Assembly (NCBI RefSeq): GCF_002020355.1
Contig: NZ_MPZV01000002.1
Location: 372,001 to 436,000 of the forward strand
Direction of reading: 5' to 3'
From: Thioclava sediminum
GTDB lineage: Bacteria > Pseudomonadota > Alphaproteobacteria > Rhodobacterales > Rhodobacteraceae
DNA: 64,000 bases
Part shown: piece by piece, positions 1 through 64,000 of the stretch
How the letters are laid out: each line of letters begins with the position of its first letter
Position numbering within the stretch: the stretch's first letter is position 1
Translations under genes and position numbers: made by a program
The notes under the pieces: model-generated
What the model was told of the DNA's origin: nothing
Database searches by the model: none
Seen by the model: only the letters and a program-made list of their open reading frames with translations

Positions 1-804
1 CGCGTTGGGCCAGCTTTGCACCGTGACATCCGCGTCGAAGCTGCGCAGCCGCTCTGCCATGCGCAGCGAGTCATCGCTCAGAATCTCCCCCATCGAATGC
101 TGGATCAGCACCGGAGGCGGATCGGGGAACTCCGCGAAAAGCGGCGAAAAGCGCGGATCGGCCGCGTCATGCCCGCGCAGAACCATCTCGCAAGTATCGC
201 CAAGCCGCTCCACAGGCAGCATCGCATCCTTCGCGGCATTGACGCGGAGGCTCTCGCCCGAACAGGTCAGGTCCGTCCACGGGCAGAAGGTAATCGCCCC
301 GGCAGGCGGCGTGCCGCGCTGGCACAGCACGCTCAGAAGCGCCAGTGTCAGACCGCCCCCCGCGCTGTCGCCCGCGATCACGATCGCGTTCGGGTTGTAC
401 CCCATCTCCACCAGCGCATCGAAAGCTGCGGTCGCATCCTCGAGCGCCGCACCGACCGGCGCCTCGGGCGCAAGCCGGTAATCCGGCACGACCACCTCGA
501 GACCGCTCAGCTTCGCCAAGCGCCCCGCGAGCCCGCGATACATCCAAGGGGAACCGGTGACATAACCGCCGCCATGAAGATAGAGAATTATCCGCCCTAC
601 CGAGGACCGCCCCGCGCGCAGCGACAGCGCATTGCGCCCGGCCAGCTTGGTCGGCAGACGGCAAAGCCCGGTGGGCTCGCGCACGACCCAACTGGCCAAT
701 CTCTCCGTCGCGCGCCGCGTTTGCGCAGCCCCGTGGAACCGTCGCACCATCGGTTTCGCGATGCTGCGCAGCCAAAGATTGAGAAAGACCAGCCGGATCG
801 ACAT
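1..804 (-). CDS. alpha/beta hydrolase, hormone-sensitive-lipase family (3' end cut by window edge)
   Basis: This gene is read leftward and runs off the window; 268 residues are visible with no stop. It carries the HSL-family oxyanion motif HGGG (residues 77-80) and the nucleophile elbow GDSAGG (145-150, Ser147), with a DYRLAPE segment between them (about 108-114). Family members are cytoplasmic esterases or lipases acting on short acyl esters; the substrate here is unknown. The catalytic Asp and His should lie near or beyond the truncated end. The ATG is one base after the gshB stop, so it is probably co-transcribed with gshB, although no functional link is evident. Confidence 0.85.
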   Translation of the reverse strand, partial: MSIRLVFLNLWLRSIAKPMVRRFHGAAQTRRATERLASWVVREPTGLCRLPTKLAGRNALSLRAGRSSVGRIILYLHGGGYVTGSPWMYRGLAGRLAKLSGLEVVVPDYRLAPEAPVGAALEDATAAFDALVEMGYNPNAIVIAGDSAGGGLTLALLSVLCQRGTPPAGAITFCPWTDLTCSGESLRVNAAKDAMLPVERLGDTCEMVLRGHDAADPRFSPLFAEFPDPPPVLIQHSMGEILSDDSLRMAERLRSFDADVTVQSWPNA

Positions 805-805
805 A

Positions 806-1747
806 TCAGCTCCGTTTCGCTTCGATCGCCTCCCAGATGCGGGCGGTGATATTCACGCCGTCGAACCGCTCAAGCTCCTGAATGCCCGTCGGCGAGGTGA
901 CGTTAATCTCGGTCAGCCAGTCGCCGATCACGTCGATGCCGACGAAGATCTGCCCCTTCTCACGCAGATACGGGCCGATCCGCTCGCAGATTTCGCGATC
1001 ACGCGCGGTCAGCTCGACTTTCTCGGGCCGTCCACCGACATGCATGTTCGACCGCGTCTCGCCCGCCGCCGGCACTCGGTTGATCGCGCCCACCGGCTCG
1101 CCATCGACGAGAATGATCCGCTTGTCGCCCTTCGAGACGGCAGGCAGGAATTTCTGCGCGATCAGAGGCTCGTTGTTGATGCCGATGAACAGCTCGTGCA
1201 GCGACGACAGGTTTCGATCGTTCGGATCGAGCCGGAAGACCCCCGCCCCGCCATTACCGTAGAGCGGCTTGAGAATGATATCGCCGTGCTCCGCCTTGAA
1301 GGCACGAATGGCCTCCAGATCGCGCGCGATCAATGTCGGCGGCGTCAGGTCAGGGAAATCCAGAACGAGAAGCTTCTCGGGCGAATTCCGGACCCAGAAC
1401 GGATCGTTGACGACCAGCGTCTCAGGATGGATCCGCTCCAGCAGATGGGTCGTCGTGATATAGCCCATATCGAAGGGCGGGTCCTGCCGCAGCCAAACCA
1501 CATCCCAGTCGCCCAGATCGATCTCGGTCTCTTCGCCCAGCGTGAAGTGGTTGCCCTTCTCACGCCGCACCACCAGAGGCCAGCCACGTGCATATACGTG
1601 CCCCTCACGGTAGATCAGGCGATCCGGCGTGTAGTAGAAAAGCTCGTGCCCACGCGCCTGCGCCTCTTCGGCGATCCTAAACGTGCTGTCAGCCTCGATA
1701 TTGACCGCTTCGATCGGATCCATCTGGATCGCAACTTTCAATCCCAT
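806..1747 (-). CDS. gshB: glutathione synthase
   Basis: Prokaryotic-type glutathione synthetase, 313 aa, the usual length. It joins gamma-glutamylcysteine and glycine with ATP in the cytosol. The N-terminal [13 protein letters not shown] segment, the central [11 protein letters not shown] region and the ATP-grasp stretch [15 protein letters not shown] are typical of GshB. The ATG at 1747 is preferred over an upstream in-frame ATG at 1771 because it has AGGGGG eight bases before it and begins exactly where the family's conserved region begins. The gene order rsmI-yraN-gshB on one strand is, from memory, recurrent in Rhodobacteraceae. Confidence 0.96.
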
Positions 1748-1820
1748 CCGCGCCCCCTCATTAGACTGCAATCTTGATGCAATGTGGCGCGTCTGGATGC
1801 AACCTCAACCCACGGGCCGG

Positions 1821-2186
1821 TCACATTCCGAAATAGGCGTTCTCCAGCACCTTGATCTCCCCGATCTCATTGACCAGAGCGAGATCGAACCGGACCTTGC
1901 GATTGCAGTTTGCCGGAGCGGGATGTCGCATCAGGTATTCTTCGACCGAAATGCATATCCGGCGCATCTGGCGCTGCGAGAGACGTTCCGCGGCGCGGGC
2001 ATGGCTGCGCGATTTCTTCACCTCGACGAAGATCAGGGTATCGCCATCGCGGGCGATCAGATCGATTTCACCGCCATATTTGCCCCGCCAACGATGTTCC
2101 GAGACCGCGCGCCCTGCCCGCTCGTAATGCAGCATCACCTGCTCTTCGGCGGCGAGACCCGAATGATACGACAGCGATCCACTCAT
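1821..2186 (-). CDS. yraN: YraN/UPF0102 family nuclease-like protein
   Basis: A 121-aa protein with the UPF0102 core: GLAAEE near the N terminus, a GGEIDLIARDGDTLIFVEVK segment with the D-x(n)-E-V-K arrangement of the restriction-endonuclease-like fold, and a C-terminal VRFDLALV strand. The family is predicted to act on nucleic acid (Holliday-junction-resolvase-related fold) but has no settled role. Its ATG overlaps the end of rsmI by four bases, so the two are translationally coupled, a pairing seen widely in bacteria. Confidence 0.92.
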   Translation of the reverse strand: MSGSLSYHSGLAAEEQVMLHYERAGRAVSEHRWRGKYGGEIDLIARDGDTLIFVEVKKSRSHARAAERLSQRQMRRICISVEEYLMRHPAPANCNRKVRFDLALVNEIGEIKVLENAYFGM

Positions 2187-3088
2187 CTCTTTTTCTCCAT
2201 GGCCAGAGCAGCCTGATAGACCTTGCGCCGCGGCAACCCGGTCGCCCCTGCGACGGCATCGACCGCGTCGCGAAGCGACTCCCGATCAAGCGCGGCGCTC
2301 AACCGCCGTTCCAGCTCCGCGTCGTCGATCTCGACCGCGTGCGGCCTGTCGACCACGACGACGATCTCGCCCTTGATCGGCGCCTCGACCACGCTTTCCG
2401 CAAGCTCTTCCAGGGTGCCCCGGCGGACCTCTTCGAAGCGTTTCGTCAACTCCCGGCACAGCGCCGCTTGTCTCTCTTTTCCCAGACTATGGGCCGCGTC
2501 AGCTAACATTTCCCTAATGCGTTTGGGGCTTTCATAGAAAACCAGCGTCGCCGGAATTTCCTTGAACTCCGCGAGCCAGTTGCGCCGCGCGCCTTTGCTG
2601 TTCGGCGCGAACCCCGCGAAGAGGAAGCGATCCGTCGGCAGGCCCGACAGGGTCAGCGCCGTCAGCACCGCCGAGGGGCCCGGTGCGCTATAGAGCGGCA
2701 GCCCGGCCTCGATCACCGCGCGGCCAAGCTGATAGCCCGGATCCGCGACCAGTGGCGTCCCCGCCTCGGATGCGTAGACCACCGATTTCCCCGCCTCCAG
2801 GGCTGCGAGGATTTTCGGGCGCATCGCGGCGCCGTTATGGTCGTGATAGGCGAGCACCTGTCGCCCGTTCAGCGGCACGCCGTGGATCTCCATCAGGTGC
2901 CGCAGGCTGCGCGTATCCTCGGCCGCCAGAACGTCGGCTGCGCGCAGCATGTCGAGGGCGCGCAAGGTGATGTCGCGGGCGGCTCCGATGGGTGTGGCAA
3001 TGAAATGAAGCCCCGGGCTTAACGGCGCCGGAACACTCCTGGTTCCCTTATTTTCCGCGTTTGCATCAGATACAACACCCTCGCCCAT
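2183..3088 (-). CDS. rsmI: 16S rRNA (cytidine1402-2'-O)-methyltransferase
   Basis: RsmI methylates the ribose of C1402 in the ribosomal P site using SAM. The protein shows the tetrapyrrole-methylase-fold signature: FIATPIGAARDITLRALDML, AAEDTRSLRHL, SEAGTPLVADPG, PGPSAVLTALTLSGLP and FYESPKRI. The start is uncertain: GTG 3103 and ATG 3100 are in frame, but ATG 3088 has a GAGGCGGG Shine-Dalgarno just upstream and the conserved region starts well inside. It heads the leftward rsmI-yraN pair and is divergent from the LpoA-like gene. Confidence 0.95.
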   Translation of the reverse strand: MGEGVVSDANAENKGTRSVPAPLSPGLHFIATPIGAARDITLRALDMLRAADVLAAEDTRSLRHLMEIHGVPLNGRQVLAYHDHNGAAMRPKILAALEAGKSVVYASEAGTPLVADPGYQLGRAVIEAGLPLYSAPGPSAVLTALTLSGLPTDRFLFAGFAPNSKGARRNWLAEFKEIPATLVFYESPKRIREMLADAAHSLGKERQAALCRELTKRFEEVRRGTLEELAESVVEAPIKGEIVVVVDRPHAVEIDDAELERRLSAALDRESLRDAVDAVAGATGLPRRKVYQAALAMEKKR

Positions 3089-3222
3089 CGCCCGCCTCAT
3101 CACTTGTGTGGAACGTTTACTTCACGCCTGCTTGTGCGTAGTCTCGAACGCGTCATTTCCTCGCGGTTCGCAGGCGTTGCTTCAGTGCCCGGACCGGACG
3201 CCAACGCCCAAAAGGACGTATC

Positions 3223-4398
3223 ATGTTTAATCTCATTCGTAACCCCCGCGCCCTCGCCGCGCGAATCGCAGCCCTCCTCGCATTGGTCTGGCTTGCGGCC
3301 TGTCAGCCGGGGCCGATGGGCAATTCCGGTCAGAAGATCGACACCAGCGCACCGGTCAAGGTCGCGCTTCTGGTTCCGGCCGGGTCCGGCAACGCTGGCG
3401 ACGAGACGCTCGCGCGGGCGCTGCAGAATGCGGCAAATCTCGCGATTCAGGATCTGCAAGGCGCACGGATCGACCTGCAGGTCTACAACACCGCCGGCAA
3501 TCCGCAGCAAGCGGCCGCGATGGCCACCAAGGCCGCCGACGAGGGCGCCAAGATCATCCTCGGCCCGGTCTATGCGCAATCGGCGAATGCCGCAGGTCTT
3601 GCGGTCGCCTCGCGCAACATCAACGTGCTTGCGTTTTCGAACAACACCAACGTCGCGGGCGGCAACGTCTTCGTGCTCGGCCCGACCTTCCAGAACACCG
3701 CCAACCGCCTCGTGAGCTTCGCGACACGTCAGGGCAAGAAGCGGATCATGGTCGTGCATGAGCAGACCACTGCGGGCGAGATCGGCGCACAGGCGATCCA
3801 GACCGCGGTCGCACGCTCGGGCGCTTCGCTCGCAGGCGTGGCCTCCTACCCGTTCTCGCAGCAGGGCGTGGTCGATGCGACGCCGCAGATCGCAAGCCGC
3901 GTGAAGTCCGGTGACGTCGATGCGCTGTTCCTGACGGCCGATACCGCAGGCGCGCTGCCGCTGCTCACGCAGCTGATGGGCGAGCAAGGCGTGACCCCGC
4001 AGATGACGCAATATATCGGCCTGACCCGCTGGGACATTCCGCCGGCGACGCTGTCGCTGCCGGGCACCCAGGGCGGCTGGTTCGCCGAGCCCGATCCGGC
4101 ACTGCAACAGCAGTTCGTCTCGCGCTACAGCGCCGCTTACGGCCAAGCGCCCCACCCGATCGCAGGCCTCGCCTATGACGGGATCGCGGCCATCGGCGCG
4201 CTGGTGAAGTCCGGCAATCCGAGCGCGCTGACCAAGCAGGGCCTGACCCAGCGTTCGGGCTTCGTGGGCGTCAACGGCGTCTTCCGCTTCCTGCCCGACG
4301 GCACCAACGAACGGGCGCTCGCCGTGGCGCAGGTCCGCAACGGACAGGCGGTCGTGATCGACCCGGCGCCGCGCAACTTCGGCGGCTTCGGGTTCTGA
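3223..4398 (+). CDS. penicillin-binding protein activator, LpoA-like lipoprotein
   Basis: A 391-aa predicted lipoprotein with a basic N terminus, a hydrophobic segment and a lipobox ending LAAC at Cys27. The mature part is a type 1 periplasmic-binding-protein fold (KVALLVPAGSG start; GAKIILGPVYAQS; GKKRIMVVHEQ; VDALFLTAD; AGLAYDGIAAIGALV). In gammaproteobacteria LpoA activates the peptidoglycan synthase PBP1A from the outer membrane. Alphaproteobacterial homologues have the C-terminal binding-protein-like domain without the N-terminal TPR half, as here. The function is therefore inferred from family and from rsmI adjacency, which matches the rsmI-yraN-lpoA neighbourhood of enterics. Confidence 0.85.
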   Translation: MFNLIRNPRALAARIAALLALVWLAACQPGPMGNSGQKIDTSAPVKVALLVPAGSGNAGDETLARALQNAANLAIQDLQGARIDLQVYNTAGNPQQAAAMATKAADEGAKIILGPVYAQSANAAGLAVASRNINVLAFSNNTNVAGGNVFVLGPTFQNTANRLVSFATRQGKKRIMVVHEQTTAGEIGAQAIQTAVARSGASLAGVASYPFSQQGVVDATPQIASRVKSGDVDALFLTADTAGALPLLTQLMGEQGVTPQMTQYIGLTRWDIPPATLSLPGTQGGWFAEPDPALQQQFVSRYSAAYGQAPHPIAGLAYDGIAAIGALVKSGNPSALTKQGLTQRSGFVGVNGVFRFLPDGTNERALAVAQVRNGQAVVIDPAPRNFGGFGF

Positions 4399-4447
4399 CC
4401 CGGACCGCCTTCAAACGAAAGGGCCCGTCAAGGGACAAGACTGCGCA

Positions 4448-7219
4448 GTGACCAGCATGACAGACCCCGCCCCGGCATCGACCGGGGCGCCCCTCCTTCT
4501 AAATCAACAGCGTTTGTTCGAGGCGCTCGACGCAGCGACCTCAGACATGCGCGACCCGAAGGACATCCGGGCCGCTACGGTGACCTTCCTCTCCGAGGAA
4601 CGCCGCGCCGCTGCCGCCGCGATCGAGGCCGATTTCGAAACCCATCCGCGCGCCGCGCGCGACACGGTCGAAGCCTATGCCCAGATGACCGACGGAATCG
4701 TCCGCTCGGTGCTGCGCATCGCGACGCAGCGTCTGCACCCCAGCGGCATCCGTACCGAGGCGGAGCGTTTCGCGGTGCTCGCCGTGGGCGGGTATGGCCG
4801 GGCCGAGATGGCACCGCATTCCGATGTCGATCTGCTGTTTCTCACCCCCTACAAGGTCACCCCCTGGGCCGAGAGCGTCATCGAGTCGATGCTCTACATG
4901 CTCTGGGATCTGAAGCTGAAGGTGGGGCATTCGTCCCGCACGCTCGACGACTGCATCCGGCTCGGGCGCGAGGACATCACGATCCGCACCGCCCTTCTCG
5001 AACATCGCTGCGTGGGCGGCGACGAGAAGCTGGCCGAGGCGCTGTCGCTCCGGCTTCGTCACGATCTCTTCGAGGGCAGCGAGGCCGAGTTCATCGAGGC
5101 CAAGCTGGAGGAACGCTCGCAGCGCCACCGCCGTCAGGGCGGGCAGCGTTACGTGCTCGAACCCAATGTGAAAGAGGGCAAGGGGGGCTTGCGCGACCTG
5201 CAGACCCTCTACTGGATCGGCAAATATATCCATCACGTGGGCCGCGCCCGCGAATTGATGAAGATCGGCGCCTTCTCCCCCGAGGAATACGAAACCTTCC
5301 ACGAGGCCGAGAATTACCTCTGGGCGGTGCGCTGCCACCTGCATCTGATCTCGGGCCGCGCCTCGGATCAGCTGACCTTCGACATGCAGGTCGAAGTGGC
5401 TGAGCGCATGGGCTATCGCGATCTGGCGGGCCGCCGCGCGGTCGAGGTCTTCATGCAGGATTACTTCCGCCACGCGACCGCCGTGGGCGACGTGACCCGC
5501 ATCTTCCTGACCAAGCTCGAAGCGCAGCACGTGAAAAGCGCGCCGATGCTGCAGCGGATTTTCCGCAGGCGGCGCAAGCTGAAAGCCCCCTATTGCGAAG
5601 AGAACGGGCGCATAAATGTCGCCGACGAGAAGGCGTTCCTCTCCGATCCGGTGAACCTGCTGCGGCTGTTCGAGGAAGGGCTGCGCTCGGGGATGCTGAT
5701 CCACCCCGACGCGATGCGGCTTGTTTCGGCCAATCTCGACCTGATCGACGACAAGGTGCGCAATAACCGCGAGGCGCAGCGCATCTTCCTCGATCTGCTG
5801 CTAAAGCACGGCAACCCGGAACGCGCGCTGCGGCGGATGAACGAGCTGGGCGTGCTGGCCGCCTTCATCCCGGAATTCGAGCCGATCGTCGCGATGATGC
5901 AGTTCAACATGTATCACAGCTACACGGTGGACGAGCACACGATTCAGGTCGTCTCGACGCTCGCGCAGATCGAGCGCGGCGAGTTGGTCGAGGATCTGCC
6001 GCTGTCGTCGCACATCCTCGAAGAAGGCATCAATCGCAAGGTTCTCTACGTCGCGCTGCTGGTGCATGACATCGGCAAGGGACGGCCCGAGGACCACTCG
6101 ATCCTCGGTGCGAAGATCGCCCGCAAGGTCGCGCCGCGGCTGGGGCTGAATCAGGAGGATTCCGAGACCGTCGAATGGCTGGTGCGCCACCACCTTCTGA
6201 TGTCCGACGTGGCGCAGAAACGCGATCTCTCGGACCCGCGCACGATCCGCGATTTCGCCAAGCGCGTGAAGTCGCGCAAGCGGCTCGACCTGCTGACAGT
6301 GCTGACCGTCTGCGACATTCGCGGCGTCGGCCCGAATGTCTGGAACAACTGGAAAGCCACGCTGCTGCGCAAGCTGCATTCCGAGACCGCGATGGCGCTT
6401 GAGCACGGGCTGGAAGCGGTCAATCGCGAGCAGCGCACCGACGAGGCCAAGCGTGCCTTGCGCGAGGTGCTGGAGGCGGATGACAACTGGGACAAGGCAC
6501 AAATCCGCGCCGAGCTGGCCCGGCACTACGCGCCCTATTGGCAGGCGCTCGCCACCATCAATCACGAGATCTTCGCGCGGCTCCTGCGCGATCTGGGCGA
6601 TGACGAAATCCGTATCGACCTGCATCCCGACGACGATCACGACGCGACCCGCGTGAGCTTCGCGCTGGCCGATCACCCCGGCATCTTCTCGCGGCTCTCC
6701 GGCGCGCTGGCGCTGGTCGGCGCGAATGTGGTCGACGCGCGCACCTATACCTCGAAGGACGGCTATGCGACCGCCGTCTTCTGGGTGCAGGATGCCGAGG
6801 GTCACCCCTATGAGGCCTCGAAACTGACCCGTCTGCGCGGCATGATCGAGAAGACGCTGAAAGGCGAGGTCGTCGCCCGCGAGGCGCTCAAGGATCGCGA
6901 CAAGCTCAAGAAGCGTGAGCGCGAGTTCAAGTTCCCGACCCATATCACCATCGACAACGAGGGATCGGATATCTACACGATCATCGAAGTCGATACCCGC
7001 GACCGGCCCGGCCTCCTCTACGACCTGACCCGTGCGTTGGCGTCGAACAATATCTCGATCTCCTCGGCGGTGATCGCCACCTATGGCGCGCAGGTCGTGG
7101 ACAGCTTCTATGTGAAAGACATGTTCGGCCTGAAACTGCATTCCAAACCCCGCCAGGAAGCGCTCGAGAAGAAGCTGATGGACGCCATCGCGTCGGGCGC
7201 GAAACGGGCGGGCAACTAA
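4448..7219 (+). CDS. glnD: bifunctional [protein-PII] uridylyltransferase/uridylyl-removing enzyme
   Basis: GlnD senses glutamine and adds or removes UMP on PII proteins, setting nitrogen regulation. Domains in order: nucleotidyltransferase with GGYGRAEMAPHSDVDLLFL (about 114-132), helical PII-UTase region, HD hydrolase domain with DEHTIQ and HDIGKGRPEDHS (about 495-550), and two C-terminal ACT domains (VSFALADHPGIFSRLSGAL and EVDTRDRPGLLYDLTRAL). At 923 aa it is full length. The start is GTG 4448 (AGGGA 12 bases upstream) or ATG 4457. The stop lies one base before murJ. Confidence 0.97.
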   Translation: MTSMTDPAPASTGAPLLLNQQRLFEALDAATSDMRDPKDIRAATVTFLSEERRAAAAAIEADFETHPRAARDTVEAYAQMTDGIVRSVLRIATQRLHPSGIRTEAERFAVLAVGGYGRAEMAPHSDVDLLFLTPYKVTPWAESVIESMLYMLWDLKLKVGHSSRTLDDCIRLGREDITIRTALLEHRCVGGDEKLAEALSLRLRHDLFEGSEAEFIEAKLEERSQRHRRQGGQRYVLEPNVKEGKGGLRDLQTLYWIGKYIHHVGRARELMKIGAFSPEEYETFHEAENYLWAVRCHLHLISGRASDQLTFDMQVEVAERMGYRDLAGRRAVEVFMQDYFRHATAVGDVTRIFLTKLEAQHVKSAPMLQRIFRRRRKLKAPYCEENGRINVADEKAFLSDPVNLLRLFEEGLRSGMLIHPDAMRLVSANLDLIDDKVRNNREAQRIFLDLLLKHGNPERALRRMNELGVLAAFIPEFEPIVAMMQFNMYHSYTVDEHTIQVVSTLAQIERGELVEDLPLSSHILEEGINRKVLYVALLVHDIGKGRPEDHSILGAKIARKVAPRLGLNQEDSETVEWLVRHHLLMSDVAQKRDLSDPRTIRDFAKRVKSRKRLDLLTVLTVCDIRGVGPNVWNNWKATLLRKLHSETAMALEHGLEAVNREQRTDEAKRALREVLEADDNWDKAQIRAELARHYAPYWQALATINHEIFARLLRDLGDDEIRIDLHPDDDHDATRVSFALADHPGIFSRLSGALALVGANVVDARTYTSKDGYATAVFWVQDAEGHPYEASKLTRLRGMIEKTLKGEVVAREALKDRDKLKKREREFKFPTHITIDNEGSDIYTIIEVDTRDRPGLLYDLTRALASNNISISSAVIATYGAQVVDSFYVKDMFGLKLHSKPRQEALEKKLMDAIASGAKRAGN

Positions 7220-7220
7220 T

Positions 7221-8774
7221 ATGAAACCAATCCGGCTGGTGCGCGGCTTCCTCACGGTGGGCGGCTGGACCATGGCGAGCCGCGTCCTCGGTTTTGCGCG
7301 CGACATGATGATCGCAGCCTACCTGGGTGCGGGTCCGGTGGCCGAGGCCTTCCTCGTGGCCTTCTCGCTTCCCAACCTGTTCCGCCGCTTCTTCGCGGAA
7401 GGTGCGTTCAACACCGCCTTCATCCCGATCTTCTCGAAGAAGCTGGAGGGCGGAGAGAACGCGCAGGGCTTCGCACGCGAGGCGATGGGGGGATTGGCCT
7501 CTGTGCTGATCTTGCTGACGCTGGTGGCCTCGGCGGCGATGCCGTGGCTGGTGCTGGCGATGGCCTCGGGTTTCGCGGGCGATGAGCGATTCACGATCGC
7601 CACAACTTATGGCCGGATCGCCTTTCCCTACATCCTCTTCATCTCGCTCAGCGCGCTTCTGTCGGGCGTGCTGAACGCGGCGGGGCATTTCGCAGCCGCG
7701 GCCGCAGCGCCGGTGCTGCTGAACGTGACCTTCGTGATCGCGATGCTCATGGCCGATCAGGCAGGCTGGCCGGTGGGCGATGCGCTGGCTTGGGCCGTGC
7801 CGGTCGCGGGCGTGGCGCAACTTGTGCTCGTCTGGGTCGCGGCATGGCGTGCCGGCTTCAAGATCGTCCCGAAGCGCCCGCGCCTTTCGCCCGACATGAA
7901 ACGCCTTGTCCGCATCGCGATCCCGGCAATGCTGGCGGGTGGCGTGGTCCAGATCAACCTGCTGGTGGGCCGTCAGGTCGCCTCGCATTTCGACGGCGCC
8001 ATCGCGTGGCTGAACTATGCCGACCGGCTCTATCAGCTACCGCTGGGCGTGGTGGGGATCGCGATCGGCGTGGTGCTGCTGCCCGACCTGTCTCGCCGCT
8101 TGCGCGGGGGCGACACGGCCGGCAGCCGCTATTCCTTCTCGCGCGCAGGCGAGTTCGCGCTCCTCTTCACCGTCGGCCCCGCCGTGGCGCTTCTGGTTGC
8201 GGCCCAGCCCATCGTCTCGGTCCTGTTCGAGCGCGGCCAGTTCACCCATGAGGACACGATCGCCACCGCCTGGGCCACAGCGATCTACGGGCTCGGCCTG
8301 CCCGCCTTCGTGCTGCAGAAAGTGCTGCAGCCTTTGTATTTCGCCCGCGAGAACACCCGCACGCCGTTCAACTACGCGCTGGTCGCGATGGTGGTGAACG
8401 CGGTGCTGGCGATCGGGCTGTCCTTCGTGATCGGCTATCTCGCGGCGGCTGTCGGCACGACGCTCGCCGCCTGGGCGATGGTCGCGCAGCTCTGGCTCGG
8501 CGCGCGTCCGATGGGCGAGGCCGCGAGCTTCGATCACCGTTTCTACCGCCGCCTGCCCCGCATCGTGATCGCGGCGCTGGTGATGGGGGCTGCGATCTGG
8601 GCGGTAACCTGGGCGGTGCCGGGCGTGTTCGCCGTGCCGGGCCTACGCGCGCTGGCGCTGCTGGGGCTCGTGCTGTTCGGCATGGTCGTCTATTTCGGCA
8701 CGGCTATCGCTATCGGAGCGATGCATATGGCCGATCTGAAAGGTGCGATGCGCCGCGGTCCGGGCGGGGCGTAA
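7221..8774 (+). CDS. murJ: lipid II flippase MurJ
   Basis: A 517-aa polytopic membrane protein of the MviN/MurJ (MOP superfamily) type, with about 14 predicted membrane segments. It moves the peptidoglycan precursor lipid II across the inner membrane. Family hallmarks are SRVLGFARDMMIAAYLGAG near the N terminus, FRRFFAEGAFNTAFIP, and the YADRLYQLPLGVVGIAIG segment in the middle. It directly follows glnD with a one-base gap, implying one transcript. Its stop codon abuts the 135-bp foldback repeat. Confidence 0.97.
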   Translation: MKPIRLVRGFLTVGGWTMASRVLGFARDMMIAAYLGAGPVAEAFLVAFSLPNLFRRFFAEGAFNTAFIPIFSKKLEGGENAQGFAREAMGGLASVLILLTLVASAAMPWLVLAMASGFAGDERFTIATTYGRIAFPYILFISLSALLSGVLNAAGHFAAAAAAPVLLNVTFVIAMLMADQAGWPVGDALAWAVPVAGVAQLVLVWVAAWRAGFKIVPKRPRLSPDMKRLVRIAIPAMLAGGVVQINLLVGRQVASHFDGAIAWLNYADRLYQLPLGVVGIAIGVVLLPDLSRRLRGGDTAGSRYSFSRAGEFALLFTVGPAVALLVAAQPIVSVLFERGQFTHEDTIATAWATAIYGLGLPAFVLQKVLQPLYFARENTRTPFNYALVAMVVNAVLAIGLSFVIGYLAAAVGTTLAAWAMVAQLWLGARPMGEAASFDHRFYRRLPRIVIAALVMGAAIWAVTWAVPGVFAVPGLRALALLGLVLFGMVVYFGTAIAIGAMHMADLKGAMRRGPGGA

Positions 8775-8909
8775 GGGCCGCGCCCGACCCTCGGGTGGGC
8801 GCGCCGAACCGCTGGTGGCTAGGCACTTTATCTCTCAAGCCCGTGTGTCATCCGTGCCTGCACCGACATCGCCAATGCGCCCTCCCCTCGGGAGGGTCGG
8901 GCGCGGCCC
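8775..8909. repeat. 135-bp intergenic foldback repeat, copy 1
   Basis: The element begins immediately after the murJ stop and ends 28 bases before the stop of the convergent rhomboid-like gene. Its ends are perfect 17-bp inverted repeats (8775-8791, gggccgcgcccgaccct, against 8893-8909), followed inward by a second arm pair with one mismatch (GGGTGGGCGC / GCGCCCTCCC). A second copy of the same 135-bp length and clear sequence similarity lies in opposite orientation at 43009-43143. It resembles a MITE or a dispersed foldback element that may act as a two-way terminator. It has no coding capacity of its own. Confidence 0.85.
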
Positions 8910-8937
8910 GGGGCTGGTCGCCCCGAGCCAGGAAGGC

Positions 8938-9624
8938 TCACCGCCGCCGCAGCCGCTGCAAGGTCCGTTGCATCCCGCCGGGCGCCACGAAGAAGCTCAG
9001 CACGAAGCCCGCGACGAAGCCCACGATATCCGCGATCCAGTCGGGCCGCGCGCCGAAGATCATCGCGAAGATCAGTTGGATGCCCATCAGCGCCCCGATC
9101 AACGAAAACGCCCGCAGCTGGTTCGCATTCTCCTGCCCCAACCGCGTCCACAAGATCCACGTGAAGGCCCCGATCAGCCCGTAATCGCCCGGATAGCCGC
9201 CATAGAGCCCGATCTGCGTAAACGGCAGCGCCGCATAGACCAGCGCGCCAAGGATCGTCGCGCCGAAGAACACGATCGCCACGGCGAGGCCCGAGAAGAT
9301 CTCCCCCACCATCTTGCCCAGCGCCAAGAGGAACACGAGCACGAAGATCGCCTGCGTCACCGAGGCGTTCACGAAAGGATAGGTCAGGATCCGCATCATC
9401 TGCTCCGGCGGATATTGACCGGTTTCGAACATTGCGCGCATCACCTGCGGCGAGAAGGCGAATTTCTGCAGCGCGTCGAGCCGCCAGCCCGCCGCCTGCG
9501 CCCCGCCGATCAGCCCCGACTGGCCCATCGCGAAGAACAGCTCCGTCGCGATGATCGGCAGCGCCAGAAGCCAGACCACGGGCGGCAGCGGGTTCATCGG
9601 GTGTTCGTCATAGCCGTCGCGCAT
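8938..9624 (-). CDS. rhomboid-like membrane protein, probably without protease activity
   Basis: A 228-aa protein with about six hydrophobic segments and the size and topology of bacterial rhomboids. The catalytic residues of active rhomboids appear to be missing: the GxSG motif is replaced by GDYGLIGAF (146-154), and the last helix reads [12 protein letters not shown] without the catalytic His. It is therefore best read as a rhomboid-family pseudoprotease. Its gene lies between murJ (convergent, separated by the foldback repeat) and trpS (divergent), an arrangement I recall from other Rhodobacteraceae. An internal ATG at 9597 is an alternative start. Confidence 0.8.
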
Positions 9625-9754
9625 GTCTCGCCTCTCCTGCTCACGGGCTCAGTTGCGCCCTTTGCGCTTTAGCGATAAGCGAGCGGAGAGCGGATTTCCA
9701 CCCCGGGAGATCCTCAATGGCGGGCTTCCACCCCCCGCAGATCAGGAGCATCAG

Positions 9755-10795
9755 ATGAGCGAGCAAGCGCAACCCCTCAACGCCAATTTCAAACCGCGGA
9801 TCTTCTCCGGCATCCAGCCTTCTGGCGGGCTGACGCTGGGCAACTATCTGGGCGCGCTCAAGCGCTTTGCCCAGAAGCAGGACGAAGGGATCGAGACGAT
9901 CTACTGCCTCGTCGACCTGCACGCGATCACGGTTTGGCAGGAGCCCGACGCGCTGCGCCGCAACACCCGCGAGGCGGCTGCCGCCTTCATCGCCTCGGGC
10001 GTCGATCCGAAACGCTCGATCCTGTTCAACCAGAGCCAGGTCTCGGCCCATGCCGAACTGGCCTGGGCGTTCAATTGCGTCGCGCGTCTGGGCTGGATGA
10101 ACCGGATGACCCAGTTTAAGGACAAGGCGGGCAAGAATGCCGAGAAGGCTAGCCTCGGCCTCTACGCCTACCCCGCGCTGATGGCCGCCGATATTCTGCT
10201 GTATCATGCGACGATGGTGCCGGTGGGCGAGGATCAGAAGCAGCATGTGGAGCTGACCCGCGACATCGCGGCCAAGTTCAACCACGACTACGAGACCGAG
10301 TTCTTCCCCGCCCCCGAGCCGCTGATCGAAGGCGCCGCCACCCGCGTGATGTCCCTGCGCGACGGCACCAAGAAGATGTCGAAATCCGACCCGTCGGATG
10401 CAAGCCGCATCAACCTGACCGACGATGCCGACACGATCGCCAAGAAGATCCGCAAGGCCGTGACCGACCCCGAGCCTCTGCCCTCGGATCTCGACGGGCT
10501 CAAGGACCGGGCCGAGGCGCGCAACCTTGTGAACATCTACGCCGCGCTGGCCGACATGACGCCGACGCAGGTGCTGGGCGAATATGGCGGCGAGGGCTTC
10601 GGCAAGTTCAAACCGGCGCTGGCGGAACTGGCGGTCGCGAAACTTGCTCCGATCTCGGACGAGATGACCCGGCTGATGAACGACCCCTCCGAGATCGACA
10701 ATATCCTCGGCGACGGCGCGAACCGGGCCGACGAGATCGCGCAGCCGATCCTGGGCAAGACGCTCGAGATCATGGGGATGATCCGCTCGCGCTAA
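9755..10795 (+). CDS. trpS: tryptophan--tRNA ligase
   Basis: Class I aminoacyl-tRNA synthetase, 346 aa, that charges tRNA-Trp. The HIGH-equivalent lies in [13 protein letters not shown] and the KMSKS loop is intact ([14 protein letters not shown]); [10 protein letters not shown] and the [12 protein letters not shown] segment are also typical. An upstream in-frame ATG at 9623 would add 44 residues without similarity. The ATG at 9755 has AGGAG nine bases upstream and gives the normal family N terminus. It is followed by the composite palindromic repeat at 10817-10990. Confidence 0.97.
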
Positions 10796-10816
10796 GCGCG
10801 GCAAAACCAAAGCAAG

Positions 10817-10990
10817 AGGGGGCTCTGGCCCCCCGTCGCCGTAGGGCGACAAGACTTAAGGGCGAGGGGGCTCTGCCCCCTCGGGCTTTCGCCCTCCCCC
10901 GGGATATTTCAACCAAGCCGAAACGCATCTTCCTCTTGGCAGAAATATCCCGGGGGAGGCGCGGCACGCGCCGGGGGCGGAGCCCCCTTG
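10817..10990. repeat. composite palindromic intergenic repeat (CCCGGGATATTTC family), copy A
   Basis: Between trpS and the next gene lie stacked inverted repeats: a GGGGGC-TCTG-GCCCCC-type hairpin (from 10818), a 30-bp segment at 10831-10860 that recurs exactly in inverted orientation at 50873-50902, a second G/C hairpin (GGGGGCTCTGCCCCC, 10866-10880), and a perfect 15-bp inverted repeat CCCCCGGGATATTTC (10896-10910 / 10942-10956) with a 31-base loop. It is the same element as at 50735-50912 and in part at 15729-15782. It probably helps end trpS transcription. Confidence 0.8.
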
Positions 10991-11047
10991 CCGCCGCCCA
11001 CGGCCCGCACTACGCTTCGGCAACAAGAGCTTACGAGCGGACCTCCC

Positions 11048-11746
11048 ATGCGTATCGGCATCCTCCAAACCGGCCAATCCCCCGACGTTCTGCGCGACAA
11101 GGCGGGCGACTATCCTGACATGTTCGAAGCGCTGCTCGCCGGGCGCGGCCTAGACTTCCAACGCTACGACGTCGAGCATATGCACTTCCCCGAAAGCGTG
11201 CATGACTGCGACGGCTGGTTGATCACCGGCTCGCGCCACGGCGCTTATGAAGATCATCCTTTCATCAAACCGCTCGAGACGTTCATCCGCGACGCCCATG
11301 CCGAGAATGTCCCGATGGTGGGTATCTGTTTCGGCCATCAGATCATCGCGCAGGCGCTTGGCGGCAAGGTCGAGAAATTCTCCGGCGGCTGGGCCGTGGG
11401 TCCGCAGGATTATAATTTCGGCGGCGAGGTGATCGCGCTCAACGCTTGGCATCAGGATCAGGTGACCGAGCTGCCGCCGGGCGCGACCCCGATCGCCGAA
11501 AATGATTTCTGCGCCTACCCCGCGCTTGCCTATGGCGACACGATCTTCACCGTCCAGCCCCACCCCGAATTTCCCGACGCATTCGTCGAAGGGCTGATGG
11601 ATACACGCGGGCGCGGCGTCGTGCCCGATGACCTGATGAAGGCCGCCCGGACGCGGCTCGGGCAGCCCAACGGCGCGTCCCGGATCGCCGAGCGCATCGC
11701 CGAATTCTTCCTCAAGACAAGGGTGCCTGCGCACCCGGAAAGCTGA
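11048..11746 (+). CDS. type 1 glutamine amidotransferase (GMP-synthase-like)
   Basis: A 232-aa class I glutaminase-fold protein with the nucleophile in VGICFGHQIIAQALGG and the His-Glu pair in VQPHPEF; the oxyanion segment WLITGSRHGAYED is present. It matches the stand-alone GMP-synthase-like amidotransferases rather than the PuuD group. It is the first gene of a three-gene run with a glutamine-synthetase-like ligase (4-bp gap) and an FAD oxidase. The context suggests it releases glutamate from a gamma-glutamyl amide, as PuuD does, but this is inference. ATG 11048 was chosen over an upstream in-frame ATG because the family starts at MRIGILQTGQ. Confidence 0.85.
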   Translation: MRIGILQTGQSPDVLRDKAGDYPDMFEALLAGRGLDFQRYDVEHMHFPESVHDCDGWLITGSRHGAYEDHPFIKPLETFIRDAHAENVPMVGICFGHQIIAQALGGKVEKFSGGWAVGPQDYNFGGEVIALNAWHQDQVTELPPGATPIAENDFCAYPALAYGDTIFTVQPHPEFPDAFVEGLMDTRGRGVVPDDLMKAARTRLGQPNGASRIAERIAEFFLKTRVPAHPES

Positions 11747-11749
11747 CCG

Positions 11750-13114
11750 ATGAGCGACATGAAGGACTGGACCGACCGTATTCCGCAGGCCGCACGCGAT
11801 TACATCGAAGGTCGGCGTCTCGACGAGGTGGAGTGCATTGTCGCCGATATCGCAGGGGTCGCGCGCGGCAAGGCGATGCCCGCGTCGAAATTCAAGTTTC
11901 AGGATCGGTTCTTCCTGCCGAACTCGATCTTTCTGCAGACGATCACCGGCGAATGGACGGACAACCCCTCGGGCGCTTTCACCGAGCCGGACATGATCCT
12001 GACGCCCGATTTCTCGACCGCGACGGCCGCACCGTGGACGGCGGACTGGACCTTGCAGATCATCCACGACGTCGAGGACCAGCAGGGCAATCCGGTGCCG
12101 ATCGCGCCGCGCAACGTGCTCAAACGCGTGCTCGCGCTCTATGAGGCAGAGGGCTGGGTGCCGGTCGTCGCCCCCGAGATGGAATTCTTCCTCGTCGCAC
12201 GCAACGTGGACCCGAACCAGCCGATCATCCCGCCGATGGGGCGCTCGGGGCGTCGCGCGGCCGCCAAGCAGGCCTATTCGATGTCGGCGGTCGATGAATA
12301 CGGCAAGGTCATCGACGACATCTACGATTTCGCCGAGCTTCAGGGCTTCGAGATCGACGGCATCCTGCAGGAGGGCGGCGCCGGTCAGATCGAGATCAAC
12401 CTCGCCCATGGCGACCCAGTCGAACTGGCCGACCAGATTTTCTACTTCAAGCGGCTGATCCGCGAGGCCGCCCTGCGTCAGGATTGCTTCGCCACCTTCA
12501 TGGCGAAACCGATCGAGGGCGAGCCGGGCTCGGCCATGCATATCCACCAATCGGTGATCGACACCAAGACCGGCCAGAACATCTTTTCCGACAAGAATGG
12601 CGGCGAGACGGAAGCCTTCCTGCATTGCATCGCGGGGCTTCAGACGCACCTGCCCGCGGTGATCGCGCTGCTGGCGCCTTACGTTAACAGCTATCGCCGC
12701 TATGTGCCGGATTTCGCAGCGCCCATAAATCTCGAATGGGGTCGCGACAACCGCACGACGGGCCTGCGGGTGCCGATCTCGGGCCCAGCGGCGCGACGGA
12801 TCGAGAACCGTCTGGCGGGGATGGATTGCAACCCATATCTCGGGCTCGCCGCCTCGCTCGCTTGTGCCTATCTGGGCCTCAAGGAAAAGCAGATGCCGAA
12901 GCCCGAATGTCTGGGCGACGCCTATATGTCGGCCGAGGACGTGCCGGTGAATCTGGGCGATGCGCTCGATCTCTTCTCGGAAAGCGCGCCGATCCGCGAC
13001 GTGCTGGGGCCGGAATTCTGCGCGGTCTACGAGGCGGTCAAGCGAAACGAATACAAGGAATTCCTGCAGGTAATCTCGCCATGGGAGCGCGAGCATCTGC
13101 TGATGAACGTGTGA
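11750..13114 (+). CDS. glutamine synthetase family protein (gamma-glutamylputrescine synthetase-like)
   Basis: A 454-aa member of the GS-like ligases. The ATP/Glu-binding region is visible in EMEFFLV (metal-binding Glu), GGAGQIEINLAHGDP, SAMHIHQSV and the R-rich NRTTGLRVPISGPAARRIENR segment. The N-terminal region (VECIVADIAGVARGKAMPASKF) matches the PuuA/GlnT group rather than GlnA. Adjacency to an FAD oxidase of the PuuB type supports gamma-glutamylation of putrescine or another amine for catabolism. The exact amine substrate cannot be told from sequence. Confidence 0.88.
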   Translation: MSDMKDWTDRIPQAARDYIEGRRLDEVECIVADIAGVARGKAMPASKFKFQDRFFLPNSIFLQTITGEWTDNPSGAFTEPDMILTPDFSTATAAPWTADWTLQIIHDVEDQQGNPVPIAPRNVLKRVLALYEAEGWVPVVAPEMEFFLVARNVDPNQPIIPPMGRSGRRAAAKQAYSMSAVDEYGKVIDDIYDFAELQGFEIDGILQEGGAGQIEINLAHGDPVELADQIFYFKRLIREAALRQDCFATFMAKPIEGEPGSAMHIHQSVIDTKTGQNIFSDKNGGETEAFLHCIAGLQTHLPAVIALLAPYVNSYRRYVPDFAAPINLEWGRDNRTTGLRVPISGPAARRIENRLAGMDCNPYLGLAASLACAYLGLKEKQMPKPECLGDAYMSAEDVPVNLGDALDLFSESAPIRDVLGPEFCAVYEAVKRNEYKEFLQVISPWEREHLLMNV

Positions 13115-13118
13115 TGCG

Positions 13119-14420
13119 ATGAACCTGCTCTTCGCCAATGACCGCAAGGGCGAGCACGCGCCGAGCTATTACGCAGCGACCGCGCTGACCGACCGGCGCT
13201 GGCCCGAGTTGAAGGGCCGCCACCGCGCAGATGTCTGCGTCGTGGGCGGCGGCTTTACCGGCCTCTCGGCGGCGCTGCATCTGGCGGAGAAGGGCTATTC
13301 GGTGCGGCTGCTGGAGGCCCATCGCGTGGGTTTCGGGGCGTCGGGACGAAATGGCGGGCAGGTCGGCTCGGGCCAGCGGCTGGAGCAGGACGACCTGGAG
13401 AAAGCCCACGGTCCCGAAATGGCGCGCAGGCTCTGGGATATCGGCGAAGACGCGAAGGCGCTGATCCGCGACCTGATCGCGCGCTACGAGATGGACGTGA
13501 CCTTCCATCCCGGCATCGCCCATGCCTGCCGGACGCAATCCGAGGTCGCGCATTCGCATCACATGGCGGAGAAACTGGCCCGCGATTACGGCTACGATCA
13601 GGTGGAGCCGCTCTCGCGCGAAGCTTTGCACGCGATCCTGCCCTCGGAGGCCTATCTCGGCGGCGATATCGATCGGGGCGCGGGGCATCTGCATCCGCTG
13701 AACTTCGCCCAAGCCTTGGCGCTTGCCTGCGAGAAGGCGGGCGTGACGATCCATGAGGGCTCGCTCGTCCATCATATCCGCCCCGGCGAGCCGGTGCGCG
13801 TGCAGACCGAACACGGCCATATCGATGCCGATCACCTGATCTTCGCGGCCAACGGCTATCTGGGAAACCTCGCGCCGCGTGTGGCCTCGCATGTGATGCC
13901 GATCAACAATTTCATCGTCGCGACAGAGCCGCTGGGGCCGCGCGTGGCCGAAGTGCTGCGCGAGAACGTCGCCGTCGCGGATACGAAATTCGTGGTGAAC
14001 TACTGGCGGCTCTCTGACGACAATCGCCTGCTCTTCGGCGGCGGCGAAAGCTATGGCTACAAGTTCCCCGACATCGTGCAGACCGTGCGCAAACCGATGC
14101 TGGAGGTCTACCCCTCCCTTGCGAATGTGAAGATCGACTACGCTTGGGGCGGCACGCTCGCGATCACCCGCACCCGGATGCCCTATTTCGCACGGCCTTT
14201 GAAAAACGCGCTCTCGGCCAGCGGTTTCTCGGGCCATGGAGTAGCGATGGGCACGATGGCGGGCAAGATCATGGCCGAGGCCGTCGCGGGTCAGGCCGAG
14301 CGCTTCGACCTGATGGCCGGGCTGAAAGTGCCGGGCTTCCCGGGCGGCTCGCTCCTGCGCAGCCCGCTTCTGGTCGCCGCGATGACGTGGTTCTCGATGC
14401 GCGACAAGCTGGGGATCTAG
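13119..14420 (+). CDS. FAD-dependent oxidoreductase, gamma-glutamylputrescine oxidase-like
   Basis: A 433-aa DAO-family flavoprotein. The N-terminal FAD-binding motif is VCVVGGGFTGLSAALHLAEK (about 39-58), followed by GFGASGRNGGQVGSG; the C-terminal substrate/FAD region has WGGTLAITRTRMPYF and SGFSGHGVAMGTMAGK. This pattern is characteristic of the PuuB/OrdL group, which oxidises gamma-glutamylated amines to aldehydes with H2O2 release. It starts 4 bases after the glutamine-synthetase-like gene, so the trio is probably one operon for amine utilisation. Confidence 0.88.
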   Translation: MNLLFANDRKGEHAPSYYAATALTDRRWPELKGRHRADVCVVGGGFTGLSAALHLAEKGYSVRLLEAHRVGFGASGRNGGQVGSGQRLEQDDLEKAHGPEMARRLWDIGEDAKALIRDLIARYEMDVTFHPGIAHACRTQSEVAHSHHMAEKLARDYGYDQVEPLSREALHAILPSEAYLGGDIDRGAGHLHPLNFAQALALACEKAGVTIHEGSLVHHIRPGEPVRVQTEHGHIDADHLIFAANGYLGNLAPRVASHVMPINNFIVATEPLGPRVAEVLRENVAVADTKFVVNYWRLSDDNRLLFGGGESYGYKFPDIVQTVRKPMLEVYPSLANVKIDYAWGGTLAITRTRMPYFARPLKNALSASGFSGHGVAMGTMAGKIMAEAVAGQAERFDLMAGLKVPGFPGGSLLRSPLLVAAMTWFSMRDKLGI

Positions 14421-14493
14421 GCAAGCCGCCGCCGCCTCAAATTTGGTCATGAATTCTTCATTGGCGCGAAAAGCGGCATTCGTGTAAAGAAAA

Positions 14494-14512
14494 CCTGAAA
14501 GTCAGTTTCAGG
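14494..14512 (+). promoter_or_regulatory. inverted repeat overlapping the ribosome-binding site of the DegT gene
   Basis: CCTGAAA-GTCAG-TTTCAGG forms a perfect 7-bp stem ending 10 bases before the ATG at 14523. The right arm contains the AGG that serves as the Shine-Dalgarno. It could be an operator or an RNA hairpin that limits ribosome access; either is inference. Confidence 0.4.
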
Positions 14513-14522
14513 ATATCTTGCC

Positions 14523-15707
14523 ATGCCGCGTGACGGACAGACCGCCCCGAATTGCTATGACGCCGAGGCCATCCCCGAGGCCGCCCGAGCCGAGATCGAA
14601 CGCCTCCTGACCAGCGGAGACCTCTTCCGCTACACCTCCGCAGACGCGCCGGTCGCCAAGCTGGAAGCCGAATTCGCCGAATTCATGGGCGTGAAATACG
14701 CGGTCGCCGTGTCGTCGTGCTCGCAGGCGCTGTTCCTGTCGATGAAGGCGCTCGACCTGCCGCGCGGGGCACGCGTGCTGGTCCCGGCCTTCACCTTCGC
14801 CGCCGTCCCCTCCGCCATCGTCCATGCCGATTGCGTGCCGGTGCTGGTCGAAGTCGGTTCCAACTTCCGCATCGACCTCGACGATTTCCGCGCGAAATTC
14901 GACGACAGCATCGACGCGGTGCTGATCAGCCACATGCGCGGCCACACCTCCGACATGGACGCGATCATGGAGCTGGCCACCGAGAAGGACGTGCCGGTGA
15001 TCGAAGACGCCGCGCATTCGCTCGGCACGCTCTGGAACGGCAAGAAGATCGGCACGATCGGCAAGATCGGCTGCCTCTCCTTCCAGTCCTACAAGCTGAT
15101 CAACGCGGGCGAAGGCGGCATCCTGCTGACCGACGATCCGGAACTCGCCGCCCGCGCGGTGATCATGTCGGGCGCCTACGAGCATAACTGGAAGAAGCAT
15201 CCCGGCCTGCAGAACAGCTTCCATCACTGGCAAAACAAGCTTCCGCTGTACAATTGCCGGATGCAGAACCTCTCCGCCGCCGTCATCCGCCCGCAGATCG
15301 CGGAAGTGGAGCGCCGTGTGAACGATGGCCGCGCGAACCACGACTATGTCGCCGAGCGACTTAACACGAGCGACTGGCTCGACGTGCCGCCGCCGCTCGG
15401 CCCCGAAACCCGCGCCCCGGATTCGCTGCAGTTCAACCTCGCGGGCGATTGGTCCGACGACGAGGCCCGCAAGCTGCAAGCGGAGACGAAAGCCCGCGGT
15501 GTCAGCGTGCAGGTCTTCGGTCTCAGCCAAGATAACGCGCGCGCCTTCTGGAACTGGCAGTTCCTTGGTGACGTGCCGGAGCTGCCGAAGACCCGCGCCA
15601 TGCTGATGCGCGCCTGCGATACACGCCTGCCCGCACGCCTCAAGCAGCCCGATCTGGATTACATCGCCGATGCGATCCTGGAGGCGGTCAAAGTCGTTAA
15701 GGGTTAA
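14523..15707 (+). CDS. DegT/DnrJ/EryC1/StrS family aminotransferase
   Basis: A 394-aa PLP enzyme of the sugar-aminotransferase (SHMT-like) family. Visible signatures are AVSSCSQALF, PAFTFAAVPSAI, VIEDAAHSLG (PLP-contact Asp162) and SFQSYKLINAGEGG with the predicted Schiff-base Lys191. Family members usually aminate nucleotide-linked 4- or 3-keto sugars, but no sugar-nucleotide or capsule genes are nearby, so the substrate is open. A hairpin overlaps the ribosome-binding site, and a CCCGGG-family repeat with a GC-rich hairpin follows the stop. Confidence 0.88.
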   Translation: MPRDGQTAPNCYDAEAIPEAARAEIERLLTSGDLFRYTSADAPVAKLEAEFAEFMGVKYAVAVSSCSQALFLSMKALDLPRGARVLVPAFTFAAVPSAIVHADCVPVLVEVGSNFRIDLDDFRAKFDDSIDAVLISHMRGHTSDMDAIMELATEKDVPVIEDAAHSLGTLWNGKKIGTIGKIGCLSFQSYKLINAGEGGILLTDDPELAARAVIMSGAYEHNWKKHPGLQNSFHHWQNKLPLYNCRMQNLSAAVIRPQIAEVERRVNDGRANHDYVAERLNTSDWLDVPPPLGPETRAPDSLQFNLAGDWSDDEARKLQAETKARGVSVQVFGLSQDNARAFWNWQFLGDVPELPKTRAMLMRACDTRLPARLKQPDLDYIADAILEAVKVVKG

Positions 15708-15728
15708 GGGGCGCTGCCTCTCTTCGCT

Positions 15729-15782
15729 CTTGGAAAATATCCCGGGGGTGAGGCCATCAGGCCGAGGGGGCAGAGCCCCCTC
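15729..15782. repeat. CCCGGGATATTTC-family repeat, half copy C, with terminator-like hairpin
   Basis: CTTGGAAAATATCCCGGGGG (15729-15748) is one arm of the palindrome found complete at 10896-10956 and 50771-50836. It is followed by a G/C hairpin GGGGGCAGAGCCCCC (about 15766-15780). It fills the gap between the convergent DegT and CoA-binding genes and probably terminates both. Confidence 0.7.
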
Positions 15783-15783
15783 T

Positions 15784-16203
15784 TCAACCCGCCATCACGC
15801 GCGGATAGTCGATCTTCGGGCAGCGGTTCATCACGACCTTCACGCCCTGCCCGCGGGCTTTCTCGGCCGCCGCGTCATGGGACACGCCAAGCTGCATCCA
15901 GATCGTCTTGAGATGCGGCAGATGCGCCAAGGCCTCATCCACGACCTCTGGCACCGCCTCGGAACGGCGGAACACGTCGACCATGTCCACAGCAATTTCG
16001 TCGGGGATAGCGCCGAGATCGGCATAGACCGTCTCGCCCAGCAGTTCCTGCCCGGCGAGGCCGGGATTGACCGGAATCACGCGGTAGCCTTTGGACTGCA
16101 GGAACTGCGCGACCCCATAGGAGGGGCGCTCCGGCTTGTGGGACATGCCGACTACGGCGATCACCTTCGCATTGCCCAGAATGTCGCGAATCTCGTCTTG
16201 CAT
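15784..16203 (-). CDS. CoA-binding domain protein (YccU-like)
   Basis: A 139-aa single-domain Rossmann-fold protein of the CoA_binding_2 family. The nucleotide-binding start is VIAVVGMSHKPERPSYGVAQ, followed by GYRVIPVNPG, VDMVDVFRRSE and IWMQLGVSHDAAAEKA, all typical. Homologues bind CoA in vitro, but no physiological role is established. It is transcribed leftward, downstream of rlmB's structured tail, and convergent with the DegT gene. Confidence 0.88.
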   Translation of the reverse strand: MQDEIRDILGNAKVIAVVGMSHKPERPSYGVAQFLQSKGYRVIPVNPGLAGQELLGETVYADLGAIPDEIAVDMVDVFRRSEAVPEVVDEALAHLPHLKTIWMQLGVSHDAAAEKARGQGVKVVMNRCPKIDYPRVMAG

Positions 16204-16233
16204 CTGAAACCTCTACTTTGTCGCAGCCCTCTA

Positions 16234-16268
16234 AGAAAAATGCGCCCAAGCCTTAAAGGCTGGGCGCA
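16234..16268 (-). terminator. Rho-independent terminator downstream of rlmB
   Basis: On the minus strand TGCGCCCAGCCTTTAAGG pairs with CTTGGGCGCA, a near-perfect stem, followed directly by TTTTT (complement of 16236-16240). It ends transcripts coming from rlmB, or from a small RNA encoded at 16269-16396, before the CoA-binding gene. Confidence 0.75.
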
Positions 16269-16385
16269 ATAGTGGCGGAACGAGGGACAGTGAACTAGAG
16301 GCGCGGCGGTTCCGAAGCTGCGCCTCTGACAGTGAGATAGGAACGCATCTCACCGCTTTTAAGGTCCATACCCTCATAATCGCGA
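16269..16385 (-). ncRNA. structured 3' UTR of rlmB or candidate small RNA
   Basis: Between the rlmB stop and the terminator there are two further strong stem-loops: GTGAGAT/ATCTCAC (16332-16353) and AGAGGCGC/GCGCCTCT (16297-16327). Three hairpins in a row, the last a T-tailed terminator, is the layout of a small RNA or of a 3' UTR-derived one. No known family was recognised and no separate promoter was identified; it would have to lie within rlmB. Confidence 0.35.
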
Positions 16386-16396
16386 TTTTGTGACCG

Positions 16397-17170
16397 TCAG
16401 CGGCTTGCGGATGCGTAAAGAGACACTGCGGCGGCGTTCGAGACGTTGAGCGACCCGAACTCGCCCGCGAAGGGGATTCGCACCAGACGGTCGCAGGTCT
16501 CGCGGGTCTTCTCGCGCAGGCCCGGCCCTTCGGCGCCCAGAACCAGCGCGACCGGTTCCATTCCCGCCTCGGACAGCCCGTCTTCGAGCGACATCTTGGC
16601 TTCACCCGCAAGCCCGATCAGCCGGAAGCCCATCTGGCGCAGCTCCTCCATCGCATCCGAGAGGTTCTTCACCCGCAGATAGGGCTGACGCTCCAGCGCA
16701 CCGGAGGCGGTTTTCGCCAGCGCACCGGTCTCAGGCGCGGAATGGCGATGCGGCGCGATCACGGCCGCCGCGCCGAAGACCTCCGCCGAGCGCAGGATCG
16801 CGCCCACGTTATGGGGATCGGTCACCCGGTCGAGCAGAACCACGCGGCGCGCATCGTAGCAGACATCCTTCAGCGCGCCCCAATCGAGCGGCTTCACCTC
16901 GAGTGCCGCGCCCTGGTGGACGGAATCGGTCGAGATCGGCACGAATTTGTCGAACTTCCGCACATCGACGATCTCGGGCTCCATGCCGGACACCGCGATC
17001 GCCTCGGCGAGCTTGTCGGCGGCGTTCTTGGAGCAAACCAGCCGCAGCCGCTCGCGCATCGGGTTTTGCAGCGCGTCGCGCACCGCATGCAGGCCGAAGA
17101 GCCACACGGTCTCGGCGGCCGCAGCGCGCTTGGCACGTTCCTTTTCGATCACCCAGACTGGCTTTTTCAT
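16397..17170 (-). CDS. rlmB: 23S rRNA (guanosine2251-2'-O)-methyltransferase
   Basis: A 257-aa SpoU (SPOUT) methyltransferase. The N-terminal substrate-binding domain begins WLFGLHAVRDALQNPMR. The three SPOUT motifs are clear: VTDPHNVGAILRSAEVFGA, PVALVLGAEGPGLREK and IPFAGEFGSLNVSNAAAVSLY, the last two forming the knotted SAM site. An open frame continues 71 codons upstream, but that stretch is the complement of tRNA-Tyr and its promoter. The ATG at 17170 has AAAGGAGA upstream and is the true start. It is divergent from tRNA-Tyr. Confidence 0.95.
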   Translation of the reverse strand: MKKPVWVIEKERAKRAAAAETVWLFGLHAVRDALQNPMRERLRLVCSKNAADKLAEAIAVSGMEPEIVDVRKFDKFVPISTDSVHQGAALEVKPLDWGALKDVCYDARRVVLLDRVTDPHNVGAILRSAEVFGAAAVIAPHRHSAPETGALAKTASGALERQPYLRVKNLSDAMEELRQMGFRLIGLAGEAKMSLEDGLSEAGMEPVALVLGAEGPGLREKTRETCDRLVRIPFAGEFGSLNVSNAAAVSLYASASR

Positions 17171-17257
17171 CGCGGGTCTCCTTTGGCCCCTACCTGCGCG
17201 GAATGGCCTCGTTTGGCAAGCTCTGATCCGGAGGGCAATTTTTCGGCAAACTCTCTC

Positions 17258-17286
17258 TTGACGCCTCCCGCCCCCTTTTGTATCTC
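17258..17286 (+). promoter_or_regulatory. sigma70-type promoter of tRNA-Tyr
   Basis: TTGACG (17258-17263), a 17-base spacer and TATCTC (17281-17286) end 12 bases before the tRNA 5' end. Position and spacing fit a housekeeping promoter. Confidence 0.65.
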
Positions 17287-17298
17287 CCGCCCAGCGTC

Positions 17299-17382
17299 GG
17301 GTGACGTGCTGCAAGGTGCGGCAGCGGACTGTAACTCCGCCGGGGCGACCCACGCCTGGTTCGATTCCAGGGTCACCCACCA
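17299..17382 (+). tRNA. tRNA-Tyr (anticodon GTA)
   Basis: An 84-base class II tRNA. The acceptor stem GGGTGAC/GTCACCC, D-stem GCTG/CGGC with GG in the loop, anticodon stem GCGGA/TCCGC with loop CTGTAAC (anticodon GTA), a long variable arm as expected for Tyr, and T-arm CCTGG-TTCGATT-CCAGG all fold. The CCA end is encoded (17380-17382). It reads UAU and UAC codons. Confidence 0.95.
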
Positions 17383-17460
17383 CTTCCCCTCTTTAGGAAC
17401 TGGTGACACGCGGCTCCCACGGGGGCCGCTGCGTCGAATAGCGCGCATTCGCTGCGTCGT

Positions 17461-17877
17461 TTACTGCAGCACCGCCTTGCGGTTGAACCGCGCCTCTTCC
17501 GTGCTGCCGTCGTCATAGATCAGCTTCACCCGCACCTCGGAGACCGAGCCCTGCGGTTGGCTGACATAGACATTATCGCCCGAGATTGCGTTGGGCTGGG
17601 CCGTGCCTTCGTGGCACTTCTCCATCTTGAAGCTCTTGGTCGGCGGCGCGCCGTTGAAGCCATAGCGAATCTCGCTCAGCCCGCAGCGCCACGCCAGAAG
17701 ATGGGTAAAATAGACCAGATCCTTCCCACCATATTCCCGGATCGCGACCCAGGAATCGCGGGTCATGCCGAGAATCGGGCGCACTTCGGCGGCGGTGGTG
17801 AAATTCTGCGCAGCGACGGGGCCGCTCGACACGAGGCCACACAGCGCCAACGCAGTTAACTTGCTTATCCGTATCAC
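17461..17877 (-). CDS. secreted protein of unknown function
   Basis: A 138-aa protein with a Sec signal peptide (basic start, hydrophobic core, cleavage near VAAQ, about residue 23). The mature part has two Cys (WRCGLSEIRYG and MEKCHEG) that could form a disulfide, and a C-terminal segment SEVRVKLIYDDGSTEEARFN that looks like beta strands. I do not recognise a named family. It is divergent from the GT-like gene and convergent with tRNA-Tyr. Confidence 0.75.
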   Translation of the reverse strand: MIRISKLTALALCGLVSSGPVAAQNFTTAAEVRPILGMTRDSWVAIREYGGKDLVYFTHLLAWRCGLSEIRYGFNGAPPTKSFKMEKCHEGTAQPNAISGDNVYVSQPQGSVSEVRVKLIYDDGSTEEARFNRKAVLQ

Positions 17878-17933
17878 CTTTTACCCCTGAACTTTCTCGC
17901 TATACTGCAACAAACCCTCCGACAGGCGGCAGT

Positions 17934-18938
17934 ATGGCGGCGACCCCCCGGACTTCACAACCCTATAACATCTTCTGTGTTGCACAGGCGGGACGGCTGG
18001 AATTCGAGGCAATTCTTTTCGCGCTGAGCTTTCGCGCGGCCAATCCGGATTTCAAAGGGCGCCTTCTGATAGCCGAGCCGCAGCCCGGGCCGCGCTGGTC
18101 CGACGAGACGCGGATTTCCGGTCCGGTGCGCGCGCTGCTAGAAGACGCGGGCGCGGAGATCGTGCCCTTCGAGTCGAAGGTCTTCGGTCAGTCCTATCCC
18201 TATGGCAACAAGATCGAAGCGCTCGCCGCCTTGCCCGAAGGGGTGCCCTTCGTCTTTTTCGACACCGATACGGTCTTCACCGGACCGCTGTCGCAGGTGG
18301 GATTCGATTTCGACCGCCCCTCGGCGTCGATGCGGCGCACCGGCACATGGCCCGAGCCGCCGCTTTACGGTCCCGGCTACGCGGGCATCTGGAAATCGCT
18401 CTACGACAAGTTCGGGCTGGACGGGTTCGAGGAGACGCTCGATCTGAGCCAGCCGGACGAGTACTGGCAACGCTACATGTATTTCAACGCGGGCTGGTTC
18501 TTCGGCGCCGACCCGGCGGAATTCGGCGCGCGCTTCCTGCGCTATGCAAGCGAGATCCGCGACGATGCCCCCGATGAACTGGCCTGCCAGTCGCTCGACC
18601 CGTGGCTCGATCAGGTGGCCCTGCCGCTGGTGATCCATTCCTTCGGCGGCGGGCGTCCGGGGCCTGTGCTCGACGGGCTCGACGGCGAGTTCACCTGCCA
18701 TTACCGCGCCCTGCCGCTGATGTATGCGCGCGAAAGCGAGGCCGTGATCGACACGGTCGAAGAGCTGACCGCCCCGAACAAGGTCAAGAAAGTCCTGAAG
18801 GCCTACGAGCCTGCGAAGAAGCTGATCTATCAGGGCAAAGGCCGCAAACTGCGCGCGATCATCGCCGAAGAAGGAATGCCCCGCCACGAGAAGGCGCTGC
18901 GCAACCGGATCAAGCGCGCGAAGCTCTGGATGCGCTGA
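17934..18938 (+). CDS. GT-A-like glycosyltransferase-related protein
   Basis: A 334-aa cytoplasmic protein without signal or membrane segments. An N-terminal Rossmann-like half (YNIFCVAQAGRLEFEAILFA) is followed by VPFVFFDTDTVFTGPL with a DxD motif at residues 110-112, the metal/nucleotide-sugar signature of GT-A enzymes, and by YMYFNAGWFFGADP and VIHSFGGGRPGP, which resemble the acceptor and GGG regions of GT8-like proteins. The C terminus is Lys/Arg-rich. No surface-polysaccharide genes are adjacent, so donor and acceptor are unknown. Confidence 0.55.
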   Translation: MAATPRTSQPYNIFCVAQAGRLEFEAILFALSFRAANPDFKGRLLIAEPQPGPRWSDETRISGPVRALLEDAGAEIVPFESKVFGQSYPYGNKIEALAALPEGVPFVFFDTDTVFTGPLSQVGFDFDRPSASMRRTGTWPEPPLYGPGYAGIWKSLYDKFGLDGFEETLDLSQPDEYWQRYMYFNAGWFFGADPAEFGARFLRYASEIRDDAPDELACQSLDPWLDQVALPLVIHSFGGGRPGPVLDGLDGEFTCHYRALPLMYARESEAVIDTVEELTAPNKVKKVLKAYEPAKKLIYQGKGRKLRAIIAEEGMPRHEKALRNRIKRAKLWMR

Positions 18939-19026
18939 GCCGCGCTCTCATTACCGAAAACGAATGTGTTTGTCGGCTCTCTTTCGCGCAGCTAACGTCT
19001 CGGCAAGAGAAGAGGAGCCCCAGACC

Positions 19027-20310
19027 ATGTCCGAATACGCTTTCGACACCCTGCAAATTCACGCCGCCGCCGAGCCCGATCCCGCGACCGGCGCGGTGCA
19101 GGTGCCGATTTACCAGACCACATCTTATGCCTTCAAAGACGCCGACCACGCGGCGCGGCTGTTCAACCTCGAAGAAGTGGGCTTCATCTATTCGCGCCTG
19201 ACCAACCCCACAGTGATGAAACTGGCCGAACGTGTCGCGGCGCTGGAAGGTGCTGCGGGCGGGGTCACCTGTTCCTCGGGGCACGCGGCGCAGATCATGG
19301 CGCTCTTCCCGCTGATGGGGCCGGGGCTGAATATCGTGGCCTCGACGCGGCTCTATGGCGGCTCGATCACCCAGTTCAGCCACACGATCAAACGCTTCGG
19401 CTGGTCCTGCACCTTCGTCGATTTCGACGATCTCGAAGCGCTGGAAGCGGCGGTGGACGAGAACACCCGCGCGATCTTCTGCGAGTCGATCTCGAACCCG
19501 GGCGGCTACATCACCGACCTCCCGGCGGTGGCGAAAGTCGCCGACAAGGTCGGCCTGCCGCTGATCGTCGACAACACGCTGGCCACCCCGTACCTGTGCC
19601 GCCCGATCGAACATGGCGCGACGCTCGTCGTCCACTCGCTGACGAAATACATGACCGGCAACGGCACCGTCACCGGCGGCTGCGTCGTCGATAGCGGCAA
19701 GTTCGACTGGTCGGCCTCAGGCAAGTTCCCCTCGCTGAGCGAGCCCGAACCCGCCTATCACGGGCTGAAATTCCACGAGGCGCTGGGGCCGATGGCCTTC
19801 ACCTTCCACTCGATCGCGGTGGGGCTGCGCGATCTCGGCATGACGATGAACCCGCAAGGCGCGCATTACACGCTGATGGGGATCGAGACGCTGAGCCTGC
19901 GGATGGACAAGCACAACGCCAATGCCAAGGCTGTGGCCGAATGGCTCGAGAAGGATCCGCGCATCGACTACGTGACCTATGCCGGGCTGGAAAGCTCGCC
20001 CTGGCACGAGCGGATGAAGACCATCTCGCCGAAAGGTGCAGGCGGGCTGTTCACCGTCGCGGTGAAGGGCGGCTACGACGCCTGTGTGAAGCTGGTGAAC
20101 AACCTCAAACTGTTCAGCCATGTCGCGAATTTGGGCGATGCGCGCTCGCTGATCATCCACTCCGCTTCGACCACGCACCGCCAGCTGACCGAGGCGCAGC
20201 AAATCGCCGCAGGGGCCGCGCCGAACGTGGTGCGCCTCTCGATCGGCATCGAGAATGTCGACGATCTGATCGCCGATCTCGATCAGGCGCTGAGCGCCGC
20301 AACCAGCTGA
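19027..20310 (+). CDS. metY: O-acetylhomoserine aminocarboxypropyltransferase (sulfhydrylase)
   Basis: A 427-aa Cys/Met-metabolism PLP enzyme that converts O-acetylhomoserine and sulfide to homocysteine. The start TLQIHAAAEPDPATGAVQVP, the YSRLTNPTVMKLAERVAALE segment, the PLP region VDNTLATPYLCRPIEHGA and the Lys motif VHSLTKYMTGNGTVTGG place it in the MetY rather than the MetB/MetC group. An earlier in-frame ATG (18964) lacks similarity. ATG 19027 has GAGGAG upstream. It stands alone and is followed by a stem-loop. Confidence 0.93.
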   Translation: MSEYAFDTLQIHAAAEPDPATGAVQVPIYQTTSYAFKDADHAARLFNLEEVGFIYSRLTNPTVMKLAERVAALEGAAGGVTCSSGHAAQIMALFPLMGPGLNIVASTRLYGGSITQFSHTIKRFGWSCTFVDFDDLEALEAAVDENTRAIFCESISNPGGYITDLPAVAKVADKVGLPLIVDNTLATPYLCRPIEHGATLVVHSLTKYMTGNGTVTGGCVVDSGKFDWSASGKFPSLSEPEPAYHGLKFHEALGPMAFTFHSIAVGLRDLGMTMNPQGAHYTLMGIETLSLRMDKHNANAKAVAEWLEKDPRIDYVTYAGLESSPWHERMKTISPKGAGGLFTVAVKGGYDACVKLVNNLKLFSHVANLGDARSLIIHSASTTHRQLTEAQQIAAGAAPNVVRLSIGIENVDDLIADLDQALSAATS

Positions 20311-20318
20311 TAACAAAC

Positions 20319-20346
20319 ATGGCGCGCCGCGATACCGGCGCGCCAT
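20319..20346. terminator. stem-loop downstream of metY
   Basis: ATGGCGCGCC (20319-20328) pairs perfectly with GGCGCGCCAT (20337-20346) around an 8-base loop. There is no T-run, so its role as a terminator is likely but not certain. Confidence 0.4.
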
Positions 20347-20530
20347 TCAAACCACTTCTCATTGCATTTCGAACATTTCTTCCGGCGCTCGCTGCGGCTA
20401 CGCCGTCGAAACAGTGGAAAACCGGCAATTGCCCGCTCCGCCCCGGTCGCGACGCTTTTCAGAAGATCGAATCTCCTTTACGAAGATGTGAAGAGTTGGA
20501 CCGGACCGCTCCGAGGCGCGCGCAGTACCC

Positions 20531-23500
20531 ATGAAACCCGATTTTGCATTGATCCTCTCGCATGATGGCATCGCTCTGGTGCACCGCGCGAAAGAGGGCT
20601 GGACGCTTCTGGGCGAGGCCGCGCTCGAAGGCGATGATCCAATGGCCGAGGTCGCCGCCCTGCGCGACAAGGCACGGGCGCAGGCCCCGCGCGGCTTCAC
20701 CTCGAAGCTCGTGCTGCCGGATTCGCAGATCCTCTACACCGCGATCTATGCGCCCGGACCGAGCCCCGCGCAGCGCAAGACCCAGATCGAGACGGCGCTG
20801 GAGGGCATGACGCCCTACCCGGTCAGCGAGCTGGTCTATGATTTCGCAGGCCCCGGCCAGACTGTGCAGGTCGCCGTGATCGCGCGCGAGACGCTGAAGG
20901 AAGCCGAGAGCTTCGCGCAGGAAAACGGTTTCAACCCGGTCAGCTTCGTCGCCGCCCCCGAGCCCGGCGATTTTCCCGGGGAGCCGCATTTTGGCCTGAC
21001 CTCTTCGGTCGCGCAGCACATCCCCGAAGGCGCGCATGTCGAGCCCGACAAATCCGCGTTGATCGTGGCGGTCGACCTGTCCGAGGAGGCGACTGAGGCA
21101 TCGGCGGGAGCCGTGATGCCGGAGGCGCCCGCCGCTGAGGCGGCACCCGCCGACACGCAAAGCGACATCACGGATCTTGCCGACGATAGCGCGGTCTCGG
21201 AAACCGAACTGGCCGAATTGAGCGCCTTAGACCAACCGACGGAGGTGGCTTCGGCGGAGGAATACGAGCCCACCCTGCCGGAAGAGCCGGGCGAATTCTC
21301 CGATCTGCTCGCGGCCTCTGAGGCTGAAACGGACGCGCAAGATACGGGTACGCCCGAAACCCCGAGCGAAGACACACCCGGCGCGGAAAGCCCCGCTGCC
21401 AAGGCTGCCGAAGCGGTCGCGGCTGGAGAAGTCGCGGCGGAGGAAACCGAGGCGACCGACGCCGTCGAGTTTGCCAAGGTCGAGCCGAACGATACGTCCA
21501 TTGATGACGCCGAGGCTGGCGTTGAGCCTTCGGACGCGTCGTTGGCTGCGGCAGGCCTTGCCGCCACCCCTGCCGTGCCCGACGCCACAGAACCCGACGC
21601 AAAGCCCGAGGAGGCGAGCTCTAACTCGGAGGACGAAGGCCACGATACGGCCGAGGATGACGACGACGATCTGCCGAAATCCGATGCCAGCGTAATCGCC
21701 GCCGCTTTCGCCTCGCGCCGGGATCACACGAGCACCGTGACCGTGAACGAGACGCCCCCCCGGCTCGGCGGAGCCACCCGGCTCCACCCTCAGCCCGATC
21801 GCAGCGAGATCGCCTCGGGCAGCGCCAAGATCACGGCACCGACCCTCGATTTCGACGAGCCCGATCCGCGTTTTGAGCCGAAAACGGCTCCGAAAACCGG
21901 AGCGAAAGGGACCAAAGCTGTGGGCACCGCCGCACGCAAGGGCACCGGCGGCGCGGGCGCGCTTGGCGCGAAACCTTCGACCTCGCTGTTGCGCAAGGAG
22001 GCAAAGGACGGGCCGGATCCGAGCACCGCGACCCCGGCACCCATCGTCGAGACCTCGCAGGACAAGACGGTTTTCGGCGGCACCAAGCGGCCCACGACCG
22101 GCGGCAAGCCGCGCCATCTCGGGCTGATGCTCACCGGCGCGCTGGTGCTGGTTCTGGCGATCATCGCGCTCTGGACCACCCTGCTCGATGACCCCGCTCC
22201 CGTCGATGCACCGGCGGACGCAATCGCCGAAGCGCCTGCCCCGGATGCGAATGACGCACCCGAGCAGACCGCACTCGCACCGGCCACGCCCGACACGACC
22301 GCAGTTCCCGAAGCCGCGGAGCCGGACTCGCAGGCGCAAGCCGACGCGGCACCCGAACAGCCTGCCCTCGAGAGCGATCAGGTCGCGGCGCTCGCCCCTG
22401 CCGATGAGCAGCCCGCACCGGCGGCACAGAGCGACGAGGCCGCCACGCCCGCGACCGACGACACCGCGGCGACGGACGAGGCGACGCCCGCCGAGACGGA
22501 CACTGAGACGGCGGCAACCGAGCAGCCTACCGATACGCAGCCAGCCGATACGGCCACGGCAGACCAGCCCGCAGATACGCAGCCGGACACTCCCGACACC
22601 GCAGCAGACACGGCCGCCGACACCGCACCGAATACGCAGGCAGCGGCGACGGACCGCACGCCTGACACCCAAGCGGACGCCGCTATCAGCGAAACGGCAA
22701 CCAGCGACGCCCCGCAGAGCGACACAACCGAGCCCCCGGCGAGCGACGCGCAAACTGCGACGACCGAGACGCAGCCCTCCGACCTGCCAGCCTTCACCGC
22801 GACGCCGCTCGATCCGCCAAGCGCCGAGACGCTGACGCCGGACACCCCGCCCGTCACGCCGACGGAAGACGGGGTCGAGATGCCGGGCGGCTTCACGCTG
22901 TTCGCGGGCGAGCCCGACGTCACACCGGGCTCCCGCCCCGAAGCGGTCGCGCAGGCCTATGCCGCGACGCAACCGGTCACGCCGGAAGGCACGCTGGGCG
23001 CGATCCCGTCGCTCTCGGGCTTCCGCCCGGCCAGCCGCCCCGAGGACCTTACCGGTGCCGCGCCCGCACCGGAGCAGACCGCTCCCGCCGCGCAGGCCGA
23101 TCCGAACGATCAAGGCGCGCTCGACCCGGCGCTGCAGCCCAACCCCGAACTCCAGACGACGCGCCCGACGGCCCGGCCCGACGCTGTGACCGAGCTCGCC
23201 TCGACGCAGGCGCCCGCTTCGGAATCGGCCGCGGTCGCGAACCCCGAACTCGCCGCGCTCCGCCCCGAGCGTCGCCCGACCTCGATCCAGGAAGCTGTCT
23301 CCGCAGCGGTGCAGGCGCAAGACGACGCCGTCGCCGAGAACACCGATCCCTTCGCGGGCGCGACCGCTCTGGCCGTGGCGCGCTCGGCCACCCCGCCGAC
23401 CAAACCGCGCAATTTCTCGCGCTCGGTCGAGAAGGCGCTGGCCGCCGCGATAGCCGCCGAGCCCGCCCCGTCGGTCGCCGCAGCGGCTGCGCGCGCCCCG

Positions 23501-23827
23501 GTCGCCACTCCCGTGCCCGACCCGAGGCCCGCCGATCTCGACGAGCCCGAGCCCACCGCCGCACCGCCGCGCCTGCCGACCTCGGCCTCCGTCGCCCGTC
23601 AGGCGACCGAAGAGAACGTGATCAACCTGCGCAAGATCAACCTGATCGGGCTTTACGGCTCGTCTTCGAACCGGCGCGCACTGGTGCGGCTCTCGAATGG
23701 GCGTTTCGTGAAAGTGGGGGTGGGTGACAGGCTGGATGGCGGGCGCGTGACGCAGATCGGCTCCAACGCGCTGACCTACAAGAAAGGGTCGCGCAACCTG
23801 ACGCTGAAGCTGCTGCAAGGCGGCTAA
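20531..23827 (+). CDS. large acidic membrane protein with PilM/GspL-like N terminus and PilP/GspC-like C terminus
   Basis: A 1098-aa protein in four parts. Residues 1-165 resemble the cytoplasmic actin-like half of PilM/GspL assembly proteins (start FALILSHDGIALVHRA; VLPDSQILYTAIYAPGPSPA; IETALEGMTPYPVSELVYDF). Residues 165-525 are acidic low-complexity (Asp/Glu/Ala/Thr/Pro). One transmembrane segment lies at about 530-551. A second Thr/Ala/Asp/Pro-rich stretch (552-1025) follows. The last 70 residues (from NVINLRKINLIGLYG) resemble the PilP/GspC periplasmic HR domain. No pilus or type II secretion genes are adjacent. It may span and scaffold the envelope; the function is unknown. Confidence 0.6.
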   Translation: MKPDFALILSHDGIALVHRAKEGWTLLGEAALEGDDPMAEVAALRDKARAQAPRGFTSKLVLPDSQILYTAIYAPGPSPAQRKTQIETALEGMTPYPVSELVYDFAGPGQTVQVAVIARETLKEAESFAQENGFNPVSFVAAPEPGDFPGEPHFGLTSSVAQHIPEGAHVEPDKSALIVAVDLSEEATEASAGAVMPEAPAAEAAPADTQSDITDLADDSAVSETELAELSALDQPTEVASAEEYEPTLPEEPGEFSDLLAASEAETDAQDTGTPETPSEDTPGAESPAAKAAEAVAAGEVAAEETEATDAVEFAKVEPNDTSIDDAEAGVEPSDASLAAAGLAATPAVPDATEPDAKPEEASSNSEDEGHDTAEDDDDDLPKSDASVIAAAFASRRDHTSTVTVNETPPRLGGATRLHPQPDRSEIASGSAKITAPTLDFDEPDPRFEPKTAPKTGAKGTKAVGTAARKGTGGAGALGAKPSTSLLRKEAKDGPDPSTATPAPIVETSQDKTVFGGTKRPTTGGKPRHLGLMLTGALVLVLAIIALWTTLLDDPAPVDAPADAIAEAPAPDANDAPEQTALAPATPDTTAVPEAAEPDSQAQADAAPEQPALESDQVAALAPADEQPAPAAQSDEAATPATDDTAATDEATPAETDTETAATEQPTDTQPADTATADQPADTQPDTPDTAADTAADTAPNTQAAATDRTPDTQADAAISETATSDAPQSDTTEPPASDAQTATTETQPSDLPAFTATPLDPPSAETLTPDTPPVTPTEDGVEMPGGFTLFAGEPDVTPGSRPEAVAQAYAATQPVTPEGTLGAIPSLSGFRPASRPEDLTGAAPAPEQTAPAAQADPNDQGALDPALQPNPELQTTRPTARPDAVTELASTQAPASESAAVANPELAALRPERRPTSIQEAVSAAVQAQDDAVAENTDPFAGATALAVARSATPPTKPRNFSRSVEKALAAAIAAEPAPSVAAAAARAPVATPVPDPRPADLDEPEPTAAPPRLPTSASVARQATEENVINLRKINLIGLYGSSSNRRALVRLSNGRFVKVGVGDRLDGGRVTQIGSNALTYKKGSRNLTLKLLQGG

Positions 23828-23947
23828 CCGCGCTCGGCGCAATCATTCTTATCCTCGCGCCCTTGCGCACCGCCCGCGCCGGACTACGCTGGGGAATAGC
23901 CGCGTCGCGCGCCTTCCCCGCGCATCGCTCAAGGATGTAAGCCGCCG

Positions 23948-25840
23948 ATGGAAAGCTTTCTGTTCCAAGCCACGTTCTACCTGCTCGCGATGGTCATCGC
24001 GGTCCCGCTGGCCACGCGTGCGGGCCTCGGCTCGGTGCTGGGCTATCTGATCGCGGGCATCCTGATCGGCCCCGCCACGGGCCTCTCCGGCGCGGAAATG
24101 ACCGACCTCCAGCACTTCGCGGAATTCGGTGTGGTGATGATGCTGTTTCTGATCGGGCTGGAACTGGAGCCGCGCGCACTTTGGGCGATGCGCGACAAGC
24201 TGATCGGCCTTGGCGGGTTGCAGGTGCTGGTCACCATGGTGCTGGTGACGGCGATCGTCATGGCGATGGGCGAGGATTTCCGCGTCTCGCTGGCGATCGG
24301 GATGACGCTGTCTCTCTCCTCGACCGCAATCGTGCTGCAGACGCTTAACGAGAAGCGGCTGATGCAGACGGCGGGCGGGCGGTCCTCGTTTGCGGTGTTG
24401 TTGACGCAGGATATCGCGGTGATCCCGATGCTGGCGCTGATGCCGCTTCTGGCGCTGCCCGGCGCGCGCGCGGTGGCCAAGGCGGGGCATGGCGATCATG
24501 TCGTGGCCCGGCTGATCGACTCGCTGCCCGCCTGGGGTGTCACGGTGATCACGCTGGCCGCCGTCGCCCTCACCGTCTTGATGGGGCACTACCTCGTGCG
24601 CCCGCTCTTCCGCTTCGTTCAAGGCGCGCGGCTGCGCGAGGTGAATACCGCGATGGCCCTGCTGATCGTGGTGGGCATCGCGAGCCTGATGAACCTAGTA
24701 GGCCTCTCGCCCGCGCTTGGCACCTTCCTCGCCGGTGTCGTGCTGGCCGATAGCGAGTTCAAGCACGAGATGGAATCCGACATCGAGCCCTTCAAAGGGC
24801 TGCTGATGGGGCTCTTCTTCATCACCGTGGGCGCGGGCATCAATTTCGACGTCATCACTGCGCAACCCGCCAATATCTTCGCGCTGGTCTTCCTGCTGGT
24901 CGCGCTGAAATCGGCGGTGCTTTACGGCCTGTCGGTGCTGTTCAAGATCCGCGGGCCGGATCGCTCGCTGTTCACGCTGAGCCTCGCACAGGCAGGGGAA
25001 TTCGGATTCGTACTGGTCTCCTTCGCGGTGGGGCAACGCATCCTGCCCAACGCCTTGGCCGAGAAACTGCTGGTGGTGATCGCGCTGTCGATGCTGATCA
25101 CGCCCTTGCTGTTCATCCTGCACGAGCAGATCGGGTTCCGGCTGCGCAAGCCCCCCGGCCCGGACCCGGACGCGATCGACGAGCAGCAGCCGATCATCAT
25201 CGCCGGCGTGGGCCGCTTCGGTCAGGTGGTGAACCGGCTGGTGACGATGTCGGGGATGCGCACGACGGTTCTGGACGCCGATCTCAAGACGATCCAGCTG
25301 ATGCGGACCTTCGGCTTCAAGGGATATTTCGGGGACCCGACGCGGCCCGATCTGCTCGCCGCGGCCGGGATCAATCAGGCGCGGGTGCTGGTGGTGGCGC
25401 TGGACGGGCGCGAGAACACCACGAAACTGGTCGCCTATGCACGCCGAATTCGGCCCGATCTGCATATCGTCGCGCGCGCTCGCGACCGGACGCATGTGTT
25501 CGACCTGTATCGGGCGGGCGCCAATGACATCGTGCGCGAGATGTTCGACAGCTCACTGCGCGCCGGGCGTTACGTGCTGGAGAATGCGGGGCTCTCGGCC
25601 TTCGAGGCCTCGGAGCTTGAGAAGCTGTTCTTCAAGCTCGACCGGGCCGCGGTGCGCGATCTGGCGCAGGTCTGGAAGCCGGGCGTCCCGGTGGAGCAGA
25701 ATCCCGATTACATCGCGCGCACGAAGGAGCTCAACGCCGAGTTGGAAGCTGCGATGATGGAGCAGTTCCGCCGCCGCGGCGAGCGCGACGAGAGCGACCG
25801 CGAGGCACCGGGCAGCGAGAAGACCGGCCCCGAAGCCTGA
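23948..25840 (+). CDS. CPA2-family monovalent cation:proton antiporter with RCK domain (KefB/KefC type)
   Basis: A 630-aa inner-membrane transporter. About twelve hydrophobic segments cover residues 1-400, including GSVLGYLIAGILIGPATGL, MLFLIGLELEPRALW and SLAQAGEFGFVL, which match KefC. A cytosolic RCK_N/TrkA-N domain follows (IIIAGVGRFGQVVNRLV, GxGxxG motif, about 415-431; FKGYFGDPTRPDLLAAAG). The tail is charged. In enterics KefC is a glutathione-gated K+ efflux system; gating by glutathione here is inference, although gshB is in the same window. It is followed by a shared terminator with convergent carD. Confidence 0.9.
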   Translation: MESFLFQATFYLLAMVIAVPLATRAGLGSVLGYLIAGILIGPATGLSGAEMTDLQHFAEFGVVMMLFLIGLELEPRALWAMRDKLIGLGGLQVLVTMVLVTAIVMAMGEDFRVSLAIGMTLSLSSTAIVLQTLNEKRLMQTAGGRSSFAVLLTQDIAVIPMLALMPLLALPGARAVAKAGHGDHVVARLIDSLPAWGVTVITLAAVALTVLMGHYLVRPLFRFVQGARLREVNTAMALLIVVGIASLMNLVGLSPALGTFLAGVVLADSEFKHEMESDIEPFKGLLMGLFFITVGAGINFDVITAQPANIFALVFLLVALKSAVLYGLSVLFKIRGPDRSLFTLSLAQAGEFGFVLVSFAVGQRILPNALAEKLLVVIALSMLITPLLFILHEQIGFRLRKPPGPDPDAIDEQQPIIIAGVGRFGQVVNRLVTMSGMRTTVLDADLKTIQLMRTFGFKGYFGDPTRPDLLAAAGINQARVLVVALDGRENTTKLVAYARRIRPDLHIVARARDRTHVFDLYRAGANDIVREMFDSSLRAGRYVLENAGLSAFEASELEKLFFKLDRAAVRDLAQVWKPGVPVEQNPDYIARTKELNAELEAAMMEQFRRRGERDESDREAPGSEKTGPEA

Positions 25841-25863
25841 GCCTCCCCTGCCCTGCGCACATG

Positions 25864-25894
25864 AAAAAAACGCGAGGCTCGCAAGCCTCGCGTT
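25864..25894 (-). terminator. terminator of carD
   Basis: On the minus strand ACGCGAGGC and GCCTCGCGT pair around a short loop and are followed by TTTTTTT (complement of 25864-25870). It lies between the convergent antiporter and carD genes and can serve both, more strongly for carD. Confidence 0.8.
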
Positions 25895-25918
25895 GGAAAA
25901 GTTCCGCTAATCTCGGGA

Positions 25919-26428
25919 TCAGGCGGCGCGGCCGACCAGAACCTCGTCGACGGTTTTCGCGGCACGCTCTTCGTCGGTGCCCGATACGGCGGCGACTTCG
26001 CGGGTCAGACGCTCGAGTGCAGCTTCATAGAGCTGACGCTCCGAGTAGGACTGTTCGCGCTGATCGTCGCTGCGGTGCAGGTCGCGCACCACTTCAGCGA
26101 TCGCGAGCAGGTCGCCCGAGTTGATCTTCTGTTCGTATTCCTGCGCGCGGCGCGACCACATCGCCCGCTTGACCTTCGCCTTGCCCTTGAGGGTCTCAAG
26201 CGCTTTGGTCACCATGTCAGGCGAGGAGAGGCTGCGCATCCCGACTTCTGTCGCCTTGTGCGTCGGCACACGCAGGGTCATCTTGTCCTTCTCGAAGGAG
26301 ATCACGAAAAGCTCGAGCTTGAGCCCGGCGATTTCCTGTTCTTCAATGGACATGATTTTCCCCACGCCATGCGCCGGGTAGACGACGAAATCATTGGGGC
26401 GGAATTCGGTCTTCTTGGTCTTGGTCAT
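25919..26428 (-). CDS. carD: CarD family transcriptional regulator
   Basis: A 169-aa CarD_CdnL_TRCF-type protein. The N-terminal RNA-polymerase-interaction domain is clear (FRPNDFVVYPAHGVGKIMSIEEQEIAGLKLE split by a Tudor-like strand set); the helical C-terminal half carries RAMWSRRAQEYEQKINSGD, the DNA-contacting region. CarD/CdnL stabilises open complexes and is often needed for rRNA and housekeeping transcription. ATG 26428 has AAGGAAAC upstream and matches the family start, so an upstream in-frame ATG at 26455 is not used. A good promoter lies about 150 bases upstream. Confidence 0.95.
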   Translation of the reverse strand: MTKTKKTEFRPNDFVVYPAHGVGKIMSIEEQEIAGLKLELFVISFEKDKMTLRVPTHKATEVGMRSLSSPDMVTKALETLKGKAKVKRAMWSRRAQEYEQKINSGDLLAIAEVVRDLHRSDDQREQSYSERQLYEAALERLTREVAAVSGTDEERAAKTVDEVLVGRAA

Positions 26429-26748
26429 GCGGTTCGTTTCCTTGCAGCCGGTCACGAACCCCGGTATCCAGCGAGCATACGACGCCCACGGGGCTGAATA
26501 GCTCCGCGTTCGTCAGTCAGTCACGAGATCTCTTTTGCGGGCGAGCAGGCGACGCAAAAGGTGGGGTCGAACTCATTTTGTAACAGTAATATAGCAAAAA
26601 ACGCGTGCATTTCAAAGCGCGTTACTGTCGCGCATGTGTAATATCACACGATTTCAGTGGGTTATGCGGCGCATTTTGACACTTTGCCGCAGCGTAAACC
26701 GCCCCAATTCGCTCAGAATCGGGCAAATTGGTCAGAATCACCGACCCG
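26429..26748. other. gene-free leader/promoter region of carD
   Basis: This 320-base stretch is less GC-rich than its surroundings. It holds the carD promoter (26588-26615), a long leader of about 150 bases with a TTTTGCG/CGCAAAA stem (about 26531-26557), and, upstream of the promoter, GTGT-AATATC-ACAC (26636-26649). No open frame here looks coding. Confidence 0.6.
26588..26615 (-). promoter_or_regulatory. sigma70-type promoter of carD
   Basis: Read on the minus strand: TTGAAA (26615-26610), 16-base spacer, TATATT (26593-26588). Transcription would start near 26581, giving a leader of about 150 bases before the carD ATG. Confidence 0.6.
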
Positions 26749-27087
26749 TCAGTCGCCTTCGCCGGGCGCCTCGGAGAAATACTTCTCCAGCTTGCCACTC
26801 TCGCCGTCGTGTTTCTCGGCATCCGGCATCGGATCTTTCTTCTGGGTGATCACCGGCCAGAGCTCGGAATATTTCCGGTTGAGTTCGACCCAGGATTCCA
26901 TTCCCGGCTCGGTATCCGGACGGATCGCATCGGCGGGGCATTCCGGCTCGCAGACGCCGCAGTCGATGCATTCGTCAGGATGGATCACCAACGTGTTCTC
27001 CCCCTCGTAGAAGCAATCCACCGGGCAGACCTCGACGCAGTCGGTATATTTGCAGTTGATGCAGTTATCGATGACGACGTAGGTCAT
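26749..27087 (-). CDS. fdxA: seven-iron ferredoxin
   Basis: A 112-aa ferredoxin of the FdxA/FdII type. The N-terminal half has [17 protein letters not shown] and the second motif is [12 protein letters not shown]; the extra-Cys spacing fits one 3Fe-4S and one 4Fe-4S cluster. The C-terminal acidic extension ([20 protein letters not shown]) is typical of FdxA. It is a cytosolic electron carrier with unknown partner. It lies between the S4 protein and carD on the same strand, an order I recall as common in Rhodobacteraceae. Confidence 0.95.
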
Positions 27088-27188
27088 TGGTGAAACCCCG
27101 ATTAAACAGCTTCCTGACCCGTCCTAGCGGGGGATGCCCCCTCTTTCAAGAGAGAGCCCGAGCTTTTCGCTGCGGCATTCCTCACAGC

Positions 27189-27479
27189 TTAGCCTTCCGG
27201 TTCGAGCAATGCGTAAAGCGTCTGCGCCTCGACCGCCGGACCGCGCCGGGTGCCGCAGTCCAGCACCCGCAAAACGCAGATCCGCGCATCCTGCCCTTTG
27301 CCGAGTCGCAGCGTCAGCACATCGCCCGGACCGATCGCCCGGCCGGGCTTGTCGATGCGCTGACCGTTGACGCGCGCCTTGCCACCCTGCACCAGCTCCT
27401 GCGCGAGGCCGCGGGTCTTACAGAACCGCGCCTGCCAGAGCCATTTGTCGATGCGGATGCGCTCGGGCGCGTCAGCCAT
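27189..27479 (-). CDS. S4-domain RNA-binding protein, Hsp15-like
   Basis: A 96-aa protein that is almost entirely an S4 domain: IRIDKWLWQARFCKTRGLAQ, GKARVNGQRIDKPGRAIGPGD and VLTLRLG. This matches Hsp15 (HslR), which in E. coli rescues 50S subunits carrying stalled nascent chains. It follows the SUV3-like helicase by 9 bases and is probably on the same transcript, suggesting a shared RNA role. Confidence 0.88.
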   Translation of the reverse strand: MADAPERIRIDKWLWQARFCKTRGLAQELVQGGKARVNGQRIDKPGRAIGPGDVLTLRLGKGQDARICVLRVLDCGTRRGPAVEAQTLYALLEPEG

Positions 27480-27488
27480 GGCGAGTCG

Positions 27489-30320
27489 TTACTTCTTGTC
27501 CTTGAGGGCAGCCAGAACTGCGAAGGGGTTGTCCGGATCGACCGGCTTGTCCTTCTTCGGCGGACGGGCCTCGAAGTTGCGCGCGCCTTGCGGCTTGCCA
27601 CCCTTCTTGCCCTTGTGACCGTCGCGCTTGCCATGCGGCTTGCCGCCGCCCTTGCGCTCGCCACGTTCGCCACCGGGCTTGCCGCCCTGCCCCTGTTCGC
27701 GGCGCGGCGGACGATTGCCACGCGGACGCGGCGCCCAGGTGAAGGTGTAGAAGACCTCGACCTCGTCGCTGGCCACGTCATCGGCTGCCACCATGTCGCC
27801 GCCAGCCTCGGCCGCAGCCTCGGCCTCGGGATGGGTCTCGGCAGGCTGCTCGCCGCCGCCAGCTTCGGCTTTCGCCTCATCGGCCTGCTCGGTCTTGAGC
27901 GCCTCGGCACCGGCTTGCTCTTCGGCCTTCTCGAGATCGGCGGCTTTCACCTTCGCGCGCTCGCCCTTCTCGGCCTTGTAACCCATGCCGCCCATCAGAT
28001 CGGCGAACTGGTCCAGCGTCATGCCGGTGATCGAGAGCATGTCCGGATTGGCCTCGAACCCGCCGCGGCTGTCCTGCGTGCGCAGCAGATCGGCGAGACG
28101 TTCGAGCATGTCGATGCGGATCGCCCGCGCGCCCGAGGGACGGTAGCCCGACAGGCGGTAGGTCTCGGCATCGAACGCGTCGATATTCGGGATCGTCACG
28201 AGGCCCGGAGGCGGGCTTTCGGGGAATTCATCCGCACCCGACCACAGCGAGGCCAGCACCAGCCGCAGCCGCGTCGGCGCGGGCTTGAGAAGCGCGGGCA
28301 TGAAGATCGTGTATTGGCCGAAGCGCACGCCGTGCTTGCGCAGCGAGCCGCGCGCGTCCTGATCGAGATCCTTCACCTCGGCGGCGACCTGTTCGCGCGG
28401 GATGATGCCCAGCGATTCCACCATGCGGAACGCGAAGCCACGGGCGAGACCCGTCAGTTCTTCGTCACGGCTCATCGCCAGAAGCGGCTCGAACAGGGCT
28501 GCGACCTTGCGGTCGATGAAATGCTGCAGACGGCGCGTGACCTTCTCGGCCACATCCGCACCCGCCTCGTCATCGACGAAAGCCTGCACGGTCGGCTTCA
28601 GGAGATCGGGCCCCTTCACCAGCTTGCCGACAGCGGTATCGCCCCACATCAGGCCGCCCTGCTCGGTGAAATCCATCTCCGTATCGGGGGCGTTGTAGAA
28701 GCGGTCCGCGCGCAGGCTGAACTCGGGCGCAAGCGCCTCGTAGGCCGCGCGGGCAAGCATCTTCGCCTCGTCGGGCGAGCCGGTCTCGTCCTGCTTGAAC
28801 CGGAATCCTTCCAAACGGCCCGCGAATTCGCCTTCAACCGTCACTTCGCCCTTGTCGTTCACCTCGGCCACGAGGGTCTCCTTCTGCTTGAGCCGGCGCA
28901 TCAACACAGAGGTGCGCCGGTCCACAAATCTTTGCGTCAGCGCGCCATGCAGCGCGTCCGACAGGCGGTCTTCTACAGCGCGGGTCGCCTCGCGCCAATG
29001 GCTTTCATCATCGACCCACCCTTTGCGTTGCGCAACATAGGTCCATGTGCGGATGAAGGCGAGACGACGCGAGAGCGTGTCGATATCGCCGCCCGTCCTG
29101 TCGATACGCTCGATCTGACGTGCAAGCCAGTCCGAGGGCACGCCCTTGCCCGATTGCAGGAACTCGAAGATGCGCGCCAGAAGCGTTGCATGTTCGGCCT
29201 CGGAAATCGAACGAAAATCGGGGATTCGGCAGACATCCCAGAGGAGTTGCACATCCTTTGGGCTGGTGATGCGGTCGCGGATCGCCGGATCGTCAGCCAG
29301 CACCTTCAGCGCGCGCGCATCGTCGGCCTCGCGCCCCTTGGTGAGCCATTCGCCCTCAGGCCGCGCGTCGAGCGACTGGATCAACCGGTCCACGGTGCCG
29401 AATTCCAGCCGCGCATTGCGCCACTGCAGACGCTGCAGCGGCGCGAAACGGTGGTTCTCGACAGCTTCGATCACCTCGGGCTGCAGCGGGCGCGCCTCGC
29501 CCGTCACGCCGAACGTGCCGTCAGTGGTGTGACGACCTGCGCGGCCCGCGATCTGCGCCAGCTCATGCGGGAAGAGCGGACGCATCCGCCGCCCGTCGAA
29601 TTTCGACGTGGCCGAAAACGCGACGTGGTCGATATCGAGGTTGAGCCCCATCCCGATCGCATCGGTGGCGACAAGATAATCCACGTCGCCATTTTGATAC
29701 ATCTCGACCTGCGCGTTGCGGGTGCGGGGGCTCAGCGCCCCCATTACCACCGCGCAGCCGCCTTTCTGGCGGCGGATCAGTTCCGCGATCGCATAGGTAT
29801 TCTCGACCGAGAACCCCACGATGGCCGAGCGCGGCTTCATCCGGGAGATTTTCTTCGAGCCGGAATAGGTCAGTTCCGAGAACCGCTCGCGCTTGGTGAA
29901 TTGCACCTTCGGCACGAGCGCCGCGATTGCCCCGCGCATCGTCTCCGAGCCGAGGAACAGCGTCTCGTGCAGCCCGCGCGCATGCAGCAGCCGGTCGGTG
30001 AAGACATGACCCCGCTCGGGATCGCCACAGAGCTGGATCTCGTCGATGGCCAGGAAGTCCGCCCCGATCCCCGTCGGCATCGCCTCGACCGTGCAGACCC
30101 AATACTGCGTGCGTTCGGGCACGATGCGCTCTTCGCCGGTGACAAGCGCCACGACCGAAGGCCCACGCTGCGCGACGATCCGGTCATAGACCTCGCGCGC
30201 GAGCAGCCGCAGCGGCAGTCCGATGACGCCGGTCCGATGCGCCAGCATCCTCTCGATTGCGTAATGGGTTTTGCCGGTATTGGTCGGCCCCAGAACGGCC
30301 GTGATCCGCCCGCCTTGCAT
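27489..30320 (-). CDS. SUV3-like superfamily 2 RNA helicase
   Basis: A 943-aa helicase of the mitochondrial SUV3 type. Walker A is GPTNTGKT (11-18), the Walker B box reads DEIQ (93-96), and the second RecA domain has VDYLVATDAIGMGLNLDI and QIAGRAGRHTTDGTFGVTG. A SUV3 C-terminal region follows, then an Ala/Glu-rich linker and a Gly/Lys/Arg-rich tail of about 80 residues likely to bind RNA. SUV3 works in mitochondrial RNA decay; bacterial members are mainly alphaproteobacterial, consistent with mitochondrial ancestry. The ATG at 30320 starts just before motif I; an upstream in-frame ATG (30380) would overlap the TPR gene. Confidence 0.9.
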   Translation of the reverse strand: MQGGRITAVLGPTNTGKTHYAIERMLAHRTGVIGLPLRLLAREVYDRIVAQRGPSVVALVTGEERIVPERTQYWVCTVEAMPTGIGADFLAIDEIQLCGDPERGHVFTDRLLHARGLHETLFLGSETMRGAIAALVPKVQFTKRERFSELTYSGSKKISRMKPRSAIVGFSVENTYAIAELIRRQKGGCAVVMGALSPRTRNAQVEMYQNGDVDYLVATDAIGMGLNLDIDHVAFSATSKFDGRRMRPLFPHELAQIAGRAGRHTTDGTFGVTGEARPLQPEVIEAVENHRFAPLQRLQWRNARLEFGTVDRLIQSLDARPEGEWLTKGREADDARALKVLADDPAIRDRITSPKDVQLLWDVCRIPDFRSISEAEHATLLARIFEFLQSGKGVPSDWLARQIERIDRTGGDIDTLSRRLAFIRTWTYVAQRKGWVDDESHWREATRAVEDRLSDALHGALTQRFVDRRTSVLMRRLKQKETLVAEVNDKGEVTVEGEFAGRLEGFRFKQDETGSPDEAKMLARAAYEALAPEFSLRADRFYNAPDTEMDFTEQGGLMWGDTAVGKLVKGPDLLKPTVQAFVDDEAGADVAEKVTRRLQHFIDRKVAALFEPLLAMSRDEELTGLARGFAFRMVESLGIIPREQVAAEVKDLDQDARGSLRKHGVRFGQYTIFMPALLKPAPTRLRLVLASLWSGADEFPESPPPGLVTIPNIDAFDAETYRLSGYRPSGARAIRIDMLERLADLLRTQDSRGGFEANPDMLSITGMTLDQFADLMGGMGYKAEKGERAKVKAADLEKAEEQAGAEALKTEQADEAKAEAGGGEQPAETHPEAEAAAEAGGDMVAADDVASDEVEVFYTFTWAPRPRGNRPPRREQGQGGKPGGERGERKGGGKPHGKRDGHKGKKGGKPQGARNFEARPPKKDKPVDPDNPFAVLAALKDKK

Positions 30321-30339
30321 CGCAGCTCCGTTCCAGCCC

Positions 30340-30912
30340 TTAGAGAGCCGTGCCCTGATGCGCCTCGTCGAGGCGCGCAATGGCGTCTTTCACATCCTGT
30401 TGATGCGGATTCAAGGCAAAAGACTTCTGATAGGCCTCAAGCGCGCGCTTGTCGTCGCCCATCTCTTCGAGGATCGCCCCCAACCCGGCAAGCGCGCCCC
30501 AGTGACGCGGCTCCAGCTTCAGGGTGTGCGCGATATCCACGGCCGAGGGCCCGTATAGCCCGGCCATGAAATAGGCCGTGGCCCGGCCATTCCAGCCAGC
30601 GGCAAAATCGGGCGCGTGATCGGTCAGCGCCGTGAAATGCTCGATCGCGGCCTCGGTGTCGCCCGCGTCCAGTGCGTCCTCGCCGCGCTTGAACAGCAAA
30701 TCCATCGCCGCAGACCCCGAGCGCGACCACGCCCTGCGGATGTCCGCCTCGGCCCGCGACCAGCCCGGATCGTTCGGATCGGCCAACTCTTTGAAATACG
30801 GCTCGAGCCCCTCGGTTTCGGCGCTGGCGGGGAATGCCGCCATTGTTCCCAGCATCGCCGAAAAGCAAAATGCCGTGACGACACATTTGTATCTGTCAAA
30901 TCGCTGCCACAT
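30340..30912 (-). CDS. periplasmic TPR-repeat protein
   Basis: A 190-aa protein with a signal peptide (cleavage near PASA-E, about residue 31) and three TPR-like units: GEDALDAGDTEAAIEHFTAL, GRATAYFMAGLYGPSAVDIA and LGAILEEMGDDKRALEAYQK. It probably acts as a protein-interaction module in the periplasm. It is followed after 19 bases by the helicase gene on the same strand; there is no obvious functional link. Confidence 0.85.
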   Translation of the reverse strand: MWQRFDRYKCVVTAFCFSAMLGTMAAFPASAETEGLEPYFKELADPNDPGWSRAEADIRRAWSRSGSAAMDLLFKRGEDALDAGDTEAAIEHFTALTDHAPDFAAGWNGRATAYFMAGLYGPSAVDIAHTLKLEPRHWGALAGLGAILEEMGDDKRALEAYQKSFALNPHQQDVKDAIARLDEAHQGTAL

Positions 30913-30977
30913 AAATCATGACTGTAATGCAATTGCCGGAGAATGCGAGAGCCCGGCCATCAAATTTGGAGGACGCG

Positions 30978-31265
30978 ATGAGCGAGGTTATCGACAAGGC
31001 CGTTGAGGCACTGCGGGCGAAACTGCCCGATGGGTTTTCTTCGACTGCAAAATTCGTGATCGAGGATGAAGGCTCGATCATTGCCGACGAGAACGGCGTG
31101 CGCGCAGGCGACGACGACGCGGAAGTCGTTCTGACCGCCGATCGCGAGACCTTCGAAGGCATGCTCAACGGCGAAGTGAACCCCACCGCGGCCTTCATGT
31201 CCGGCAAGCTTTCGGTCGACGGCTCGATGGGCCTCGCCATGCAGCTGGGTGCGGCGCTCGCCTGA
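30978..31265 (+). CDS. SCP2 sterol-binding domain protein
   Basis: A 95-aa single SCP2 domain: LRAKLPDGFSSTAKFVIEDE, a DAEVVLTADRETFEGMLNGE strand-helix and the closing PTAAFMSGKLSVDGSMGLAM motif. Bacterial members bind lipids or fatty acyl chains in the cytosol. GGAGG lies seven bases before the ATG. Its stop codon overlaps the start of the downstream hydrolase gene, so the two are coupled and may share lipid metabolism. Confidence 0.92.
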   Translation: MSEVIDKAVEALRAKLPDGFSSTAKFVIEDEGSIIADENGVRAGDDDAEVVLTADRETFEGMLNGEVNPTAAFMSGKLSVDGSMGLAMQLGAALA

Positions 31266-32248
31266 TGGAACGCGCCCCGCTTTTCCAAGAGATCGCGCGC
31301 GGCCCCGAGGGGGGCGCGGCCTACTGGCTGACGGCGGAAGATGGTGTGCGGATACGTTTCGCACATTGGCCAGCACCGCCCCAACCACGCGGCACGGTCT
31401 TTCTGGGATGCGGGCGCACCGAATATGTCGAGAAATACGGCCCTGCGGCCGCGGAATTCGCGGCCCGGGGCTATGCCATGCTCGCCATCGACTGGCGCGG
31501 GCAAGGCCTGGCCGACCGGCTTTTGCCCGACGCGCCCGAAAAGGGCCATGTCGGCGGCTTGCAGGACTACCAGTGGGATCTGCATGCGGTGATCGCGGCT
31601 GCAGACGAGCTGAGCCTGCCGCAACCCTATTACATCGTGGGTCACTCGATGGGCGGCGCGATCGCGCTGCGCGCGGTGATGCACGAGCACCATCGCTTCA
31701 ACGCGGTCGCGTTCTCTGCGCCGATGTGGGGGATCGCCACCTCGGCCCTGCTGCACCCGTTCCGGATCGTGTTGGCGAACCTTCTGGGCGAAGGTTTCCT
31801 TGCGAACAACTATCCGCCCGGCATGAACGGCACCACCTATGTCTACCGCGACAGCTTCGAGTCGAACCGCCTGACCCGCGATCCCGAAATGTGGGCCTGG
31901 TTGGTCGAGCAGGCCGCAAAACATCCCGAACTGACGCTGGCCGGCCCGACGATCCACTGGGTCGCCGAGAGCCTTCTGGAATGCGAGGCGCTGGCAGCCC
32001 TGCCTTCCCCCGACCTGCCCTGCTATTGCGGCTTGGGCGGGGTGGAGAAGATCGTGCACACGCCCGCGGTCCATGAGCGGATGGGACGCTGGCCGAAGGG
32101 CAAGCTGGACGTGATCCCCGGCGCCGAGCACGAATTGATGATGGAAGTCCCCGCGACGCGGAAACGCTTCTACGACGGTTGCACCGCGCTGTTCGACGCA
32201 GCGGGCGGGCTGGAAGCCCGCGAACCGGTCAAAGCTGAATCTGCGTAA
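31265..32248 (+). CDS. alpha/beta hydrolase, lysophospholipase-like
   Basis: A 327-aa protein of the Hydrolase_4 (PldB/monoglyceride lipase) type. Signatures are VFLGCGRTEYVEKYG, the IDWRGQGLADRL loop, and the nucleophile elbow IVGHSMGGA; a C-terminal GAEHELMMEVP segment supplies the catalytic His. The likely substrate is a lysophospholipid or monoacylglycerol. It is translationally coupled to the SCP2 gene. Its 3' end overlaps the 3' end of the convergent anbu gene by 20 bases. Confidence 0.88.
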   Translation: MERAPLFQEIARGPEGGAAYWLTAEDGVRIRFAHWPAPPQPRGTVFLGCGRTEYVEKYGPAAAEFAARGYAMLAIDWRGQGLADRLLPDAPEKGHVGGLQDYQWDLHAVIAAADELSLPQPYYIVGHSMGGAIALRAVMHEHHRFNAVAFSAPMWGIATSALLHPFRIVLANLLGEGFLANNYPPGMNGTTYVYRDSFESNRLTRDPEMWAWLVEQAAKHPELTLAGPTIHWVAESLLECEALAALPSPDLPCYCGLGGVEKIVHTPAVHERMGRWPKGKLDVIPGAEHELMMEVPATRKRFYDGCTALFDAAGGLEAREPVKAESA

Positions 32249-32954
32249 AGCTGTCGCGCAGCGCGTTCGACCAAGCTTCCGACATTTCCGCGAAATCGCT
32301 GTCGCCCGCCTCGATGCGGCGCTGGCTGGAAATCCGGCAATCGTCCTTCTTGATGACCGCCAGATCGAGCGGCATCCCCACCGAGAGATTCGAGCGCAGC
32401 GTCGAGTCCATCGACAGAAGCACCGCCTTCTGAGCGTCGATCAGGTTGGTCTCGGGACGCACCACACGATCGAGGATCGGCTTGCCGTATTTATGCTCGC
32501 CGATCTGCAGGAAGGGCGTGTCCTCGGTCGCCTCGATGAAATTGCCTTCCGGGTAGATCAGGAACATCCGCATCTCGCCGCCCGCGCGCTGGCCCGCGAC
32601 GATCATCGAGGCCGAGGTCGAGACCCGCTCGGCATCCATCCGGCTCGTGATGTCCTTGCGCACGCCAGCCATCGTGTTGCCGATAATCTCGGCCACTTTC
32701 AGCATGGTAGGCGCTTCCATGATCGAGCTGTCGCCCGTCGCGTCGCTCGCGTCCGCCGCTTCGCGCAGCCGCGCCAGCGTCGTTTGCGTCACAGAGAGCG
32801 AGCCCGCGGTCATGATCGCGATCACCCGTTCGCCGGGCTCTTCAAAGGTGAACATCTTGCGATAGGTCGCGATGTTATCGAGCCCGCCGTTGGTCCGCGT
32901 GTCCGACAGCAGCACCATCCCCTCGTTCAGCAAGAGGCCTACGCAATAGGTCAT
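32229..32954 (-). CDS. anbu: Anbu, proteasome-related peptidase
   Basis: A 241-aa Ntn-hydrolase of the Anbu family, the proposed ancestral beta subunit of proteasomes. Removal of Met1 exposes Thr2 as the nucleophile; Asp18 (in LLSDTRTNGG) and Lys33 (in TYRKMF) are the other proteasome-type catalytic residues. The AVLLSMDSTLRSNLSVGMPLD segment is characteristic. Known Anbu proteins form open helical rings without separate alpha subunits, and their substrate is not established. It is the last gene of a four-gene leftward cluster with a transglutaminase-like protein, an alpha-E protein and a permuted ATP-grasp protein. Confidence 0.95.
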   Translation of the reverse strand: MTYCVGLLLNEGMVLLSDTRTNGGLDNIATYRKMFTFEEPGERVIAIMTAGSLSVTQTTLARLREAADASDATGDSSIMEAPTMLKVAEIIGNTMAGVRKDITSRMDAERVSTSASMIVAGQRAGGEMRMFLIYPEGNFIEATEDTPFLQIGEHKYGKPILDRVVRPETNLIDAQKAVLLSMDSTLRSNLSVGMPLDLAVIKKDDCRISSQRRIEAGDSDFAEMSEAWSNALRDSFTQIQL

Positions 32955-32986
32955 GTTCGTTCCCTGATCCCTGACAAGCGCGCAAT

Positions 32987-33799
32987 CTATTGCTGGACTT
33001 GGTCCAAGGCAACTGTGACGTGCAGTCGCTCCTCACCCGAGCCTTGGGTGATGCCACGGATCGGCGCGGCCTCGCGCGCATCCAACCCGGAGCCAAGACG
33101 GATATAGCGCTCGTCCGGGCAGCATTTGTTCGCCGGGTCGAAGCCGATCCAGCCGATCCCTGCGACCCAGATCTCGCCCCAGGCATGCGCGGCCTCGTGC
33201 GGTGTGCCGTCATCGGTCGCGAAGAGGTAGCCCGAGACATAGCGCGCGGGCAGATCGACGCAGCGGGCGACAGCGACCAGAGCGTGGGCGTGGTCCTGAC
33301 AGACCCCCTCGCCCTGCGCCAGCGCCTCGGCGGCGGTGGTGTGCGAATGGGTGGCACCCGGCTTGTAGGCGATCGCCTCGGAGATCGCAGCGCTCAGGCG
33401 ATGCGCCCGGTTGAGATCTTCCGTGGCCCCTGCAACGGCCTCTTCCGCAAGCGCCGCCAGACTGTCGTCGATCCAGGTCGCGACGGTCTCGCGCAGATAC
33501 GCCATCGGATGCACCAGCTCGCGGTGACCGCGCAGCACGCCCGAGGTGTCGAAAGTCTCGACCTGCCCTTTCACGGTGATCGCGACCTCGTCGACCGGCG
33601 GACGGATCGACCAGCCCTCGACCCGGTCGCCCGCGCCGTCGCGGAACGATCCACCCCGGAGACCGCCTTCGACCGAGACGTCCCATTCGATCACACGCTG
33701 GCCCTCGAAGCGCGAGGGGAACATGCGCAAAGATTGCACCGCAGCGCCCATCGGCGCGTCGTAATCATAAGTGGTGACATGGTTGACGGTGAGGATCAT
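32987..33799 (-). CDS. transglutaminase-like cysteine peptidase-fold protein of the Anbu cluster
   Basis: A 270-aa protein. The N-terminal beta domain (Bact_transglu_N: ILTVNHVTTYDYDAPMGAAV, WDVSVEGG) is followed by a transglutaminase-like core with an intact triad: Cys167 (GEGVCQDHAH), His205 (AAHAWGEIWV) and Asp221 (IGFDPAN). Such enzymes may hydrolyse or transfer peptide amides. Its ATG overlaps the stop of the alpha-E gene by four bases, and it precedes anbu by 32 bases. Iyer and Aravind linked this gene set to peptide synthesis or tagging from genome context; direct biochemistry is scarce. Confidence 0.92.
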   Translation of the reverse strand: MILTVNHVTTYDYDAPMGAAVQSLRMFPSRFEGQRVIEWDVSVEGGLRGGSFRDGAGDRVEGWSIRPPVDEVAITVKGQVETFDTSGVLRGHRELVHPMAYLRETVATWIDDSLAALAEEAVAGATEDLNRAHRLSAAISEAIAYKPGATHSHTTAAEALAQGEGVCQDHAHALVAVARCVDLPARYVSGYLFATDDGTPHEAAHAWGEIWVAGIGWIGFDPANKCCPDERYIRLGSGLDAREAAPIRGITQGSGEERLHVTVALDQVQQ

Positions 33800-34758
33800 C
33801 GCGCATCTCCCGACAAGTAGGTTTGCTGAACGAGCGCGGTAAGCTGCCCGACCTCGCCGATGAAGCGGGTGAGGAACTCATGCAGGCCTTCGTCGATAAT
33901 TTCGGCGACCTGCGTCTGGTTCAGCTCGGTCATGATCGCCTTGGCGCGCATCTGCGGCAGGCCGGTGCCCGGCTCGACCTCGTAGAAGCTTTCGAGATTG
34001 TCGAGATGGTGCATCGCCTTGCGCGTGGCCGAAATCAGCGAGCGCGGACTGGCCGGGTTGAGGATCAGGAAATGCATGATCTTCGACGCCGTCAGCTCGC
34101 CGCCATAGGCCCAGTGGAAGGCCCGGTAGGATTGCAGCGCGCGCAGCAGCACCTGCCATTGGTAGTTGTCGAGGCCGGAGCCCACCATCTCCACCGAGGG
34201 CAGCAGCACGAAGTACTTCACGTCGATCAGACGCGCAGTGTTGTCCGCCCGCTCCAGCGCATAGCCGAGGTTCATGAAGAAGAACCCGTCATTGCGCAGC
34301 ATCGTGCCGTCCATCGCCCCGCGCAGCAGCGCCGATTGCCGGGCCACCCACTCGCAGAGCTCGGTAATTTCCCATTCCGAGCGCGGCTGGCGCTCGATCT
34401 GGCGGATTTCCTGAAACGCCGTGTTGAGCGTATCCCAGACCTGACCGGTGATCGCCGTGCGCACGATGCGGGCGTTTTCCCGCGCCCGCTCGATGCAGGA
34501 CACCACAGAGGACGGGTTGTCGCGGTCAAAGAACAGGTAGCTCTCTATATTGCGCTGCACCGGGTCGCCGTACTTCTCGGAGAAGCCGTCGGCGGTGCCC
34601 GAGGCTTGCAGCAGGCTCTCCCATTCCGAGCGGTAGCCATGCCCGGTCGAGGGCGTCAGCGCGATCCGCGCGCCGACCTCCAGAAGCCGTGCCATCGTCT
34701 CCGCGCGCTCCATGTAGCGCGCGACCCAGAACAGGTTTTCAGCGGTTCTACTCAGCAT
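33796..34758 (-). CDS. alpha-E domain protein of the Anbu cluster
   Basis: A 320-aa helical protein of the Alpha-E family. The N terminus MLSRTAENLFWVARYMERAE is the family signature, followed by SYLFFDRDNPSSVVSCIERA and ARENARIVRTAITGQVWDTL. The family occurs almost only next to permuted ATP-grasp and transglutaminase-like genes and is thought to be their partner, perhaps binding a substrate or carrier. It starts 4 bases after the ATP-grasp stop and overlaps the transglutaminase gene, so the proteins are probably made together. Confidence 0.93.
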   Translation of the reverse strand: MLSRTAENLFWVARYMERAETMARLLEVGARIALTPSTGHGYRSEWESLLQASGTADGFSEKYGDPVQRNIESYLFFDRDNPSSVVSCIERARENARIVRTAITGQVWDTLNTAFQEIRQIERQPRSEWEITELCEWVARQSALLRGAMDGTMLRNDGFFFMNLGYALERADNTARLIDVKYFVLLPSVEMVGSGLDNYQWQVLLRALQSYRAFHWAYGGELTASKIMHFLILNPASPRSLISATRKAMHHLDNLESFYEVEPGTGLPQMRAKAIMTELNQTQVAEIIDEGLHEFLTRFIGEVGQLTALVQQTYLSGDAR

Positions 34759-34762
34759 CCGA

Positions 34763-36175
34763 TCACTCCGCCAAAACCCAGGTGTCTTTCACGCCCCCGC
34801 CCTGCGAGGAGTTCACGACGAGCGACCCTTCGGTCAGCGCGACGCGGGTCAGCCCGCCGGGGACCAACTCGACCTTCTCGCCGACAAGGCAATAGGGCCG
34901 CAGATCGACGTGACGCGGCGCCACGCCCTCTTCCACGAAGGTCGGCGTGGTCGACAGCGCTAGCGTCGGCTGGGCGATGTAATTCTCGGGGTTGTCCTCG
35001 ATCTTGTGGCGGAAATTCTCGATCTGCTCCTTGGTCGATTTCGGACCGACGAGCATCCCGTAACCGCCCGAGCCGTGGACCTCTTTCACCACCAGTTCGG
35101 AAAGGTTTTCGAGAACGTATTTGCAGTCGTCCTTCTTGGCGCATTGCCAGGTCGGCACGTTTTCCAGAAGCGGCTCTTCGCCCAGATAGAAGCGCACCAT
35201 TTCCGGCACGAACGTATAGATCGCCTTGTCGTCGGCCACGCCGGCCCCGGGCGCCGAGCAGATCGAAACGCCGCCCGAGCGGTAGACATCCATCAGCCCC
35301 GGAATGCCCAGCATCGAATCCGGGCGGAAGCAGAGCGGGTCGAGGAATGCGTCGTCGATCCGGCGATAGATCACGTCGAGCTTCTTCGGGCCTTCCGTCG
35401 TGCGCATCCAGCAGAAGCCGCCCTCGCAGAACAGGTCCGGCCCTTCCACCAGCTCGACGCCCATCAGGTCGGCGAGGAAGGAATGCTCGTAATAGGCCGA
35501 GTTGAAATGGCCCGGCGTGAGGATCGCGACCGTCGGCTCGCCCTCGCATTTCGTCGGCGCGACCGAGGCCAAGGTGCGGCGCAACGCATCCGAATAGCCA
35601 TCCACCGGCTCGATCCGGTTCTCGCGGAACAGCTGCGGGAACATCCGCATCATGATCTCGCGATTCTCCAGCATGTAAGAGACGCCTGACGGGGTGCGGC
35701 AGTTATCTTCGAGCACATAGAACTGATCGGGCCCGGTGCGCACCAGATCGACCCCAACGATATGGCTGTAGATGCCACGCGGAGGGATAAAGCCCGAAAC
35801 CGCGCGTTCGTAAGCGTCGTTCTGATAGACCAGCCGTGCCGGGATTCGCCCCGCCCGCACGATCTCGCCGCGCCCGTAGACGTCGAGCAGAAAGGCATTC
35901 AGCGCCCGGGCACGCTGCTTGATGCCGCGCTCCAGCTTGCGCCATTCGGGTTGGGTGAAGACGCGCGGAAACATGTCGAAGGGAATCAGACGGTCCGGAT
36001 CGCCGCCCTCGCCATAGACGGCGAAAGTGATGCCGATCCTGCGAAACAGCGCCTCCGCCTCGGCTTGCTTCATCGCGCGCAACTCGGACGGCATTTCGCG
36101 CATCCAGCCGTCGAGCCCGTTATAGGGCTGACGCACTTTGCCGCCGTCGAACATCTCGTTGAAATACTCTGTCAT
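34763..36175 (-). CDS. circularly permuted ATP-grasp protein of the Anbu cluster
   Basis: A 470-aa protein of the circularly permuted ATP-grasp type 2 family (DUF404/DUF407). Visible motifs are YVLEDNCRTPSGVSYMLENR, DVIYRRIDDAFLDP (Arg-Asp-Asp), VVKEVHGSGGYGMLVGP (nucleotide loop) and the C-terminal ALTEGSLVVNSSQGGGVKDT. ATP-grasp enzymes join a carboxylate to an amine, so this is the predicted peptide or amide ligase of the cluster. As first gene of the four it is preceded by a divergent 218-base gap shared with pepF. Confidence 0.93.
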   Translation of the reverse strand: MTEYFNEMFDGGKVRQPYNGLDGWMREMPSELRAMKQAEAEALFRRIGITFAVYGEGGDPDRLIPFDMFPRVFTQPEWRKLERGIKQRARALNAFLLDVYGRGEIVRAGRIPARLVYQNDAYERAVSGFIPPRGIYSHIVGVDLVRTGPDQFYVLEDNCRTPSGVSYMLENREIMMRMFPQLFRENRIEPVDGYSDALRRTLASVAPTKCEGEPTVAILTPGHFNSAYYEHSFLADLMGVELVEGPDLFCEGGFCWMRTTEGPKKLDVIYRRIDDAFLDPLCFRPDSMLGIPGLMDVYRSGGVSICSAPGAGVADDKAIYTFVPEMVRFYLGEEPLLENVPTWQCAKKDDCKYVLENLSELVVKEVHGSGGYGMLVGPKSTKEQIENFRHKIEDNPENYIAQPTLALSTTPTFVEEGVAPRHVDLRPYCLVGEKVELVPGGLTRVALTEGSLVVNSSQGGGVKDTWVLAE

Positions 36176-36393
36176 CGCGCCGGTTAAGTCCCCCTAGTCT
36201 TTTATTTATGTCTAGGCCCTGTACCCCGCGAGTAAAAGGCGATGGCCGATGTTATGCAACGCGCCGCGTCCGGGAAAAGTTCATTTCATAGCATCTGCCG
36301 AAAAATTGTGCAGCACCGAGCGACCCCGCGCCCTTGTCAGGGCGGCGCCCCTGCCCCTATCTGGAAAGCAACCGATCAGACACGAGGAACCTC

Positions 36394-38211
36394 ATGACGC
36401 TCACACCCCGCCGCCCCGTTTTCGATGCGAATTCAAATGCAGGGGCGTTCGGCGATCTGCCCGAATGGGATCTGAGCGATCTCTACCCCGCACCCGACGC
36501 GCCGGAACTGACCAAGGACATGGCATGGCTGGAAAAAGCCTGCGCCGAGTTCGCCGCCGATTACGAAGGCAAGCTGGCCGATCTTGATGCCGCGGGCATG
36601 GCAGAGTGCATCAAGCGCTACGAGGAAATCGACGAGAAAGCGGGCCGCGTGATGTCCTATACGGGCCTGCGCTATTACCAGAACACGACCGACCCGGCGC
36701 GGGTGAAGCTGCTGTCCGATGCGCAGGACAAGATCACCACCTACACCACGCCGCTCGTCTTCTTCAGCCTCGAATTCAACCGCATCCCGGACGAGACCTA
36801 CGAGGCCGTCTTCGCCGATTCGAAAGTCGCCCGCTACAAGCCGGTGTTTGACCGGATGCGCGCGATGAAGCCCTATCAGCTCTCCGACGAGCTGGAGAAA
36901 TTCCTCCACGATCAATCGGTCGTCGGCGCCGCCGCCTGGAACCGCCTCTTCGACGAGACCACCGCAGCGCTGGAATTCGAGGTGCAGGGCGAAAAGCTGA
37001 GCCTTGAGGCCACCACCACCCTTCTCTCCGACCACAATCGCGAAAAGCGCGAAGCGGCGGCGAAGGAGCTGGCGAATGTGTTCGGCGAGAACATCCGCAC
37101 CTTCTCGCGCATCCACAATACGCTGGCGAAGGAAAAGGAAATCGAGGATCGCTGGCGCAAGATGCCGACCCCGCAGACCGGTCGCCACCTGTCGAACGAC
37201 GTGGAGCCGGAAGTGGTGCAAGCGCTGCGCGACGCCGTGGTCGCGGCCTACCCGCGCCTGTCGCATCGCTACTACAAGCTGAAAGCGAAATGGCTCGGCC
37301 TCGACAAGCTGCAGATCTGGGACCGCAACGCGCCGCTGCCCACCGAGGCCCCGCGCGACATCATGTGGGACGAGGCGAAGGACACCGTCCTTGATGCCTA
37401 TTCCGGCTTCGATCCGCGCATGGCCGACATCGCACAGCCCTTCTTCGACAAAGGCTGGATCGATGCGGGCGTGAAGCCGGGCAAGGCACCGGGCGCCTTC
37501 GCGCATCCGACCGTGACGACCGTCCACCCCTATGTGATGCTCAACTACCTCGGCAAACCGCGCGACGTGATGACGCTGGCGCATGAGCTGGGCCACGGTG
37601 TCCATCAGGTACTGGCCGCAAAACAGGGCGAGATGCTGGCCAACACGCCGCTGACGCTGGCCGAGACGGCGTCGGTCTTCGGCGAGATGCTGACCTTCCG
37701 CAAGCTGCTGGCCGCCGCGACGACCAAGGAAGAGCGCAAGACGCTTCTGGCCGGCAAGGTCGAGGACATGATCAACACGGTCGTCCGCCAGATCGCCTTC
37801 TACGATTTCGAGTGCAAGCTGCATGCAGCCCGCGCCGAAGGGGAGCTGACGCCCGAGGATATCAACGCGCTGTGGATGTCGGTGCAGGGCGAAAGCCTCG
37901 GCCCGGCATTCGAGTTCATGGAGGGCTATGAGACCTTCTGGTCCTACATCCCGCACTTCGTCCACTCGCCCTTCTACGTCTATGCCTACGCTTTCGGCGA
38001 CGGTCTGGTGAACGCGCTCTACGCCGCCTACGAGGCCGCGCCCGAGGGCTTCCAGGACAAGTATTTCGCGATGCTGGAAGCGGGTGGCTCGATGCACCAC
38101 AAGGAACTGCTCGCGCCCTTCGGCCTCGATGCGTCCGACCCGGCCTTCTGGGACAAGGGCCTGTCGATGATCGAAGGCTTCATCGACGAGCTGGAGGCGA
38201 TGGAGGAGTAA
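36394..38211 (+). CDS. pepF: oligoendopeptidase F (M3 family metallopeptidase)
   Basis: A 605-aa cytosolic zinc peptidase that trims oligopeptides. The zinc motif is LAHELGHGVHQ (HExxH), with the third ligand in ETASVFGEML; the N-terminal PepF/M3 domain starts PEWDLSDLYPAPD. ATG 36394 has ACGAGGAA upstream; an in-frame ATG 60 bases earlier has no similarity. It is divergent from the Anbu cluster, and both deal with peptides, which may or may not be meaningful. A strong hairpin follows. Confidence 0.94.
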   Translation: MTLTPRRPVFDANSNAGAFGDLPEWDLSDLYPAPDAPELTKDMAWLEKACAEFAADYEGKLADLDAAGMAECIKRYEEIDEKAGRVMSYTGLRYYQNTTDPARVKLLSDAQDKITTYTTPLVFFSLEFNRIPDETYEAVFADSKVARYKPVFDRMRAMKPYQLSDELEKFLHDQSVVGAAAWNRLFDETTAALEFEVQGEKLSLEATTTLLSDHNREKREAAAKELANVFGENIRTFSRIHNTLAKEKEIEDRWRKMPTPQTGRHLSNDVEPEVVQALRDAVVAAYPRLSHRYYKLKAKWLGLDKLQIWDRNAPLPTEAPRDIMWDEAKDTVLDAYSGFDPRMADIAQPFFDKGWIDAGVKPGKAPGAFAHPTVTTVHPYVMLNYLGKPRDVMTLAHELGHGVHQVLAAKQGEMLANTPLTLAETASVFGEMLTFRKLLAAATTKEERKTLLAGKVEDMINTVVRQIAFYDFECKLHAARAEGELTPEDINALWMSVQGESLGPAFEFMEGYETFWSYIPHFVHSPFYVYAYAFGDGLVNALYAAYEAAPEGFQDKYFAMLEAGGSMHHKELLAPFGLDASDPAFWDKGLSMIEGFIDELEAMEE

Positions 38212-38240
38212 CTCTCCCACCCCTTTTCTGAAAACGAAAA

Positions 38241-38273
38241 AACGCCGCGCGAGGTTCTCAACGCGCGGCGTTT
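38241..38273 (+). terminator. terminator of pepF
   Basis: AACGCCGCGCG and CGCGCGGCGTT pair perfectly around a 10-base loop, with TTT after it and A-runs before it. It lies between pepF and the convergent Hint-domain gene and can act in both directions. Confidence 0.75.
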
Positions 38274-38337
38274 CCGTGACCGGCTCCCCACAAGCACTGT
38301 CAACTCCAACCGGAACCTTTACCCCTGAAGGCCCCGA

Positions 38338-39132
38338 TCAGATTAGCATTTCTTCGACCTCGAACCGGGTCAGTCGCGGCGCGGCGAGCGGGCCGAACTC
38401 GCGCAGTTTGTCCATCTGCGGAAACAGCGCGAGGAAAAGCTCGACCATCCGCGGGTCGATCATCCGCTCGAACCCTTCGCCGGGATGGAAGCTCTCGACC
38501 TCCATGCCACCGACCTTGAGCGAGCCATGTTGCTCGAGCACCAGATGATAGGCGGAGACTGGCGAGATCGGCGTGACCTCGATGACACTCACCCCATCGA
38601 CGAAGGCCGCGATCGGCGCATAGGCCGCCTCGATCCCCAGACGCCCGCGCAGCCGGGCATCGCGCAGGCAGATCCGCGCATGCGGGCCCAGCACCAGATC
38701 CTGCGACGGGCGGCCGTGTCCGAAGGCTTCGGCGGTCACGCGGATCATCCGCGCGGCCACGTCCTTCGCGGCCGGGAACATCGTCATCGACCCTTTCCAG
38801 GTGACGGTCTCGACGCGCTCGTCGGCGGTCAGAACCCGCATCCCGGGCACCAGATCCTCAACCGAGACCGGGCCTTCCTCGGTCGCGATCACGGCACCGC
38901 GCGCCAAAGCGGAGAACGCCTCTTCGAACAGCGGAATCGCCGGGGCGACGCGGGAGGTTTCTTCGATGAAGCCGTTCGCCTCCAGCCACCACGCGGCATA
39001 GCGGCGGGTCATCGCGGAGGCGCGCAGGGCGCGTTTCGGCGCATTCGGACTCGCACGCAAAGGGCGCGGCAGAGGCGGTTCAGTTTCGGTGGGACGTAGC
39101 GCGGCAGCTGCCGTCCGGTGGGGTAGATTCAT
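38338..39132 (-). CDS. Hint-domain protein lacking the usual first cysteine
   Basis: A 264-aa protein containing a Hint (hedgehog/intein) domain of the Hint_2 type common in Rhodobacteraceae: GAVIATEEGPVSVEDLVPGM (about 79-98), ETVTWKGSMTMFP, LVLGPHARICLRD and PISPVSAYHLVLEQHG. Related proteins begin the domain with Cys (CFTPGT...); here that position reads LARGAV, so the splicing nucleophile seems missing and autoprocessing is unlikely. The N terminus is Pro/Arg-rich without a signal peptide. It is convergent with pepF. Confidence 0.75.
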   Translation of the reverse strand: MNLPHRTAAAALRPTETEPPLPRPLRASPNAPKRALRASAMTRRYAAWWLEANGFIEETSRVAPAIPLFEEAFSALARGAVIATEEGPVSVEDLVPGMRVLTADERVETVTWKGSMTMFPAAKDVAARMIRVTAEAFGHGRPSQDLVLGPHARICLRDARLRGRLGIEAAYAPIAAFVDGVSVIEVTPISPVSAYHLVLEQHGSLKVGGMEVESFHPGEGFERMIDPRMVELFLALFPQMDKLREFGPLAAPRLTRFEVEEMLI

Positions 39133-39451
39133 GCGATAGGCCTTTCGGTCTTCTCACGGCTGCATCGGCCCCCACCGGTTGCAGAGAGACGCTCACAACA
39201 TGGCTAAAACGTGCGAGGCCGTCAAATTATTGACGCGATTGTCTCGTGATCGCCGAGCAGTCAGCCCCTGCCCTAACGGCACGTTTCCCGACCGCGCACA
39301 AACGGCCACAGTCTCACCACATTCAAAGCGAATCACCCGCCCCCAGAGACACTGGAGACGGGTGATGAAAATGGCCGGGCGTGGCAGCGCCCGGCCAGGT
39401 CTCGCATTGCGATCAGCATGACCAATTACGATCGCCGCGCGAGAAGGGAGG
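39133..39451. other. intergenic region between two leftward genes
   Basis: This 319-base stretch holds the upstream region of the Hint gene and the terminator of the small basic gene (39365-39396). I see no convincing open frame, RNA gene or consensus promoter in the rest. Confidence 0.5.
39365..39396 (-). terminator. terminator of the 51-aa gene
   Basis: On the minus strand GGCCGGGCG and CGCCCGGCC pair around a 6-base loop (39373-39396), followed by ATTTTCAT. It lies about 55 bases past the small gene's stop. Confidence 0.6.
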
Positions 39452-39607
39452 TCACTGTGCGGCGCTGACCCGGCGCGGAGCGGACGCCACAGGGCGGCTG
39501 GCCTGCGAAGGGCGCGCCTTGCGGGCCCAGGGCATCCGCGTGTCGCAGTCGCGTGCGGAGGCCACGGCGGCTTTCATCCAGCGGCGGGTCGGTTGAGTCT
39601 TGTTCAT
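39452..39607 (-). CDS. small basic protein of unknown function (51 aa)
   Basis: MNKTQPTRRWMKAAVASA starts a 51-aa, strongly basic protein with a DCDTRMPWARKAR centre and a Pro/Ser/Arg tail. GAGGGGACAAAGAG sits directly upstream of the ATG and a terminator follows the stop, so a real short transcript is plausible. I recall similar RRWMKxAL...MPWxRGxR small proteins in other Rhodobacteraceae, but no function. It could bind nucleic acid given its charge; this is speculation. Confidence 0.6.
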   Translation of the reverse strand: MNKTQPTRRWMKAAVASARDCDTRMPWARKARPSQASRPVASAPRRVSAAQ

Positions 39608-39788
39608 CTCTTTGTCCCCTCGTCTCGAGATCGTTTTCGATCCGGTTCGGGACTGTTCTGCCCGCGCAATGGGGCCAGCATGGGGCGGGAGTTGGATTTT
39701 TTCGCGCAAGGAAACGAAGGAATGCGGCAAGGTCGATTGTTTCAGCAAGCCCGTCCGCCCCGCGTAGCGCGCTGTCCGCGCGCCCGGA

Positions 39789-40550
39789 TCAGAGCCGGAT
39801 CGCCGAGAGCAGACGCCCGTAATCGACCTCGCCCGCGTGGGTCGTGCGGCGATAGGAATAGAAGCGCTCGGGCTCCTGATAGGTGCAGCGGCGCATCCAT
39901 TCCGCCTCGCCGACGCCTGCCTCGCGCAGCCGGTGCAGCGAAAAGCTCGGCAGGTCGAAATGCGGCTTGCCCGAGGGCCCGGGCGAGAAGAACCGGCTGT
40001 AGTCCATGTCCTCCATCAGGAACTGCTCCATGAAGTCTTCGCCGACCTCGTAGGAATGGACCGAGATGCACGGCCCGATCACCGCGGTGACGTTCTCGCG
40101 ATGCGCGCCCAGACGCTCCATCGCGTCGAGCGTGTTCTCCAGCACCCCCTCCATTGCGCCGCGCCAGCCCGCATGGGCCGCGCCGATCACGCCCGCTTTC
40201 GGATCGGAGAACAGCACCGGCTGGCAATCTGCGGTCAGGATCGAGATCGCGATTCCCGGCACCTTGGTCACGGCCGCATCGGCGCGCGGCGGCGGATCGG
40301 TGATCTCCTCGATCACCGCGACATCGGGCGAATGCACCTGATTGACGCCTTGCAGCGCATTCAGCTCCACGCCCATCGCATCGGCGGCCCGGGCGCGATT
40401 GGTGCGCACCGCCTCGCTTTGATCCGACGAGCCGGGACCGCAGTTGAGCCCTGCGAAAATACCCGAGGAGGCCCCGCCCTTGCGTGTGAAGAACCCGTGC
40501 TTCACGGTTCCCAAGGCGGGTGAGGTCAGAATTTCGAGCATCGTCGACAT
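39789..40550 (-). CDS. pgeF: peptidoglycan editing factor PgeF / multicopper polyphenol oxidase-like (laccase domain)
   Basis: A 253-aa YfiH/DUF152 protein. The metal/catalytic motifs are NQVHSPDV, TADCQPVLF (Cys) and GAAHAGWRG (His), with GPCISVHSYEVGE downstream. In E. coli the family removes misincorporated L-Ser from peptidoglycan precursors; a purine nucleosidase activity is also reported for relatives. ATG 40550 with GAGGAA upstream is preferred over a TTG at 40562. It is the last gene of the leftward lgt-midA-pgeF run. Confidence 0.9.
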   Translation of the reverse strand: MSTMLEILTSPALGTVKHGFFTRKGGASSGIFAGLNCGPGSSDQSEAVRTNRARAADAMGVELNALQGVNQVHSPDVAVIEEITDPPPRADAAVTKVPGIAISILTADCQPVLFSDPKAGVIGAAHAGWRGAMEGVLENTLDAMERLGAHRENVTAVIGPCISVHSYEVGEDFMEQFLMEDMDYSRFFSPGPSGKPHFDLPSFSLHRLREAGVGEAEWMRRCTYQEPERFYSYRRTTHAGEVDYGRLLSAIRL

Positions 40551-40566
40551 CGCGTTCCTCAATAGC

Positions 40567-41649
40567 TCAGACGGTCTTCGGATCGAACCCCGGCGGCAGC
40601 GGCGCAGCAGGTGCGACGAGGGCCAGAGCTTGGAACAGGTGACCCATTTCCTCGGGGTGGGTCAAGCGGCGATGCGCGGCGATATGGGTCTCGCGCGCGG
40701 CTCCCGATAACGCCTGCGCGAGGCGCTGCGCCCGTGCCGTGATGCCGAGCCGCTCCAGCAGAACGCCCTGCGCAGTCATCCCCGAGACGGCGGCCCCCGC
40801 GTCTTGTGCGGCCTGCGCCAGAGGCTCGAAATCGACATGGGCGGTCAGGTCCGCCTCGCCGGGCTCCGCAAACGGATCGACGGGCTCATGGCCCTTGAGC
40901 GCCTGAAACGTGTCGCCCTTGGAATGCCAGTTGCCATAGTCGATCAGCAGCGCCGCGCCGCCTTGGTTTGCAATCCGCGCCGCTAGCGTCTCGGTGAAGT
41001 TCACCGCGGCTGCGCAGGTCTCGACCACATCGCCCGGCACGGTGTCGGCCATGCGCGGCTCCAACGCCTCGAGACGCGACGGCGGCGCGAGGCCGGGCGT
41101 CAGCGTGCCGTCGTCGGACAGCCCCACCTGCCGCTCGGCCCAGCCGTCGCCGTCCCGCTGGAACTGCCGGATCGGCAACGCGTCGAGAAACTCGTTCGCG
41201 ACGAGGAACAGCGGCCCCTCGGGCAGGCCGTCGATGGTCTCGTGCCACGTGACATGATGCGGCGCGAGCGTCTCGCGCTGGATTTCGCGCAAGGTGGGCG
41301 AGGCCTCGATCAGATGGACCTGCGCGGCCTCCACCATCCCCGGCACCGCCTTCATCGCGCGCAGCATATCGGCCATCAGCGTGCCACGCCCCGGCCCGGC
41401 CTCGGCCAGCACGAAGGGCGCGGGCCGACCCTGATCGAGCCACGCCTGCGCCAGACACAGCCCCAGCATCTCGCCGAACATCTGGGAAATCTCCGGCGCC
41501 GTAATGAAATCGCCTGCGCGCCCGAACGGATCGCGGGTCGCGTAATAGCCATGCTCGGGATGCAGCAGGCAGGCGCTCATATAGCGGTCGAGCCGCATCG
41601 GCCCCTCCGCAGCGATCTGCGCGGCAAGGATGTCGCCCAGCGGGGTCAC
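40567..41649 (-). CDS. SAM-dependent methyltransferase of the MidA/NDUFAF7 family
   Basis: A 360-aa protein. The SAM site is FVLAEAGPGRGTLMADMLRA, with YYATRDPFGRAGDFITAPEI and SQMFGEMLGLCLAQAW before it, and LLIDYGNWHSKGDTFQALK later. Mitochondrial NDUFAF7 dimethylates an Arg of complex I subunit NDUFS2, and alphaproteobacterial members are presumed to serve NADH dehydrogenase assembly. The GTG start overlaps the lgt stop by four bases. It lies between lgt and pgeF, a conserved alphaproteobacterial order. Confidence 0.92.
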   Translation of the reverse strand: MTPLGDILAAQIAAEGPMRLDRYMSACLLHPEHGYYATRDPFGRAGDFITAPEISQMFGEMLGLCLAQAWLDQGRPAPFVLAEAGPGRGTLMADMLRAMKAVPGMVEAAQVHLIEASPTLREIQRETLAPHHVTWHETIDGLPEGPLFLVANEFLDALPIRQFQRDGDGWAERQVGLSDDGTLTPGLAPPSRLEALEPRMADTVPGDVVETCAAAVNFTETLAARIANQGGAALLIDYGNWHSKGDTFQALKGHEPVDPFAEPGEADLTAHVDFEPLAQAAQDAGAAVSGMTAQGVLLERLGITARAQRLAQALSGAARETHIAAHRRLTHPEEMGHLFQALALVAPAAPLPPGFDPKTV

Positions 41650-42551
41650 GAGGCTTTCGGCGCCCGAAGCGCGCGGATCACGAAATACAGCCCCACCGCG
41701 ATCATCGGCAGCGACAGCACCTGCCCCATCGTCAGACCCCAGCCATCGGTGAAGCGGATCACGTGGCCGTAGGGATTGCCGAGGGTCACGAATTGCGGAT
41801 CACCCTGCCGGAACAGCTCGACAAAGGCGCGCGCGGCGCCATAGCCCATCAGGAACACGCCGAGGCTCAGGCCCGGGCGTTTCAGCGAGCGGCCGAACCA
41901 CACCATGCCCCACAGTATCAGCCCCAGCAGCAGCCCCTCCAGCCCCGCCTCATAGAGCTGCGAGGGATGGCGCGCGCAGGTGCCATCGACCTGCCCCGCG
42001 ATCCCGAGGCAGGTCTGCGCCAGCTCACCGGGGAAGATCACGCCCCACGGCACGTCCGTAGGCCGCCCCCAAAGCTCCGGCTTGATGAAATTCGCGATCC
42101 GCCCGAGGAACAGCCCGATCGGCGCGACCAGCGCCATCGCATCGGCCAGTTGCAGCTTCGGCACGTCATGCCGTCGCGCGAACCACCACCCCGCGAGCAG
42201 CGTGCCCAGAAAGCCCCCGTGGAAGGACATGCCGCCCTGCCAGACCTTCACGATATCGAGCGGATGCGCCAGATACCACGCGGGTTCATAGAACAGGATG
42301 AAGCCAAGCCGCCCGCCCAGCACCACGCCGATGATCACCGCCGTCAGCAGGTCCTCGACCTTGCCCGGCTTCATCGGCGCGCGGTTCTGAGGCCAGAGCG
42401 TATCGCGCTTCATCAGCGCCACGATGATCTGCCAGCCCGCGATCAGCCCCGCGATATAGGCCAGCGCATACCAGCGGATCGGCAGGCCGAGACCGGGGAT
42501 CGTGATGGCGACCGGATCGAAATCAGGGAAGGGAATGGCGAGAGGCAGCAA
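41646..42551 (-). CDS. lgt: prolipoprotein diacylglyceryl transferase
   Basis: A 301-aa inner-membrane enzyme with about seven hydrophobic segments. It transfers diacylglycerol from phosphatidylglycerol to the lipobox Cys of prolipoproteins, such as the LpoA-like protein in this window. The Lgt signature is intact: GPIGLFLGRIANFI-type loop (LVAPIGLFLGRIANFIKPEL), MSFHGGFLGTLLAGWW, and HPSQLYEAGLEGL. It is divergent from ubiK and first in the lgt-midA-pgeF operon. Confidence 0.96.
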   Translation of the reverse strand: MLPLAIPFPDFDPVAITIPGLGLPIRWYALAYIAGLIAGWQIIVALMKRDTLWPQNRAPMKPGKVEDLLTAVIIGVVLGGRLGFILFYEPAWYLAHPLDIVKVWQGGMSFHGGFLGTLLAGWWFARRHDVPKLQLADAMALVAPIGLFLGRIANFIKPELWGRPTDVPWGVIFPGELAQTCLGIAGQVDGTCARHPSQLYEAGLEGLLLGLILWGMVWFGRSLKRPGLSLGVFLMGYGAARAFVELFRQGDPQFVTLGNPYGHVIRFTDGWGLTMGQVLSLPMIAVGLYFVIRALRAPKAS

Positions 42552-42674
42552 GGCGGTCTCCTGTCAGAAATCGCCGCGAGAAAGCCCTGCGCGGGCCGGG
42601 AAGTCAACCTTGCCAGCGAGGCCGCCGCAGCCCATATAGACAGGGAAGCAAAAATTGACCGCAAGGGGATGCCG

Positions 42675-42923
42675 ATGCAGCCGCCCAACAAGATGTTCGA
42701 CGAAATGTCCAAGCTGATGACCAACGCGATGGGTGTGGCCCAAGGCGCGAAGGACGAGGCCGAGACGGCGATGAAAAGCTGGATGGACCGCTGGCTGGCC
42801 GACCGCGACCTCGTGACCCGCGAGGAATTCGACGCGGTTCGTGCGATGGCGCAGAAAGCGCGCGAGGAGAACGAGGCACTGAAGGCCCGCATCGAAGCGC
42901 TCGAAGGCAAGTCCGAGAGCTGA
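42675..42923 (+). CDS. ubiK: ubiquinone biosynthesis accessory factor UbiK (BMFP family)
   Basis: An 82-aa protein with an amphipathic N-terminal half (KMFDEMSKLMTNAMGVAQG) and a C-terminal coiled coil (TREEFDAVRAMAQKAREENE, ending ALKARIEALEGK). UbiK binds membranes and assists the late ubiquinone-synthesis enzymes. AAGGGG lies six bases before ATG 42675; the ATG at 42669 has no space for a ribosome-binding site. Divergent from lgt and followed by a strong terminator. Confidence 0.9.
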   Translation: MQPPNKMFDEMSKLMTNAMGVAQGAKDEAETAMKSWMDRWLADRDLVTREEFDAVRAMAQKAREENEALKARIEALEGKSES

Positions 42924-42945
42924 ACTCTTCGCGATGGAATTTGAA

Positions 42946-42975
42946 AACGCCCGGTCTTTATGGCCGGGCGTTTTT
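42946..42975 (+). terminator. terminator of ubiK
   Basis: AACGCCCGG pairs with CCGGGCGTT around a short loop and is followed by TTTTT (42971-42975 region). A textbook Rho-independent terminator. Confidence 0.88.
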
Positions 42976-43008
42976 CATGGGGGACCCGTTCGGGGGCGAC
43001 CAGCCCCC

Positions 43009-43143
43009 GGGCCGCGCCCGACCCTCCCCCCGGGAGGGCGCATTGGCGATGTCACCGCGGGCACGAATTTCGTTCGGGCTTGCGAGATAAAGCGCCAAGC
43101 CACCCACGCTACAAAGCGCCCACCCAAGGGTCGGGCGCGTCCC
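43009..43143. repeat. 135-bp intergenic foldback repeat, copy 2 (inverted relative to copy 1)
   Basis: Same length and clear similarity to 8775-8909 when reverse-complemented. The terminal repeats are 43009-43025 and 43127-43143; here one arm has a single mismatch (gcgcgtccc instead of gcgcggccc). A core around ACATCGCCAATGCGCCCTCC is identical in the two copies. Like copy 1 it lies between convergent genes (ubiK and phoH). Similarity extends beyond the repeat into GGCTGGTCGCC. Confidence 0.85.
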
Positions 43144-43232
43144 TCTGTCAGACTTCCAGACACATCACCACAAACCAAAATGCCCGCGCCGAGGCGCGGG
43201 CAGATTGAAACTCCGTCGAAAGCCTCGCGGCC

Positions 43233-44243
43233 TTACGTGCCCTCTGCCTGGTCGTAGGCGTCGATGATCTTCGCGACCATCGGGTGGCGCACCACGTCTT
43301 TCGCGGTGAAGTAGTTGAAGCTGATCCCCTCGACATGGCCGAGGATACGCTCTGCATCCTGCAGCCCCGAGGGCATCCCGCGCGGCAGGTCCACCTGAGA
43401 CCGGTCGCCGGTGATCACCATCCGCGAGCCTTGGCCCAGACGGGTCAGGAACATCTTCATCTGCATGGTCGAGGCGTTTTGCGCCTCGTCCAGCACCACG
43501 AAGGCGTTCGACAGCGTGCGACCGCGCATGAAGGCGAGCGGTGCGATCTCGATCCGCTTCTCCTCCAGCAGCTTCGCAAGTTGCTTGGCCGGCAGGAAGT
43601 CGTTCAGCGCGTCATAGAGCGGCTGCATGTAAGGATCGACCTTGTCCTTCATGTCGCCGGGCAGGAAGCCCAGACGCTCGCCCGCCTCGACGGCCGGACG
43701 CGACAGGATGATCTTGTCGACATGACCACCGATCAGCATGGTCACACCCACAGCCACCGCGAGATAGGTCTTGCCGGTGCCCGCAGGCCCGATCCCGAAG
43801 GCCAACTCGTGTTCGAAGAGATGCTTCACATAAGCCTTCTGTGCCTCGGTGCGCGGCTCGACCTGCTTCTTGCGGGTGCGGATCTCGAACTTGCCTGCCT
43901 CGAACATCTCGAGTTGCTCGTCGACCGTGGTCCCGGTGCCGCCCAGATCGGCCATGCGCAGCGCCGCATCGACCTCTTCGGCGTCGATCGGCTTGTTCTG
44001 TTCAAGGCGTTGATACAACTGATGCAGCACGGCGGCGGCTTGCGATTGCGCTTCGGGCTCGCCCACCACGGCCAGTTGGTTGCCACGCCGAAGGATGTGA
44101 ACCTGCAGCTTGTGCTCTATCTGGGCCAGGTTGCGGTCGAATTCACCGCAAAGATCGATCAGCAGCCGGTTGTTGGGGAACTCAAGAAGCGTCTCGTGAG
44201 CATCCTGAGAGCGAGGCGGGGGTGTGATCGCGCTGAAGCCCAA
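43233..44243 (-). CDS. PhoH family ATPase (PhoH/YbeZ type)
   Basis: A 336-aa protein with an N-terminal KH-like part (LEFPNNRLLIDLCGEFDRNL; VHILRRGNQLAVVGEP) and a PhoH ATPase domain: Walker A GPAGTGKTYLAVAVG, Walker B FVVLDEAQNAS, and SRMVITGDRSQVDLPRG. YbeZ partners with the endonuclease YbeY in rRNA processing. Unusually, ybeY does not follow here; the next thing downstream is the foldback repeat and convergent ubiK. miaB lies upstream but separated by an opposite-strand gene. Confidence 0.93.
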   Translation of the reverse strand: MGFSAITPPPRSQDAHETLLEFPNNRLLIDLCGEFDRNLAQIEHKLQVHILRRGNQLAVVGEPEAQSQAAAVLHQLYQRLEQNKPIDAEEVDAALRMADLGGTGTTVDEQLEMFEAGKFEIRTRKKQVEPRTEAQKAYVKHLFEHELAFGIGPAGTGKTYLAVAVGVTMLIGGHVDKIILSRPAVEAGERLGFLPGDMKDKVDPYMQPLYDALNDFLPAKQLAKLLEEKRIEIAPLAFMRGRTLSNAFVVLDEAQNASTMQMKMFLTRLGQGSRMVITGDRSQVDLPRGMPSGLQDAERILGHVEGISFNYFTAKDVVRHPMVAKIIDAYDQAEGT

Positions 44244-44755
44244 ATACAGAGTCTCCTTAGCTGGTTTGGTAAAGATATGGTGCCTGCCTCGGGGGATTCA
44301 CGCAAGCACTGGTTTCCCGCCCTCCTAGGCGCGGCAGCAATTTTCATCAAACTGAAACCAAAAAACGCAGGCGCGGTTCCGCTTGGCGGCATTGCCTATT
44401 TATTAGGCAAAACTGGTTTCGCAAGGGGATGCGTGACGATATGCTGACCGAGGATGCCACCTCTTCGCCGCACCGCATCATGGCCCCCGAATCGCTGGCG
44501 GTGAAAAAAGGGCCTCCGCGGCTCAGAAAAAGGCTGCAAAAGCCAAAGCCCCCACAACCCTAGCGCGAGCACTGTCGCAACAATCGGAACACCCGCTGTC
44601 TTTTTCGGCTATTGTTCTCACAAACCCGGCAAATATCGACAATCTCTCGCCAATTTAGGTTTATTCAGGGCAAACTGCACCCTGACGGCGCTCGGGTCGG
44701 AGGGATCTTGAGCGCCGCATGTTATTCCGCTGCCCGATCAGGAGAGTCTCGAGAG
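44244..44755. other. 512-base intergenic region, relatively AT-rich
   Basis: Region between divergent phoH and a small secreted-protein gene. It holds an ATTGCCTA/TTAGGCAA stem (about 44390-44410), a possible 40-codon frame at 44441-44563, and a TTTTTCGGCTATTGTTCTC stretch near 44596 that may be promoter DNA. The base composition is lower in GC than the neighbours. No tRNA or known RNA was recognised. Confidence 0.5.
44441..44563 (+). CDS. possible small protein, maybe frameshifted (40 codons)
   Basis: An ATG with AAGGGG eleven bases upstream opens a 40-codon frame whose first 20 codons have the G/C third positions typical of this genome and which then turns Lys/Pro-rich. At the A-run GTGAAAAAAGGG (about 44499-44510) a shift of -1 would open a longer Ala/Lys-rich continuation to a stop near 44658. 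It could be a decayed gene, a frameshifting gene or chance. No family was recognised. Confidence 0.2.
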   Translation: MLTEDATSSPHRIMAPESLAVKKGPPRLRKRLQKPKPPQP

Positions 44756-45124
44756 ATGAAGACCATTGCAATCACCGCCGCCGCGTTGCTCACCGGTATG
44801 GCGTTCGCTGGCGCCGCACAGGCCGGTACGAGCTGCTACACCGGCCCGGTCGGGCGCGATCACGTCAACAACCAGACCGTCTGCGGACCGACCCGCAAGC
44901 AACAGATTCATATCGACTGCTTCCGCGGCCCGTGGCGCGAGACGATCTGGGATCACCCGCAGGGCAGCTTCGTCGATGATCTGGTGGCCTTCGGTTACGA
45001 TTACGGCGATGCGAACGGCCTCGCGACTCAGATCTGCAAGAACGAGAGCCTCGTGGGCAATCCCGAAGGTCTGCGTAGAGAGCTTCTGAAAGCGATCGCG
45101 AACGACCCGCCTGGCCCGAACTGA
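44756..45124 (+). CDS. small secreted protein of unknown function
   Basis: A 122-aa protein with a clear signal peptide (MKTIAITAAALLTGMAFAGA, cleavage after AQA at residue 23). The mature 99 residues contain four Cys (SCYTG, TVCGPT, IDCFRG, QICKNE), probably two disulfides, and several aromatic residues. AGGAGAG precedes the ATG, and a terminator follows. I do not recognise a family. It sits between phoH and miaB, which are neighbours in many alphaproteobacteria. Confidence 0.75.
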   Translation: MKTIAITAAALLTGMAFAGAAQAGTSCYTGPVGRDHVNNQTVCGPTRKQQIHIDCFRGPWRETIWDHPQGSFVDDLVAFGYDYGDANGLATQICKNESLVGNPEGLRRELLKAIANDPPGPN

Positions 45125-45146
45125 TCGTTCAGGGTTATCTAATCAA

Positions 45147-45174
45147 AAAGGGCCGCGGAACACGCGGCCCTTTT
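45147..45174 (+). terminator. bidirectional terminator between the secreted-protein gene and miaB
   Basis: AAGGGCCGCG and CGCGGCCCTT pair perfectly around GAACA, with AAAA before and TTTT after, so it works for both converging genes. Confidence 0.88.
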
Positions 45175-45201
45175 CATTTGAGGCGTCGACGCGACGAGAG
45201 C

Positions 45202-46524
45202 TCAGATCAACTCGCCCGCCAGCGAATTCGGCGCCGTGCCGGTGATCCGCACCTTCGCCAGAACGCCGGGGCCAAGCCCCTCGCCCGAGACATGAACCGC
45301 CTGCAGGTAGTCGGACTTACCGACCCACTGGCCGTCCAGCCGCCCGGGTTTCTCGAAGAGCACGCTCACTTCGCGCCCGATCATGCTCTCCTGACAGGCC
45401 CGCTGTTGCGAGGTCAGAAGCGCCTGAAGCTCCTGCAGCCGCGCATCGGCGACCTCGGCCGGCACCGCGCCCTTCGCGCCTGCCGCGGGCGTGCCCGGAC
45501 GCGGCGAGTATTTGAACGAATAGGCCATGCCGTAATTGACCTTGCGGATCAGCGCCATCGTGTCCTCGAAATCCTGATCGGTCTCGCCGGGGAAGCCCAC
45601 GATGAAATCGCCCGAGATCACGATGTCGGGGCGCGCGGCGCGAATGCGCTCGATCAGGCGGATATAGCTCTCCGCCGTATGCTTGCGGTTCATCGCCTTG
45701 AGGATCTTGTCCGAGCCCGATTGCACCGGCAGATGCAGATAGGGCATCAGCTTCGGCTCGTCGCCATGGGCCGCGATCAGATCGTCTTCCATGTCATTCG
45801 GGTGCGAGGTGGTGTAGCGGATACGCTCCAGCCCATCGATCTTGGCAAGCGACCGGGCCAGCCGCGCGAGCGACCAGTCACCCCCCTCACCTTCGCCGTG
45901 ATAGGCGTTGACGTTCTGACCCAGCAGCGTGATCTCGCGCACGCCTTTCTCCACCAGCGCCTGCGCCTCACGCAGGATCTTGTCCGCCGGGCGCGAAACC
46001 TCGGCCCCGCGCGTGTAAGGCACCACGCAGAAGGCGCAGAACTTGTCGCAGCCCTCCTGCACCGTCAGGAACGCGGTCGGGCGCGCCTGCACGGGCCGCG
46101 CGGGCAGATGGTCGAACTTGTCTTCCAGCGGGAACTCGGTCTCGACGGGGCGCGCGCCATTATCGGTCCGCGCGACCAGTTCGGGCAGCTTGTGATAGCT
46201 TTGCGAGCCGACGACCAGATCCACCAGATCCGAGCGCCGCAGGATCTCGTCGCCCTCGGCCTGCGCGACACAGCCCGCGACGCCGATCTTCAGGTCGGGT
46301 TTGGCCTCCTTGAACGGACGCAGACGCCCCAGATCGGAATAGACCTTCTCGGCCGCTTTCTCGCGGATATGGCAGGTGTTGAGCAGCACCATATCCGCCG
46401 CGCCCACATCGTCGGTCAGCTCATAGCCCTTGGCGCCCATGGCCTCGGCCATGCGCTCGCTGTCATAGACGTTCATCTGACAGCCATAGGTTTTGATATG
46501 CAGCTTTTTCGGAGCGTCGCTCAT
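45202..46524 (-). CDS. miaB: tRNA-2-methylthio-N6-dimethylallyladenosine synthase
   Basis: A 440-aa radical-SAM methylthiotransferase acting on A37 of tRNAs that read UNN codons. The N-terminal cluster cysteines are in [22 protein letters not shown] and [10 protein letters not shown]; the radical-SAM motif is [17 protein letters not shown] (CxxxCxxC); a C-terminal TRAM domain ends the protein. ATG 46524 with GAGGATT upstream matches the family; the earlier in-frame ATG (46593) does not. Confidence 0.97.
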
Positions 46525-46675
46525 GCCAATCCTCGCGCGTCTTTCCAGCGGGCCTGATACAGCCAAATCACCCTTTCCCGCAAGGTCGCGCATGGCGCGG
46601 GCCGTAAAGGCTTGATTTCATGCGGGCCTTCCCCGATCCTGCGCCCGAAGACCCCGCGAAAGGGCTGCATCGGGC

Positions 46676-47560
46676 ATGAAATATTCCTCGCTGATCGATT
46701 TTCTCACCCGCCAGAGCGCGGCGCTGTCCAAAGGCCCGGTCGGCGTGATCCTCGCGGAGGACGGGGTCGAGCTGGAGAGCACGATCCGCCACCATATCGA
46801 CCTCGGGTTTCCGGTGCTGCTGGTTCTGGGCCATGCCGCGATGGACCTGCCGGACGATCTGGCCGCCGACAGCCCGACGAAAATCTACCGCATCGATTTC
46901 GAGCTGAACCGCCGCGACGCAGCCCCCCTCGCGATCAACCCGATCATCGCGGCCGTGCCCGTCGGAACCTGGCTCTATTACTGCTTCAACGCGGAATACC
47001 TGTTCTTCCCCTTCTGCGAGAGCCGCTCGATCGGCGAGGTACTGAGCTTTCATACCGAAGAACGCCGCGCCTCGATGCTGAGCTATGTGATCGACCTCTA
47101 TACCGGCGATCTGGAGGCGCATCCGAACGGCGTCGATACCGAGAATGCGATGTTCGACAAGGCAGGCTATTACGCGCTGGCCCGGCTCGATCCCGAGAAC
47201 CACGACCATCCGAAAGAGCGGCAGCTTGATTTCTACGGCGGGCTGCGCTGGCGCTTCGAGGAGCATGTCCCCGCCCAGCGCCGCAAGATCGACCGGATCG
47301 CCCTGTTCCGCGCCAAGTCCGGCCTGAAGCTGCGCCCCGATCACACGTTCAACGACGAGGAATACAACACCTATTCCTGCCCTTGGCACCATAACCTGAC
47401 CTGTGCCACCGCCTCGTTCCGGGTCGCGAAAGCGCTGAAGTTCAATCCCGGGTCGACCTATGACGTGCACAGTTTCACCTGGGTCAATTCCGAACGCTTC
47501 AACTGGTCGAGCCAGCAGCTCATGGATCTGGGTCTGATCGAACCCGGCCAGTGGTTCTGA
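46676..47560 (+). CDS. uncharacterised protein, possibly glycosyltransferase-related
   Basis: A 294-aa soluble protein that I cannot place firmly. The N-terminal 100 residues alternate strands and helices (VGVILAEDGVELESTIRHHI; FPVLLVLGHAAMDL), as in the first half of a GT-A or Rossmann fold, but no DxD is evident at the expected place. The second half is rich in aromatic and His/Cys residues (YNTYSCPWHHNLTCATASFR; FTWVNSERFNWSSQQ). It is divergent from miaB. I recall similar proteins in Rhodobacteraceae annotated as glycosyltransferase 2 family; the assignment is weak. Confidence 0.65.
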   Translation: MKYSSLIDFLTRQSAALSKGPVGVILAEDGVELESTIRHHIDLGFPVLLVLGHAAMDLPDDLAADSPTKIYRIDFELNRRDAAPLAINPIIAAVPVGTWLYYCFNAEYLFFPFCESRSIGEVLSFHTEERRASMLSYVIDLYTGDLEAHPNGVDTENAMFDKAGYYALARLDPENHDHPKERQLDFYGGLRWRFEEHVPAQRRKIDRIALFRAKSGLKLRPDHTFNDEEYNTYSCPWHHNLTCATASFRVAKALKFNPGSTYDVHSFTWVNSERFNWSSQQLMDLGLIEPGQWF

Positions 47561-47626
47561 TCCGCCCTTCCAACTGATCCCGGATGGTTCCCGAATTATG
47601 TCTGCGCGGGCGCAGAGTGATCTGTG

Positions 47627-47661
47627 CAATTCCTTAGTAAAAGAATCGCCTTTACAATTCC
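47627..47661. promoter_or_regulatory. direct repeats upstream of the hemP pair
   Basis: CAATTCC occurs at 47627-47633 and 47655-47661, 28 bases apart, in a locally AT-rich stretch 75-110 bases before the first small gene. Regulator binding is possible, since hemP is usually iron-responsive, but no classical Fur or Irr box was recognised. Confidence 0.3.
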
Positions 47662-47735
47662 GATCATTTCACTCAGGTTATTTCCATCAGCCAGTCGATC
47701 CCCGACGAGCCGCTTTCGCGAGATGGAGACCGGAG

Positions 47736-47903
47736 ATGAAACGCCCCTCTTCCCCCGGCCCCCGATACCGGGCCGACACGCATGTTGATATCGATCCGCC
47801 GCTGAGCCTGCGCGACATCGTCGAGGCGCTGTGCAGCGGTTTCCCCCCGGGCCAGAGCGCGCTCGAAGCGACGCTCGACCGGATCGAAGGAGGCCGCAGA
47901 TGA
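47736..47903 (+). CDS. small protein upstream of hemP (55 aa)
   Basis: A 55-aa frame with CCGGAG five bases before the ATG. The N terminus is basic and Pro-rich; the rest is a predicted helix pair (PPLSLRDIVEALCSGF, QSALEATLDRIEGG). Its stop overlaps the hemP ATG by four bases, which argues that it is translated and coupled to hemP. No family was recognised. Confidence 0.6.
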   Translation: MKRPSSPGPRYRADTHVDIDPPLSLRDIVEALCSGFPPGQSALEATLDRIEGGRR

Positions 47904-48049
47904 GCATCAATGAAAGCTTCGCCAACGCCCTACCCGTCCATGACGCAGAGGTGCTGACCGGCAAGGGCAACCTCGCCCATATCGTGCTGGACGGTCAGGT
48001 CTATACGCTGCGCATCACCAAGGCAGGCAAGCTGATCCTGACCAAATGA
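47900..48049 (+). CDS. hemP: hemin uptake protein HemP
   Basis: A 49-aa HemP family protein, recognised by the C-terminal signature HIVLDGQVYTLRITKAGKLI followed by LTK. HemP is needed for heme utilisation and in some bacteria activates heme-receptor transcription. The start ATG overlaps the previous stop (ATGA), with GAAGGAGG upstream. No heme-receptor or ABC genes are in this window. A terminator follows directly. Confidence 0.9.
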   Translation: MSINESFANALPVHDAEVLTGKGNLAHIVLDGQVYTLRITKAGKLILTK

Positions 48050-48089
48050 GCGCAGTCCTGCGCCATCCACAGATCCCGAACGTCTGAAG

Positions 48090-48117
48090 CCGCCCGATCG
48101 TCCCTCGGGCGGTTTTT
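48090..48117 (+). terminator. terminator of hemP
   Basis: CCGCCCGA pairs with TCGGGCGG around a 7-base loop, followed by TTTTT. A clear Rho-independent terminator. Confidence 0.9.
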
Positions 48118-48155
48118 CTGTGTCAAAGACGCCTATCGCAGTGATCTGGGGGAGA

Positions 48156-48229
48156 TGGAGCGGGTGATGGGAATCGAACCCACGTCTTCAGCTTGGAAGG
48201 CTGCGGCTCTACCATTGAGCTACACCCGC
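48156..48229 (-). tRNA. tRNA-Gly (anticodon TCC)
   Basis: A 74-base tRNA on the minus strand. The acceptor stem GCGGGTG/CACCCGC, D-arm with GCTCAATGGTAGAGC, anticodon loop CTTCCAA (anticodon TCC) on stem GCAGC/GCTGA-type, and T-arm GTGGG-TTCGATT-CCCAT fold normally. CCA is encoded (48156-48158 complement). It reads GGA and GGG codons. Confidence 0.95.
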
Positions 48230-48240
48230 GCTCTGGCCTC

Positions 48241-48269
48241 TCCTTAGCGGTCCACGCCGCGCCGTTCAA
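48241..48269 (-). promoter_or_regulatory. sigma70-type promoter of tRNA-Gly
   Basis: Minus strand: TTGAAC (48269-48264), 17-base spacer, TAAGGA (48246-48241), 11 bases before the tRNA. The -35 overlaps the last codons of the SRAP gene. Confidence 0.5.
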
Positions 48270-48934
48270 GCGCGATCCGCAAGAGGTTCGCGCAAACCCG
48301 GCCCCGAGGCGCGGTTCGAATTGACCTCCTGCCCCACGCGCCACGCCTGCAGGATGCCCTCGGGCCTTGGCTGCATCAGGGTCGCCGCGCCATGGCCTTC
48401 CTCGCCCAGCCATTTCGCCCAATCGGCTTGCTCGAGAACCAGCGGCTCGCGGTGATGGATCGGGGCGAGCGTCGGCCCCGCCGGCAAGGTCACGATGGCG
48501 CAGGTGGTCAGCAACTCGCCCCCCTTCTCCCAGTCCTGCCAGAGCCCGCCGAACACCATCGGCGCGCCGTCCGTGCGCGAAACGTAGAAGGGCAGCTTCG
48601 CCTCGCCCTCGCGATGCCATTCATAAAACCCCTCCGCCGGGATCAGGCAGCGCCGCGACCGGATCGCTTCTCGGAAGGCAGGTTTCTCCGCCACGGTCTC
48701 GGACCGCGCATTGATCAGCAAAGGCCCGTCCGTCGGTGTCTTGTACCAATGCGGGATGAAGCCCCAGCGCATCGCCCGCAACTGCCGCTGCCCCTCACCG
48801 GAGACACAGACCGGCAGGCTCTGGGTCGGGCAGATGTTGAACCGCTCGCCACCCGGCACGTCATTGCCCGGCACCGCCTTGAACAGACGCGCCATCGCAT
48901 CGACGGGAAGAGTGTTGGCCATACGTCCGCACAT
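48266..48934 (-). CDS. SOS response-associated peptidase (YedK/HMCES, SRAP family)
   Basis: A 222-aa SRAP protein. Cys2 (MCGRM) is the conserved residue that forms a stable thiazolidine crosslink to abasic sites in single-stranded DNA. Other family landmarks are [39 protein letters not shown] and a C-terminal [12 protein letters not shown], which includes the active His. It protects abasic sites during replication and can reverse its own crosslink. No LexA box was recognised upstream. Confidence 0.94.
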
Positions 48935-49013
48935 GGCACAAAGCTATGCCCCTACGCGCGCGGCACAAGCCCCACGCTTGACCGGACGGCGCTTTTTCGG
49001 GCAAGGGAAAGCC

Positions 49014-49352
49014 ATGTTGATTTACAAAATCCTCCGCCGCCCCGAATGGGATGCATTTCGCGAAGCCGGGCACACGCTCGGCGCGCCGGTCGACCTTGCG
49101 GACGGCTATATCCATTTCTCCACCGCCGATCAGGTAGTCGAAACGGCTGCGAAACATTTCGCGGGCGAATCCGATCTGGTGCTGGTCGCCTTCGACTCCA
49201 CCGCGATGGGCGCAGATCTGAAATGGGAGCCCTCGCGCCGCGATCAGCTCTTCCCGCATCTCTACCGCCCGCTGAATCTCAGCGAAGTCGTCTGGGACCA
49301 CGCCCTGCCCCTGGGGGCTGCGGGCCATATCTTCCCGAAGGAAATGTCGTGA
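49014..49352 (+). CDS. DUF952 family protein
   Basis: A 112-aa protein of DUF952: [31 protein letters not shown] and a C-terminal [20 protein letters not shown] are characteristic. The fold is a small barrel of unknown activity. It has AAGGGAAAG upstream, and its stop overlaps the GTG start of pyrD, so it is probably translated with pyrD. No role in pyrimidine synthesis is known. Confidence 0.9.
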
Positions 49353-50410
49353 CCACCCTGATCGAGCGCGTGGGCCTTGCAGCCTTCCAGAAGATCGACC
49401 CGGAAAAGGCCCATGGCCTCTCGCTGCGCGCATTGCGGATGGGGCTCGCACCGCTGCCCGGCCCGATCACTTCGCCGCGGCTGAAGACCGATCTGGCGGG
49501 GATGTCGCTTCTGAACCCGGTGGGGCTCGCCGCAGGCTTCGACAAGAACGCAGAGGCCGTGCCGCAGCTGATGCGCGCGGGTTTCGGCTTCATCGAAGTC
49601 GGTGCCGCGACGCCCCGCGCGCAGGAAGGCAACCTGCCGCCCCGCCTCTGGCGCCTGCCCGCCGACCGCGCCGCGATCAATCGCTTCGGCTTCAACAATC
49701 AGGGCATGGAGCCGATCACCGAGCGGCTGGCAAAGCGCCCGCAAGGCATTCCGGTGGGGCTCAATCTGGGCGCCAACAAGGATGCCGCCGACCGCGCGAA
49801 AGATTTCGCGACCGTGCTGGCCCATGCCGGCCCGCATCTCGATTTCGCGACGGTCAACGTCTCCTCGCCCAACACCGAGAAGCTGCGCGACCTGCAGGGC
49901 AAAGCCGCGCTGTCGGCGCTGCTGGCAGGCGTGATCGAGACCCGCGACTCCCTAGCGCGGCGCATCCCCGTCTTCCTGAAAATCGCCCCCGATCTGAGCG
50001 CCGAGGAACTGGCCGAAATCGCCGAGGTCGCGCTGGAAAGCGGGATCGACGGGATCATCGCGACCAATACGACGCTTTCGCGCGAGGGCCTGACCTCGCC
50101 CAACCCCTCCGATCAGGGCGGCCTCTCCGGCGCGCCTTTGTTCGAGAAATCGACCCACGTTCTGGCGCAGCTGTCGCAGCATACCGCAGGCGCGCTGCCG
50201 CTGATCGGCGTGGGCGGCGTGGGCTCCGCCGAACAGGCCTACGAGAAAATCCGCGCAGGCGCCTCGGCGGTGCAGCTCTATACCGCGATGGTGTTCTCGG
50301 GCCTCTCGCTCGCCGCCGATATCGCGCGTGGCCTCGATCGGCTTCTGGAACGCGACGGCTTCGCCAGCGTTTCCGAGGCAATCGGCACCGGGAGGGACAA
50401 ATGGCTGTAA
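49349..50410 (+). CDS. pyrD: dihydroorotate dehydrogenase (quinone), class 2
   Basis: A 353-aa FMN enzyme of de novo pyrimidine synthesis that passes electrons to ubiquinone at the membrane. The N-terminal helices ([20 protein letters not shown]) are the membrane-docking part of class 2 enzymes. [43 protein letters not shown] and [16 protein letters not shown] are family motifs. The start is GTG 49349 with GAAGGAAA upstream, overlapping the DUF952 stop. The 3' end overlaps arsC by 10 bases. Confidence 0.96.
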
Positions 50411-50730
50411 CGATCTGGCACAATCCGCGCTGCTCGAAATCGCGCGAGACCTTGAGGCTGCTCGAAACCCGCGGGATCGCCCCTGAGGTGCGCGACTACC
50501 AGAAAGAGCCGCCGACCATGGCCGAGCTGCAGGACGCGCTGATGAAACTCGGCCAGCCCGCCGCCGCGATGATCCGCTGGAAGGACACGGATCTGCCCAA
50601 AGACGCCGATGAGAATGAGATCCTCTCGGCCCTTACAGCCAATCCGAAGCTGATCGAACGCCCGCTCGTGCTGACGGACACTGCCGCCCGCATCGGGCGC
50701 CCACCCGAGACGGTTCTCGAAATCCTTTAA
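50401..50730 (+). CDS. arsC: arsenate reductase (glutaredoxin-type), ArsC family
   Basis: A 109-aa thioredoxin-fold protein with the ArsC motif [16 protein letters not shown] (catalytic Cys11) and the C-terminal [19 protein letters not shown]. Family members reduce arsenate using glutathione and glutaredoxin, but no ars efflux genes are nearby and the ArsC/YffB group has members of other function. Overlap with pyrD suggests a shared transcript. Confidence 0.88.
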
Positions 50731-50734
50731 GATT

Positions 50735-50912
50735 GAGGGGCGCTGCCCCTCTTCGGCTCCGCCGAATTCACCCCGGGATATTTCAATCAAGGAGAAGCAA
50801 AACAGCCTCTTCGCCTTGGCCAAAATATCCCGGGGGAATCTCCGGAGGAAATGGGGGCAGCGCCCCCTCTTCCTTAAGTCTTGTCGCCCTACGGCGACGG
50901 GGGGGGGCAGCG
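50735..50912. repeat. composite palindromic intergenic repeat (CCCGGGATATTTC family), copy B
   Basis: Inverted copy of the element at 10817-10990. It contains GGGGCGCTGCCCC-type hairpins, the palindrome CCCCGGGATATTT (50771-50783) / AAATATCCCGGGG (50823-50835), and the exact 30-bp segment at 50873-50902 shared with 10831-10860. It fills the gap between convergent arsC and the sensor-exonuclease gene and probably ends transcription from both sides. Confidence 0.8.
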
Positions 50913-50915
50913 CCC

Positions 50916-53012
50916 CTACCCGTTCAGATCCTTGATCAGCCGCCCGTGTTTGCGCAGCTCGGCCACCAATTCGCCGAAGGTCCGCAAGCCCCGCGCCTGC
51001 AGCGCCGGGAGCATCTTCAGGAACGCATCCGCCGTCGCGACCGTATCGCCGATCGCGGTGTGGCGCGCTTCCTCGGGGATGGTGATGCCGAGGCGATGGG
51101 TCAGCGCGTCGAGCGTGTGGCTCTCGGATTGCCCGAACACCACCGCCGACAGCAGCACCGTGTCGAGGATCGGGTGATCGAACCGTTCGCCGATCGCCAC
51201 CTCCTTGCGATGCAGGAATTCCATGTCGAAAGGCGCGTTATGCGCGATCAGCACCGCACCCTCGGCGAAGCGGTGGAAATCGCGCCCCACCTGCGCAATG
51301 TCCGGCGCGCCTTCGACCATCGCGTTCGAGATGCCATGCACCTCGGTCGAGCCGGGCGGGATCGAGCGCTTGGGATCGACGAGCGTGTCGAAGACCTCGG
51401 TATCGATCCGCCGACCGTTGACGATGCGCACGGCGGCGATCTGCACGATCTCGTCGCCCTCGGTGGGCAGCAGGCCCGTGGTCTCGGTGTCGAAGACGAC
51501 ATAGGTCAGATCGGTCAGCGGCGTGTCGGCGATTTCGGCCACGCGCTCGCGCGAGAGCAGGTCGAAATCATAGACCACCGCGCGCGGCACCGGCTTCGGG
51601 CGCTTGGTGACATGGCGCGCTTCGCGCAGCGGGATGCAGAGCCGCGCACGCGTGTCGCCCAGCTTCTCGGGCCAGATTTCGGCGGCATGGGTGGTCAGCA
51701 CGCGATGCCCGGTGACATCCTCCAGCCCGACATCGAGCGGCTGATCGAGCCAGCGCTCCAGCTCGGAGATCGGGACCGGCGCGCCTTCCCATTCCAGCGC
51801 GATCAGCGCTCCGGGGCCGTCCTCGGTGATCTCCAGCCGGAAATCGCGCCGGTCGGTCAGGCGGCGCACCAGCCCCGCCAGCAGGGCCACCATCTCGAAG
51901 CCCTCGCAGCGTAGCATCAGCCCCGCGGTGACCGGCAGGATCGCCCCGCCCTCGGCGGTCACCCGCGCGGCCACCGCCTGACCCAGATCGGAGGCGCGGA
52001 TCATCGCGAGCGGCCACCAATCGGCGCGGTTCGCCTCGTGGCGCTCGAAGAATTCGTGGATCGCGGCGGAGAGGTGATGGGCCTCGGAATTGGCGGCCTC
52101 ACGGACGCGGTCGCGCTCGGGGCCCGGCGCGGGGCCGTCATCGGCGGTCAGCACCCCGATCAGCGATTGCAGGGCTGCGGCAGGGCGGCGGATGCGGTCG
52201 AACAGCTCGTCCATCAACTGCTCGCGCTGCGCATGAGAGGCCATGTCGCCCGAGACATCGCGCAGCGTCAGCACATAGCCCGGGCGCGCGCTCAGATGGT
52301 GATCCTCGCCCTCCGACAAAAGCCGCATCCGGGCGGCGAGCACCCGGCCCTCCGCCTTCGTCGAACACAGCAGATCCGAGGCCGCATCCGGGTCTTCGGT
52401 GGCCAGAAGCCGGTCATAGGCATGGGCAATCGGCGGCTGGTTGAGATAGTCGAAGACGCGCCGATCCAGCCCCGGCGCATGGGCAGAGCCCATGAGTTCC
52501 ACCGCCTGCCCGTTATAGAAGGCCAACTGATGATCGGCGGTGCAAAGCAGCACGCCCACCGGCACATCCGACAAGAGCGCCTCGAGCCGTTCCTTTTCCT
52601 GCGCGAGCCGCGTGGTCTCGCGCTGCACGGCTTCGGTCAGGGCGTTGCGGGTCTCCGACAGGTGGCGCGTAACCGAGGCGGCGGCAGGCGCCAGATCGCC
52701 CAGATAACGCGCGATATCGGCGTCCATATCGCCCTCGATCTCGGCCGTGGTGCGGGCGCGCAGCATCCCCGAGAGCCGCTCGATCGGCTTGGCCACGTTC
52801 TCGTCGAAGAGAAACCAGATCCACGCGATCAGCCCGAGGATCACGAAGCCCGCAACCGCGCCGCCGATCACCATCGCATTCAGAAGCTCAGGGTCGCCAA
52901 GCCGGGTGAAGCCGAACCACAATCCCGCCACCAGCGCCACCAGATTGCCGAGCGCCAAGGCGGCGAAGAACAGAAACACCCGGGTGCGCAGGGAAAGCCG
53001 GGTGAGGTCCAT
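50916..53012 (-). CDS. membrane-anchored PAS / degenerate-kinase / DnaQ-type 3'-5' exonuclease fusion
   Basis: A 698-aa protein. Two transmembrane segments (about 11-33, 47-69) are followed by a HAMP-like and coiled-coil region (70-140), a PAS domain (about 141-255, LEALLSDVPVGVLLCTADHQ), a dimerisation-like helix without phospho-acceptor His (ELFDRIRRPAAALQSLIGVL, 269-288), a poorly conserved kinase-ATPase-like region without G boxes, and a complete DEDDh exonuclease domain: DTE 508-510, Asp596 in HNAPFDMEFL, His651 and Asp656 in HTAIGD. Such proteins are found beside VC_2705-type acetate symporter genes. It is the last gene of the leftward acetate locus and overlaps the receiver gene by one base. 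Role unknown. Confidence 0.85.
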   Translation of the reverse strand: MDLTRLSLRTRVFLFFAALALGNLVALVAGLWFGFTRLGDPELLNAMVIGGAVAGFVILGLIAWIWFLFDENVAKPIERLSGMLRARTTAEIEGDMDADIARYLGDLAPAAASVTRHLSETRNALTEAVQRETTRLAQEKERLEALLSDVPVGVLLCTADHQLAFYNGQAVELMGSAHAPGLDRRVFDYLNQPPIAHAYDRLLATEDPDAASDLLCSTKAEGRVLAARMRLLSEGEDHHLSARPGYVLTLRDVSGDMASHAQREQLMDELFDRIRRPAAALQSLIGVLTADDGPAPGPERDRVREAANSEAHHLSAAIHEFFERHEANRADWWPLAMIRASDLGQAVAARVTAEGGAILPVTAGLMLRCEGFEMVALLAGLVRRLTDRRDFRLEITEDGPGALIALEWEGAPVPISELERWLDQPLDVGLEDVTGHRVLTTHAAEIWPEKLGDTRARLCIPLREARHVTKRPKPVPRAVVYDFDLLSRERVAEIADTPLTDLTYVVFDTETTGLLPTEGDEIVQIAAVRIVNGRRIDTEVFDTLVDPKRSIPPGSTEVHGISNAMVEGAPDIAQVGRDFHRFAEGAVLIAHNAPFDMEFLHRKEVAIGERFDHPILDTVLLSAVVFGQSESHTLDALTHRLGITIPEEARHTAIGDTVATADAFLKMLPALQARGLRTFGELVAELRKHGRLIKDLNG

Positions 53013-53401
53013 CAGGCCGTCTCCCCGTCGAGAATGCGGTGGACCTCCTCGCGCAACTCGCGCAGCTCGAAGGGTTTGGCGATGAAACCGTCGGCACCGA
53101 GCGCGAGGCCCTTGCGGCGCTCCATCGCGGAGCCGCGCGCAGTCATCATCAGGATCTTCACATCGCCGAGGCCCTTATCGGCGCGCACGCCCTCGCAGAT
53201 CTCGTAGCCCGAGACCTCGGGCAGCATCACGTCAAGGAGCACCAGATCGGGGCGGGTCTCGCGGATTTTCTCCAGCGCGCCGCGCCCGGTATCGATCCGG
53301 TCATGCTCGAACCCCTCGCGGCTCATCAGATAGTCGAGCGCGATGGCGATATTGTCCTCATCCTCCACGATCAGGACGCGATGTTTCCTCCCCCCCGGCA
53401 T
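53012..53401 (-). CDS. stand-alone response regulator receiver protein
   Basis: A 129-aa CheY-like receiver: acidic pocket VEDED near residue 13-16, phospho-acceptor Asp57 (LVLLDVMLP), Thr in MMTARG and Lys109 in FIAKPF. There is no output domain. It overlaps the start of the sensor-exonuclease gene and follows a membrane-protein gene by 4 bases. The partner encoded next to it lacks a phosphorylatable His, so the kinase that feeds this receiver must be elsewhere. Confidence 0.93.
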   Translation of the reverse strand: MPGGRKHRVLIVEDEDNIAIALDYLMSREGFEHDRIDTGRGALEKIRETRPDLVLLDVMLPEVSGYEICEGVRADKGLGDVKILMMTARGSAMERRKGLALGADGFIAKPFELRELREEVHRILDGETA

Positions 53402-53405
53402 GGTC

Positions 53406-53942
53406 TCATCCTCCTGCGCATACCGCTTTCAGCCCCGGGTCGTCGGGCGTGAGTTTCAGCCAGCCGCCGCCCGACAGCTCTCCGTCTTTCGTCAGCGTGG
53501 CCCCGTTCACCAGATCGGCGCGGCTGTCGGTCTTGCAGTCATAGACCGTCGGCACCGTCTGCAAATTCTGCCAGCGCCCGATCAGCAGCAGATCCGTCTC
53601 GGCCAGCTCCGGCTTGCCCGCCACCGGATGCTCCACCTTGCCCGCATCGACCGCCATGAAACGCGTGACCATCGGCACAAGGTAGGTCCAGGGCCGCCAC
53701 GGCACGCTCTCGTCGATCGGCTGCAGCACGACGACCGTATCGGGCATCTCGGAGCGCATATTGGGGAACCACGAATACTCGCTCCAGACCGTATAGCCGA
53801 TCAGCGCCGCCCCGATGGCTGCGGGCATCGCCCATTTCGGCAGCTTCTCGCCGCGGAACCTCTTGCTCAGATGCGAGAGCAGGAAGACCACGAGGGCGGC
53901 CAGCAGGCCCGCAGCAAGGGTCGAGATGAAGTCGTTCGTCAT
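53406..53942 (-). CDS. membrane protein of unknown function in the acetate locus
   Basis: A 178-aa protein with two N-terminal hydrophobic segments (about 5-23 and 39-56) separated by a basic loop (SHLSKRFRGEKLPKW), then a likely periplasmic domain of about 115 residues with two Cys (YDCKTDS and the C-terminal VCAGG). No family was recognised. Tight spacing (9 bases after the DUF294 gene, 4 before the receiver) makes it part of the same operon. Confidence 0.75.
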   Translation of the reverse strand: MTNDFISTLAAGLLAALVVFLLSHLSKRFRGEKLPKWAMPAAIGAALIGYTVWSEYSWFPNMRSEMPDTVVVLQPIDESVPWRPWTYLVPMVTRFMAVDAGKVEHPVAGKPELAETDLLLIGRWQNLQTVPTVYDCKTDSRADLVNGATLTKDGELSGGGWLKLTPDDPGLKAVCAGG

Positions 53943-53951
53943 AAGCTCTCC

Positions 53952-55781
53952 TCAGCTCATCGCGCCTTTGCCGTGACCGGCGGCCGATTGCATGGTGCGC
54001 ACCACCACGAAGGCGTCGCGCAGATGCGAGCGTTCGAAATCGGACAGGTCCGAGGGTGCAAGATAATTGTCGGGCTTGCGCCCCGAGCGCGCGAGATGCG
54101 CCTGGTTCTCCAGCCGCATCGACGCGATCAGATCATAGGCCTCGACCAGATCACGCGCGCCGGAATGGCTCAGCACGCCGGCATGTTCGGCCTCGATCAG
54201 ACGGGCGCGGGTGTTCACCTCCGGAAGGCGGCCCTGCAGCGCGTAGATGCGCGCCAGATCGGTCACCGGGACCACGCCGTTATGCTTCATGTCGATATGG
54301 TTGCGATGCTCGCCCGAGCGGATCGTGGCGAAGCCCCGGATCAGGCCGAGCGGCGGGTGATGCTTGAGGCTGTTGGCGATCATATGGGCCACGAAGATCG
54401 AGTTCTTCGACGCCTTCGCCAGGGTCTCTTTCTGCAACTGCTGGAACAGCCCCGCCCCGTTGCCGCCGATCGCGCGCAGATCGAACATCACCGAGGCGAG
54501 CATCTGCGCCTCGGGGTTGGGCTTGGCGATCCAGCCGCGGAAATAGTCGCGCCAGACGCGGACCGGCTGACACCAACGCGGGTTCGTCGCCATCATGTCG
54601 CCGGGGCAATAGACGTAGCCGCAGGCATCCAGCCCGTCCGAGACGATTTTCGCGAGCTGGCGGAAATACTCCATATCCGCTTCGGTCACGGCGTCGTCGA
54701 GGATCAGGCAATTGTCCTGATCGGACACCCCGGTCTGCTCCTGACGCCCCTGCGAGCCGCAGGCCAGCCACAGATAGGGCACCGGCGGCGGCCCCAGCGC
54801 CTCCTCGGCCATCTTCAGCAGGCGGCGCGTGACCGCATCGGCGATATCGGTGATCAGCCGGGTAATGACCTCATGCGCGTGATGCCCGCCCACGAGCTGC
54901 ACCAGAAGCTGCGGGATACGCGCGGTGACGGTAGCCATTTCCGGCACGGTCTCGGCGCCCGCCACATCGCGGATCAGCACGGCCGAGCTGACGGCCTGAA
55001 AGCGGGTCAGATCGGTTTGGGTGATCATGCCCACGAAGCGCCCGCGATCGGTGATCGGCAGGTGACCGACGCGCTTTTCCAGCATGACATGCAGAAGGTC
55101 GGTACCCAGCCCCTCGGGGGGCAGCGTCACCGGATCAGGGGTCATCACCTCGCCCACCGGCGTATCGGGCGCGCGGCCTTCGGCCAGAACCTTGTTCGAC
55201 AGGTCGCGCACTGTGACGATGCCCACCAGCGCACCCTCGCCATCGGTCACGCCGAGCGAGGAGATATGCGCATCGCGCATCTGCCGCGCAGCCTCGGTGA
55301 CGGTGGTCTCGGGCGCGCAGCCCATCGGCTCTTGCGCCAGAAGATCGGCGATCTTCATCGTCGCGATGGAATTGGTGCGGGTCTCGCCGCCGCGCACCCG
55401 GTTGAAGAAGCGCGCGAAGGCGGGGGTGTTTTGCGACAGCTCGCGGAACTCTTCGACCGGCAGCTCCAGCAAAACGGTCTCGGCGGTGGTGCGCGCGGTG
55501 GTCGCGGCCAGACCGTCGCGCATCAGCCCGCGCTCGCCAAAGGTGTTGCGCGCGCCGAGGATCGAGACCAGCGCCCCGTTCTGATCGGTGACTTCGACCG
55601 CGCCGCGCTTGATCAGGTAGATGCCCTTGAGCGGCTCGCGATAGGAGTAGACGGTCTCGCCCGCGGGCAATTCTCTGCGGCGGAAGGAACTGGCGACATG
55701 CTCCAGCTCGTTGCGCGACAGATTGTCGTAAGGGTGGACGCCTTCGAGAAATGCGAGGATCGGGGTCAGATCGGCGGCCAT
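53952..55781 (-). CDS. cNMP-binding / CBS / DUF294 nucleotidyltransferase-like protein
   Basis: A 609-aa cytosolic protein. A cyclic-nucleotide-binding domain fills about 15-130 (FGERGLMRDGLAATTART), a CBS pair about 150-265 (ISSLGVTDGEGALVGIVTV; VGHLPITDRGRFVGMITQ), and a DUF294 nucleotidyltransferase domain starts near 300 with CGSQGRQEQTGVSDQDNCLI (Gly342, Ser343, Asp354, Asp356), then a C-terminal helical domain. The layout resembles GlnD-like signal transducers: a ligand sensor coupled to a nucleotidyl transferase. It directly follows the symporter gene and is a probable regulator of acetate transport or metabolism; its target is unknown. Confidence 0.9.
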   Translation of the reverse strand: MAADLTPILAFLEGVHPYDNLSRNELEHVASSFRRRELPAGETVYSYREPLKGIYLIKRGAVEVTDQNGALVSILGARNTFGERGLMRDGLAATTARTTAETVLLELPVEEFRELSQNTPAFARFFNRVRGGETRTNSIATMKIADLLAQEPMGCAPETTVTEAARQMRDAHISSLGVTDGEGALVGIVTVRDLSNKVLAEGRAPDTPVGEVMTPDPVTLPPEGLGTDLLHVMLEKRVGHLPITDRGRFVGMITQTDLTRFQAVSSAVLIRDVAGAETVPEMATVTARIPQLLVQLVGGHHAHEVITRLITDIADAVTRRLLKMAEEALGPPPVPYLWLACGSQGRQEQTGVSDQDNCLILDDAVTEADMEYFRQLAKIVSDGLDACGYVYCPGDMMATNPRWCQPVRVWRDYFRGWIAKPNPEAQMLASVMFDLRAIGGNGAGLFQQLQKETLAKASKNSIFVAHMIANSLKHHPPLGLIRGFATIRSGEHRNHIDMKHNGVVPVTDLARIYALQGRLPEVNTRARLIEAEHAGVLSHSGARDLVEAYDLIASMRLENQAHLARSGRKPDNYLAPSDLSDFERSHLRDAFVVVRTMQSAAGHGKGAMS

Positions 55782-55840
55782 GATCTTGTCCTTTGGGTGG
55801 TGGCGGCGCCCCGAAGGGCGCCTGCCGAAGATTCAGAGGT

Positions 55841-55864
55841 CGGGACGAGGCGAACCCCGTCCCG
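55841..55864 (-). terminator. stem-loop after the symporter gene
   Basis: CGGGACG pairs with CGTCCCG around a loop, just past the symporter stop on the minus strand; a second hairpin (GGCGCC...GGCGCC, near 55804-55822) follows. There is no T-run, so attenuation between the symporter and the DUF294 gene is possible rather than full termination. Confidence 0.4.
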
Positions 55865-55874
55865 CGCCGCTGTC

Positions 55875-57614
55875 TTAGTGGTCGACTGCCGCACCGGCGC
55901 CTTTCGGCACGCGGATCGACTCGACGAGCTCCTGGATATCTTCCGGGGTCTCTTTGGTCGCGTTCGACACGACATAGGCCACGATGAAGTTCAGGACCGC
56001 GCCGATAACCCCGAAGGAGGTCGACTTGATCGAGAGGATCATCGGGTTCGCATCCGTGAACGTGTTGGTGTCCGGGATGAAGAACCAGCCCTTGTGCAGG
56101 AAGATGTAGATCAGCGTGGTCGCGAGACCCGTGAGCATACCTGCAACAGCACCGGTGTTGTTGATGCGCTTCGTGAAGATGCCCATCATCAGTGCCGGGA
56201 AGATCGACGACGCTGCCAGACCGAAGGCCAGAGCCACCGTCTGTGCCGCGAAGCCGGGCGGGTTCAGACCCAGATAGGTCGCCACGACGATCGCCACGGC
56301 CATCGAGATACGGGCGGCCAGAAGCTCGCCTTTTTCCGAGATGCCCGGATTGATCTGCGACTTGATCAGGTCGTGCGAGACCGCCGACGAGATCGCCATC
56401 AGAAGACCAGCCGCCGTCGACAGAGCCGCAGCCAGACCACCGGCCGCCACCAGCGCGATCACCCAACCCGGCAGGTTGGCGATCTCGGGGTTGGCGAGCG
56501 TGATGATGTCGCGGTTCACGGTCAGTTCGTTTGCGTCGCTCGCATTGTACTCGATGCGGCCGTCGCCGTTCTTGTCGTCGAAGGACAGAAGACCGGTCTG
56601 GGCCCAGTTACGCACCCAAGCGAGGTTCTGGTCGTTCTCGATCGCGGTCATTTCCACGGCCGGCTCGTTCACGCCATTCGGGTAGAAGGTCGAAACGAGG
56701 TTCAGACGCGCCATCGCACCCACAGCCGGAGCGGTCAGGTAGAGAAGCGCGATGAACACCAGCGCCCAACCCGCCGAGGAACGCGCGTCGGCGACCTTCG
56801 GAACGGTGAAGAAGCGCACGATGACGTGGGGCAGACCGGCGGTACCGATCATCAGCGTCATGGTGAACAGGAACATGTTCAGCGTGGTGTCATGCTGGCC
56901 GGTGTAGGACGCGAAGCCCAGAGCCTCGACGGTGTCGTTCAGCGTCGACAGGATCGGCGCGCCGGTGTTGACGTCGTTCGAGAACAGGCCAAGACCCGGG
57001 ATCGGGTTGCCGGTCAGCTGCAGCGAGATGAAGATCGCCGGGATGGTGTAGGCGATGATCAGCACGACGTACTGAGCCACCTGCGTGTAGGTGATGCCCT
57101 TCATGCCGCCCAGAACCGCGTAGAGGAACACGATCGCCGCGCCGATGAACAGGCCGGTGGTGTTGTCCACTTCGAGGAAGCGCGAGAACGCAACGCCCAC
57201 GCCGGTCATCTGACCGATAACGTAGGTGATCGACGCAACGATAAGGCAGATAACGGCCACGGTGCGCGCGGTTTGCGAATAGAAACGGTCGCCGATGAAT
57301 TCCGGCACGGTGAACTTGCCGAACTTGCGCAGATAGGGTGCAAGCAGCATGGCCAGAAGCACGTAGCCACCGGTCCAACCCATCAGATAGGTCGAGGTGT
57401 CGTAGCCGCCAAAGGCGATGAGGCCTGCCATCGAGATGAACGACGCGGCCGACATCCAGTCAGCGCCCGTAGCCATACCGTTGACGACCGGGTGAACGCC
57501 GCGACCCGCGGCGTAGAATTCCGACGTGGAACCCGCACGGGCCCAGATCGCGATGCCGATGTAGAGCACGAAAGTCGCGCCGACCACCAGCAGGTTGAGG
57601 GTAAACTGATCCAT
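55875..57614 (-). CDS. sodium:solute symporter, VC_2705 subfamily (acetate permease ActP-like)
   Basis: A 579-aa SSS-family transporter with about 13 hydrophobic segments. Landmarks are YAAGRGVHPVVNGMATGADW, SFISMAGLIAFGGYDTSTY, the large LPHVIVRFFTVPKVADARSS motif, and AAALSTAAGLLMAISSAVSH, typical of ActP-like symporters. Pairing with a DUF4212 small subunit places it in the VC_2705 subfamily. It probably takes up acetate or other short carboxylates with Na+. acs lies upstream on the same strand. Confidence 0.92.
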   Translation of the reverse strand: MDQFTLNLLVVGATFVLYIGIAIWARAGSTSEFYAAGRGVHPVVNGMATGADWMSAASFISMAGLIAFGGYDTSTYLMGWTGGYVLLAMLLAPYLRKFGKFTVPEFIGDRFYSQTARTVAVICLIVASITYVIGQMTGVGVAFSRFLEVDNTTGLFIGAAIVFLYAVLGGMKGITYTQVAQYVVLIIAYTIPAIFISLQLTGNPIPGLGLFSNDVNTGAPILSTLNDTVEALGFASYTGQHDTTLNMFLFTMTLMIGTAGLPHVIVRFFTVPKVADARSSAGWALVFIALLYLTAPAVGAMARLNLVSTFYPNGVNEPAVEMTAIENDQNLAWVRNWAQTGLLSFDDKNGDGRIEYNASDANELTVNRDIITLANPEIANLPGWVIALVAAGGLAAALSTAAGLLMAISSAVSHDLIKSQINPGISEKGELLAARISMAVAIVVATYLGLNPPGFAAQTVALAFGLAASSIFPALMMGIFTKRINNTGAVAGMLTGLATTLIYIFLHKGWFFIPDTNTFTDANPMILSIKSTSFGVIGAVLNFIVAYVVSNATKETPEDIQELVESIRVPKGAGAAVDH

Positions 57615-57635
57615 GTCCCTCTCTCCTCCCTGAGA

Positions 57636-57893
57636 TTATTCTTCGACGCCGTGCTCGCGGTCCAGTTTGTTCATCCGCCACGCATAGGTGAAGATGAGCA
57701 CCAGGAACACGAGGATCGAACCTTGCTGGGCGAACCAGAAGCCAAGATCAGTGCCACCAATTTTGATGCCTGCCAGCATCGGGCGCAGCAGGATGCCGAA
57801 GCCGAAGGACACGATGAACCAGATCACCAGAGAAATCTGGATGGTCCGGATATTCGCCTTCCAATAGGCGTTGGACGAGGATTTGTCCGCCAT
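57636..57893 (-). CDS. DUF4212 protein, small subunit of the symporter
   Basis: An 85-aa protein with two membrane segments (about 19-37 and 51-69): KANIRTIQISLVIWFIVSFG and FWFAQQGSILVFLVLIFTYA. The family (sodium/substrate symporter small subunit) is almost always encoded just before a VC_2705-type symporter, as here (21-base gap). AAGGGAG precedes the ATG at 57893; the upstream in-frame ATG at 57953 is not supported. Confidence 0.93.
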   Translation of the reverse strand: MADKSSSNAYWKANIRTIQISLVIWFIVSFGFGILLRPMLAGIKIGGTDLGFWFAQQGSILVFLVLIFTYAWRMNKLDREHGVEE

Positions 57894-57956
57894 GAGACTA
57901 ACTCCCTTTAGTTTCTCTCCAGACGGGCCCCTCATGGGCCCGCCCCTCCCCAAAAT

Positions 57957-58652
57957 TCAGGCCGAGACGCGCTTTACGATCGACCCAAGGCCCGAGGCGA
58001 TCTCGTCGATGGAGCCCATCGCGTCGATCTCCTCGAGAACACCGAGCGCCTTGTAATGGGCGATCAGCGGTGCCGTTTGCGCGTGGTAGGCCTCCAGCCT
58101 CGCGCGCGCCGTCTCGGCATTGTCGTCGGCCCGGCGTTTGAACTCCGTGCCGCCGCATTTGTCGCAAACACCCGCAACTTCGGGCTGTTTGAACTCGTCG
58201 TGATAGCCTTCGCCGCATTTGGCGCAGGTGTATCGGCCGGCGACGCGGGCGATCATCGCCTCGTCATCGACCTCCAGGCTGATCGCTGCGGTCACCGACT
58301 GGCCATTCTCCTCCAGAAGACCGTCGAGCGCCGCAGCCTGACCGGCGGTGCGTGGGAACCCGTCGAGGATCACCCCTTTCGCAACATCCGGTTCAGCCAT
58401 GCGATCTTGCAGGATCGCCAGAACGATCTCGTCCGAGACGAGGCCGCCCTCCTCCATCACCGCTTTCGCGGCGAGACCGGCCTCGGTGCCCTGAGACACC
58501 GCGGCCCGCAGAAGATCGCCCGTCGAGAGCTGCACGAGGCCGAAGGTCTCTTCGAGCATCCGCGCCTGCGTGCCCTTGCCCGCGCCCGGAGGGCCGAGAA
58601 GGATCAGAACGGCAGGCTTGGTCTGCGTCATGGTCGTGCTGTCCGACATCAT
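57957..58652 (-). CDS. adk: adenylate kinase
   Basis: A 231-aa long-form adenylate kinase that interconverts AMP, ADP and ATP. The P-loop is [12 protein letters not shown], the AMP site contains [11 protein letters not shown], and the LID has a four-Cys zinc site ([22 protein letters not shown]). The ATG overlaps the acs stop by four bases, an alternative start being the MTQTKPAV Met at residue 8. Coupling to acs is meaningful, since acetyl-CoA synthetase makes AMP, which adenylate kinase recycles. Confidence 0.95.
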
Positions 58653-60616
58653 TTGTTCCCGCGATTTTCGATCAGATCATCGACGACCGACGGATCGGCC
58701 AGCGTCGAGGTGTCCCCGAGCGACCCGAAATCGTTCTCGGCGATCTTGCGCAGGATGCGGCGCATGATCTTGCCCGAACGGGTCTTCGGTAGGCCCGGCG
58801 CCCATTGGATGATGTCCGGTTTCGCGATCGGACCGATCTCGGTGCGCACCCACTTCTCGAGCTCCTTGCGCAGCTCGTCGGAGGGTTCGACATCGTTCAT
58901 CAGCGTGACATAGGCGTAGATGCCCTGCCCCTTCAGCTCGTGCGGGTAGCCGACCACGGCAGCCTCTGCCACGGCCTGATGCGCGACCAGCGCGGATTCG
59001 ACTTCCGCCGTGCCCATGCGGTGGCCTGAGACGTTGATCACGTCATCGACGCGGCCGGTGATCCAGTAGTACCCGTCGCTGTCGCGGCGGCAGCCGTCAC
59101 CGGTGAAGTAATAGCCCTTGTACTGGCTGAAATAGGTCTCCTGGAAGCGCTCGTGGTCGCCCCAGATGGTACGCATCTGGCCCGGCCAGCTGTCCGAGAT
59201 GCACAGCACGCCTTCGGTCTCGGTCTCGTCCTGCTTCACCGCTGTCTGCGGATCGAGCACGACCGGCTTCACACCGAAGAACGGACGGGTCGCCGAGCCG
59301 GGCTTCGTGGGCGTCGCGCCCGGAAGCGGGGTCAGCATGTGGCCGCCGGTCTCGGTCTGCCAGAACGTGTCGACGATCGGACATTTGCCCTTTCCGACGT
59401 ATTTGTCGTACCAGGCCCAGGCTTCGGGGTTGATCGGCTCACCGACCGAGCCCAGCACTTTCATCGACGAGAGATCGTATTTCTCGACCCATTCCGGCCC
59501 CTGCCCCATCAGCGAGCGGATCGCGGTGGGCGCGGTGTAGAACTGGTTGACCTTGTGCTTTTCGCACACGGCCCAGAAGCGGCCCGCATCCGGATAGGTC
59601 GGCACGCCTTCGAACATGATCGTCGTCGCGCCATTCGCGAGCGGCCCGTAGACGATGTAGCTGTGGCCGGTGACCCAGCCCACATCGGCGGTGCACCAGA
59701 ACACGTCGCCATCGTGGTAGTCGAACGTGTATTGCATCGTCATCGCCGCGTAGACGAGATAGCCGCCGGTGGTATGCACGACGCCCTTCGGCTTGCCGGT
59801 CGAGCCCGAGGTGTAAAGGATGAACAGCGGATCTTCCGCATTCATCGGACGCGGCGGACATTCGGGCGAGACGTTCTCCATCATCGCCTTCACGTCGACA
59901 TCGCGACCGTCGATCCACGAGGTCTGGTCGCCGGTATGCTTCACGACGAGGCAGCGCACCTTGTCCGAGCAGTGCAGCAGCGCCGCGTCGGCATTCGCCT
60001 TGAGCGGCGTGCGACGGCCACCGCGCGGGGCGGTGTCGGCGGTGATGACGACCTTGGCGCCCGAGTCGTTAACCCGGTTGGCCAGCGCGTCGGGCGAGAA
60101 GCCCGCGAAGACGATCGAGTGGATCGCGCCGATACGCGCACAGGCGAGCATCGCGTAAGCCGCTTCCGGGATCATCGGCAGATAGATCACGACGCGGTCG
60201 CCGCGCATCACGCCTTGGCTCGAAAGCACGTTGGCGAAGCGGTTCACCTTCTCGGACAGCTCCTTATAGGTGATGTGCTGCGCCGGGGTTTCCGGATCGT
60301 CGGGCTCGAAGATGATCGCGGTCTGGTCGCCGCGCGTGGCGAGGTGACGGTCGATACAGTTCACGCTGGCGTTCAGCACGCCGTCCTCGAACCATTTGAT
60401 GTCGACATGGCCGAAGGTGAAATCAGTGTTCTTCACCTTGGTATACGGCGTGATCCAGTCGAGGCGCTTACCCTCGCGGCCCCAGAACTTCTCCGGATCG
60501 GTGATCGATTCCTGATACATCTCGCGATATTTCGCGGCGTCGGCATGGGCGTTCTCGAAGCCCGGCGGGACCTCTTTGACCTCTGGAACCTGAGTCACCT
60601 TGTCTTGCGCAGTCAT
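58649..60616 (-). CDS. acs: acetyl-CoA synthetase
   Basis: A 655-aa AMP-forming acetate:CoA ligase. The P-loop-like motif [20 protein letters not shown], the [20 protein letters not shown] segment and the C-terminal [15 protein letters not shown], whose Lys is the site of regulatory acetylation in homologues, are intact. ATG 60616 with GGGAGGAAG upstream is the start. It heads a leftward run with adk and the symporter genes, forming an acetate-uptake and activation unit. Confidence 0.97.
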
Positions 60617-61039
60617 GAGCTTCCTCCCAGCAATTTCGCATTGCGGCACGGCGTGTCCGCATGTCGCCCGCGTGATAGTGCAGGCCCTCTACCCCGCGCC
60701 ACTGTAACTCAAAGGTTAAGATTCATGTAACCCCCTTTATACGCTACATATTTCTGTAAATTTTTTGACACCGATTGCGCTAACGCTGTAAATGCACGGA
60801 AATGAGGCAGAAAATAGGCGAGCCAATTCAAGTGCTTGCCTGTAGCGTTTCCGCTCGGACCCGACTGAATTTGAAAATCGACCGCACGGTTAAAATCATG
60901 CCGCGGCTGCGACGAGACGAATCGGACGCTCAGAATGATTCGGCGCGCGACCTTCCGTTACGGCATCCTGTGGATAACTTCGACGATTGTCGCCCGCAGG
61001 CCCGCGCCCTACCATCGCGCCGCCTTGAAGGAGCCTCCC
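60617..61039. other. divergent promoter region of acs and the HugZ-like gene
   Basis: This 423-base region has an AT-rich centre (about 60705-60800). On the plus strand TTGACA (60765-60770) is followed after 18 bases by TAAAT (60789-60793), a weak promoter for the HugZ-like gene. On the minus strand TTTACA and TATAAA lie closer than normal spacing. No open frame looks coding. Confidence 0.45.
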
Positions 61040-61537
61040 ATGCCGCAGCAGACCCCGCCGACCAACCCGATCCGCCCCACGGATGATGAGGCCCGCGCCT
61101 TGGCGCAAAGCCTGATCCGAGAAGCCCGGTTCGGCGCGCTTGGCACGCTCGACCCGGATACAGGCGCGCCGGTCGTGACGCGCGTCGCCCTCGGCCCCGG
61201 CCCGCAAGGGGAGCTGTTAACCTTCGTTTCCAGCCTCGCAGCACACACGACCGCCCTGCTGCAAGATCACCGGGCCGGGCTATTGCTCGGCGAGCCCGGC
61301 ACAAAAGGCGATCCCCTCACCCATCCCCGGCTCTCGTTGCAGGTCGAGGCGCATGCCATTCACCGCGACGATCCCGCCTTCCCGGCGATGCGCGACCGCT
61401 GGCTCTCCGATCATCCGAAATCGAAGCTCTATATCGACCTGCCCGACTTCTTCTTTTTCGATCTCCGCGCGACCTCGGCGGCTCTCAATGGCGGCTTCGG
61501 CCGCGCCTTTCGTCTGACGCCCGCAGACCTGACATAA
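61040..61537 (+). CDS. pyridoxamine-5'-phosphate-oxidase-fold protein, HugZ-like
   Basis: A 165-aa split-barrel flavin-fold protein. The start DDEARALAQSLIREARFGAL, TGAPVVTRVALGPGPQGELL, FVSSLAAHTTALLQDHRAGL and LSLQVEAHAI are typical of HugZ/HutZ heme-utilisation proteins without their C-terminal DUF2470 domain. The activity could be heme degradation or another flavin reaction. AAGGAG lies seven bases before the ATG; an in-frame ATG 105 bases upstream is not supported. Confidence 0.85.
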   Translation: MPQQTPPTNPIRPTDDEARALAQSLIREARFGALGTLDPDTGAPVVTRVALGPGPQGELLTFVSSLAAHTTALLQDHRAGLLLGEPGTKGDPLTHPRLSLQVEAHAIHRDDPAFPAMRDRWLSDHPKSKLYIDLPDFFFFDLRATSAALNGGFGRAFRLTPADLT

Positions 61538-61611
61538 AAACAGCGCGCAGGACTTTCGCCCCACGCGCCGCCTTGCCGATCCGCCCGGATCGGCCCCGCC
61601 CTTGCGTCCCG

Positions 61612-63903
61612 TCAGATCGGGTTATCCATCCGCAGCGTGACCTGCAGCCGACCCTTCGCCGCCTCCGGCCAGTTCACCGTGATCTGGTTCTTGGCCGCGC
61701 CCTGCTCCACCGCGACATAGGGCATCGCGTCGATCCGCGCCCCCGAGCCGTCGCGAACCATGCCCTCGGCGATCAGGCTCTGCACGTTGCGCGCCCAGCC
61801 CCCGAAGGGCAGATACTCGCTCGCATCCACCGTCCAGACCGATTGCGCCGTGGACTGGTTCACCTCGACCATCACCGGGTTCTGCGAGATGTCGTTGATC
61901 GCGTTGAACATATTCGCCTCGAACACCACGTTGCGCACCCGCGAGCGGTCGATATCCGCGAAACTCGTGTCGATCTTCTCGATCCGGTCGACACTGCCGT
62001 TGAGCGATTTGAACACGTTATTCGTCACGCTCAGACCCTGAATGAAATGCCCCGGCCCATAGGGCTTGATCGACAGCCACGTGAACCACGGCGCGACATT
62101 GATGCACACGCAGGTATTGCCCGTCACCGTCAGCCCGCCAAAGCTGTATTCACTCGCGAAATCCGGCTCGGCGTCATGCTCGTTGGTCCACTCGATCACC
62201 GAGTTGTCGATGTAATTGCCGGTCACCGCCGACTGCACATTGGTCTGGGTAAAGACCAGCCCCGCCACGCGCACGCCGTTGCTTTCCTCATCGCCCTGAA
62301 ACCAGTGATTGCCGACGATCAGATGCCCGGAGCCATTCAGCACGAAACTCGTCCCGAAGCGTACGAAGCGCGAGTCGCGGATCTTGCTGTCGTTGGCATT
62401 AACGTTGAGCACCATCGACTTGCGGTCCTGCGCGGGCACCAGCATCTCGTCGGACAGGAACTGACAGCCATCGATCAGGAGATCCTGACACCCCCGCCCG
62501 ATCGAAGTGATCGCGCGATCCTTGGGCCGCACCACATAGCTGTCGCGGATCTGGAACATCTGCCCGTCAGGCGCCAGCATGATGCAGCTCGCCGCGCCGT
62601 TGCAGAGGAATTCCACATTGGCGATGTTGAACCGGTCGAGCTTCTCCATCCCCGAGAAATCCAGCACATATTGGTGGCGCGTGAACGTGTAGGTCCGCGT
62701 GCCCGACCCGCCATAAAGCGGCTGCGAAAGATACAGTGTCTGCGCGCCGACATTCTTCGACTTCACATAGACCTCGCGCCCGACCCCGGTGCCGGTGATC
62801 CGCGCACCAACCGGGATATTCGCGATATTCGCGACCGAGGTCAGCTGCATCGACTGGCTCACCGAATAGCTCGCCTGCGACGTCACCACCTCATCGTCCC
62901 AAGCAGAGCCCGCGATCACGTTGATCTGCCCGTTCTGCAGAACCCGGCGGTTGGAAAAGCTCGTAAGGTCCGGCGCGATCTCCTCGATGCGGATCGGCTC
63001 GGTCACCTCGACGCGGCGCCCTTTCAGGTCCAGCACGTTGTGATCGGTATAGCCGAACAGCGCCTGCAGCGCTTTCTTGAAGCCCGCCAACTCATCGCCG
63101 AACGCCGCCGCATAGGTCGGAAAGTCGAAGGACGACATCAGCGCCAGTTTCGCTGCGACCGGCATCACCAGCGTGCCCACGAATTCGACCGGCGACGAGA
63201 TCGAAATCGTGCTGCCCAGGTAATAAACGCCCTCCGAGACGAAAACCTTGCGCCCGTTCGCCGCCTGATCGGCCGCGTTGAACGCCGCGACATTGTCGGT
63301 CGTCCCGTCGCCCACCGCGCCGTAATCGCGCACATCCACCCAGCCCATCAGGTCACGCAGGAAAGCCTCGGTCACGTCCTCGATCTCGATATCGTCGATG
63401 CGTACCACGCCACCATTCGCGCCGGTCAGGTCCAGCCCGAAATGCCCATAGACCGCATCCAGCCCCCACGGCATATCGACACCGTCGCGCGAGCCGGTCC
63501 CGACGATCGCCGACACTTCGACCACCGCGCCATAGCTTTGCAGCGCGACTGTCGGGCCGACCTCGACCACGCCGCTCACATGGCTGCCTGATCCCGTCAC
63601 CGCATAGCCCGCGACACGCACCTCCGGCAGGTTGCCGCTGACCGCCTTCACCCGCGCCCGGATGCGCAGGTAAGTCCCGGGCAGGATCGGCGTGTCTCCC
63701 ATGTAGCGCAGTTTCTGCACGGTCTGCGTCTTGAGCATCTCCAGACAGCCGCCGAAATCCGCATCCGCCGGAACCAGCACGGCATTGCCCGTGCTCTCAT
63801 AGGTCGTGGAGCCCGGCGTGCCATCCTCGCTCGACCATTGATCCAGCCCTTCGGCGAATGCGGGCGGGGTCAGCACCAGCCCTTCGGTAATCGCGACGTT
63901 CAT
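61612..63903 (-). CDS. pectate-lyase-superfamily (right-handed beta-helix) protein
   Basis: A 763-aa protein without a signal peptide. Residues 1-185 look like a beta-sandwich carbohydrate-binding-type domain (GTYLRIRARVKAVSG; VVRIDDIEIEDV). Residues 189 onward carry the Pectate_lyase_3 entry motif VDVRDYGAVGDGTTDNVAAF and FVSEGVYYLG, followed by a long run of beta-helix coils. The catalytic residues cannot be assigned. This architecture is used by polysaccharide lyases, phage tailspikes and EPS-processing enzymes; no phage structural genes are visible. ATG 63903 with AAGAGGATT upstream is the start. Confidence 0.75.
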   Translation of the reverse strand: MNVAITEGLVLTPPAFAEGLDQWSSEDGTPGSTTYESTGNAVLVPADADFGGCLEMLKTQTVQKLRYMGDTPILPGTYLRIRARVKAVSGNLPEVRVAGYAVTGSGSHVSGVVEVGPTVALQSYGAVVEVSAIVGTGSRDGVDMPWGLDAVYGHFGLDLTGANGGVVRIDDIEIEDVTEAFLRDLMGWVDVRDYGAVGDGTTDNVAAFNAADQAANGRKVFVSEGVYYLGSTISISSPVEFVGTLVMPVAAKLALMSSFDFPTYAAAFGDELAGFKKALQALFGYTDHNVLDLKGRRVEVTEPIRIEEIAPDLTSFSNRRVLQNGQINVIAGSAWDDEVVTSQASYSVSQSMQLTSVANIANIPVGARITGTGVGREVYVKSKNVGAQTLYLSQPLYGGSGTRTYTFTRHQYVLDFSGMEKLDRFNIANVEFLCNGAASCIMLAPDGQMFQIRDSYVVRPKDRAITSIGRGCQDLLIDGCQFLSDEMLVPAQDRKSMVLNVNANDSKIRDSRFVRFGTSFVLNGSGHLIVGNHWFQGDEESNGVRVAGLVFTQTNVQSAVTGNYIDNSVIEWTNEHDAEPDFASEYSFGGLTVTGNTCVCINVAPWFTWLSIKPYGPGHFIQGLSVTNNVFKSLNGSVDRIEKIDTSFADIDRSRVRNVVFEANMFNAINDISQNPVMVEVNQSTAQSVWTVDASEYLPFGGWARNVQSLIAEGMVRDGSGARIDAMPYVAVEQGAAKNQITVNWPEAAKGRLQVTLRMDNPI

Positions 63904-64000
63904 CTGCAATCCTCTTGTCCATGTTCCCACCCGCGCGCCCCTTGCCATGCCAATTGCGCGCCGGGACCGACCGAAAGCGCCCGCGCTTCGGCCCGAACAA
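63904..64000. other. window edge, no gene supported
   Basis: The last 97 bases are upstream of the beta-helix gene. A leftward open frame runs through them but overlaps the beta-helix gene in another frame and shows no similarity to anything I recognise. Confidence 0.4.

Follow-up and report, generated by a model that had tools for sequence, protein, structure and literature searches.

What does a protein do that is built like a membrane sensor kinase and ends in a nuclease? The question is raised by a gene of Thioclava sediminum (Rhodobacteraceae) in a 64,000-nucleotide stretch of its genome, which as a whole is called the window below. An initial annotation, made from the letters alone, had described the encoded protein as a fusion of membrane helices, a PAS domain and a degenerate kinase-like core with an exonuclease domain, and had proposed that a membrane or PAS signal controls the nuclease. 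The outputs of two-component systems are in most cases transcription or one of a few kinds of signalling enzyme; with a receiver-linked pseudokinase that carries an exonuclease in intact form, nucleic-acid or nucleotidyl hydrolysis would join this list. No description of such a fusion was found in the open PMC text searched (subscription papers and preprints were outside this scope), and the available portion of PMC10434189, one candidate considered, is unrelated to it.

Layout of the fusion protein

The features of the locus are collected in Table 1. Hydropathy peaks at residues 12-30 and inside 44-74 agree with the AlphaFold model on the two membrane helices that had been proposed, and the loop joining them is only about 7-14 residues long (model and hydropathy); therefore, the fusion has no periplasmic ligand domain. 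The helix that follows, at residues 98-148, is probably a coiled coil. The model (input alignment of 73 sequences; mean pLDDT 77.3) shows a PAS fold at about residues 150-252, hairpin helices at 253-289 and 298-330, a CA-like domain at 337-467 and a DEDDh domain at 503-673, with a pTM of 0.37 that makes the relative orientation of the domains unreliable. The PAS assignment stands on this fold and on relatives: in the window protein the Pfam match is below the cut-off (PAS_4, 19.1 bits vs. 23.1), two of the three full-layout relatives scanned (L144 and L153) are above a PAS cut-off, and the third (L156) has no PAS match. One Cys of the domain, C157 (52542-52544, minus strand), is invariant across the 73 aligned sequences and is a possible redox or ligand site.

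A Foldseek search of the PDB with the model returned top rows that mix sensor kinases with PolC/epsilon exonucleases, the kinase matches being WalK and the sensor histidine kinase 4i5s and, in lower rows, ThkA-TrrA, HK853-RR468 and DivL. Among the matches listed, query-length TM-scores were at most 0.25, and the rmsd was >14 for most kinase matches. That is, single domains match, not the overall arrangement of the fusion.

Table 1. Features of the fusion gene and its neighbours (window positions; residues are those of the fusion protein)
Feature	Position	Strand	Details
TM-PAS-pseudokinase-DEDDh exonuclease ORF	50916..53012	-	698 aa
DEDDh exonuclease domain	50994..51506	-	residues 503-673; D508, E510, D596, H651, D656
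CA-like (dead ATPase) domain	51612..52004	-	residues 337-467; W408 at DxGxG Asp position
DHp-like helix hairpin	52023..52256	-	residues 253-330; D272 at phospho-acceptor His position
PAS domain	52257..52565	-	residues 150-252; weak Pfam match, relatives, model
Long helix	52569..52721	-	residues 98-148; alignment and model
Membrane helix 2	52815..52883	-	about residues 44-66, within long helix 43-89; hydropathy and model
Membrane helix 1	52923..52979	-	residues 12-30; hydropathy and helix 8-36 in model
Single-domain receiver (REC)	53012..53401	-	129 aa; D57/T87/K109, intact phospho-site
178-aa protein	53406..53942	-	N-terminal hydrophobic stretch (by eye)
cNMP-binding - CBS - DUF294 nucleotidyltransferase	53952..55781	-	609 aa; Pfam
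VC_2705-family sodium/solute symporter, large subunit	55875..57614	-	TIGR03648, 822 bits, cut-off 320.75
Symporter small subunit, DUF4212	57636..57953	-	Pfam, NCBIfam
Adenylate kinase	57957..58652	-	one of two above Pfam cut-off in genome, the other on contig C1

An intact exonuclease behind a dead kinase core

The C-terminal domain matches Pfam RNase_T over residues 505-664 with 127.2 bits (cut-off 24), and its best solved relative by sequence is 2p1j. All five catalytic residues of the DnaQ family, as claimed at the outset, are present in the window protein and in its relatives. Within the close set, which includes the window protein, D508, E510 and D596 are found in 81/81 rows and H651 and D656 in 80/80 readable rows; the wide set keeps these two groups of residues in 205/205 and 204/205 rows (one gap), respectively, and none of the three architectural classes (133, 16 and 56 loci; one row incomplete) shows a change in them. 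The fusion is not a chance join, given that 205 non-identical relatives, one with an incomplete row, retain these residues. Judged by its catalytic residues, the protein would have a membrane-bound, 3'-5' exonuclease-type activity.

The middle region, in turn, matched neither HisKA nor HATPase_c of Pfam in the window protein. Profile comparison with kinases of the same genome (the 9 of 30 fetched that passed a motif filter) related it to them with a probability of 97.3 and an E-value of 1.9e-11, and the alignment pairs the phospho-acceptor His with D272, the N-box Asn with R384 and the Asp of DxGxG (G1) with W408. A DHp plus CA fold is thus indicated by the model, by Foldseek (with the low whole-protein TM-scores given above) and by the profile alignment; the structure prediction that had been suggested as a check for a dead kinase fold does show a helix hairpin and a CA-like domain.

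The pattern extends well beyond the window. We aligned 134 cores, i.e., the window's and 133 non-identical receiver-bearing copies, comprising 94 close rows from the window's own family and 40 other rows (two of which, L163 and L248, are also from this family). The phospho-acceptor position holds His in 0/134 copies and Asp or Glu in 120/134 (91/94 close and 29/40 remaining rows), while the G1 Asp position of the ATP site holds Trp in 133/134 and Asp in 0/134. Among the 40 more distant rows, three have Asn at the N-box; in the 94 close rows, it is not one of the five commonest residues, which account for 82 of them. In addition, W408, G410, W421, H442 and W447 are nearly invariant across the 134 copies; hence, the dead domain is under selection. 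Judged by these residues, the pseudokinase state of the core is fixed across at least 13 families. The initial annotation was therefore right that the phospho-acceptor His and the ATP-site residues are missing and that the protein is not a working sensor kinase, and since the core is not a working kinase and the nuclease residues are intact, the nuclease is the probable output.

Distribution of the fusion

The nearest record, L017, is 99% identical over the fusion, and a full copy is present in Rhodobacter capsulatus, a laboratory species (L012). A search of the class (Alphaproteobacteria) found matches in 234/240 genomes, mostly, among the matches listed, to the exonuclease domain alone, and six genomes besides the window's (L082-L087) match over much of the PAS, core and nuclease. 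Further full or nearly full copies were found in other classes by a profile search of the phylum across 398 genomes (L119-L143). Of the 149 genomes from the own family, each representing a different genus, 72 match at E 1e-40, and 60 of these 72, plus a few more, were examined. Other layouts among the relatives are TM-PAS-exonuclease, TM-exonuclease and exonuclease-CBS-DUF294, so that full, hairpin-shortened, core-less, TM-only and DUF294-fused proteins are available as natural variants for direct comparison.

Co-occurrence of an upstream receiver gene with the hairpin

Directly upstream of the fusion gene lies a gene for a single-domain receiver, the last base of which belongs to the first codon of the fusion, one base being common to both genes. 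The phospho-Asp and the Lys of the receiver are present in 157/157 rows, a set that counts duplicates and the window's receiver itself. To count loci, we used distinct exonuclease sequences only (205 of 229) and dropped four for a short upstream flank, leaving 201; a receiver was called directly upstream when its frame lay on the same strand within -700 to +400 bases of the stop-to-stop frame of the fusion. By this definition, 133 of the 201 loci have an adjacent receiver. The CA-like domain is present in all 133, the hairpin profile was found in 126, and the distance from PAS to CA, 76-131 residues with a median of 82, is at least 76 in every one.

The 68 loci that have no adjacent receiver divide into 54 lacking the core, among which an adjacent receiver occurs in 0/54, and 14 with the CA-like part. 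In 10 of these 14 only 15-64 residues separate PAS from CA, i.e., the hairpin is shortened, and the other four (L144, L158, L236 and L252) have a full-length hairpin. L144 encodes a receiver 50% identical to the window's about 4.6 kb away, upstream of an SLC5-type sensor kinase; for the other three, the best genome-wide receiver matches reach E 1e-19 to 1e-24, no improvement on three core-less genomes (E 1e-20 to 4e-25). Conversely, L165 and L166 have no core, yet their loci retain a receiver, encoded upstream of an SLC5-type kinase. With profile scores <200, eight of the 54 core-less loci encode distant exonucleases, which may have been without the core from the start.

Overall, receiver and hairpin are strongly associated, with a nearly one-to-one correspondence between them. 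On an exonuclease tree of 133 loci (close relatives thinned; weakly supported), we counted 12 changes in the hairpin trait and 16 in the receiver trait; the receiver tracks the hairpin in nearly all pairings and never goes in the opposite direction, with supported branches providing only 3 independent pairs (p 0.25). Covariation between receiver and fusion gave no signal for the hairpin, which holds 4 of the top 100 pairs vs. 12.6 expected, perhaps because the effective number of sequences was only 76.

Transporter, nucleotidyltransferase and sensor kinase genes alongside

On the minus strand, the gene order is adenylate kinase, DUF4212, symporter, cNMP-CBS-DUF294 protein, 178-aa protein, receiver and fusion. 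No NCBIfam model matches the 178-aa protein, and no Pfam model does so above cut-off; it has a relative, whether or not a receiver is present, at 74/80 of the close own-family loci L001-L080 (the best 80 of 185, in which the full architecture is over-represented) and at 58/60 of the own-family loci L184-L243. In the 150 loci that span 10 kb or more, DUF294 (domains inside the exonuclease protein itself excluded) is present in 141, namely 82/85 with the hairpin profile and 59/65 without it; the symporter in 133 (79/85 and 54/65); and DUF4212 in 74/85 and 50/65. In L097, L099 and L106, DEDDh exonuclease, CBS pair and DUF294 nucleotidyltransferase form one polypeptide of about 700 aa (Pfam). Such an exonuclease-CBS-DUF294 protein also occurs in the contexts of L170-L172 and L183 (the last by similarity only), and those of L170, L171 and L183 include an SSF/DUF4212 symporter as well. 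The adenylate kinase beside the symporter genes may recycle AMP from acyl-CoA synthesis. Elsewhere in the window, a 953-aa frame, presumably GlnD, has a weak DUF294 match at about 4649-4852 on the plus strand (22.3 bits vs. a cut-off of 21).

In other families, an SLC5-type sensor kinase is encoded in 17 of the 22 receiver-bearing loci, on the same strand and separated from the fusion by 4-587 bases; for the own family, the fetched stretches contain it in 1/95 such loci. Stretch lengths vary, kinases or transporters beyond the ends being uncounted, and two of the five receiver-bearing loci that have no such kinase are short (L147, 7.5 kb; L154, 10 kb). The kinases of L144, L165 and L166 have HisKA and HATPase_c in Pfam and no receiver domain of their own by Pfam; the SSF model is above cut-off in that of L165, and the other two were called SLC5-type by similarity. 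The closest SLC5-type kinase of the Thioclava genome (G000:C1:566949-569639) adjoins another single-domain receiver, 36% identical to the window's. Two side observations concern regulators: an SLC5-type kinase and a single-domain receiver lie near an XRE-type regulator in L308 (G000:C1, ~566.9-571 kb; regulator by eye), and L144:12383-18076 contains an SLC5-type kinase, a receiver and an XRE-type regulator with the short-chain fatty acyl-CoA regulator domain PF09856.

Proposed mechanism and alternatives

We favor, as moderately probable, the view that the fusion is a membrane exonuclease and that a phosphorylated receiver docks on its pseudokinase hairpin, so that PAS and two-component signals together gate hydrolysis, the protein acting with the CBS-DUF294 nucleotidyltransferase. 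The TM-coil-PAS part would determine which state is taken by a helix bundle that is probably a dimer, and the degenerate histidine kinase bundle would offer a docking surface to the receiver encoded just upstream. The receiver would be phosphorylated by a genuine kinase, probably of the SLC5 type, the gene for which is a neighbour in many families and lies at another place in the window's genome. Once on the hairpin, the phospho-receiver would move the C-terminal DEDDh domains or alter their dimer state and thereby gate, in one direction or the other, the hydrolysis of a nucleotide substrate, for which nanoRNA and the products of cyclic dinucleotides, suggested at the outset, are candidates; together with the nucleotidyltransferase, the module would regulate the uptake or use of short-chain carboxylates. 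Docking on the hairpin is favored because receiver presence tracks the hairpin and because the fold matches include solved complexes of kinase and receiver, and it is weakened by the covariation null, by the small number of supported pairs (3) and by the four hairpin loci lacking an adjacent receiver. Likewise, the SLC5-type kinase is favored as the phosphate source because of its linkage in 17/22 receiver-bearing loci of other families, and this link is weakened in the own family by the 1/95 loci and by the different receiver beside the Thioclava kinase. The receiver and transporter genes that lie alongside in many bacteria hint at a nuclease switched by a nutrient signal.

A more specific version, which we put forward tentatively and regard as doubtful, is that the DEDDh domain, as the direct output of a two-component system, is a phospho-receiver-gated membrane phosphodiesterase that removes a nucleotide from a protein, or an RNA tail, added by the CBS-DUF294 enzyme, the pair serving as a post-transcriptional switch of short-chain carboxylate uptake in Pseudomonadota. 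Such opposing chemistry of adding and removing is suggested by the DUF294 link, most strongly where both enzymes are one polypeptide.

It is unlikely that the nuclease is instead regulated by the TM-PAS part alone, with the core a leftover dimerisation scaffold and the receiver acting elsewhere in the operon. In favor of this reading, the core in the own family is present in 27 of the 60 loci examined and absent in 33 (one with a flank too short to judge the receiver), and these 33 keep the exonuclease, the same neighbours and, in 27 cases, the PAS profile. Because the N-terminal part thus usually stays when the core is lost, membrane or PAS control, as originally proposed, is plausible; what that proposal overlooked is the upstream receiver, strongly tied to the core, together with the linked SLC5-type kinase, CBS-DUF294 nucleotidyltransferase and symporter. 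Compared with five relatives, dN/dS is <1 for every part of the fusion (rough values, since dS is >1 in some parts), with the exonuclease (0.08-0.14) among the most constrained, the hairpin at 0.09-0.31 and the CA-like part (0.17-0.53) among the fastest-evolving folded parts. The latter value and the lack of a covariation signal in the hairpin would suit a leftover scaffold; the nearly one-to-one association of receiver and hairpin, and the selection evident from Trp408, Gly410, Trp421, His442 and Trp447, would not.

Distinctly less probable is that the target of the pseudokinase is the genuine SLC5-type kinase, with which it would form a heterodimer or compete for the receiver, and that the exonuclease is a second, independent function. 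The same-strand linkage in other families and the presence of DivL, a kinase-like regulator, among the fold matches fit this idea, which is countered by the 94/95 receiver-bearing stretches of the own family that have no such kinase, yet retain core and receiver. Finally, a DNA repair, proofreading or defence nuclease in an incidental neighbourhood is highly improbable: the closest exonuclease profiles and structures do include PolC and DNA polymerase III epsilon, and PADLOC models DEDDh and PDC-S48 do match, but the fusion scores 115.5 against the cut-off of 222.7 for proteobacterial DnaQ (TIGR01406), for which we rejected a replicative epsilon identity, the genome has two further RNase_T proteins, the PADLOC matches are confined to the exonuclease domain, apart from weak matches of the upstream receiver in two models, for which a defence system was rejected, and the linkage to DUF294 and symporter holds across families.

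Comparison with known systems

The Caulobacter protein DivL uses a kinase fold without a phospho-acceptor His, which is replaced by Tyr, and is thought to read a single-domain receiver. The fusion resembles it in the kinase fold (the DivL structure 4q20 is a Foldseek match) and differs in having an exonuclease, which DivL does not, and in carrying mostly Asp or Glu at the His position and Trp at the ATP-site Asp. With PolC-type and DnaQ exonucleases, the fusion shares the fold and the five catalytic residues; unlike them, it carries a membrane PAS-pseudokinase and sits outside a replication context.

CrbS and RpuS combine an SLC5 symporter domain with a kinase and are linked to acetate or pyruvate; in the portions of the reports available, the SLC5/STAC kinases described are of the hybrid kind, and those of S. 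fredii go with LuxR-type regulators (PMC9100948, PMC5715377). The SLC5-type kinases of L144, L165 and L166 differ in having no receiver of their own (Pfam) and in sitting with a single-domain receiver. Nor does the window locus fit the CrbS/CrbR layout, its receiver being a single domain of 129 aa, as opposed to the DNA-binding LuxR regulator of that system.

A close described counterpart comes from Pseudomonas. According to the passages available of PMC9927547, PP_0353 of P. putida, an RNase_T protein, forms an operon with the CBS protein PP_0354 that is a target of MxtR/ErdR (CrbS/CrbR); its deletion slows growth on pyruvate and has no effect on acetate or succinate, deletion of the CBS partner leaves growth on succinate, acetate and pyruvate unaffected, and homologues adjoin actP/yjcH in P. 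aeruginosa. PA3232-PA3235 of P. aeruginosa are about 16-fold up during growth on propionate, and PA3233-PA3235 are 2-fold down after propionate addition, as given in the part of PMC9765439 available. The pyruvate phenotype and the propionate response, whichever its direction, support by analogy a role of the exonuclease module near short-chain carboxylate use; our mechanism is weakened by the lack of a growth phenotype in the CBS-partner mutant and of any phenotype in a P. fluorescens mutant of a cNMP-CBS-nucleotidyltransferase gene, as described in the available text of PMC5715377. The P. putida pair is like the fusion locus in joining an RNase_T exonuclease with a CBS-domain partner (likened by description, not by sequence), and unlike it in that the available text of PMC9927547 mentions no membrane, PAS or kinase-like part and has the regulator acting on promoters, as opposed to the receiver-linked fusion. 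The link between exonuclease/DUF294 and transporter was already noted in Pseudomonas, without a mechanism; with the fusion, the reason why acetate/pyruvate-type transporters are accompanied by DnaQ-like exonucleases and DUF294 nucleotidyltransferases becomes testable.
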